Below are positions 1 to 32,215 of a DNA stretch of 32,215 nucleotides, in pieces. This DNA comes from a virus: the IMG/VR virus record IMGVR_UViG_3300023180_000230, positions 1-32,215 of that record; one strand, 5' to 3'. The notes beneath the pieces are model-generated. The model was not told the DNA's origin. It made no database searches and saw only the letters and a list, made by a program, of their open reading frames with translations. How positions within the stretch are numbered: the stretch's first letter is position 1; each line of letters starts with the position of its first letter. The position numbers and the translations under genes are program-made.

Positions 1-546
1 AATAGAGTGTCAGGATTCAATGATGAATATTTCGCTAGAAAAAATATTCCTTTTGATAACGGTCATGTTAATGTTAGTAGTTTTACTGTTAATTACGAAG
101 AGTATGACGGATTTGAAGATAGAGGGGATTTATCTTTTCCCAATCTGCCGCCCAACCAGTGGTACATGGTCGACCTCTTTCCAGGATTCAACTTTAACCT
201 CCGTGGGAGTGCATATCGTTCAGACACAGTAACACCACTTGGTCCGAATAAAGTATTGATTGAGTTTCGTGGATATGGATTAAGAAAAGATACATCAGAA
301 GAAAGACAAACTCGTATCAAGCATCACAATAGTATATGGGGACCTTTCGGTAGAAACTTGCACGAAGACCTTATTGGTGTAGCAGGTCAAGGCACAACAA
401 TGCGTGAAGGTACAGAAACAAGAAACATTCTACATGGAAGACATGAGAATGGAACTATACATGATGAAGTAGGTATGAGACACTACTATACTGAATGGGG
501 TAAATATCTAGATATCGACCCATATGTTCTTGACAAAGTTGCTTGA
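1..546 (+). CDS. Rieske-type oxygenase alpha subunit, C-terminal part (5' truncated)
   Basis: The frame is open from the first base, so this is the end of a longer gene. A GTG at 7 exists but is probably internal. The visible ~181 residues look like the catalytic domain of Rieske non-haem iron oxygenases, in particular the ring-hydroxylating or methanesulfonate monooxygenase-like alpha subunits: LGPNKVLIEFRGYGL, then HHNSIWGPFGRNLHEDLIGV, then AGQG. The Asp of the HED segment (about residue 121 counted from the GTG) sits where the third iron ligand of the 2-His-1-carboxylate site is expected. The Rieske [2Fe-2S] domain and the two His ligands would lie left of the window. Such enzymes hydroxylate or demethylate small organic substrates using electrons from a reductase. 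In a T4-type phage this would be an auxiliary metabolic gene. The substrate cannot be told from this fragment. Confidence 0.75.
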   Translation, partial: NRVSGFNDEYFARKNIPFDNGHVNVSSFTVNYEEYDGFEDRGDLSFPNLPPNQWYMVDLFPGFNFNLRGSAYRSDTVTPLGPNKVLIEFRGYGLRKDTSEERQTRIKHHNSIWGPFGRNLHEDLIGVAGQGTTMREGTETRNILHGRHENGTIHDEVGMRHYYTEWGKYLDIDPYVLDKVA

Positions 547-552
547 ATGTAG

Positions 553-560
553 TATAAATA
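553..560 (+). promoter_or_regulatory. T4-type late promoter (TATAAATA) before the tmRNA
   Basis: Exact TATAAATA, the consensus bound by the T4 gp55 late sigma factor. By T4 spacing transcription would start near 566, just before the predicted 5' end of the tmRNA acceptor piece. It starts 7 bases after the oxygenase stop codon. Confidence 0.75.
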
Positions 561-570
561 GAATTGAATT

Positions 571-860
571 TGATGACACATGTTGGAGGATTGTAGGACG
601 TGGGGGCAGTACCCACCGCCTCCACCAAAAGCACACTGGATGGTGTTTGTATCAAGACCGTCAGTGGAACAATACAATCCCAGTGTGCTTTTGATGGGGG
701 CGAAATAGGTTCGACTGCATTAAGAAGGCATGAAGAGAATTCAAAAACATAAATGCAAACGATAACATTGCATATGAAGATGTTCGCCTAGCGGCATAAT
801 CTTCTGGGTGTTGTGGGGACGCCTGGAAACAGAAGAAGCAATTGCTTCACCCTACATTAC
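571..860 (+). ncRNA. ssrA: Circularly permuted (two-piece) tmRNA
   Basis: The 3' acceptor piece comes first and the coding piece second, the permuted order known from alphaproteobacteria. The acceptor piece ends in CCACCGCCTCCACCA (CCA at 625-627) after a T-arm with stem GTGGG/CCCAC. The coding piece starts at 696 with GGGGGCG and continues into the typical GAAATAGGTTCGAC. GGGGGCG pairs with CGCCTCC as a 7-bp acceptor stem whose third pair is G-U, the identity element for alanyl-tRNA synthetase. The intervening segment is closed by a perfect 13-bp stem (AAAAGCACACTGG at 627-639, CCAGTGTGCTTTT at 680-692) and would be cut out. TGTAGG (592-597) can pair with CCTACA (851-856) as helix 2. The tag frame lies at 755-799, and a pseudoknot-like CTTCTG...CAGAAG follows. 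Outer ends are approximate. The role is rescue of stalled ribosomes and tagging of the nascent peptide. Confidence 0.93.
755..799 (+). other. tmRNA proteolysis tag reading frame
   Basis: From the resume codon GCA the frame reads ANDNIAYEDVRLAA and then TAA. The ANDN start and the hydrophobic-Ala-Ala end match alphaproteobacterial SsrA tags, whose terminal LAA is a ClpXP degradation signal. The first Ala codon is the resume codon; the alanine carried on the tmRNA itself would precede it. Confidence 0.9.
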
Positions 861-885
861 ACACATACACACAAGGAGAAATAGT

Positions 886-1104
886 ATGAGTAATCCATTC
901 GACTTACGCTTTAGTATGATACAAAGCGCCAGAGAGTTGCTCACAGAGCAATATCACACTGATATCAATAATGTTAAAGAGAAATACTATGCAGACAAAG
1001 AAGCAGGACTAGATGTTCAGTTTCCAGAAATGCCGCCATTTCCGACATTCGAAGATATCAGCAAACTAGCAAATGAGATGAATTCTTTCGTTTCACAACG
1101 CTAA
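886..1104 (+). CDS. Small conserved-looking phage protein, unknown function (72 aa)
   Basis: The start at ATG 886 is chosen because AAGGAG (873-878) lies 7 bases upstream; an earlier in-frame ATG at 808 would lie inside the tmRNA. The protein is soluble and mostly helical by composition: it begins MSNPFDLRFSMIQSARELL, has a proline-rich middle (PEMPPFPTFEDI) and ends in a short helix. I have seen this type of short protein (NPFDLRF start, a PxPTxEDI segment, a LANExxSFV end) as a hypothetical in marine T4-like phages, but I know no function for it. It is followed directly by a terminator, so it probably shares the late transcript of the tmRNA. Confidence 0.75.
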   Translation: MSNPFDLRFSMIQSARELLTEQYHTDINNVKEKYYADKEAGLDVQFPEMPPFPTFEDISKLANEMNSFVSQR

Positions 1105-1117
1105 TGGTAAAAGTGTA

Positions 1118-1147
1118 AAGTCAAGGGAGAAATCCCTTGACTTCTTT
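1118..1147 (+). terminator. Intrinsic terminator with GAAA tetraloop
   Basis: An 11-bp perfect stem (AAGTCAAGGGA at 1118-1128 with TCCCTTGACTT at 1133-1143) closed by a GAAA loop of GNRA type and followed by CTTTATTAT. It ends the tmRNA/small-gene transcript. Confidence 0.85.
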
Positions 1148-1171
1148 ATTATAATAATGTATATTAGTCTA

Positions 1172-1672
1172 ATGATTAAATATCTCGCACCTTTTTTATT
1201 ACTTGCATCTAGCGCATTAGCAGATGATGTAAAACTACCAAGCACTAATTCAAAAGTATGTCTTGCTAATAACATATATCATGAAGCAAAGTCACAATCT
1301 ACTGCAGGTCAAATAGCAGTTGGTCTTGTAGTTATCAATCGTGTTCGTGATAGTAGATTTCCTGATACGATTTGTGAAGTTGTATACCAAGCAGAATATT
1401 CAACTTGGTGGAAAGAAGAAAAAGGTAAAGATATACCTAGAAGGCACAGATGTCAGTTCTCCTGGTTCTGTGACGGTAAACCAGAAATCATACATGACAC
1501 AGAAGCATATGAAAGAATTTTGAGACTTGTTAATAGAATATTAACAAACAGATACGCTGGCATGATTGAAGGTGCTACACACTATCATGCAGATTATGTC
1601 AATCCAGATTGGAACAAAGAAAAAACAAGAATTGGACAAATCGATGACCATATTTTTTATAGGTGGGACTAA
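1172..1672 (+). CDS. SleB-like cell wall hydrolase with signal peptide (probable endolysin)
   Basis: From ATG 1172 the protein has 166 residues. It opens with a short Sec signal peptide (MIKYLAPFLLLASSALA, cleavage expected after residue 17). The mature part matches the cell wall hydrolase SleB family (Hydrolase_2): CLANNIYHEAKSQSTAGQIAV with the probable catalytic Glu at 38, then VVINRVRDSRFPDTICEVVYQ, then CQFSWFCDG. Members cleave the glycan strand of peptidoglycan. The signal peptide suggests export by the host Sec system, so release might not depend on a holin for this enzyme. An alternative ATG lies at 1157; neither start has a clear ribosome binding site. The stop overlaps the next ATG (TAATG). 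Confidence 0.85.
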   Translation: MIKYLAPFLLLASSALADDVKLPSTNSKVCLANNIYHEAKSQSTAGQIAVGLVVINRVRDSRFPDTICEVVYQAEYSTWWKEEKGKDIPRRHRCQFSWFCDGKPEIIHDTEAYERILRLVNRILTNRYAGMIEGATHYHADYVNPDWNKEKTRIGQIDDHIFYRWD

Positions 1673-1899
1673 TGAATCCTGAACCAATGACACCAAAAAG
1701 ATTTAGTAAAATTATTGAAGATATTGTACTAGATAAAGCAATCACGCATATGGATGCTATTCTTCTATATTGTGATGAGCATGAACTTGAACCAGAAGAT
1801 GTGAAGAAGTTTGTGAGTAAAACACTTAAAGATAAAGTCACTGTCAATGCACAAGACTTACATTATTTACCTAAGACTACTGCGGAGTTGCCGGTATGA
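1672..1899 (+). CDS. 33: gp33-like late-transcription co-activator (probable)
   Basis: 75 residues from ATG 1672, which overlaps the preceding stop as TAATG and has AGGTGGG just upstream. The ORF could also start at GTG 1663. The sequence (FSKIIEDIVLDKAITHMDAI, YCDEHELEPEDVKKFV, ending LHYLPKTTAELPV) resembles short proteins annotated as the late promoter accessory protein in marine T4-like phages. In T4, gp33 links RNA polymerase to the gp45 sliding clamp at TATAAATA late promoters, and several such promoters occur in this window. Position supports the call: T4 has gene 33 next to 59 and 32, as here. It is shorter than T4 gp33 (112 residues), so the assignment rests on context and overall pattern. 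Confidence 0.6.
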   Translation: MNPEPMTPKRFSKIIEDIVLDKAITHMDAILLYCDEHELEPEDVKKFVSKTLKDKVTVNAQDLHYLPKTTAELPV

Positions 1900-2483
1900 T
1901 TTTAAAATATTGTTATTCAACTACAAAACCTGTTTTTACTTTACCTGAAGTTGATAAAATTATTCAGATGGGCGAAGTGAATTTAGAAGATGCTAAGATA
2001 GATGGAACTGAAGCGGCAATACAGGGACACAGAAATAGTTCTATATCTTGGTTCAAAAGAAATTCTGATACTGAATTCATTTATAAACCTTTACTTAAAA
2101 TGATATATCTGGAGAATGTAAATAATAATTGGAACTTTGATTATGATGCAATCGAAGATTTACAATTTACAACTTATGGTCCTGAACAACATTACAATTG
2201 GCACGCCGACCAGAGAAGTGTGCCGTATACTGATACTGACAAGTATCTACAAGGTAAGATTAGAAAGATTAGTTTCTCTGTGTTACTTAATCATGATTAT
2301 GAGGGTGGTGAGTTTGAATTTGAATTAGGACTACCACATGAAGAGAATAGAACTGAATTGTGTCAAGTAAAGACAGGAGAAGCAATTGTTTTTCCATCAT
2401 TTACTTATCATAGGGTTCGACCCGTCACAAAAGGTAAGAGATATAGTTTAGTAGGATGGATATGCGGCAAACCTTACAGATGA
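1896..2483 (+). CDS. 2OG-Fe(II) oxygenase (prolyl-4-hydroxylase-like)
   Basis: 195 residues, start ATG 1896 overlapping the previous stop as ATGA. The double-stranded beta-helix signature is complete: HxD iron ligands in YNWHADQR (H103, D105), the distal His in FTYHRVRPV (H172), and an Arg ten residues later (KGKRYSLVGW, R182) to bind 2-oxoglutarate. The GGEFEFELG segment before the distal His is typical of P4Hc-type enzymes. It hydroxylates an unknown protein or nucleic acid using O2 and 2-oxoglutarate. Related genes are common in T4-like cyanophages. Here it sits inside the gp33-gp59 operon with overlaps on both sides, so it is co-translated with DNA replication and transcription genes. Confidence 0.9.
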   Translation: MILKYCYSTTKPVFTLPEVDKIIQMGEVNLEDAKIDGTEAAIQGHRNSSISWFKRNSDTEFIYKPLLKMIYLENVNNNWNFDYDAIEDLQFTTYGPEQHYNWHADQRSVPYTDTDKYLQGKIRKISFSVLLNHDYEGGEFEFELGLPHEENRTELCQVKTGEAIVFPSFTYHRVRPVTKGKRYSLVGWICGKPYR

Positions 2484-3115
2484 ATGAATTCGATGCTTTC
2501 AATGTGTATCTTGCTTTTAAGTTACACTTCACAACAGATAGATATGATATAACAAAGACTAGAGGCGCAGTCAAGACAAAAGATGAAACTTTTTATAAAA
2601 GGTCTGACCAGTTTAATTTTAAGAAACTTGCAGAAGAGTTTAGTGAAGATGAACTACCTAAGTTTTTAATTGCTAATCATGTTGATGGTAATCGATGGGG
2701 TGGTGCTTTCATTTATGAAGAAGCATTACAAGTATATAATAAATGGAAAGGTCGCTTACAGAGTTTAACTAAAAACTTGCATGATGACCTTGATGAGATT
2801 TGTTCAGAACTTGATGAAGAGAATATCAATAAGTTCGACAAATGCTTTGTAGTTAAAGATGAGCAACATCCTCTTCTACTACAAATGTATAGTCGTGGAG
2901 ATGTAACAATCGAAACGATGTTGATACTAGATGCTATTAACAACTATTTGACATATTGGGATAAGACGCTCGGTGATGATTTCTTCTGGAAAGAAGAACG
3001 GCGAAAGTTAATTAAATACCGACCTTTTCTTGATTTTGATGTTGACAAATACAAGGCAATAGTGTATAGTAAGCAACAGAAATATGATGAAAGTCGTATA
3101 AATAGTAGCATATGA
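2480..3115 (+). CDS. 59: gp59 helicase loader
   Basis: 211 residues from ATG 2480 (ATGA overlap with the oxygenase stop); in-frame ATGs at 2456 and 2462 are less likely. It aligns by eye with T4 gp59 (217 residues) over its length: FDAFNVYLAFKLHFTTDRYDI, YKRSDQFNFKKLAEEF, LIANHVDGNRWGGAF, VYNKWKGRLQSLTK, and IETMLILDAINNYLTYWDK. gp59 binds forked DNA and gp32-coated single strands and loads the gp41 replicative helicase. It is mostly alpha-helical. The next gene, gp32, is its direct partner. A late promoter lies in its last codons. Confidence 0.9.
   Translation: MNEFDAFNVYLAFKLHFTTDRYDITKTRGAVKTKDETFYKRSDQFNFKKLAEEFSEDELPKFLIANHVDGNRWGGAFIYEEALQVYNKWKGRLQSLTKNLHDDLDEICSELDEENINKFDKCFVVKDEQHPLLLQMYSRGDVTIETMLILDAINNYLTYWDKTLGDDFFWKEERRKLIKYRPFLDFDVDKYKAIVYSKQQKYDESRINSSI
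3097..3104 (+). promoter_or_regulatory. T4-type late promoter before gp32
   Basis: Exact TATAAATA inside the last codons of the gp59 gene. Transcription would start near 3110 and leave a ~67-base leader before the gp32 ATG at 3177. The leader is AU-rich with one small possible hairpin (ATAAG-ATAAA-CTTAT) and carries GAGGT before the start. T4 gp32 represses its own translation through its leader; whether this one does cannot be seen. Confidence 0.7.
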
Positions 3116-3176
3116 TGAATATGTGGATAAGATAAACTTATACAACGCAATATAACGTACATACGAGGTAATACAA

Positions 3177-4097
3177 ATGACAAATTTTGCACAACTAAAA
3201 AAGTCTAACGACAACCTATCCCGCCTACTTTCAGAAGTAGATAAAGTAAACAAACCCCAACAGTCAAACAACAGCAATCAAGATGAACGCTTCTGGCGTC
3301 CAGAACTTGATAAGTCTGGTAATGGTTATGCTGTAATTCGTTTTCTTCCTCAAAGTGAAGGTGAAGAACTTCCTTGGGTTCGTGTTTTCAATCACGGGTT
3401 TCAAGGTCCTACTGGTAAGTGGTATATTGAAAACTCACTCACTACCCTCAATCAGAAAGACCCTGTAGCAGAGTATAACTCTATTCTGTGGAACTCTGGC
3501 ACTGAAGCAAACAAAGATATTGCACGAAAGCAGAAGCGTAGACTTTCGTATATCGCTAATGTCTTAGTAGTCTCTGACCCAAAGCATCCTGAGAATGAAG
3601 GTCAAGTCAAACTGTTTAAGTTTGGTAAAAAAATCTTTGATAAGATTATGGATCACATGAAACCACAGTTCGAAGATGAAACACCTGTCAACCCATTTGA
3701 TCCTTGGGCAGGTTGTAACTTCAAACTCAAAATTCGTAAAGTAGAAGGTTTTACTAACTACGATAAATCTGAGTTTGATAGTGCGTCACCTTTGTTTGAA
3801 GGTAATGATGAGAAGATTGAAAGTCTATGGAAGTCTCAATACAAACTGCAAGAGTTTGTTGCGCCTTCTAACTTTAAATCTTATGACGAATTGAAAGCAA
3901 AACTAGATTTGGTACTGAACTTGAATTCAGCACCAGAGACTTTTGCACCAAGTGCGCCAGCACCTGTTGCAGAAGAAAGCGCACCTTGGGTGGCAGAAGA
4001 GAAATCTACACCACAAGTTGCAACAACTTCTAATGTTGATGATGATGAAGATGATGAAGCAATGTCATACTTCAGCAAGTTAGCATCTGAAGATTAA
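3177..4097 (+). CDS. 32: gp32 single-stranded DNA-binding protein
   Basis: 306 residues against 301 in T4. N-terminal basic LAST-like motif (LKKSND, 7-12) for cooperative binding; OB-fold core with FRFLPQ/NHGF-like segments (VIRFLPQ, FNHGFQGPTGKWYIE), RRLSYIANVLVVSDPKHPENEGQ, KLFKFGKKIFDKI, and GFTNYDKSEFD; a Pro/Ala-rich linker (about 250-285); and a strongly acidic tail (NVDDDEDDEAMSYF) that in T4 contacts gp59 and other partners. The T4 zinc ligands are not all kept: His73 remains, but the positions of Cys77 and the CPVC pair read Asn/Ser and DPVA, so the zinc site is gone. It coats single-stranded DNA during replication and recombination. Confidence 0.96.
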   Translation: MTNFAQLKKSNDNLSRLLSEVDKVNKPQQSNNSNQDERFWRPELDKSGNGYAVIRFLPQSEGEELPWVRVFNHGFQGPTGKWYIENSLTTLNQKDPVAEYNSILWNSGTEANKDIARKQKRRLSYIANVLVVSDPKHPENEGQVKLFKFGKKIFDKIMDHMKPQFEDETPVNPFDPWAGCNFKLKIRKVEGFTNYDKSEFDSASPLFEGNDEKIESLWKSQYKLQEFVAPSNFKSYDELKAKLDLVLNLNSAPETFAPSAPAPVAEESAPWVAEEKSTPQVATTSNVDDDEDDEAMSYFSKLASED

Positions 4098-4204
4098 ACA
4101 CATAGGAGAACTGGAAGTTATTCCTTTATGATGTATGCGCCTTATACTAGTTTGGTCTACATGCGCTTGCTGTAGGTACTTCATAAAAAATTAACAGTGA
4201 AAGT

Positions 4205-4236
4205 AAGGGTTATCAGCAATGGTAACCCTTTTTCTT
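4205..4236 (+). terminator. Intrinsic terminator after gp32
   Basis: 10-bp stem AAGGGTTATC (4205-4214) with GGTAACCCTT (4221-4230), one U-G pair, loop AGCAAT, followed by TTTCTT. The next late promoter begins 8 bases after the stem. The rest of 4098-4204 holds no convincing gene or tRNA. Confidence 0.8.
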
Positions 4237-4237
4237 T

Positions 4238-4245
4238 TATAAATA
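4238..4245 (+). promoter_or_regulatory. T4-type late promoter before the 149-aa membrane protein
   Basis: Exact TATAAATA directly behind the gp32 terminator. Predicted start near 4251, giving a ~73-base leader to ATG 4324. Confidence 0.7.
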
Positions 4246-4323
4246 TTATTGAGAGAGTGACACATATCATTAAATAGCAACAATTGATTTATATTCTTCT
4301 TTTTTAGCAAATGAGGAATCAAT

Positions 4324-4773
4324 ATGCTTGCAGAATTAGCAATTGCCACAGCGGCATTTAAAACCGTCAAAGAATTTGTCCAAGAAGGTAGAGAACTTCA
4401 TCAGATGGGTGAGGGACTTCTAAATTATTTTGACGCCAAAAGTAAATTACAGATTGAAGTAAATAAGAGTTCAAAGTCTGATAAGTCGGACCTTGAAGAA
4501 TTTATGGCACTTGAACAAATTAAGGCACAAGAAGATGAGTTGCGCGAACTTATGATTTATACGGGACGCGCTGGTATGTGGCAAGATTGGATCAAGTTTC
4601 AAGCAGAAGCGGCACGAAGAAGAGAAGAACAAAAGAAAGAAGCATTGCGAATAAAAGCACAGCGAGAACAAAAAATGTATGAATATTTTGAAATGGCAAT
4701 CGCGGGAGTGCTAATCATAGGTTCTATCGTTGGCCTAGGGTTTGCATATTATTATATTAAAATGTACAGTTAA
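4324..4773 (+). CDS. Membrane-anchored coiled-coil protein, unknown function (149 aa)
   Basis: GAGGAA lies 7-8 bases before the ATG. Residues 1-40 are helical and mildly hydrophobic, 41-57 are a Lys/Ser-rich linker, 58-122 are a charged helix rich in Glu, Arg and Lys (ARRREEQKKEALRIKAQREQ) that could form a coiled coil, and 123-144 are a single transmembrane segment (MAIAGVLIIGSIVGLGFAYYY) near the C-terminus. The YTGRAGMWQDWIKFQAEAARRR part recalls a hypothetical protein common in marine T4-like phages. A tail-anchored helix could belong to lysis (spanin-like) or to membrane takeover, but nothing proves either. Its stop codon overlaps the stop of the opposite-strand gene. Confidence 0.8.
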   Translation: MLAELAIATAAFKTVKEFVQEGRELHQMGEGLLNYFDAKSKLQIEVNKSSKSDKSDLEEFMALEQIKAQEDELRELMIYTGRAGMWQDWIKFQAEAARRREEQKKEALRIKAQREQKMYEYFEMAIAGVLIIGSIVGLGFAYYYIKMYS

Positions 4774-5000
4774 TGGTCATAGATATGTACACCGTCTTGA
4801 ATTTTGACAGGTTTACAGTAAGCAGTAACCCTATCTTTAGGGTCCACATAAGCACCGTATGAGTAATTACCAAACTGTTGTGGGATTCTTTTTGCATACC
4901 AAAGACAAGTAGATATGCTTCTAAAATACATAGGGTCTGGTTGAACTTGTCTAAACTCTCCTGTTCCGATAACAACCATCAACATGAAAGCGTGTATCAT
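4770..5000 (-). CDS. Small protein with two cysteines and hydrophobic N-terminus (76 aa)
   Basis: Starts at the ATG that overlaps the tape-measure stop as TAATG, so it is the last gene of the minus-strand operon. The N-terminus (AFMLMVVIGTG) is a short hydrophobic stretch that could be a weak signal or anchor. The rest is compact, with SISTCLWYAKRI and RVTAYCKPVKI; Cys32 and Cys62 could form a disulfide if exported. The pattern PMYFRSxSxCxxxAK...TAYCKPV looks like a small conserved protein of marine T4-like phages without known function. It ends 4 bases inside the convergent plus-strand gene. Confidence 0.75.
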   Translation of the reverse strand: MIHAFMLMVVIGTGEFRQVQPDPMYFRSISTCLWYAKRIPQQFGNYSYGAYVDPKDRVTAYCKPVKIQDGVHIYDH

Positions 5001-7123
5001 TAGAAGGCGCCGAGCATCAATTCATTTTTAGCAGAAGTGTGATGCTGAGTACGAGAAGCAAGATTTGTTGTACTCTGGTTATTCACAGTGCTTGGTGATA
5101 CGTTTGACTGAATGACAGTAGGTGCTTCAGACGAACCAGAATTAGCATTTGCTTCTGCTTGTGCTTGTTGCAAGTCTTGTCCTGATTGTCTAGTTGGAAT
5201 GAGATTAGCAGAGGTATTGTTCATCTCTGCTCTCATAGTTCTAGCACCATTAATTCTATCAATTTCATCATTAGTGTAGAGATATGTAGGAACTTCAACA
5301 CCATCAACTGTTGTAGGGATACCTGCTTCAAATGTCGCAGTCCTTGCAGTACCCATACCCAATGCCTTTGCAAGTTGTTTTGCTCTTAACTTCTTTTCTC
5401 TAGAATTGTATGGTAATGTTAAATCGCCTGTATCTACAATCGTTGTATCTGTGCTTCCTGTAATTCCTGCACCTGTATCAGCAGGAACAGCAGTCTGTGC
5501 TACACTACTACTTACACTAGCACTTGCACCACCTAATGCTTCACGAAGAGATTGAATTCTTGCTACTGCCGCTTCATAATCAATGTCTGGAGATGCTAGA
5601 CCTTTAATTTCTGTTCCTGAACTGAAGAAACCTTCTCCAACTGTTCCGCCTTGAATTGCAAGTTCAAGTGCAGGTATTGAGTTCATCAAATCATCAGTCA
5701 AGTCTTTTATATTAAATCCTGCACCATCAAAACTAATACTAGATAATTTACTAATAGCAATTCTAACTCTATCAATTGCGTCTGCACCTTTATTCAATTC
5801 TTCAGATTTATCTGCAATGGTTATCATTTGCTCAATAGGACTTTCATTACCACTCAGAAAACCCATCAGCGCAGTTCCAGCATCCATAATAGAACCCAGG
5901 AAGTTGCTACCGGAGAACTTTAGAAGTCCTGCCGACAAACTACCCATTGTGTCACTAAATGTTTCTGCTTCTTCTGCGGTTATTTTATCTTTCACACTTG
6001 TAAGTGTTTCTACACTATCAACAATACCATCTGCAAAACCAGGTTTAGCAAGCGAAGCAACTGCAGAACCAACACCAAATACTGCCAGACCAGCACCGAG
6101 TGTAGTCAATGAACCTGCCGCTTCAACAGCGGCGAAGAAACTTAAATCACCAATACCAATAAGAGTTTCTACACTATCATAAATGCGCTGTGCCCAATTA
6201 GCATCACTCATAGTGTCGGCGATTGCTTGACCTGCTCCACCGACTGCAGAACCAACCCCAAACACCGCAAGACCTGCGCCAAGTGTAGTTAATGAACCTG
6301 CCGCTTCAACTGCTCCTAGAAAAGATAAATCACCAATCGATATAAGAGTTGCGACACTATCATATATTTTGTCCGCCCACCCTTCTTTTAGCATTCCTTC
6401 CGCAAGACCTGCACCAAGTGCGCCAACGCCAGAACCAATTCCAAATGCGGCAAGACCTACACCAAGTGTGGTTAAAGATGCCGCCGCCTCAACTGCTGAT
6501 AGAAAAGATAAGTCACCAATTTTTATAAGAGTTGCGACACTATCATATATTTTGTCCGACCAATTATCTTCCATAAATGATTGGCCTATACCATTAGCAA
6601 TAGAACCAATTCCAAATGCGGCAAGACCTACACCTAATGATGCGAGAGTTGCAACTGTCTCTGCAGTATCGGCGCCATCAACTTCATCTGCAATACTTGT
6701 AAGAATGAGAACTTTATCTTTTACTTTCTGTGCATCGAAATCTAAGAATCCTGCAAAAGCGGCAACAAGACCAGCGGCGGCACCAGCGGCGGCAACACCG
6801 AGCATACCCATCATGCCCATGCCTTTTTTACCTTCAGTAGGAGTAACAACAGATTGTTCTGCTGGTCCACCTATAATAGGTGCGCCATCTCCTTCTCTAG
6901 ATGCTTCTGTTGATTGTGCGGAACCGAATGCATCAGGTGCTAGTGATGCTTGTATGGCAGAAATCGCTTCAAGCATTTGTGAATTGACGGCATATAAATC
7001 TTGAATACCACTTTCGATATTACCTAGTATTTGATTACTTTCTATGCCAGATTTGGTATTATCTTTATTCAGAGTTTCTACCGCATCACTCAATCCGCCA
7101 ATAGTTTCTTTTTTGTCTGCCAT
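5000..7123 (-). CDS. 29: Tape-measure protein (gp29-like), built from repeats
   Basis: 707 residues (T4 gp29 has 590). Start ATG 7123 with AGGTAA upstream. Residues 1-65 are helical, 101-126 are a Gly/Met/Ala-rich hydrophobic stretch, and about 134-390 consist of amphipathic repeats of the form W-x-DKIYDSVATLI-x-IGDLSF...AVEAA-x-SLTTLG-x-GLA-x-FG-x-GS with a 61-residue period. Residues 430-530 are helical, and the C-terminal part is Ser/Thr/Gln-rich. Long, Ala/Gly-rich, repeat-based helical composition, its place after the gp26 genes and its size all suit the tail tape measure, which sets tail-tube length and is ejected with the DNA. Direct similarity to T4 gp29 is not visible by eye, so the number is given by role and context. 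Confidence 0.65.
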   Translation of the reverse strand: MADKKETIGGLSDAVETLNKDNTKSGIESNQILGNIESGIQDLYAVNSQMLEAISAIQASLAPDAFGSAQSTEASREGDGAPIIGGPAEQSVVTPTEGKKGMGMMGMLGVAAAGAAAGLVAAFAGFLDFDAQKVKDKVLILTSIADEVDGADTAETVATLASLGVGLAAFGIGSIANGIGQSFMEDNWSDKIYDSVATLIKIGDLSFLSAVEAAASLTTLGVGLAAFGIGSGVGALGAGLAEGMLKEGWADKIYDSVATLISIGDLSFLGAVEAAGSLTTLGAGLAVFGVGSAVGGAGQAIADTMSDANWAQRIYDSVETLIGIGDLSFFAAVEAAGSLTTLGAGLAVFGVGSAVASLAKPGFADGIVDSVETLTSVKDKITAEEAETFSDTMGSLSAGLLKFSGSNFLGSIMDAGTALMGFLSGNESPIEQMITIADKSEELNKGADAIDRVRIAISKLSSISFDGAGFNIKDLTDDLMNSIPALELAIQGGTVGEGFFSSGTEIKGLASPDIDYEAAVARIQSLREALGGASASVSSSVAQTAVPADTGAGITGSTDTTIVDTGDLTLPYNSREKKLRAKQLAKALGMGTARTATFEAGIPTTVDGVEVPTYLYTNDEIDRINGARTMRAEMNNTSANLIPTRQSGQDLQQAQAEANANSGSSEAPTVIQSNVSPSTVNNQSTTNLASRTQHHTSAKNELMLGAF
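6014..6562 (-). repeat. Three tandem 183-bp (61-codon) repeats in the tape-measure gene
   Basis: Units start at Trp188 (6562), Trp249 (6379) and Trp310 (6196) of the protein, exactly 61 codons apart. The DNA is also similar: the plus-strand text AAGAGTTGCGACACTATCAT recurs about 183 bases apart around 6340 and 6525. Weaker copies extend the array on both sides (residues about 134-187 and 363-390). Confidence 0.9.
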
Positions 7124-7131
7124 TTAATTAC

Positions 7132-7464
7132 CTATTTCTTCTTATCGGTGTAAGCATTTGCTCCAAAGTAGGCGGCAACAATTGCTGAAGTAGCAACGAA
7201 GTAAGTCGGAGCAATATCTCCAATAATATTCGCCGCTGTATCATAACCTAACATTGCTGTAATCAAAACCGCCGCTGGATAGTTGAATATACCCATCAAA
7301 GCGAACCATGTCATATATCTCATTGCATCTCTTCTTGCATCCACATCCTCCAGTTCTTTGCGTTTGAACTCAAGGTACATTTCTTGCTCTTTATTACTGA
7401 CCTTACCATCGCCGTTTGTATCGGCAGGATGATGACCAGATGCTTTTATCTCTTCTTCTCCCAT
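7132..7464 (-). CDS. EF-hand protein with two membrane segments (holin-like candidate)
   Basis: 110 residues, ATG 7464 preceded by GGAG in the end of the upstream frame. Residues 15-26 (DTNGDGKVSNKE) are a textbook EF-hand calcium loop with ligands at positions 1, 3, 5, 9 and 12. A charged helix follows (EMYLEFKRKELEDVDARRDAMR), then two hydrophobic segments: WFALMGIFNYPAAVLITAML (about 53-72) and NIIGDIAPTYFVATSAIVAAYFG (about 79-101), and a short KKK end. Two membrane segments, small size and charged tail fit a holin, but the same type of protein appears in marine T4-like phages without assigned role. It lies between the gp26 extension and the tape measure, so a role in tail assembly at the membrane is also possible. 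Confidence 0.8.
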   Translation of the reverse strand: MGEEEIKASGHHPADTNGDGKVSNKEQEMYLEFKRKELEDVDARRDAMRYMTWFALMGIFNYPAAVLITAMLGYDTAANIIGDIAPTYFVATSAIVAAYFGANAYTDKKK

Positions 7465-7467
7465 TTA

Positions 7468-7650
7468 CTATCTCCGTTGTTTTGCTTTTTCATTTTCGTC
7501 TTCAATAAACTGGGTCAACAGAGTTATATAAATTTCCCTCTCCCATGGCATCATATTTTCAAGTTCTGTTAATGAGTATTTATGATGTTGCATTAGTGCA
7601 AAATTAGTTCTCATGTGATTTACTAAATCATCATGCGAGAGGCCTACGCT
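7468..7650 (-). CDS. -1 frame extension of gp26 (predicted frameshift product)
   Basis: After the slippery heptamer at the end of gp26, the -1 frame is open for 60 codons to TAG at 7468-7470: SVGLSHDDLVNH, then MRTNFALMQHHKYSLTEL, then ENMMPWEREIYITLLTQF and a charged end. The text reads as real protein from the first codons after the slip. It contains no start codon until ATG 7614 (a 48-residue version), which has no ribosome binding site. The -1 frame opens only 21 bases before the slip site. The YSLTELENMMPWEREIY motif resembles the small domains appended by frameshift in tail assembly chaperones. The fused product would have 293 residues. Alternatively it is a separate 48-residue gene translated from 7614 by coupling. 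Confidence 0.75.
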   Translation of the reverse strand, partial: SVGLSHDDLVNHMRTNFALMQHHKYSLTELENMMPWEREIYITLLTQFIEDENEKAKQRR

Positions 7651-8348
7651 AAAAAACTTTGTATTCCACTAATTACTCTTTTTTGTTCCTTTCCACACTT
7701 ACTGCATGTATACTCAAGGTCTTTCGATAATCTTGGTAAAGTTGTAAAGAAATTCTTTAGCATATTAAATTGTGATGTTGTCATACTTTCGATGAATGCT
7801 TGAATTTCTTCTTTCGGTGTTGTATCTACATCATAGATATTTCCATCTGCTTCAATGCTTTCAATACAACTCGCAAGAAATTTGAAGTTATCTTCTACAT
7901 TTTCTAAATTAGTTACATCTTCTAAATTTGACATTGTTGGAAATCTCATATTAAGATTAACATTTTCACTAATCTTAATTGTTCTACTAGGAATACTATC
8001 CATATCATATTTAATTTGTGTCAAGTCCAATGTATAGGGTGTTTGTCCTTTACACTCTTCATCAGTACATACTAATCTCAAATCAATTTGCTCACCTACA
8101 GATTTTTCTCTCAATCGTAAGAATATATTCTCGATTTCGAATATAGGTAATGTATTTACATCTACTTGGTCGAAGATGCAATTTGAAATGATTTGCTTCA
8201 TAGCATTCATAACATGTTTTTGTTCTTGTTCTTCTACTGCCAATAGAAGAAGTTTTTGTTCTTTGACCAGAAAAGGTCTGAATTTAATATTTTCACCATT
8301 ATATAATGTCAAGTCATATTGTGGTGCATCAAGTCTTGGTAGTGCCAT
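7644..8348 (-). CDS. 26: gp26-type baseplate hub / tail assembly protein
   Basis: 234 residues (T4 gp26 has 208), ATG 8348 with GGAG upstream. N-terminal YDLTLYNGENIKFRPFLVKEQKLLLLAVEEQEQ matches the start pattern of T4-type baseplate protein gp26. Four cysteines, CTDEEC (94, 99) and CSKC (215, 218), form a likely zinc ribbon. The middle is helical (ENIFLRLREKSVGEQI, DNFKFLASCIESI). The gene ends with AGT TTT TTA GCG TAG, where T TTT TTA is a classic -1 slippery sequence. In T4, genes 26 and 51 lie just before 27-28-29; here gp26 and its -1 extension lie before the tape measure, which suggests a chaperone for tape-measure assembly. Confidence 0.7.
   Translation of the reverse strand: MALPRLDAPQYDLTLYNGENIKFRPFLVKEQKLLLLAVEEQEQKHVMNAMKQIISNCIFDQVDVNTLPIFEIENIFLRLREKSVGEQIDLRLVCTDEECKGQTPYTLDLTQIKYDMDSIPSRTIKISENVNLNMRFPTMSNLEDVTNLENVEDNFKFLASCIESIEADGNIYDVDTTPKEEIQAFIESMTTSQFNMLKNFFTTLPRLSKDLEYTCSKCGKEQKRVISGIQSFLA
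7650..7656 (-). other. Slippery heptamer T TTT TTA (predicted -1 ribosomal frameshift site)
   Basis: In the gp26 zero frame the minus strand reads AGT TTT TTA GCG TAG. T TTT TTA fits X XXY YYZ and is the same heptamer used by HIV-1 gag-pol. After slippage the next codon is AGC and the frame stays open for 60 codons. A possible hairpin (ATG A TGATT-TAGTA-AATCA CAT, 7634-7613) begins 15 bases after the site. Confidence 0.7.
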
Positions 8349-8387
8349 ATTGTTTTCTCCATAGTTTAATCGTTAGTTAATATTTAA

Positions 8388-9146
8388 TTACCATAAATCT
8401 GCAACGTCTGCTTCCATTCTTGCGAAGTTTGCATCAGACCGTGCTTGTACTGACTGCACAGGATTATATGTTACATAATCGTTCATGACAATATTAGAAC
8501 CAAGTGAACCAATACCAGTCACCGCAGTAGTTTCTTTCCATTTTCTGAATTGCATTGATACTTGAAGTCTTGCTACTTCAGAGGAACTGGCGCTGTATGC
8601 AATTTCAGCAACAGTTTTTGGATATGCTTCTATCAGTGTGCATTGATATTTTGCTCTCAGTGTTCCATTTGCGTCTATGCTATCTTTAGCATCTAGTGCT
8701 AGAATGTGAACAGATGTCACATATTCATTATAGTAATTAGTTTTTGATGTGTCCGGATCAATAATTGTTCTCTGCCAAGCATCAAAAAATTTCTTTACAG
8801 TATATTCTCTATCCATATAAAATGTAAAATTGACAGGTGTGTAACTGTGACCATAAGGAATTTCTCTTCCTGGTCCATACTGTTTATTTAGTTTAGTATC
8901 TATATTCATTGATGGTAGTGATGTTGCTTCACAATAAAGATTTACTAGTCTTTGTCCATTTATTAGTTGCGAGTATCTTCCGTATTGATTTTGACCAGCA
9001 TTGATATCTGAAAATCTAGATAACTGACCTAAATTATTAGCAGATGGACCTCTAGGCACATCAATAACTACCATATACCTATTAGACTTTGCAAGTCCTG
9101 CTCCGTCTCTTCCATGCACTTCTGCAATAAAATTATCTATACTCAT
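8388..9146 (-). CDS. 54: Tail-tube-fold baseplate protein (gp54-type, gp19 possible)
   Basis: 252 residues, starting at ATG 9146 with a 4-base overlap on the upstream gene. The sequence has the T4 gp19 tube-protein pattern: RYMVVIDVP near the N-terminus, a SLPSMNIDT segment, YTPVNFTFYMDREYTVKKFFDAWQRTI, a YVTSVHILALDAKD strand, CTLIEAYPKTVAEIAYS, and LQVSMQFRKWKE. This fold is shared by the tube protein gp19 and by the tube initiators gp48 and gp54. gp48 is present at 10239, no second tube-like gene is nearby, and gp54 is its usual companion, so gp54 is preferred. T4 gp54 has 320 and gp19 163 residues. It would seat the first ring of the tail tube on the hub. Confidence 0.6.
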   Translation of the reverse strand: MSIDNFIAEVHGRDGAGLAKSNRYMVVIDVPRGPSANNLGQLSRFSDINAGQNQYGRYSQLINGQRLVNLYCEATSLPSMNIDTKLNKQYGPGREIPYGHSYTPVNFTFYMDREYTVKKFFDAWQRTIIDPDTSKTNYYNEYVTSVHILALDAKDSIDANGTLRAKYQCTLIEAYPKTVAEIAYSASSSEVARLQVSMQFRKWKETTAVTGIGSLGSNIVMNDYVTYNPVQSVQARSDANFARMEADVADLW

Positions 9147-9736
9147 CTTGCCCTCATTTTTCTGTTACTGTCTAAATAGACTTGTTGCTTACTTGCACCC
9201 CTAAAACTCTCTGTTGGTAACATTGCCGCTGTTGTCCAGTCATCAGGTTGTATAAACAAGTATCTACCTTTTATTTGACTTTTCTTATATCTCTTCACAG
9301 AAGGTCTTACTTCTCTAAATCTAGCAAAGTTACTTAGTATACCCCAATCTGCACGAATTCTAGTTTGAATGTCAGTATCACCTACTTTAAATCTACTTAG
9401 TTTCTCTAATAGTATAACTCTATTGACTGGATGTAGATAGTGAAAGTTTATTGCGGTAATGTAACTACTTTCGACATTAAATGGAAGTATAAGAGGAAAC
9501 ATATCATAGTAAGGTAATGCTGGAGTTCCTTTTCCAATAGGGTTTGAATAGTTTATCAAATACATACGTCCAGGTAACATTCTGCCTGTCATATTTTCTG
9601 CATACTCTCTTTGAAACTGCGTAGGTTCATAGCGAGTACCGACAAGACTTTTTACTTGGTCTTGATACCATTGTGCAGAACGTCTTTGGTCTCCAGACGC
9701 ATTCCTTATTTCTTCTAGTACTTTAATCTCTGCCAT
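9143..9736 (-). CDS. T4-type structural protein of unknown role (197 aa)
   Basis: No domain of known function is recognised. The pattern RYEPTQFQREY, MLPGRMYLINYSNP, LPYYDMFPLILPF, INFHYLHPVNRVILLEKL, RYLFIQPDDWTTAAMLPTESFRGASKQQVYLDS is one I associate with a conserved protein of marine T4-like phages found near gp4 and tail-tube genes. It is rich in Tyr, Arg and Pro, with no membrane segment. In T4 the neighbours of gene 4 are genes 2 and 53; a gp2-like DNA-end or head-completion role is possible but not shown. A CATAAATA element lies exactly 5 bases before the ATG. Confidence 0.75.
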   Translation of the reverse strand: MAEIKVLEEIRNASGDQRRSAQWYQDQVKSLVGTRYEPTQFQREYAENMTGRMLPGRMYLINYSNPIGKGTPALPYYDMFPLILPFNVESSYITAINFHYLHPVNRVILLEKLSRFKVGDTDIQTRIRADWGILSNFARFREVRPSVKRYKKSQIKGRYLFIQPDDWTTAAMLPTESFRGASKQQVYLDSNRKMRAR

Positions 9737-9741
9737 AATAG

Positions 9742-9749
9742 TATTTATG
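9742..9749 (-). promoter_or_regulatory. Near-consensus late promoter (CATAAATA), leaderless geometry
   Basis: On the minus strand CATAAATA is followed by CTATT and then ATG (9736). It differs from TATAAATA at one base. By T4 spacing (+1 six bases after the element) transcription would begin at the A of the ATG, the same geometry as at gp25. Confidence 0.5.
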
Positions 9750-10184
9750 CTACTTTAAATGGTCTTCTGTAAGAATTATGAAATCCCATTTCTTATCTTT
9801 AGCATATTCACTTGCCGCTTTCCATTTCGCAGAATTAACTCCCCAATTCTTAACTTCAGAAAACCAAGACTTTGACTTCTTCTTAGGATTAGTTTCGGGA
9901 GGTTTAGTGTATTTTTTGGGTTTTACTTCTACTAGATAAGATTTAATCAGTCCATCTTTTGTTCTGACTTGTATATAGAAGTCTACGAAATATCGATGTA
10001 TTTTATTATCAAGAGGTGACACATAAGGAATCACAGTTTCTTCACTTCCCCATTTGATAACGTCAGGATTTAGGTCACACCATTTCATAAGTTTACGTTC
10101 CCAAAGAGAGCGATATATCACATTCGATGGATTACCTGCGTATTTGTCTTTATTTTGCGGAGTGTATCTACCTTTATATGCCAT
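9750..10184 (-). CDS. 4: gp4 head completion protein (nuclease-like)
   Basis: 144 residues (T4 gp4 has 150). It has the TnsA/PD-(D/E)XK-like layout: YRSLWERKLMKWCDLNPDVIKW (E29), SEETVIPYVSP, HRYFVDFYIQV (D68), then YLVEVKPKKY with ExK at 86-88. C-terminal WKAASEYAKDKKWDFIILTEDHL closes the fold. gp4 acts late in head maturation, after packaging, before tail joining. It is the first gene of the minus-strand operon and lies 35 bases after the minus-strand late promoter. Confidence 0.9.
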   Translation of the reverse strand: MAYKGRYTPQNKDKYAGNPSNVIYRSLWERKLMKWCDLNPDVIKWGSEETVIPYVSPLDNKIHRYFVDFYIQVRTKDGLIKSYLVEVKPKKYTKPPETNPKKKSKSWFSEVKNWGVNSAKWKAASEYAKDKKWDFIILTEDHLK

Positions 10185-10197
10185 ATCGAAAAACTCT

Positions 10198-10205
10198 TAT
10201 AAATA
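10198..10205 (+). promoter_or_regulatory. T4-type late promoter for gp48 operon
   Basis: Exact TATAAATA; predicted start near 10211, with ATG 10239 and AGGAAG (10226-10231) downstream. It faces the minus-strand promoter at 10219-10226. Confidence 0.8.
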
Positions 10206-10218
10206 ATATCGTAATTAC

Positions 10219-10226
10219 TATTTATA
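10219..10226 (-). promoter_or_regulatory. T4-type late promoter for gp4 operon
   Basis: Plus strand TATTTATA, thus TATAAATA on the minus strand; predicted start near 10213, ATG 10184 downstream. Both this element and the plus-strand one fire towards each other and share the 13-base spacer. Confidence 0.8.
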
Positions 10227-10238
10227 GGAAGAAACCAT

Positions 10239-11336
10239 ATGGCGATATTAAACCCACATTTTACTGGCAGTTCGGCACTAGGTCGATTTGCCAGAAATTC
10301 GTCTAGATTAGGTGAACCGGCAAAGACTGGTAGACAGTATGGTACAATGGGATTGACATATCCTATTGATTTGGGTATTGACGCACCTGCTGAATTTGAT
10401 AATCATGTTATCTTTGATATATACTTTGATGAAACAACATCCTTTACCTCTTTACAGGGAACTCCGGGAGAACCTAGAGCATGGAAAGGGGAATCTGCAA
10501 TATTAGGAAACAAACTTGATGTAAGAGGAGTTGTAGAAAAGGGTGGAGAATATGCCGCCGAATTGGGTAAAGCAATTACTGGAGGTGAAGGCGGACTTGT
10601 AGATAAAGCGTTAAGTAGTGAAACTGGATCAGCGGTGACTGACAGTCTAGGTAAGTTTACAGATGGCGCGTTTGGCGGCGCACAAAACTTAAAGAAGTTA
10701 AACTCTTCAATTGCACTTGCAGTACCAAATACAATGACGATGAACTCAACTGCTAATTATACAGAAGCAAAAATGGGTCCTCTTGTTGGACTATTAGCAA
10801 GAGCAGGAGCAGGTGATAATGCTAATGCTGATTTAGCAAACTTGGGTGGTCAAGCGGCGAGACTTGCATCAGAAGTATTGTTTCAAATACCAGATATGTT
10901 TGGTATGAACATCCAGAATGTTATGGAAGTTTCTACAAGAAGAGTTTCAAATCCACATATCGAACAAAGATTTGAAAGCATGTCTTTTAGAGAATTTACT
11001 TTTACATATGAGTTTGCCGCAAGGTCTGAACAAGAAGCAGTTGCTATTGATGAGATTATTAAAACATTTAGATTTCATATGCATCCTGAGTTGATACCTA
11101 GTGGGTTGTTCTTTGATTATCCTTCACTATTTGATATTTCTATCATGCATCAAAATAGACATAATCAATTCATGCACAAAATATCAACTTGCTATTTAAC
11201 TTCATTCAATACTAACTATACTTCAACTGGAGTTTTTTCTACTAATAGAGATGGTCAACCTACAGAAATTCAAGTAACTATGAACTTCAGAGAAATTGAA
11301 CCATTGCATAAGAAGAGAATTGAAGAGGGTTACTAA
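10239..11336 (+). CDS. 48: gp48 baseplate tail tube cap
   Basis: 365 residues (T4 gp48 has 364). N-terminus MAILNPHF...ALGRFARNSSRLG, strand FDNHVIFDIYF, an Ala/Gly-rich middle (about 115-210) with TMTMNSTANY, then ISTRRVSNPHIEQRFESMSFREFTFTYEFAARSEQEAVAIDEIIKTFRFHMHPE, typical of gp48 and related to the tube fold (FREFTFTY...EAxxIxxIIKxFRxHMxPE), ending in VTMNFREIEPLHKKRIEEGY. It caps the baseplate and, with gp54, starts tube polymerisation. Its stop overlaps the next start (TAATG). Confidence 0.85.
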   Translation: MAILNPHFTGSSALGRFARNSSRLGEPAKTGRQYGTMGLTYPIDLGIDAPAEFDNHVIFDIYFDETTSFTSLQGTPGEPRAWKGESAILGNKLDVRGVVEKGGEYAAELGKAITGGEGGLVDKALSSETGSAVTDSLGKFTDGAFGGAQNLKKLNSSIALAVPNTMTMNSTANYTEAKMGPLVGLLARAGAGDNANADLANLGGQAARLASEVLFQIPDMFGMNIQNVMEVSTRRVSNPHIEQRFESMSFREFTFTYEFAARSEQEAVAIDEIIKTFRFHMHPELIPSGLFFDYPSLFDISIMHQNRHNQFMHKISTCYLTSFNTNYTSTGVFSTNRDGQPTEIQVTMNFREIEPLHKKRIEEGY

Positions 11337-12154
11337 TGAGTTATTTTGAATATTTTCCAACAACATTCTACGATATCACTAAACAAGGTGAATTACAAAC
11401 TAGAGCGATTATAACAAAAGATATTATTCGTAGAGTTAAAGTAAATAGCAGAATTGCTAATAGCGCATTCTCATATGACTTGTATGATATACAAGAGGGT
11501 GAAAGACCTGATATATTAGCACATCAATTTTATAACTCAAGTAAGTTTGCTTGGGTTTTTCTCGTAACTAATGAAATACATGATATTTATGAAGACTGGC
11601 CGAGAACTGAACGCGAATTAAAAAATATGATTAATAAAAAGTATGGAGGTAATGGTCCTTATGCTTTATTTGGAACTGGTACATCTGGTATGCATCGCGG
11701 CACTGGGTATTGGTATCCTATATTTTTATCTGAAAAAGAAGCAAGAGAATATAATAGATATAAACAAAATGGAACTGGAATATCGCACACTCACACATTC
11801 AGTGAATTTGGTAGTACAGTTTTTCATATGCCAGGGAATTATGGCAGTGGTCACGCGAAGAGTACATATGACAGTAACATATATAAACTGTGGACTGTGA
11901 ATTCTGGACCTGATGGTATTCATCATTATGAAAGACCTGCCGCATCTGGAGATACAAATCGAAAGATTAGAACTACAGAAAGTACATATAAACTCTTCAC
12001 CAGTCCTGGAACTGAACAAACATTCAATAGCGATGTTATCACCAACAGATTATATGAAGAAAAACTTAACGAAGAAAAGCGACAAATTAAAATTTTAAGA
12101 CCAAATCTTTTACAAGAGTTTGTTGAAGAATTTAAACAAATTATAGGAAATTAA
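11336..12154 (+). CDS. 53: gp53 baseplate wedge protein
   Basis: 272 residues (T4 gp53 has 196). N-terminal YFPTTFYDI...TKDIIRRVKVN and the LysM-like part YDLYDIQEGERPDILAHQFYNSSKFAWVFLVTNEIHDIYEDWP fit gp53, as does the C-terminal ERQIKILRPNLLQEFVEEFKQII. Residues about 115-215 (GTGTSGMHRGTGYWYP through the HIHHYERPAAS region) are an insertion relative to T4. gp53 clamps the wedge at the inner baseplate rim and helps join wedges around the hub. Confidence 0.88.
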   Translation: MSYFEYFPTTFYDITKQGELQTRAIITKDIIRRVKVNSRIANSAFSYDLYDIQEGERPDILAHQFYNSSKFAWVFLVTNEIHDIYEDWPRTERELKNMINKKYGGNGPYALFGTGTSGMHRGTGYWYPIFLSEKEAREYNRYKQNGTGISHTHTFSEFGSTVFHMPGNYGSGHAKSTYDSNIYKLWTVNSGPDGIHHYERPAASGDTNRKIRTTESTYKLFTSPGTEQTFNSDVITNRLYEEKLNEEKRQIKILRPNLLQEFVEEFKQIIGN

Positions 12155-12156
12155 TT

Positions 12157-13545
12157 ATGGCAGGTGGAGTTAAAGGCGGCGGTGAAGTACAAGTCGAAGC
12201 AATGCAGTTATTTCCTAATACTGCAAAAACAATTGAAGATGCTAGAGGTTCTGATAAATTTTTAGATTTACTTAGCATATATGTGAGTTTTTCTATGAGT
12301 GAAAGTGTATTAACGCCTTTCATAACAGGAACTCTTATGATTAATGACAGCAATGATATGATTCCTGATTATCCTATTCTTGGTGCGAACATATTTCATT
12401 TTAAATATAATGTAAAAGATGGTGAAAGCAGTACTGAACGTGAAATATGGATGCGTGTTATTGGTATTGAAAATGTAATCATTCAAGAAAGAAAACAATT
12501 ATTCACATTAAAACTCATAAGTGAAGAAGGATATAGAAATATGAATACTGTATTATCTTCTTCATTTGTGGGAGAACCACATGTTATCATAGGTAATATA
12601 TTCAATCGTAGTTTGAGAAGTACTCATAAAAGATTAGCAACAGGACCTTCTATTGGAGGATTAAAGTTTGTTTGTCCTATGTGGAAACCAAGTCAAGCAA
12701 TTAAGTGGGTTACTAATAGAGCAGTATCTATGACAAAAGATACTCCTGGTTATTTCTTTTATGAGAGTATTGGAGGATTTTATTTTGTTTCTACATCAAC
12801 ATTACTTGATAAAGAGAAAAACTTAGTTATTACAGATTTGATGGCAGACGTTGAAAATGAAAGAGACAACAGTGGTAAAGTCAAAAAAGGTTATTTATAT
12901 AAGATACCTGGAGTCCCTGTTGTTGGGTCAGACGGCAAACCTCAGTCAGGAATGGTTGGTTCAGAAACTACACAAAACGTAGATGACTTTAGAATATTAG
13001 AAAGACAAAAACTTGCTAAAGATTTGATATCAGGACATATTGTATCAAAGCACATAACACATGATATATTTCATAAAAATTATACAGTAGAGACTTATAA
13101 CTATTGGGATGATTTTAGTGATTATGTTAGATTATCAAAACAAGCACATTTTGATAAACCTTATAAGTCAGTATCTAGTGATATTAATATTATGCTAAGT
13201 CCTAAACAAAGTAGAATACATTCTATGAAAAAAGATGAAGTTGGATTTAGAACAATATATGCTGATGGAACCGTTTTAAAGAGAAAGCAAATTGTTAAAC
13301 AATTAGATGATGAAGTTGTAGAAAATTTCGAAGCACCTGGTAATCCAATTATTGAGTGTGGACGTTTGCTAGAATTTAATTATCCTGCGATTAGAAAAGT
13401 CGAAGGTATTGAAGATGTTTATAATAAAAAGTATTCTGGTCATTACTTGATTAGAGACTGTGTACATATGTTTACTCCTATATCAAATCAAACTGCAACA
13501 TATAAAGTAGACATGAATATCGTAAAGGATGGATGGGATGCGTAA
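12157..13545 (+). CDS. 27: gp27-like baseplate hub subunit
   Basis: 462 residues (T4 gp27 has 391), starting 2 bases after the gp53 stop. Strand-rich: FLDLLSIYVSFSMSESVLTPFITGTLMINDSNDM matches the tube-like first domain of hub proteins, followed by WMRVIGIENVIIQERKQLFTLKLISEE, FVCPMWKPSQAIKWVTNRAV, GYFFYESIGGFYFVS, and a C-terminal SGHYLIRDCVHMFTP...YKVDMNIVKDG. The Y-S-G-H-Y-L-I-R-D-x-x-H pattern is typical of gp27/gpD-type hubs. gp27 trimers bind gp5 trimers at the tail tip; gp5 lies two genes downstream. Confidence 0.75.
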   Translation: MAGGVKGGGEVQVEAMQLFPNTAKTIEDARGSDKFLDLLSIYVSFSMSESVLTPFITGTLMINDSNDMIPDYPILGANIFHFKYNVKDGESSTEREIWMRVIGIENVIIQERKQLFTLKLISEEGYRNMNTVLSSSFVGEPHVIIGNIFNRSLRSTHKRLATGPSIGGLKFVCPMWKPSQAIKWVTNRAVSMTKDTPGYFFYESIGGFYFVSTSTLLDKEKNLVITDLMADVENERDNSGKVKKGYLYKIPGVPVVGSDGKPQSGMVGSETTQNVDDFRILERQKLAKDLISGHIVSKHITHDIFHKNYTVETYNYWDDFSDYVRLSKQAHFDKPYKSVSSDINIMLSPKQSRIHSMKKDEVGFRTIYADGTVLKRKQIVKQLDDEVVENFEAPGNPIIECGRLLEFNYPAIRKVEGIEDVYNKKYSGHYLIRDCVHMFTPISNQTATYKVDMNIVKDGWDA

Positions 13546-13924
13546 ATTTTCTGAACTAAGAGAGCAAGTTTCAAAGAGTGATTTAGATGGCGTAGAAAAG
13601 TTTGCAGATAGGTTGTTTGCAAAGGTCGGCATCGATGTTGAATTCACTCGACATTTTTTAGATAGGGTAAACGATGAACGTAACAAGAAACAGATTACTA
13701 CTGCAGAACTTACGAGACTGTTTAAGCAAACTTATAACAAACATGGTAAAAAGATTCCGCAATTAGGACCTGATGCTGAAGCAGTTTTGAAAGATATGCA
13801 AACTGATATAAATATGCCATTTGTTCTAAAGTATGATAGAAACTCTCAAGAGTTTGACCTTGTAGCGAAGACCGTTATGCGTAAAAAAGGGTTCAAAACA
13901 AGTAACCAAACACTGTCAGTATAA
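13538..13924 (+). CDS. Conserved T4-type unknown protein, toxin-fold-like shape (128 aa)
   Basis: The start at ATG 13538 is chosen because AAAGGA (13524-13529) lies 8 bases before it; ATG 13529 is too close to that site. It overlaps the gp27 end. The protein is charged: FTRHFLDRVNDERNKKQITTAELTRLFKQTYNKHGKKI, LGPDAEAVLKDMQTDINMPFVLKYD, and ending DLVAKTVMRKKGFKTSNQTLSV. The same pattern is familiar from marine T4-like phages as a hypothetical. The H-FLDRVNxR start and DLVAKTVMRKK end resemble small RNase-toxin-like folds in outline only. Residence among hub genes suggests a virion or assembly role. Its stop lies inside the next late promoter. Confidence 0.8.
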   Translation: MRKFSELREQVSKSDLDGVEKFADRLFAKVGIDVEFTRHFLDRVNDERNKKQITTAELTRLFKQTYNKHGKKIPQLGPDAEAVLKDMQTDINMPFVLKYDRNSQEFDLVAKTVMRKKGFKTSNQTLSV

Positions 13925-13927
13925 ATA
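13920..13927 (+). promoter_or_regulatory. T4-type late promoter overlapping a stop codon
   Basis: Exact TATAAATA; the TAA at 13922-13924 is the stop of the upstream gene. Predicted start near 13933 for the gene at 13954. Confidence 0.75.
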
Positions 13928-13953
13928 AGACTAAAGGGAGAGAATAGCATCTT

Positions 13954-14676
13954 ATGGGCAACTACTTTTTCAATGATGAGCGCATAAATCTAGCAAGAGG
14001 TTTACTCAAAGGTGTATCTGATATACACAAGTTCGGTGCTGTTCCTGCAATGTCTCAGAACACAACTGGTACAGTTTGGGATATTGATGACACACCGTAT
14101 CCATGGTCATCATTCTCATCTGCATCTGCAGTCACAGTAGATAGAGCAAATGCGGGTGATGCTAACAAAGTAATAACCATCGAAGGACTTGACGAAAATT
14201 ACGAGAGTGTTTCTACAACTTGCACACTCACAAATGCATCAGCAAACGCAACTACGGATTCAGTAACATTCATCCGTGTCTTTAGAGCATATGTTTCTTC
14301 AGGTGCAGATAATGTAGGAAATATCGATATTAAAGTATCATCTACAGTTGTTGCAAGAATTACTGCTGGTATTGGTCAAACTCTGATGGCGATTTATACA
14401 ATTCCTGCAGGTTACACAGGTTATCTAATGAAAGGAACTGCAACAGTTCAGTCTGGAGCAGATGCAACAGTAAATCAGTTTGTAAGATATTTCGGGCAAG
14501 ATGCATTTAGAATTGGTCATTCATTTGAAGTATCTGGTGCAGGTGGACAATACTTATACGAGTTTTCAGTTCCTAGAGTAATTCCAGAGAAGTCTGATAT
14601 TGATGTTCGTGCATCAGTGCGGTCAAACAATGCAAGAGTAACAGCGGCATTTGACATTATACTCAAACAAAACTAG
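13954..14676 (+). CDS. Virion structural protein, beta-rich (240 aa)
   Basis: The N-terminus MGNYFFNDERINLARGLLKGVSDIHKFGAVPAM followed by TGTVWDIDDTPYPWSSF is a pattern known from structural proteins of marine phages. The rest is a series of Thr/Ser/Val beta strands (ANKVITIEGLDENYESV, TFIRVFRAYVS, TLMAIYTIPAGYTGYLMKGTATVQSGA), ending in IDVRASVRSNNARVTAAFDIILKQN. No enzymatic motif is seen. It has its own late promoter and lies between hub and spike genes. It may decorate the baseplate or tail tip. Confidence 0.75.
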   Translation: MGNYFFNDERINLARGLLKGVSDIHKFGAVPAMSQNTTGTVWDIDDTPYPWSSFSSASAVTVDRANAGDANKVITIEGLDENYESVSTTCTLTNASANATTDSVTFIRVFRAYVSSGADNVGNIDIKVSSTVVARITAGIGQTLMAIYTIPAGYTGYLMKGTATVQSGADATVNQFVRYFGQDAFRIGHSFEVSGAGGQYLYEFSVPRVIPEKSDIDVRASVRSNNARVTAAFDIILKQN

Positions 14677-14685
14677 AGGTAGATT

Positions 14686-15588
14686 ATGAGAAAATTTATG
14701 GGATTTGATGGATTTACTTGGTTTCAAGGTGTAGTTGAAGACCACAATGATCCTGAACAATTAGGTAGAGTTAAAGTCAGATGTTTGGGTATTCATACCG
14801 AAGATAAAGAAACATTACCTACAGATGATTTACCATGGGCGATGGTAATGATGCCAACAACCGGTGCATCTATTTCACAAATAGGTCACTCTCCATCAGG
14901 ACTCTTAAAGGGTTCTTGGGTTTTAGGTTTCTTTAGAGATGGTAATGAATGTCAAGAACCTGTTGTTATGGGTTCATTTCATGGTTACCCTATAGAAAGA
15001 CCAAACACTGATTTAGGATTCTGTGACCCTTCAGGAACACATCCTGTAGAGATTAATGAACCTGATACTTCTCGTTTAGCAAGAGGCGACAAAAGGTCTA
15101 AACTTTATAAGAAGAAGCAAGAAGTTCTAGATGCTGAAAAGCATCCTGCTCATCCTATTGCATGGGATGGTGGTACTTGGAACACTATGTCAATTCCTTA
15201 TAATGCAAGATATCCATTTAATAAAGTAAATCAAACAGAGAGTGGACATGTCATTGAACTGGATGATACGCCAGATGGAGAAAGAATTAACATACAACAT
15301 ATGTCAGGTAGTTTCATTGAGATGCATCCTGATGGTTCTATACGAATATTGAATGAGGGTGTGCAAGAAGTTCTAATAGAAAAAGACCATAACGAACATG
15401 TGAAGGGTCAATATAACATATATGTAGGCGGTAAAGCAACTATTAAAGCAGAAGATAATATTGATATACAATCAACTAAAGATGTTCGCGTTAAGTGTGT
15501 CAACTTTAGAGTTGATGCGTCTGATACAATTGACTTAAATGGTGGCAAGCATATTGATGCTGATGCACCTAGAATTGATTTGAACTAG
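14686..15588 (+). CDS. 5: gp5-type central spike without lysozyme domain
   Basis: 300 residues against 575 in T4. Residues 1-110 are the OB fold (WFQGVVEDHNDPEQLGRVKVRCLGIHTEDKETLPTDDLPWAMVMMP, then SWVLGFFRDGNECQEPVVMGSF). About 110-200 are a linker (SKLYKKKQEVLDAEKHP), and 205-300 form the intertwined beta helix (GHVIELDDTPDGERINIQHMSGSFIEMHPDGSI, then NIYVGGKATIKAEDNIDIQ and a final ADAPRIDLN). The T4 lysozyme domain between OB fold and helix is missing, as is usual in cyanophage gp5. It forms the membrane-piercing spike on gp27. AGAGGT lies before the start. Confidence 0.9.
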   Translation: MRKFMGFDGFTWFQGVVEDHNDPEQLGRVKVRCLGIHTEDKETLPTDDLPWAMVMMPTTGASISQIGHSPSGLLKGSWVLGFFRDGNECQEPVVMGSFHGYPIERPNTDLGFCDPSGTHPVEINEPDTSRLARGDKRSKLYKKKQEVLDAEKHPAHPIAWDGGTWNTMSIPYNARYPFNKVNQTESGHVIELDDTPDGERINIQHMSGSFIEMHPDGSIRILNEGVQEVLIEKDHNEHVKGQYNIYVGGKATIKAEDNIDIQSTKDVRVKCVNFRVDASDTIDLNGGKHIDADAPRIDLN

Positions 15589-15599
15589 GGGTAATATAG

Positions 15600-15797
15600 A
15601 TGACAGGTAAGTTTCAAGTTCTAATTGGTGGTGTAGTTCATACATATAATAATATTGATGATATACCTGCGGCATTTGATAATCTTATTGCGTTTGAACC
15701 TGACTTTCCTTCTGAACCACACACACAAGAAGAACATGATTTGATTGATACTTTTCATGCAAAATTTAAAGAAATATTTTCTAGAGAGAGATTATAA
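15600..15797 (+). CDS. Small unknown protein between gp5 and PAAR (65 aa)
   Basis: 65 residues, with AGGGGT before the ATG. N-terminal strands (KFQVLIGGVVHTYNNIDDIP) and a C-terminal acidic helix (TQEEHDLIDTFHAKFKEIFS). Its stop overlaps the PAAR start (TAATG). No family is recognised. Its place between spike and tip genes suggests a small spike-assembly or structural protein. Confidence 0.75.
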   Translation: MTGKFQVLIGGVVHTYNNIDDIPAAFDNLIAFEPDFPSEPHTQEEHDLIDTFHAKFKEIFSRERL

Positions 15798-16093
15798 TGC
15801 CAGCAGTTTGTAGAGGAGACAGCGTTGATAAGGACGTGATACATTGTTCAACTCCTAAGAGGGACGAAAGAAGTAGCAATGTATTTTGTAATGGTACTGG
15901 TATTAGTAGACAAGGTGATAAAAATACAGGACATCTATTACCAGGTGTGCCATGTCCTTCACACAAAGCACCCATAACTAAAGGTTCATCAACTGTATTT
16001 GTGAACAATAAAGGTTGCGGTAGAGTTGGAGATGGTGTAACTGCTTGCACATCAGTTGCAACTGGTTCATCTAATGTATTTGCTGGCGGATAA
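15797..16093 (+). CDS. 5.4: PAAR-repeat spike tip protein (gp5.4-like)
   Basis: 98 residues (T4 gp5.4 has 97). PAAR pattern: PAVCRGDSVDKDVIHC, SSNVFCNGTGISRQGDK, TGHLLPGVPCPSH, STVFVNNKGCGRVGD, SSNVFAGG at the end. Cysteines and histidines at 5, 16, 17, 31, 46, 53, 56, 74 and 84 include candidate metal ligands. PAAR proteins sharpen the tip of gp5 and VgrG spikes. Adjacent genes encode gp5 and gp25. Confidence 0.92.
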   Translation: MPAVCRGDSVDKDVIHCSTPKRDERSSNVFCNGTGISRQGDKNTGHLLPGVPCPSHKAPITKGSSTVFVNNKGCGRVGDGVTACTSVATGSSNVFAGG

Positions 16094-16098
16094 ACAGG

Positions 16099-16106
16099 TA
16101 TAAATA
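16099..16106 (+). promoter_or_regulatory. T4-type late promoter, leaderless geometry for gp25
   Basis: Exact TATAAATA followed by GTAAT and then the gp25 ATG at 16112. T4 spacing places +1 at the A of the ATG. Confidence 0.75.
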
Positions 16107-16111
16107 GTAAT

Positions 16112-16516
16112 ATGGCAACAACAGTAACAAGAAAAACAGCAGATTTTAAAGATTTAGACTTTAACTTCACTAAACTTTCTACAACAACAGATGTAGCGAG
16201 AAAGACAGACGTTGAAGCAGTGAAACAATCTATGAAATCTCTTTTGCGAACCAGATACTTTGAAAGACCATTTCAACCTTATCTAGGAACATCAATCGCT
16301 GATTTGTTATTTGAAAATAATACACCTATGACTAGAAGACTTATTGAGAAATCTATTCGTGAAGTTATCGACAATCACGAACCAAGAGCAAGACTTGATG
16401 AAGTACAAGTATTTGATGAAGCAGATACAAATTCATATAGAGTGAGAATATTTTTTCATATTGTAAACTTTACAGGGTCAGAGGTATTTGAAACCTACTT
16501 GACAAGGACACGATAA
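16112..16516 (+). CDS. 25: gp25 baseplate wedge protein
   Basis: 134 residues (T4 gp25 has 132). Pattern: DLDFNFT...DVARKTDVEAVKQSMKSLLRTRYFERPFQPYLGTSIADLLFEN and TRRLIEKSIREVIDNHEPRARLDEVQVF, ending in YRVRIFFHIVN. gp25 is the conserved lysozyme-like wedge core found in all contractile systems (TssE in type VI secretion). It binds gp6 and gp53. Its stop overlaps the gp6 start. No ribosome binding site can precede the ATG on a transcript from the late promoter 5 bases upstream. Confidence 0.95.
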   Translation: MATTVTRKTADFKDLDFNFTKLSTTTDVARKTDVEAVKQSMKSLLRTRYFERPFQPYLGTSIADLLFENNTPMTRRLIEKSIREVIDNHEPRARLDEVQVFDEADTNSYRVRIFFHIVNFTGSEVFETYLTRTR

Positions 16517-18477
16517 TGGCACAGACAACTAGCAGATTAAGAGTTACCGAGTTAGATTTTAACAATATTAAAACTAATCTAAAATCTTACTTATCATCTC
16601 AAGAAGAATTTAAAGATTATAATTTTGAGGGGTCAGCAATGAATACGTTGCTTGATGTACTATCTTATAATACACACTATAATGCTATTTACGCAAACAT
16701 GGTAGCAAACGAAATGTTCTTAGACAGTGCAGTGAAAAGAGATAGTGTAGTATCTCTTGCAAAACATCTTGGATATCGTCCTCGCTCTTCAACGGCGGCA
16801 ACTGCTAGAATTAACGTAACTATTAATAGTCCTACTGGAAATCCATCTTCTTTGACGATGACTAAAGGAACCGTATTTAGAAGTCGTGTGAATGATGCTA
16901 ACTATCAATTTGTTACAACTTCTGATGTAACTATTATTCCTACAGAAGGTGTCTATACATTTACCAATATCGATGTGAAAGAAGGAACACTACTGACACT
17001 TCAATATACTAAAAATAGTGCCGACCCTGCACAAAGATTTTTATTGAATGATAGAAACATAGATGTGTCTACACTAAAAGTAAAAGTTCAAAATTCTGTT
17101 GCTGATTTAACAACAGCAACTTATGTTGAAGCAGATGACTTCTTAGAAGTCAAATCCGACTCGGAAGTATTTTTCTTAGATGCTGTTGAGAATGGTTTCT
17201 ATGAGTTATCGTTTGGTGATGATGTTTTGGGTAAAGCATTATCTGATGGTAATATCATAATTATTGAATATATTGTATGTAATGAAGAAGATGCTAACGG
17301 AGCAAATTCATTTACACTGCAAAGTTCTGTTGGTGGTTCTACTAACGCAACAATTACTACCGTCATCAACTCGGAAAACGGTTCACCTAGAGAAACTATA
17401 GAGAGTATAAAATTTAATGCTCCTAAATCATACTCTGCACAAAAAAGAGCAGTAACCGCAGAAGACTATAAAGTTATTCTTCCTAAGTTGTATAATAATG
17501 TTGATGCTATGCAAGTTTGGGGTGGTGAAGATAATGACCCTCCTATATACGGAAAAGTATTTTTGTCAATCAAACCAAAAACAGGAAGAACATTAACCAC
17601 ATCAACTAAAGATGCTATTAAAAATTCTGTTTTATCTGGAAAGACTATGGTTTCTATTACGCCTGAAATTATAGACCCTGTTTATATTAATATTATTCCT
17701 ACAATCACAGCGTATTGGAATCCAAATATTACAACATCAACGATGACTGATATTTCTTCTGCTATTCGTGATGCAGTAACAACTTTTAATTCTACAGAAT
17801 TAAAAGACTTTGATAGTGTGTTTAGATATTCTAAATTTGTTTCTATTGTTGACCAAGCAGATAAAGGTATTATATCTAACATTTCAACAATTAGATGTGA
17901 GAGAAATTTTGATGCTATTCTAAATCAAGAAAGTAAATATACTATTAACTTCTATAATCCAATATTTACTCAAGGACCTGGATCACCATCAAACTTATCT
18001 TCAACAGGATTTAATATTTCAGGAAGACTTCAAACATTGTACTTAGATGATGATGGTAATGGAAACATTCGTTCATATTATCTTGAAGAAGGTTCATCAA
18101 CTAAAGTTTATGTTAATAATACGCAAGGTGCTATTGATTATGGTACAGGTAAACTAATCATTGACCAGTTGAATATTACAGGAACAGTCTTAGATAATAA
18201 CTCAGTTGAGGTTTTTGTAACATTGAATTCTAACGATATTGTAAGTGTTCGTAATGTACTATTAACTATCAATACTGAAGATATCACAGTTAATACAATC
18301 GTTGATAAGATTGCAACTGGAGAATCCTCAGCGGGTGTTGATTATCAGACTACTAGTTCTAGTGAATTAAGTAGAACTGGAGGTACAGGTGTAGCGGGTG
18401 CCGCGTCAAGTATTCAAGTACAAAGCAGTGGTGGTAGTAGCGGATCATCAGGTAGCGGCAGTGGAAGCGGATATTAA
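16516..18477 (+). CDS. 6: gp6 baseplate wedge protein (baseplate J-like)
   Basis: 653 residues (T4 gp6 has 660). N-terminal VTELDFNNIKTNLKSYLSSQEEFKDYNFEGSAMNTLLDVLSYNTHYNAIYANMVANEMFLDSA is the gp6 / baseplate-J signature. The middle holds SYSAQKRAVTAEDYKVILPKLYNNVDAMQVWGGEDNDPP and a ferredoxin-like VFLSIKPKTGR segment. The C-terminal 30 residues are almost pure Ser/Gly (SSGGSSGSSGSGSGSGY), an unusual flexible tail. gp6 dimers form the continuous ring of the inner baseplate. Start and stop overlap neighbours by TAATG. Confidence 0.94.
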   Translation: MAQTTSRLRVTELDFNNIKTNLKSYLSSQEEFKDYNFEGSAMNTLLDVLSYNTHYNAIYANMVANEMFLDSAVKRDSVVSLAKHLGYRPRSSTAATARINVTINSPTGNPSSLTMTKGTVFRSRVNDANYQFVTTSDVTIIPTEGVYTFTNIDVKEGTLLTLQYTKNSADPAQRFLLNDRNIDVSTLKVKVQNSVADLTTATYVEADDFLEVKSDSEVFFLDAVENGFYELSFGDDVLGKALSDGNIIIIEYIVCNEEDANGANSFTLQSSVGGSTNATITTVINSENGSPRETIESIKFNAPKSYSAQKRAVTAEDYKVILPKLYNNVDAMQVWGGEDNDPPIYGKVFLSIKPKTGRTLTTSTKDAIKNSVLSGKTMVSITPEIIDPVYINIIPTITAYWNPNITTSTMTDISSAIRDAVTTFNSTELKDFDSVFRYSKFVSIVDQADKGIISNISTIRCERNFDAILNQESKYTINFYNPIFTQGPGSPSNLSSTGFNISGRLQTLYLDDDGNGNIRSYYLEEGSSTKVYVNNTQGAIDYGTGKLIIDQLNITGTVLDNNSVEVFVTLNSNDIVSVRNVLLTINTEDITVNTIVDKIATGESSAGVDYQTTSSSELSRTGGTGVAGAASSIQVQSSGGSSGSSGSGSGSGY

Positions 18478-21431
18478 TGTCTTTACTTAAAGCAAATATT
18501 GATAACATAAAAGGTGCGGTATCTTCTATAATAGGAGACCAATTACCTGAATTTGTCAGAAGTGACCACACAACATTCGTCACTTTTATCGAAGCATACT
18601 ATGAGTGGTTAGAATTGAATGGCAACGCCATCGAAACAACTCGTAATGCTAAGTTGTATAATGACATTGATAATACAGTAGATGCTTTTGTAACATATTT
18701 TAAAGAAAATTATCTTGTAGATATTCCTGATTCCATTCTTAATGATAAGAGAACTCTTCTAAAAAATATTAAAGAATTCTATCAAGCAAAAGGAACAGAC
18801 AAATCTATTATTCTTTTGTTTAGAATGTTGTTTAATGAAGATGTTTCTGTTTACTATCCAAAACAAGATATGTTGCGTGTATCCGATGGACAGTTTACCT
18901 CTGATATTATTATTAATATTAAAGACTTTACTGGAGATACTGCAAACATTGATGAGATTGTAGGTAAACAAATATTACAGAAAAATGTACCTTTACAACC
19001 AGACATTAACCAAGCAACAGGTCTTATTGAAAACTTTATTGCATTTCAATCTGGTGCTAGTACAATATACCAACTTACACTCACTCAAAACTCAGTTGCA
19101 GGTACTTTTGTCGCAGGGCAAATCATCTCAGTTCCTACAGATACAGGCATAGTCGAAGGTGAAGTTGATAATATTATTACAGGTATTAGTATTCCTACTG
19201 CAGGTGCTTATTATAATACTGGTGACCCTCTTGTAACTTCTAATAAAACACCTAGATTAGAAAAAGAAGATGATAGTGGATATATTACTACAGAAAGCGG
19301 AGACATAGTAGTATCTGAAGAGATTGGTAATTCTGCTCAATTTGATATTAGCACTGTGGGTAAAGGTTCAATTCAAGAATATTTGATTGAAAATGGAGGT
19401 CGTGATTATGCTTTAGGTGATCCTCTCTCTTACACAGATGGAGGGTTGGGAGCAAATGCCAGTGCAATTGTAAAGCGTAACGAAGGTAGATTAATATCTG
19501 AAGCAGATGGTTCGGGCATTCTTCTAGAAAGCGGACACAGTATTCTAGCAGGTGATTTGAGAGAAATTGCTAAAGAAGATGGTGATTTACTTCTATTAGA
19601 AGATGGTAGTCGTATTATTCCAGATGATGCTGACCATGTAGGAATTATTCATGATTTAACTATTGTAAATGAAGGTGTGAATTATGATAGACTTCCTCTT
19701 ATTGATGTGACATCAACAAATGGAACTGGCGCAGTAATTAAATCAATATCTAATAATCTAGGTCGAATTACTGGAGTTATTAGAACAAACTTGGGTAGTG
19801 GATATACTTCACCTCCTGATGTTATTGTACAAGAGAATTTAATATTAGAGAATATTGAAGGTACTTTTATTGCAGGTGAAGCAATAACTAGTCAACCATA
19901 TAAACTTCTAAAGCAAGATGAAGATAGTATATTGCTGGAGACTGGCGATGCACTATTAAGTGAAATCACGACAGTCGAAAATGGAACTATTCAATCAATA
20001 GATACTAGTAGAAACTTGTATAAGATTAAACTAGATACATTTGAAGATACATTTAGATTAAACTCTAGTTTATATGAAAAAGATGATATATGTCTTAGAA
20101 GGTCTAGAATAACAGGTGTGGTTTCTGGTGCAACAGCAACAGTTTGTCAAGTTGGTTCTGCCATAATTAATCCTCAGAATGGTACAGTATCTTCTAGTGA
20201 AGGTGTTCTCTTTGGTGCAGATGGTCGTTTATCTGAAAGTTCTAAGAGTATTCAAGACAGTTTCTATTATCAAGACTTTTCATATGTTATCAAAGTAGGT
20301 AACTCAATCAACGTATGGAGAGATGCAGTTAAGAGAATTCTTCATCCAGTTGGTCTTGCACTATTTGGTGAGGTTTCTGTTTCAACATCTGTTTCTGCTA
20401 GAGCATGGGGCGGGTCTGAGTTTAGACTGAATAGTAATCAACCTAGATTTAAAGAACTTCAAATATTACTAGAAGTTCTAAAGTCTGCAACTCCTGTTGC
20501 TCGATTACAAAAAATAGAATTAGAGATTTTTACAGAAGTTGTTCATGCAAATATGTTTGAAACTAGAATAGTTACTGAAGATGGTAATTTCATTCTGATG
20601 GAAGACAGTGAAGAAGTCAACACCAATAAAGGCAAGAATTATTTGAGAGGTGAAGAGTTGGTTATCGGAACAGAAGCAGGTGGTGTAATGCCTATTCTAC
20701 AATTCCCATCACATGCTACACCTATTGCCAACATTGATGCTACTGCTCAATTCTTAAAAGACATTACATTGTTTTTGCGTGACGCAGGTGCTTCATTTGA
20801 TGAGAGTGTAAGAATACCTACATCACCAAACAATGAAACTGCAGATGGTAATCAACATGGTAAGACTGACCAAACTCCTGATATTACTATTCTACTGCAA
20901 ACATTCGAAACGTGGGCAGAGACATTGACTGCAGGAACTTCAGTTAAACACACAATAGAGATTTATAAACAAATTGCTAGAGTTGCACAGAGCGTACAGA
21001 ATGTAGTCACACTTCTATTACCAACTATCACATCTACAGATGTACTAACAGCAACTTCATCATCGAAACTACACTTAATTGCATCTCTTGGTCTAGAAGA
21101 TGCACACTTACATGAGTCCTATGGGTCAGCAAAACTCGGACCCACAGGGTATTCACTAGACCGCTTCAAGTTCTTGTTCCCGCCATACAGCGCAGGAACT
21201 AGAGAAATCGACCGCGGTGGTCGTATATATAGAGGAACATATGATAGTTCTAAATTGACAAGTAATTATTCTGGTAGTAACACCAGCAATGATGATTATT
21301 GGGATACTTATGCAAATACACAAATTGTACATTTGAATGAGATTGTCAATAATGTAGATGACTTAGTAAACTTCCCTGGTAGAAAACTAGATTTCACATT
21401 TGATTCCGAAATCTTCCTACGAAGCAGTTAA
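18477..21431 (+). CDS. 7: gp7-like large baseplate wedge protein
   Basis: 984 residues (T4 gp7 has 1032). N-terminal 1-135 matches a conserved marine T4-type start (LPEFVRSDHTTFVTFIEAYYEWLELNGNA, LKNIKEFYQAKGTDKSIILLFRMLFNEDVSVYYPKQDMLRVSDG). The middle is beta-rich with recurring cassettes such as ITTESGDIVVSEE, GSGILLESGHSIL, GDLLLLEDGSRII, DSILLETGDALL and NFILMEDSEEV, and with GSGYTSPPDV-type repeats. The C-terminal third is helical and includes HPVGLALFGEVSVS. Assignment as gp7 rests on order after gp6 and before gp8 and on size; direct similarity to T4 gp7 is not obvious. Confidence 0.7.
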   Translation: MSLLKANIDNIKGAVSSIIGDQLPEFVRSDHTTFVTFIEAYYEWLELNGNAIETTRNAKLYNDIDNTVDAFVTYFKENYLVDIPDSILNDKRTLLKNIKEFYQAKGTDKSIILLFRMLFNEDVSVYYPKQDMLRVSDGQFTSDIIINIKDFTGDTANIDEIVGKQILQKNVPLQPDINQATGLIENFIAFQSGASTIYQLTLTQNSVAGTFVAGQIISVPTDTGIVEGEVDNIITGISIPTAGAYYNTGDPLVTSNKTPRLEKEDDSGYITTESGDIVVSEEIGNSAQFDISTVGKGSIQEYLIENGGRDYALGDPLSYTDGGLGANASAIVKRNEGRLISEADGSGILLESGHSILAGDLREIAKEDGDLLLLEDGSRIIPDDADHVGIIHDLTIVNEGVNYDRLPLIDVTSTNGTGAVIKSISNNLGRITGVIRTNLGSGYTSPPDVIVQENLILENIEGTFIAGEAITSQPYKLLKQDEDSILLETGDALLSEITTVENGTIQSIDTSRNLYKIKLDTFEDTFRLNSSLYEKDDICLRRSRITGVVSGATATVCQVGSAIINPQNGTVSSSEGVLFGADGRLSESSKSIQDSFYYQDFSYVIKVGNSINVWRDAVKRILHPVGLALFGEVSVSTSVSARAWGGSEFRLNSNQPRFKELQILLEVLKSATPVARLQKIELEIFTEVVHANMFETRIVTEDGNFILMEDSEEVNTNKGKNYLRGEELVIGTEAGGVMPILQFPSHATPIANIDATAQFLKDITLFLRDAGASFDESVRIPTSPNNETADGNQHGKTDQTPDITILLQTFETWAETLTAGTSVKHTIEIYKQIARVAQSVQNVVTLLLPTITSTDVLTATSSSKLHLIASLGLEDAHLHESYGSAKLGPTGYSLDRFKFLFPPYSAGTREIDRGGRIYRGTYDSSKLTSNYSGSNTSNDDYWDTYANTQIVHLNEIVNNVDDLVNFPGRKLDFTFDSEIFLRSS

Positions 21432-21438
21432 AAAGTCT

Positions 21439-21446
21439 TATAAATA
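21439..21446 (+). promoter_or_regulatory. T4-type late promoter before gp8
   Basis: Exact TATAAATA; predicted start near 21452; GAGAGGAAAAA precedes the ATG at 21483. Confidence 0.8.
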
Positions 21447-21482
21447 ATGTAACACACTTAATTAGTTTAAAGAGAGGAAAAA

Positions 21483-22841
21483 ATGGCCGCAATCATTACT
21501 AATAAGTTCCGTATTCACAATGCAGAGCAATATATCGAAGCATTCAGTGAAACATCAGGAACAAACATTTATTTGTTCATCGGTCGTCCACAAGCGTGGT
21601 CCGATGATACATCTCCTCCTACTCCTGTTGATAACAACGATACAGCATTTAATGCTTATGACGATATGGTCGCCATGAAGCGTGTGACTGCATCAGATGT
21701 TGTTCACGCAGTAGTAAGAAGAGACTGGACTTCTGGTACAGTATACGATGAGTACGCGCATGACTATTCATCAACAAATGCTGCCGCCAGTGGTGCAACA
21801 TCACTTTCTGCCGCAACATACTATGTTCTGACAGATGATTACAACGTCTACAAAGTTATTGATAATAACTCTGGTGGCGCATCAACTACAAAACCAACTG
21901 GTACTTCAACTGGTTATATCACAACTGCAGATAGTTATGTATGGAAATATATGTACACAATTTCTGCCGCTGATGCTCTGAAGTTCTTGTCAACAGACTT
22001 CATGCCAGTGAAATTCATTGCTTCTGATCCAGGCGCTGGACAACCATACAAAGAACAGTATGATACACAGCAAGCGGCAACAGATGGTGAAATTAAGAAA
22101 ATTAATATCACTGCCGCAGGTTCTGGATATACATCAGCACCTACAGTTACTATTACTGGTGATGGTACAGGCGCAACAGCAACAGTAACCGTTTCTGCTG
22201 GTTCTATCAATTCAGTAACTATTACCAACGCAGGTTCTGGTTATACTCAAGCAACTATCACTGTATCTGGTGGTGGAGGTTCTGCTGGAGCATTGAAAGC
22301 AATCATTTCACCTGAAGGTGGACATTCATCGAATGCTATTCATGAACTTGGTGGATTCTATGTAATGAACAATGTAAGACTTGAGTACAATGATGGTTCT
22401 GGTGACTTCCCAGTTTCTAATGACTATCGTAGAATTGGTCTTGTTCGTGATCCATTTAACTATGGTACTACTACTGTTGCTACAGATACTACAAGAACAG
22501 CAACTAAGTCTATCACTTTTGAGAGTGCGGGTCTTACTGGAACATTTGTAGTTGATGAAACAATCACAGGTGGTTCTTCATCTGCATCTGCGAAAGTAAT
22601 TGATTGGGATTCTAGTAACAGAATTCTACGCTACTATCAAGATGTGAATACTGGATTTACTTCATTCACTGGTGCTGAGACAGTATCAGGTGGAACTTCT
22701 TCTGCCGCAGGTACTATCAATGCACTAAACAATCCTGAAGTAGAACCTGACAGTGGTGATATCATGTATCTAGAACATAGACGCCCGATTAATCGTGCAT
22801 CTGACCAGATTGAAGATATCAAACTAGTCATTGAATTCTAG
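21483..22841 (+). CDS. 8: gp8 baseplate wedge protein
   Basis: 452 residues (T4 gp8 has 334). N-terminal HNAEQYIEAFSETSGTNIYLFIGRPQAWSDDTSPPTP and the following YDDMVAMKRVTASDVVHAVVRRDW are typical of marine gp8. YYVLTDDYNVYKVIDNNSGGASTTKPTG and YVWKYMYTISAADALKFLSTDFMPVK continue the family pattern. Inserted at about 200-275 are two copies of an AGSGYTSAPTVTITG-like cassette, and about 335-420 hold a second beta insertion (SSASAKVIDWDS, TSSAAGTINAL). gp8 dimers sit in the outer wedge and bind gp7 and gp10. Confidence 0.9.
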   Translation: MAAIITNKFRIHNAEQYIEAFSETSGTNIYLFIGRPQAWSDDTSPPTPVDNNDTAFNAYDDMVAMKRVTASDVVHAVVRRDWTSGTVYDEYAHDYSSTNAAASGATSLSAATYYVLTDDYNVYKVIDNNSGGASTTKPTGTSTGYITTADSYVWKYMYTISAADALKFLSTDFMPVKFIASDPGAGQPYKEQYDTQQAATDGEIKKINITAAGSGYTSAPTVTITGDGTGATATVTVSAGSINSVTITNAGSGYTQATITVSGGGGSAGALKAIISPEGGHSSNAIHELGGFYVMNNVRLEYNDGSGDFPVSNDYRRIGLVRDPFNYGTTTVATDTTRTATKSITFESAGLTGTFVVDETITGGSSSASAKVIDWDSSNRILRYYQDVNTGFTSFTGAETVSGGTSSAAGTINALNNPEVEPDSGDIMYLEHRRPINRASDQIEDIKLVIEF

Positions 22842-22849
22842 TCTAAATA
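22842..22849 (+). promoter_or_regulatory. Variant late promoter (TCTAAATA) before the giant DUF4815-type gene
   Basis: One mismatch to TATAAATA, placed just after the gp8 stop; predicted start near 22855, then CGGAG before ATG 22878. Confidence 0.4.
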
Positions 22850-22877
22850 GTAGAATAGAAAGATACCGGAGCAATAA

Positions 22878-25800
22878 ATGGCAGTTATAGATTTTAATGT
22901 AGACCCTTATTATGATGATTTTGAAGGCGCGGGTGGTGCTAAAGCGAAGAATTTTCATCGTGTACTCTTTCGTCCTGGATTTCCTGTTCAGGCGAGAGAG
23001 TTAACCCAACTACAGTCGATTTTACAAAATCAGATTGAGAGACATGGACGACATGTCTTTAAAGAAGGTTCGATGGTTATTCCTGGCGACATCGCTTTCG
23101 ACTTTGAATATGATTTCATTAAGATACAATCAACATTTAATGCTCAGAACGTAGAAAGTTATAGAACAGATTTTTTAAACAAGATTATTACGGGTTCAGA
23201 GACAGGCGTTAAAGCGAAAGTTATTGGAACTTTAGCGGCCACCTCTACTACACCTTTAACCCTGTATATTAAATATGAAGATAGTGGTACTGATGGTGCA
23301 ACCAAAAGATACGCTATTGGTGAAAATGTTACATCTTTGAATGCAGATAATACTGTTGCAAAAAATCCAGATATGACTGCTGACCAAACTACAGAACTAA
23401 CAGCATCACTATTAACAACTGGTACTGTTATGTCTACACAACCTGAAGGCACACCTGATATCGACTTCTTTGACCCTGCGGTAATGACTGCCGCAGGTAA
23501 TAGTGATACTGTTGGTAGAGGTTCTGCAATTCAAATTCAAGCAGGTGTTTATTTCATCAATGGATTCTTTGTCGCAAACGAAGCGCAAAGAATTCTGCTT
23601 GAACCATATCACAACTATCCATCTTTTCGTGTAGGATTTCAAGTATCACAAACAACAGTAACACCTGAAGAAGATGCTACACTAAAAGATAATGCACAAG
23701 GAGCATCTAACTTTGCCGCTCCTGGCGCACATAGATACAAAATTAATCTTACACTAACAAAAAAATCACTTACAGCGACAGATGATGTAAACTTTATTGA
23801 ACTCGCAAGATGTGAGCAAGGACAGATTTCTAAACTTGTTGAAAAAGCAAACTACAACTTCTTACAAGAAGAATTTGCAAGAAGAACATATGATGAAAGT
23901 GGCGACTATGAAGTTAAACCTTTTAGACTTGATATTCGTGAACACTTTAATGACGGCACCAACAGAGGTGTGTGGGATGCAAACGCAGACACACCAGGTG
24001 ATAGAGCAAAACTTGCTCTTGGTATTGAACCTGGTAAAGCATATGTTCAAGGTTACGAAGTCGAAAGTAAAATTACAAAGTTTGTTAATGTTCCTAAACC
24101 AAGAACATTCAACTCTGTTGTAGATACACCAATTCAGACAGATGTTGGTAATTATGTTCTAGTAAACACACTAACTGGTGCCGCAGATATCAATGATTTT
24201 GCAGAAGTATTCATCTATGATGATTTTATAGATGGTTCACCTGCAGTAATTGGTAATGCAAATTTAAGAGGTATTCAGTTGCATGATGGCGATTACACTG
24301 GTGACATTGATGAAGTTACATATAAACTCAGTATTTTTGACATTCAAATGAATGATGGAAAAGATTTTGCTAGAGATGCTAGAGCATTTGGTGACAGTTC
24401 AACACCTTCTTCTGCTACATTCTCATGTGAGATTGAACCTAAACTAGTAACACTATCTGGTACTGCTTCAACTGTAGATGCGGATGCTACTGTAACTGGT
24501 GTTGGTACTGCATTCAACTCTCAAGTTCGCGCTGGTGATGTATTATTCTTGACAACCACAACAGGTGATGTTAGAATTGGAGAAGTGGATACTGTTACTA
24601 ATAACTTAGAATTAGAACTAACTGCTAACACAACAACCGCCGCAGGTAATGTTGTTAGTGGTGGTATTCTCAAGCGTTTTTCTGCAGAACTTTTAAGACC
24701 AGACCAAAAAATTCTAGTATTCCCTACTGGATACTTTAGAATGAGAAAAATTCGTGGTTCTGATGCACAGAATCCAGATAACGTATTGTCATCTACTTAC
24801 ACTGTACGAAGACACTTTGATGTTGCGTATAATATTGCCGCAGGTGCCGCACAGTTTACTGTTCCAGATAACGAATCCTTTGCCTCTGTATCGAACTTAC
24901 AAAACTTTATTGCAATTATTACTGCTACAGGAACTGGTACTGCACTAGCAACTCAAGATGTTGGTGCAATCTTACCTATTGCATCTGGTGACTTAGCACT
25001 TAGTAATGGTGGTAGAACACTAACAATTAGTAATCTACTAAGTAAGACCTTACCATCTGGTGCAAATCCAACAAACGGTAACTCGGTTGAAATTATTGCT
25101 TCTGTTGAAATTTCAGGTGCCGCTGGTGCTGAAAAAACAAAAGCACTACAACCAAATTCCACAGTTCAGATTACAACTCAAGCGGCCGCGCAAAACACAG
25201 AGATTACTCTTGGTAAAGCAGATGGGTATGCTCTCAAGTCTGTCAAAATGGCGGCAGACTTTAGCACTAATGCTACTTCATCTGACCAAGACATCACTGA
25301 TAGATTTACATTTGATAACGGTCAAAGAGATGCGTTTTATGACTTAGCACGAATTATACTTAAACCGGGTCGTCCTGCGCCTACAGGGCGTCTACTAGTA
25401 ACATTTGATTACTTCACTCACTCTGGTGGAGACTACTTCTCAGTAGACAGTTATGACGGTGTTGTAGATTACGAAGATATTCCGATATATTCATCACCTG
25501 ATGGAGATGGTAATACATATGACTTGCGTGACTGTTTAGACTTTAGACCAAGAGTTCAAGATAGTGGAGGATCATTCACAGGTAGTGGTGGTTCTGTCAC
25601 TGAAATTCCTATGATTGGTACAAACTTCAATGCAGACTTTACATACTTCTTAGGACGTATCGATAAGATTGCAATGAACTTTGATGGTAAATTCATTAGA
25701 ATACCTGGAGTTCCTGATATTTCTCCTAGACCACCTCTTGACCTTGGCAAGGCGATGACACTTTTTGAAGTGACGTACAAACCTTATGTTATTAATATTT

Positions 25801-28800
25801 CAGAAGTTGTTGCGAGAAAGATTAAAAATAAACGCTACACTATGAAAGATATTGGCAGACTTGAAACTAGAATTTCCAATCTTGAAGAAGTCAGTTCACT
25901 CAACTTGCTTGAGAAAGCAACAACCGATTTGCTAATATTAGATGCTGACGGTAATCCAAGACTGAAGAATGGTTTCATTGTAGATAATTTCAAAGGTCAC
26001 GGAATCGGTAATGTAGGTTCTCCTGATTATCGTGTTGCTATTGATATGAAAAGAAAGCAAGCGCGACCAATGGCACATACTGAAATTGTGAAGATGGTCG
26101 AAGAGAACTCTACAGATGCACAAAGAACTGCCGCAAACTATAGAAAACATAGAGATGGTATTATTACTTTAGATTATAGTGAAATACCATTTATTGAAAA
26201 CCCATATGCTTCAGACAGCATGGAAGTCAATGCGTATAAAGTTTCTCCATATACTGGAGAGATGATACTTACACCTGCTTCTGATGATTGGAAAGATACA
26301 ACTCGCAGACCTGACCTTGTGGTTGTTGATGACAACAACTTTGATGCAATTCAATTCTTAGCAGATGAGATTGGCGTTGAAGGTACAGTTTGGGAATCAT
26401 GGCAAGACAACTGGTTCGGTGAGCAAATCTTCACTGGCGAACGAGTAATTGGTAGTGGAGTATCAGGAGGATGGAATGGTAACATTCTACAGCAAGTAGG
26501 TACTCAACAAGTAGGACAAGTCCGTGAAGGTGTAGAAACTAAACTTTTAAACTCAACAGTTGATAAACCAATGGGTGATAGAATTGTAGATATGTCTATG
26601 ATTCCGTATATGCGTGAAATACCAATTCATGTTCAAATTGATAACATGAAACCTAGAACTAAAGTAAATGCATTCTTTGATAATGTTAATGTGAACGCAT
26701 ATGTTAAACCTGACGATAAATTTACTGTGACTGCTCCAAACAGAACAGACTTCCAGTTTGATCCACTACAAGACCCTGGAGTTGAATTCGACACAGACGA
26801 TGCTCGTTACTTTGGTACTTTCGTAGACCCAGATTCCGATATCGCATATCCTGCACTTGCATTTGCTCTTGGGGATGTTGTAAGAAACTCTGTTCACACA
26901 GCAACTTCAATATCAAATGTAGCGAAAGTTGGTAATACTGTAACTATTACAGCATCTAGTGTATCAGGTATTTCAGTTGGTCATGTAGTTGAATTTGCAA
27001 GTATTGTGGGTTCAACAGAACTTAATGATGGTAAATATAGAGTTGAGAGTGTAGATACTGGAACAAGCACATTTACGATTGTTAATTTTGATGCAACTGG
27101 TACACCAATCACTACTGTATCTGCATACACTTCCGGTGGTACTGTAACTAGACTTCAAGCATCTGGTGTTGTCAGTTATGCTGGACATCTAAACACAGAA
27201 ACAGCAGATACACTTCCTCATACATTCCATGTTTCTAATATCAAGAATGGTTTTGCAATCGGTGATGACCTTACGGGTACTATTGACAATGCGCTAGGTG
27301 CAAAGAACTTGTGTGAAATCACAGCAATTAATAGTGTATCAGATGGTACTTCTACAGATGTGTATAAAAACTTAAAACAGTTTGGTGATGATAATATCAC
27401 TGATAATGAAGGTACTTATACTGGTGTATTTGTTGTTCCTAATACTGATACTGTTAAGTTCAGAACTGGTGATAGAACACTAAGATTTATTGATAATAAT
27501 ACAAATAATATTGAAATTGGTATTCACACTACAAAAGCAGAAAAGATATTTCATGCAACAGGTATAAACGAAACAAGAGAAGAAACTATCTTGTCTCTTA
27601 GACAAGCAGAATTTGTTCGTGACCGACTGCAAGAAGAGCGCGAAATTTCAAGAAACATTACTGGTTCAACTCGCTTTCAAAGAACTTCTAGAGTTCAACC
27701 GCCTCCATCTGCAGATGGTGGTGACGGCGGTGACGGCGGTGGTTCAGGTGCAGGCGGCGGTTGCGGTCAGCACGATCCACTAGCACAAACTTTTGTGATT
27801 AACGAAGCAAAAGATGGTGTTATGATTACTAAAGTTGACTTGTATTTCAATGAAGCAGGTACGAGACCTATCATTATTCAGATGGTTAACACAAAAGACG
27901 GGTTCCCATCAGAAAAAATTATTCAACAAAAAGTAATTGACGTTGCAGATGTGAAAGTATCTACTGATGCAACTGTTCCAACAACTGTTGTGTTTGATAG
28001 TCCAATCTTCTTAGCGGGCGATGTAACATATGCAATCTTGATTAAAGTTGACCAACCTGGATGTAAAGTATTCTTCTCTGATATTGGCGAGAGTAATCTC
28101 GGAGACAACAGAACAATTTCTAGAAACCCATTGACTGGTACTATGTTCTTGTCTCAGAATGGTAATACATGGACACCTCATCAGACTAGAGATATCAAAA
28201 TGACAATGTATCGTGCATTGTTTACGGGTAGTGTTGCAGTAATGGACTTTAAGAACGTAAGAAATGGATTTACTGTTCTGAATAACAACCCATTTGAAAC
28301 AGCACCGAACACTAATAAAGTTCGCGTAACGCAAAGAAATCATGGTCTCTCAGTTGGAGATAAAGTGACAATTGCTAATGTTGCTCCTGGATTCTATGGC
28401 GCAAACTCTACCACAAACGGTATACCTCATACAGAGTTTAATAAGCAACATACTGTTGTGGGACCTGTAACAAATGACACTTATGTTATCGAAGTTACTG
28501 CAGGAAATGTTGTAAATGGTATTGCTGGATTATCTAGTGATACTGTGGGGGGAGGTAATGTTCAAGCAACTAGAAACTTTATTGCTGATATTATTCAACC
28601 TACTCTGACAAACATTCGTTTTGCACAATCATCTTTGACATATGATATGAATGTTCAGAAAAAAGCAGGAAACATTTTCACTGGATTTAAACCAGTACAA
28701 GAAAATCAAAATCAAATATATGATGAACCTATGATTATTGAATCCAAAGAAAATGAAAGTGGAACTGTTGGTTACTCTGCTAGAATTAGAGCAACATTCA

Positions 28801-29567
28801 ATACACTGAATGATTTTGTATCACCAATGATTGATTCCCAGCGTATATCTCTATGCTGTATTCAAAACAGAATTGATAATAGAGTTGAAACAGATGTTAA
28901 TCTAAGCACACATGATGATAGAACTGCAGTAAGTGCAGATACTAATGTTGCATTCTCAAATACAAATGGTAATATTACTACAACAAATAGTGCAACAAGA
29001 GATTTGTTTGATACTTTAGATATTGGTAAGTATATTACAATATCGGGTGCCGCAAACGCTGGCAACAATCAAAAGTACTTGATTAGTAATTATAAGAATG
29101 ATGGTACAACTGCAACTATCACAACAACACCAGTACCTGCTACTGATGAAGCGGCATCTAATGCAGTCACTATTGTACAGCATGAAAAGTATTTACATGA
29201 TATTGCTCCAGCGGGAGCGAGTAATCTAGCAAACTATGTGACTAGAAGATTTACTCTTCAAAATCCTTCTACAGCAATTAAGATATTGTATGAAATGAAT
29301 AGACCTGCTTCTTGTACTGTTGATGTATACTATAAGAGAATTACTGATGGTACTGAACAAAAGTTTGAAACTATTCCTTGGGCAAAAGTTGATACTGAAA
29401 TATCAGATAGCGCAGATGGTGATCCTACAGTTTTCCGAGAGAGAACACATCTAGTAGAAGGATTAGCAGAGTTTTCTGCTGTTGCAATTAAGATTGTCAT
29501 GAAATCAACAAACACATCGTTTGTACCTAAAATTAAGAACCTTAGAGTTATAGCATTGGCACTGTAA
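22878..29567 (+). CDS. Giant virion protein, DUF4815-type (2229 aa)
   Basis: N-terminal MAVIDFNVDPYYDDFEGAGGAKAKNFHRVLFRPGFPVQARELTQLQSILQNQIERHGRHVFKEGSMVIPG is the DUF4815 pattern of marine T4-like structural proteins. Within about 1-400 are YFINGFFVAN, RLDIREHFNDGTNRG and ALGIEPGKAYVQGYEVE. The middle contains beta modules of the type VTGVGTAFNSQVRAGDVL. About 1612-1632 is a Gly/Asp linker (DGGDGGDGGGSGAGGGCG), followed by HDPLAQTFVINEAKDGVMITKVDLYF, a cassette shared with gp10-like and fibre-associated proteins, and a C-terminal jelly-roll-like part ending in VPKIKNLRVIALAL. It probably forms the outer baseplate or fibre-attachment layer in place of T4 gp9/gp10. It is the largest gene here. 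Confidence 0.85.
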   Translation: MAVIDFNVDPYYDDFEGAGGAKAKNFHRVLFRPGFPVQARELTQLQSILQNQIERHGRHVFKEGSMVIPGDIAFDFEYDFIKIQSTFNAQNVESYRTDFLNKIITGSETGVKAKVIGTLAATSTTPLTLYIKYEDSGTDGATKRYAIGENVTSLNADNTVAKNPDMTADQTTELTASLLTTGTVMSTQPEGTPDIDFFDPAVMTAAGNSDTVGRGSAIQIQAGVYFINGFFVANEAQRILLEPYHNYPSFRVGFQVSQTTVTPEEDATLKDNAQGASNFAAPGAHRYKINLTLTKKSLTATDDVNFIELARCEQGQISKLVEKANYNFLQEEFARRTYDESGDYEVKPFRLDIREHFNDGTNRGVWDANADTPGDRAKLALGIEPGKAYVQGYEVESKITKFVNVPKPRTFNSVVDTPIQTDVGNYVLVNTLTGAADINDFAEVFIYDDFIDGSPAVIGNANLRGIQLHDGDYTGDIDEVTYKLSIFDIQMNDGKDFARDARAFGDSSTPSSATFSCEIEPKLVTLSGTASTVDADATVTGVGTAFNSQVRAGDVLFLTTTTGDVRIGEVDTVTNNLELELTANTTTAAGNVVSGGILKRFSAELLRPDQKILVFPTGYFRMRKIRGSDAQNPDNVLSSTYTVRRHFDVAYNIAAGAAQFTVPDNESFASVSNLQNFIAIITATGTGTALATQDVGAILPIASGDLALSNGGRTLTISNLLSKTLPSGANPTNGNSVEIIASVEISGAAGAEKTKALQPNSTVQITTQAAAQNTEITLGKADGYALKSVKMAADFSTNATSSDQDITDRFTFDNGQRDAFYDLARIILKPGRPAPTGRLLVTFDYFTHSGGDYFSVDSYDGVVDYEDIPIYSSPDGDGNTYDLRDCLDFRPRVQDSGGSFTGSGGSVTEIPMIGTNFNADFTYFLGRIDKIAMNFDGKFIRIPGVPDISPRPPLDLGKAMTLFEVTYKPYVINISEVVARKIKNKRYTMKDIGRLETRISNLEEVSSLNLLEKATTDLLILDADGNPRLKNGFIVDNFKGHGIGNVGSPDYRVAIDMKRKQARPMAHTEIVKMVEENSTDAQRTAANYRKHRDGIITLDYSEIPFIENPYASDSMEVNAYKVSPYTGEMILTPASDDWKDTTRRPDLVVVDDNNFDAIQFLADEIGVEGTVWESWQDNWFGEQIFTGERVIGSGVSGGWNGNILQQVGTQQVGQVREGVETKLLNSTVDKPMGDRIVDMSMIPYMREIPIHVQIDNMKPRTKVNAFFDNVNVNAYVKPDDKFTVTAPNRTDFQFDPLQDPGVEFDTDDARYFGTFVDPDSDIAYPALAFALGDVVRNSVHTATSISNVAKVGNTVTITASSVSGISVGHVVEFASIVGSTELNDGKYRVESVDTGTSTFTIVNFDATGTPITTVSAYTSGGTVTRLQASGVVSYAGHLNTETADTLPHTFHVSNIKNGFAIGDDLTGTIDNALGAKNLCEITAINSVSDGTSTDVYKNLKQFGDDNITDNEGTYTGVFVVPNTDTVKFRTGDRTLRFIDNNTNNIEIGIHTTKAEKIFHATGINETREETILSLRQAEFVRDRLQEEREISRNITGSTRFQRTSRVQPPPSADGGDGGDGGGSGAGGGCGQHDPLAQTFVINEAKDGVMITKVDLYFNEAGTRPIIIQMVNTKDGFPSEKIIQQKVIDVADVKVSTDATVPTTVVFDSPIFLAGDVTYAILIKVDQPGCKVFFSDIGESNLGDNRTISRNPLTGTMFLSQNGNTWTPHQTRDIKMTMYRALFTGSVAVMDFKNVRNGFTVLNNNPFETAPNTNKVRVTQRNHGLSVGDKVTIANVAPGFYGANSTTNGIPHTEFNKQHTVVGPVTNDTYVIEVTAGNVVNGIAGLSSDTVGGGNVQATRNFIADIIQPTLTNIRFAQSSLTYDMNVQKKAGNIFTGFKPVQENQNQIYDEPMIIESKENESGTVGYSARIRATFNTLNDFVSPMIDSQRISLCCIQNRIDNRVETDVNLSTHDDRTAVSADTNVAFSNTNGNITTTNSATRDLFDTLDIGKYITISGAANAGNNQKYLISNYKNDGTTATITTTPVPATDEAASNAVTIVQHEKYLHDIAPAGASNLANYVTRRFTLQNPSTAIKILYEMNRPASCTVDVYYKRITDGTEQKFETIPWAKVDTEISDSADGDPTVFRERTHLVEGLAEFSAVAIKIVMKSTNTSFVPKIKNLRVIALAL

Positions 29568-29568
29568 T

Positions 29569-29793
29569 ATGAAAAACTTTATACAAATAGAAGGTCATCC
29601 TGACCTAGTTAGAGAGAAAAATAGCAAAGGTGTTATTAACACTAATTCTGTTGAATATCAGAAATACATGACAGTTCAACTCGCTAAAAAGTCTGAAAAG
29701 ATGAAAGTGCAGAATATGTGTGATGAGATAAATACTCTTAAAGATGAAATGCGAGATATAAAACGTATGCTCATTCAAGTATTGGAGAAGTAA
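29569..29793 (+). CDS. Small coiled-coil virion protein (74 aa)
   Basis: The ATG lies 1 base after the upstream stop. Pattern: FIQIEGHPDLVREKNSKGVINTNSVEYQKYM, then a heptad helix (MCDEINTLKDEMRDIKRMLIQVLEK) likely to trimerise or dimerise. Similar short proteins (EGHxxLVRDxxSGAIIN plus coiled coil) are found in marine T4-like phages near fibre genes; their role is unknown. Confidence 0.85.
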   Translation: MKNFIQIEGHPDLVREKNSKGVINTNSVEYQKYMTVQLAKKSEKMKVQNMCDEINTLKDEMRDIKRMLIQVLEK

Positions 29794-29794
29794 T

Positions 29795-30076
29795 ATGGCA
29801 GTAGTAGTAGTAAACACAACGGACAGTTTAGAACAGTGGAGACAGAAGACTAATACTATCTCTACTAACTTAGGTGATCCTGCATCATTGACAACAACTG
29901 CTACAGATGTCGTGGGCGCAGTGAATGAACTTGATAATGAACAGGGAGATTTGACTACATTGACTACTGCTCAGAAATCAAATTTAGTAGGTTCACTAAA
30001 TGAGTTGAAGACAGACTTAGACAACTTAGCATCTGCTAATGCATTGTCTAGACCTGTATTGATTGCGTTTGCATAA
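29795..30076 (+). CDS. Small fibre-associated protein (93 aa)
   Basis: Starts after a 1-base gap. Pattern VNTTDSLEQWRQKTNTISTNLGDPASL...VVGAVNELDNE, then SLNELKTDLDNL. The DSLEQWRxKTNxIxxNLGD start is widely used at the N-terminus of marine phage fibre and adhesin proteins, and the VGAVNELD segments are fibre-type helical repeats. It appears to be a free-standing attachment module. Confidence 0.8.
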   Translation: MAVVVVNTTDSLEQWRQKTNTISTNLGDPASLTTTATDVVGAVNELDNEQGDLTTLTTAQKSNLVGSLNELKTDLDNLASANALSRPVLIAFA

Positions 30077-30078
30077 CT

Positions 30079-30423
30079 ATGGCACTTATTGACTTTACAA
30101 GACTGATTAGTTTTAAAGAATGGTTTAATAATACTAATACTTTAGGTAATGCAGTTGGTGATCCAGATGGAATTAACGCAGACTTAGGTAGTAACTTAGT
30201 AAATGCCGCTAATGTTATACAAGCAGATTTGGGTGATATAACAAGTATTGATGTGACACTTAGACCAAATGGAAATGAAAATTTTGTAGAAGCGCACAAT
30301 GAATTAGGAAATGAAATTGGTAGATTTCGTATTTCAGAAGCAGAACCACAAGCATACGACATGCATCCTATCGCAGTATTTGGTTCAGATAGTGATTTAG
30401 ATGCTCATGGGTTTGTTGAATAA
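30079..30423 (+). CDS. Small fibre-associated protein (114 aa), similar start to its neighbour
   Basis: The sequence FKEWFNNTNTLGNAVGDPDGINADLGSNLVNAANVIQADLG repeats the W-x-x-x-x-N-x-L-x-x-x-x-GDP plan of the preceding protein, so the two may be diverged duplicates. The C-terminal half (LRPNGNENFVEAHNELGNEIGRF, EPQAYDMHPIAVFGSDSDLDAHGF) is of unknown fold. Late-gene context and small size suggest a virion component. Confidence 0.75.
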   Translation: MALIDFTRLISFKEWFNNTNTLGNAVGDPDGINADLGSNLVNAANVIQADLGDITSIDVTLRPNGNENFVEAHNELGNEIGRFRISEAEPQAYDMHPIAVFGSDSDLDAHGFVE

Positions 30424-30426
30424 ATA
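30419..30426 (+). promoter_or_regulatory. Variant late promoter (AATAAATA)
   Basis: One mismatch to TATAAATA, overlapping the stop of the 114-aa gene; GAGG and an A-run precede the ATG at 30447. Confidence 0.4.
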
Positions 30427-30446
30427 GTAGAAAATAGAGGAAAAAA

Positions 30447-30782
30447 ATGGCAAATGATTTCGAAAATAGAATTGCTAGTGGAGTAGGAACTGCTAGAACT
30501 GATATGTATACTACACCTTCCGCAGTAGGTAAGCGTAGTATGATTATTGGTCTAGAACTGGCAAATGTTACTGTTTCTGCTATTACTGTAGATGTTGAAA
30601 TATACGATGATTCCGCGTCATCATATGTAGTAATAGGAAACAACATAAACATTCCAGCAAACTCAACACTATCATTTATTAGTGGACAAAAGATTGTACT
30701 GAATGAAAGTGATAAATTAGCAGTGACAAGTAGTGCATCAGCATCATTGAATGCTATTGCAAGTATTCTAGAGGATATCTAA
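30447..30782 (+). CDS. Small beta-rich virion protein (111 aa)
   Basis: Pattern MANDFENRIASGVGTARTDMYTTPSAVGKRSMIIGLELANVTVSAITVDVEIYD, then VVIGNNINIPANSTLSFISGQKIVLNESDKLAVTSSASASLNAIASILED. This beta-sandwich-like protein is one I know as a conserved structural protein in marine phage late regions. It lies 2 bases before the fibre gene and may be its adaptor or a baseplate decoration. Confidence 0.8.
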   Translation: MANDFENRIASGVGTARTDMYTTPSAVGKRSMIIGLELANVTVSAITVDVEIYDDSASSYVVIGNNINIPANSTLSFISGQKIVLNESDKLAVTSSASASLNAIASILEDI

Positions 30783-30784
30783 TC

Positions 30785-32215
30785 ATGGCGAAGTATGTAG
30801 GAGCGCAACCAAGAGTATCAGGTAATAGAATTGATGGTGGTACAATCACCACTTTTCAATCGACAGGTATTGATGATACTGCATCGACTACTACTAACCT
30901 GACGATTACTGATACAACTCAAACGCAGACTGGTAATATTGTAAATACTGCAACTACCGGTAATCATACGTTTGACACAGATACGTTTGTCATTGATACA
31001 ACAAACGACAGAATTGGTATCAATGTTGCATCTCCAACTGTTGCTCTTGACATAGTTGGTGATGGAATTAATGTATTTTACACTGATGATGGTGCAACAG
31101 CAAGTCCTACAATAACTCTTACAAGAGATAGTAATACTCCTGCCGCTGATGATATATTAGGTAAATTCAAATTAGAAGGTAAGAACTCTGCAGATGAAAC
31201 TGTAACTTATGCAGAAATGTATGGTCATATTAAAGACCCTACTGATGGTGCAGAAGAAGGTGAGTTTGACTTTAATGTTATGTCGGGAGGAACACTCAAG
31301 TCTGTTTTGATGCTTACTCCTGACGAAGTAACTATCAATGATGGACAAGTAGGACTAGATTTTCATGTTAAAGGTAATGCCAATGATAATCTGCTATTTG
31401 TAAACACAGCAACTTCAAAAGTAGGTATTGGTACAACGTCTCCTACTGAAATTCTACATGTTGTTGGTGATGTTAAGATTGATGGAACAATTACATTCTC
31501 TGACCAAGCGGCGGGGTCTGGTGCCGCAACATTTACAATTCAAGATGAAAACAATGCAGATAGTGCCGCACAAGCAAGATTGAACTTAACAGATTCCGAT
31601 AGTGATATTCTAGGTACTGTGCGTCTTACTGATGGCGATATGGTAGTTGGTGCTGATGACCAGTTAATTCTTGCAACAGATACTAATAATTCATATGGTG
31701 AGTTGAAGTCTACTGTCATGTATGCTCACAAGAGACTGCCTGAAGCAGTTCGTGTATCTAATAGTTCTAACTTGACAATTACACCTCTGTCAAATCCAGA
31801 ATACTTCTCAGAACAAACTGCATGTACTATTGCATCATCAAACTCTGGTGATATGAGTAGTTTCTCAGTTGGTGATGTATGTAAGATTGAAGGTTGTACT
31901 AATGCCGCAAATAATCAGTTGACAAGAATTATGGCAATCAGTGGCGATACATTGACAGTACATGGATTCAGAACTTCATTTGTATCAGAAAGTGGAGGGT
32001 CAATCACACTTTCAGAAGGTGGCGGTCCTTGTATGCATATTCCACCATATGTGAACTTTACATATGCTTCATTTCCACAAAACGAGAACACTTCTAGAGT
32101 TGCAACAATGCGTTATGTGCGTACAGCAATCTCAGAGTTGATTGATAGTTCACCAGGCGCACTTGATACACTGAATGAACTTGCCGCCGCTATTAACGAT
32201 GATGCAAACTTCTAC
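30785..32215 (+). CDS. Tail fibre protein, N-terminal part (3' truncated)
   Basis: From ATG 30785 the frame is open for 477 codons to the window edge. N-terminal MAKYVGAQPRVSGNRIDGGTITTFQSTGIDD is a typical marine fibre start. Two RIGIN-V-ASPTVALDIVGDG / KVGIGTTSPTEILHVVGDV repeats, common in fibre shafts, lie at about 76 and 220. After a GTVRLTDGDMVVGADDQL segment and a Cys-containing domain (VGDVCKIEGCTNAANNQLTRIMAI), the visible part ends in PGALDTLNELAAAINDD, the phage tail fibre repeat that usually precedes the receptor-binding shaft. The tip and any chaperone lie beyond the window. Confidence 0.9.
   Translation, partial: MAKYVGAQPRVSGNRIDGGTITTFQSTGIDDTASTTTNLTITDTTQTQTGNIVNTATTGNHTFDTDTFVIDTTNDRIGINVASPTVALDIVGDGINVFYTDDGATASPTITLTRDSNTPAADDILGKFKLEGKNSADETVTYAEMYGHIKDPTDGAEEGEFDFNVMSGGTLKSVLMLTPDEVTINDGQVGLDFHVKGNANDNLLFVNTATSKVGIGTTSPTEILHVVGDVKIDGTITFSDQAAGSGAATFTIQDENNADSAAQARLNLTDSDSDILGTVRLTDGDMVVGADDQLILATDTNNSYGELKSTVMYAHKRLPEAVRVSNSSNLTITPLSNPEYFSEQTACTIASSNSGDMSSFSVGDVCKIEGCTNAANNQLTRIMAISGDTLTVHGFRTSFVSESGGSITLSEGGGPCMHIPPYVNFTYASFPQNENTSRVATMRYVRTAISELIDSSPGALDTLNELAAAINDDANFY

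Follow-up and report, generated by a model that had tools for sequence, protein, structure and literature searches.

A predicted −1 frameshift at the end of gene 26 and a proposed pair of tail assembly chaperones in T4-like phages

Gene 26 of the phage sequence analysed here appears to encode two proteins, gp26 and gp26 lengthened by a 60-residue extension through a predicted −1 slip, and we put the probability that they are the counterpart of the lambda G/GT pair in T4-like phages at about 90%. The first-pass annotation had proposed this pairing, and comparisons of related loci argue for it through the slip site, the selection acting on the −1 frame and the collinearity of T4 gp51 with the whole fusion. 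We infer the slipping itself, its rate and the binding partners of the two proteins. The stretch of DNA analysed, referred to as the window, is a virus record of 32,215 bases. The nearest phage record among the matches listed was Pelagibacter phage HTVC008M, with a gp26 that is 40% identical, and the window was therefore taken to come from a marine T4-like phage.

Results

A slippery heptamer and an open −1 frame in the window

The features of the window that are discussed in this study are the following.

8388–9146, minus strand: tail tube-like protein, upstream of gene 26 (PF23849, 1.5e-6; phrog_45 tail tube, 1.4e-30)
7644–8348, minus strand: gene 26, 234 aa, proposed short tail assembly chaperone (TAC-N, G-like)
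7665–7670, minus strand: position of the Shine-Dalgarno-like stimulator, degenerate in the window (AGTGGA, −3.3 kcal/mol)
7650–7656, minus strand: −1 slippery heptamer T TTT TTA, read directly, in a phase that fits tandem −1 slippage
7609–7638, minus strand: predicted stem-loop, −8.2 kcal/mol, starting 11 nt past the heptamer; pairs not conserved
7612–7614, minus strand: ATG, the first possible start in the −1 frame after the slip, without a ribosome binding site
7468–7650, minus strand: −1 frame extension, 60 aa and a stop, C-terminal part of the proposed long form (TAC-NC, T-like)
7132–7464, minus strand: 110-aa protein between the extension and the tape measure, with an EF-hand-like stretch and hydrophobic segments
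5000–7123, minus strand: putative tape measure protein, 707 aa, assigned by position and size only

The 3′ end of gene 26 reads ...CAA AGT TTT TTA GCG TAG, with the stop codon at 7646–7644. The heptamer T TTT TTA was found at 7656–7650 of the minus strand exactly as the first-pass annotation had described it, and the −1 frame, which had been said to be open for 60 codons after the heptamer, was read to a stop at 7470–7468, 60 codons past the slip. This frame had also been described as having no start codon with a ribosome binding site, which agrees with what we found: its first ATG, GTG or TTG is the ATG at 7614–7612, the 13th codon after the slip, where no Shine-Dalgarno pairing is formed (+0.6 kcal/mol), and a start there would cost the extension its first 12 residues. 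The open stretch of the −1 frame starts at 7668, which places it 12 nt ahead of the heptamer; the distance of 21 bases in the first-pass annotation would result if one counted from the preceding stop codon to the last base of the heptamer.

In Escherichia coli, the heptamers U_UU.U_UU.C and U_UU.U_UU.U give measurable shifting without stimulators, and the efficient heptamer class is described as H_HH.U_UU.Y, with UUA outside its A-site codons (excerpts of PMC4066793). Because UUA is outside this class, the heptamer variant of the window may be less active than the efficient ones.

Homologues, predicted fold and gene context

The gp26 of the window matched PF12322, the family of T4 gp26 (7e-61; 206.1 bits against a curated cut-off of 24.5), as well as phrog_150 (1.2e-65). 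The extension matched phrog_634, the gp51 family labelled ‘baseplate hub assembly catalyst’, over profile positions 57–115 of 121 (8.7e-28), a profile that was matched by all of the aligned extension members (62/62), and a second match was to the final part of phrog_150, the profile of gp26 (4.4e-6). Pfam gave no match above the cut-off for the window extension and scattered weak ones in its relatives. Sequence searches of solved structures returned no match for gp26 at E up to 10 and, for the extension, weak unrelated matches at most (best E 0.23).

The AF2 model of gp26 (pLDDT 90.2) had the tail assembly chaperone of HK97, 2ob9, as its first Foldseek match (probability 0.93, E 0.16). Re-alignment with solved structures gave Z values of 7.7 for 2ob9, 7.7 for 3fgx, 7.2 for 3klu, 4.7 for 5ir0 and 2.5 for the next structure, with the first three tied; we take 3fgx, 3klu and 5ir0 to be relatives of tail assembly chaperones. 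These matches span gp26 residues 1–94, and a Z of 7.7 over about 83 residues is middling, since the tool warns that values below 8 can reflect a common arrangement. A fold like that of tail assembly chaperones, the HK97 protein among them, is suggested by the model for residues 1–94 of gp26.

Gene 26 and the extension sit between the tail tube-like gene and the putative, positionally assigned tape measure gene, as tail assembly chaperone genes do. The extension had been placed upstream of the tape measure gene; it is indeed upstream, but not directly adjacent, as a 110-aa ORF (7464–7132) intervenes. The product of this ORF is 55% identical over 107 aa to that of the ORF at the same place in HTVC008M. 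Its EF-hand match is weak (E 0.028, below the cut-off), and the EF-hand-like stretch of this protein (7132–7464, minus strand) reads DTNGDGKVSNKE. The tape measure candidate agrees in position and size with an HTVC008M ORF annotated ‘putative tail tape measure’, yet a comparison with the HTVC008M locus returned no hit for it up to an E of 10. Its neighbours in the window, namely the tail tube-like gene, gene 26, the extension and the 110-aa ORF, all have a match in that locus.

Conservation of the slip site

Loci of gp26, 174 in number, were gathered from IMG/VR and from phage records; with the window added, they made up 175 sequences, and a gp26 match was found in 174 of these. Five of the 174 were dropped for want of a complete −1 frame, leaving 169 sequences that include near-duplicates; 134 of them are distinct. 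Some contigs entered twice (e.g., L004/L015 and L020/L172) and L008 is the window itself, all of which the distinct counts remove. For comparisons among divergent loci, we used 65 representatives whose gp26 proteins fall under 75% identity and have 200 residues or more; 63, 62, 61 and 60 of them are contained in alignments A3, A4, A5 and A6, respectively. The sample is biased, since one search contributed the best 80 of 599 matches and another the best 80 of 99, and the loci are related, so that p-values and pair counts are nominal.

A phased run of at least six T, starting at a third codon position, was present within the last 60 nt of gene 26 in 168 of the 169 sampled sequences, and the sole miss was L014, from the Ackermannviridae phage JA15. 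Elsewhere in gene 26 of the 65 representatives (45,684 nt), just 12 such runs were observed. The phased T-run at the end of gene 26 therefore exceeds chance. Among the 134 distinct loci, the heptamer is TTTTTTC in 101, TTTTTTA in 18 and TTTTTTT in 15, and the run consists of six T in 119, seven in 8 and eight in 7. The gp26 stop is located exactly one codon beyond the heptamer in 125 of the 134. Across all 134 distinct loci, the −1 frame is open for 54–78 codons past the gp26 stop. Where the second slip codon encodes Phe, it was TTC in 41 of 52 representatives, compared with 185 of 752 Phe codons elsewhere (nominal p 3e-16). The heptamer and the −1 frame had been expected to be conserved and a start codon not, and this is what we found in the sampled relatives.

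The usual distance of 3 nt from the heptamer to the gp26 stop is 24 nt in L084 and L090 and 9 nt in L174, and the phase of the slip site is retained in all three. The observation that the first Phe codon is TTT in 65/65 representatives was discarded as a test for being circular; the representatives were picked among loci with a phased T-run, a property that only L014 failed to have.

Selection on the −1 frame ahead of any start codon

Between the point where the −1 frame opens and the end of the 12th post-slip codon, 54 of the 134 distinct loci, the window among them, have no ATG, GTG or TTG. To measure selection, pairs of loci with gp26 DNA 72–97% identical were compared (99 loci in 671 pairs, and 33 loci in 33 pairs in which both are startless). 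Over the first 12 post-slip codons, pN/pS was 0.31 in the 671 pairs and 0.18 in the 33 startless pairs, compared with 0.175 in the later part of the extension and 0.23 in gp26 itself. The overlap with gene 26 usually takes in the first two post-slip codons plus one base of the next, and leaving out the first three codons gave values of 0.24 and 0.14, respectively. Selection in the −1 frame, another proposed check, thus came out as purifying, including in the segment before any possible start and in the loci lacking one. Because the pre-start codons are under purifying selection, also where no early start exists, these sequence comparisons strongly support that the −1 frame is read as a continuation of gp26 and not from a start of its own.

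The consensus of the first 12 extension residues is R-I-x-L-x-H-x-x-L-x-N-Y. The predicted model of the extension consists of three helices, the first formed by residues 2–22, and its pLDDT over residues 1–10 is low (65). Pairing with the 16S tail at −5 kcal/mol or below was found for the first in-frame ATG in 4 of the 133 loci having one, and for the gp26 start in 48 of 121. This first ATG is the fourth post-slip codon in 53 of the 134 distinct loci. An ATG at that codon may represent a residue and not a start, because the loci without a start mostly have Leu there (41/54).

An upstream Shine-Dalgarno-like element

A purine-rich element ends about 9 nt 5′ of the heptamer; in many loci it reads GGAGGG, GAGGG or GAAGGA. 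Pairing with the 16S tail at −4 kcal/mol or below, at a spacing of 5–11 nt, was found in 59 of the 65 representatives, and the window is among the six weak ones. The mean energy of the element was −6.97 kcal/mol, compared with −4.96 under synonymous resampling in which codons were drawn according to the usage of each gene (sd 0.17; lowest of 200 sets −5.39). The Glu codons of the element were GAG in 40 of 53 cases, compared with 381 of 1441 elsewhere (nominal p 1.4e-13). These comparisons indicate that the upstream element is selected beyond what protein coding demands. Its strength is equal in representatives without an early start (−6.95; n = 34) and with one (−6.98; n = 31), and it is ill placed as a ribosome binding site for the fourth-codon ATG, which lies about 24 nt further downstream.

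Internal Shine-Dalgarno elements have been described to stimulate −1 shifting in prokaryotes (excerpts of PMC4066793 and PMC10885494). Neither a selected upstream element nor a selection test on the pre-start segment was found in the literature searched, which did not cover Vladimirov et al. 2022, and as far as that literature goes, both are additions to the published picture.

Downstream hairpins

The first-pass annotation had pointed to a weak hairpin 15 bases downstream of the heptamer. The hairpin is indeed weak, but its spacing is 11 nt and its pairs are not conserved: of the 12 pairs, those at two positions could be formed in 12 of the 134 distinct loci and those elsewhere in 47–113, and it was rejected as a conserved part of the signal. 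A universal downstream hairpin was likewise rejected, with a mean score over 65 loci (3.98) hardly above that of shuffles (3.43, sd 0.35); the mean hairpin score at ten control offsets ranged from 1.32 to 5.22, in some cases as high as at the true site. The mean folding z just past the heptamer was −0.95, compared with −0.45 to −0.01 at four control places.

Strong hairpins, with a score of at least 9, were present in 12 of the 65 representatives, and the window is not one of these 12. Two kinds of shuffling, each run 100 times, gave a corresponding count of about 1 on average and 4 at most, and the count ranged from 0 to 5 at 14 control positions within gp26. This excess of very strong hairpins is the only hairpin signal that stands out. 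A stem at a fixed position was complete (8/8 pairs) in 6 of the 18 TTTTTTA loci (L024, L028, L035, L041, L053 and L067), one small group, with paired changes in L041 and L067. Taken as a tripartite signal of the dnaX type, the window has the heptamer, a weak upstream element and a weak, unconserved hairpin.

Stems of about 11–12 bp (−14.7 to −15.7 kcal/mol) that begin 4–5 nt past the heptamer were observed in L054, L062, L082, L140 and L148 and are among the strongest in the set.

T4 genes 26 and 51 and phages without the heptamer

In pairwise hhalign comparisons with the profile of the fusion or its parts, T4 gp26 (208 aa) aligned with the gp26 part only (201 columns, E 9.6e-20). T4 gp51 (249 aa) aligned with the whole fusion over 228 columns (E 3.2e-9, probability 96), compared with E 2.9e-5 and probability 74 for gp26 alone, and E 2e-4 and probability 47 for the extension alone. 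The extension is collinear with the C-terminus of T4 gp51. A comparison of the extension with T4 gp51 had been suggested, and both the phrog_634 match at 8.7e-28 and the collinearity of T4 gp51 with the whole fusion bear out the relationship.

Gene 26 ends in GAG/GAA TTC TTT in T4, Citrobacter phage Merlin and Proteus phage ABTNLPp2, where the heptamer is absent, and gene 26 of the Tulanevirus AS-gz is also without it. Each of these four phages carries a separate gene 51 of 249–250 aa. Among 14 other phages, the heptamer is kept in seven, namely KVP40, 6E35.1a and AS-szw (Straboviridae), Ps15 (Menderavirus), ACP17 (Busanvirus), Atu_ph04 (Pootjesviridae) and S-B68 (Kyanoviridae), and absent in seven, namely JA15, PhaxI, phiA8-29, 207E48.1 and 1.255.O (Ackermannviridae), and LHE287 and K445 (no family named). 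Relatives lacking the heptamer and keeping a well-started small gene had been named as possible counter-evidence; they were not found in that form in T4 and its three relatives, where gene 51 is a separate, full-length gene resembling the fusion, and a partial point against the frameshift reading comes from the seven further heptamer-less phages, five of which have a TAATG overlap.

The seven heptamer-less phages (L014, L176, L181, L182, L184, L185 and L188) keep a T_TTC or T_TTT in the same phase, and the two without the TAATG overlap are PhaxI and phiA8-29. Slippage on these tetramers is possible, judging from the sequence. The tetramers U_UU.C and U_UU.U rank next to A_AA.G in E. coli when a pseudoknot is present (excerpts of PMC4066793).

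Alternative explanations

The extension could be an independent small gp51-like gene, translated by reinitiation or translational coupling at a start near the gp26 stop. Annotation practice fits this, as an ORF of 45–60 aa is annotated in five of six records (‘hub assembly catalyst’ in three, ‘hypothetical’ in two), and so does the fourth post-slip codon being the first ATG in 53 of 134 loci; at the TAATG or TGATG overlaps of KVP40, 6E35.1a, Ps15, Atu_ph04 and Cr30, a separate product could arise. However, the 54 loci that are startless through the 12th codon conserve the residues encoded there, pairing resembling a ribosome binding site exists at the first ATG in just 4 of 133, the heptamer is present, and the upstream element equally strong, with or without an early start, and T4 gp51 unites both parts in one protein. 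We consider an independent gene very unlikely.

The frames could also be joined by slippage of RNA polymerase on the T-run, giving mRNAs of two lengths, and all 134 distinct sites are T-runs of 6–8, 15 of them with seven or more. Such slippage is expected to favour long runs, whereas 119 of the 134 sites have just six T. The preference for TTC as the second Phe codon (41/52) keeps the run short and therefore argues against polymerase slippage, and a Shine-Dalgarno-like element at a fixed spacing points to ribosomes. A different mechanism is hinted at by how Vladimirov et al. 2022 is titled, but slippage by the polymerase is in our estimate very unlikely. An error of sequencing or assembly that split one gene has nothing for it beyond the frame change itself, and it is extremely unlikely, given that the same layout recurs in 168 of 169 sequences, drawn from many different assemblies, and in named phage genomes.

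Discussion

In the ribosomal frameshift that we favour, most ribosomes would end at the gene 26 stop and produce the short tail assembly chaperone (TAC-N), and a minority would slip by −1 on T TTT TTA, read 60 more codons and produce gp26-extension (TAC-NC). As in lambda G/GT, the tape measure protein would be bound by numerous copies of the short form and few of the long one, and the extension would recruit tail tube subunits. The internal Shine-Dalgarno-like element about 9 nt upstream probably aids slipping in most relatives examined, as does, probably, a hairpin just downstream in some lineages; both aids would be weak in the window. In T4 and its three close relatives, the two proteins would be made from two genes, 26 for the short and 51 for the long one.

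The gene of lambda G lies between the tail tube and tape measure genes, and so does gene 26 here. The lambda G/GT slip site is G GGA AAG, whereas the window and its relatives would slip on U UUU UUA/C/U. In further differences from lambda G/GT, gp26 extends about 140 residues past its chaperone-like first 94, and the relatives of the window conserve an upstream Shine-Dalgarno-like element. T4 gp26, a baseplate hub protein, is homologous to the short form, and T4 gp51, the hub assembly catalyst, aligns along almost its entire length with the fusion; T4 differs in having two divergent genes and a gene 26 end without the slip site. In dnaX, the internal Shine-Dalgarno element has a spacing of 10 nt, the slip takes place on an A-run and the shift leads to an early stop, whereas the run is of T in the window and its relatives, and the predicted shift in the window yields a longer protein. 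The general design is alike, since E. coli dnaX also has an internal Shine-Dalgarno element upstream, a slippery sequence and a downstream hairpin (excerpts of PMC5600365). Phage Adele and the TAC-N/TAC-NC genes of Vandenendeviridae likewise involve a −1 shift with a poly-T motif at the end of TAC-N, and there too the downstream ORF is usually annotated as a separate gene (excerpts of PMC12846349). The Adele system belongs to another phage family, and the words ‘Shine-Dalgarno’ and ‘hairpin’ are absent from the main text of that paper (PMC12846349).

The chaperone role and the poly-T signal of T4-like phages have very probably been published already, and the window therefore adds one more example. 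Vladimirov and colleagues reportedly named chaperone genes of T4-like phages. Their 2022 study is cited in the PRFect paper for T4-like phages in which the short form and the long fused form have separate genes (excerpt of PMC10885494), and in the Adele paper for poly-T −1 signals in the TAC-N genes of T4-like phages (excerpt of PMC12846349). The G-T frameshift was called widely conserved ‘except T4’ in a 2016 review (excerpt of PMC5009743). Our comparisons suggest that many T4-like phages keep this frameshift, in contrast with T4 as the listed exception.

The result also bears on annotation. A match to the extension was found in 594 of 50,697 phage records (E up to 0.01), and some of these matches fall within a full-length gene 51. 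The extension is unannotated in NC_019444.1, MW117966.1, MF498773.1 and KY979132.2, and other records annotate it as a small separate gene.

The conserved upstream element provides a testable control of the chaperone ratio, and the comparison as a whole gives genes 26 and 51 of T4 a simple history. It seems likely that T4-like phages outside Tevenvirinae and near relatives carry an old, selected, dnaX-like signal that sets the ratio of the two tail chaperones; it would combine a U6 heptamer with an internal Shine-Dalgarno element at a fixed distance and, in certain lineages, with a hairpin. T4 would have lost this signal when the frameshift product became gene 51, and the ‘hub assembly catalyst’ gp51 would be the long chaperone.
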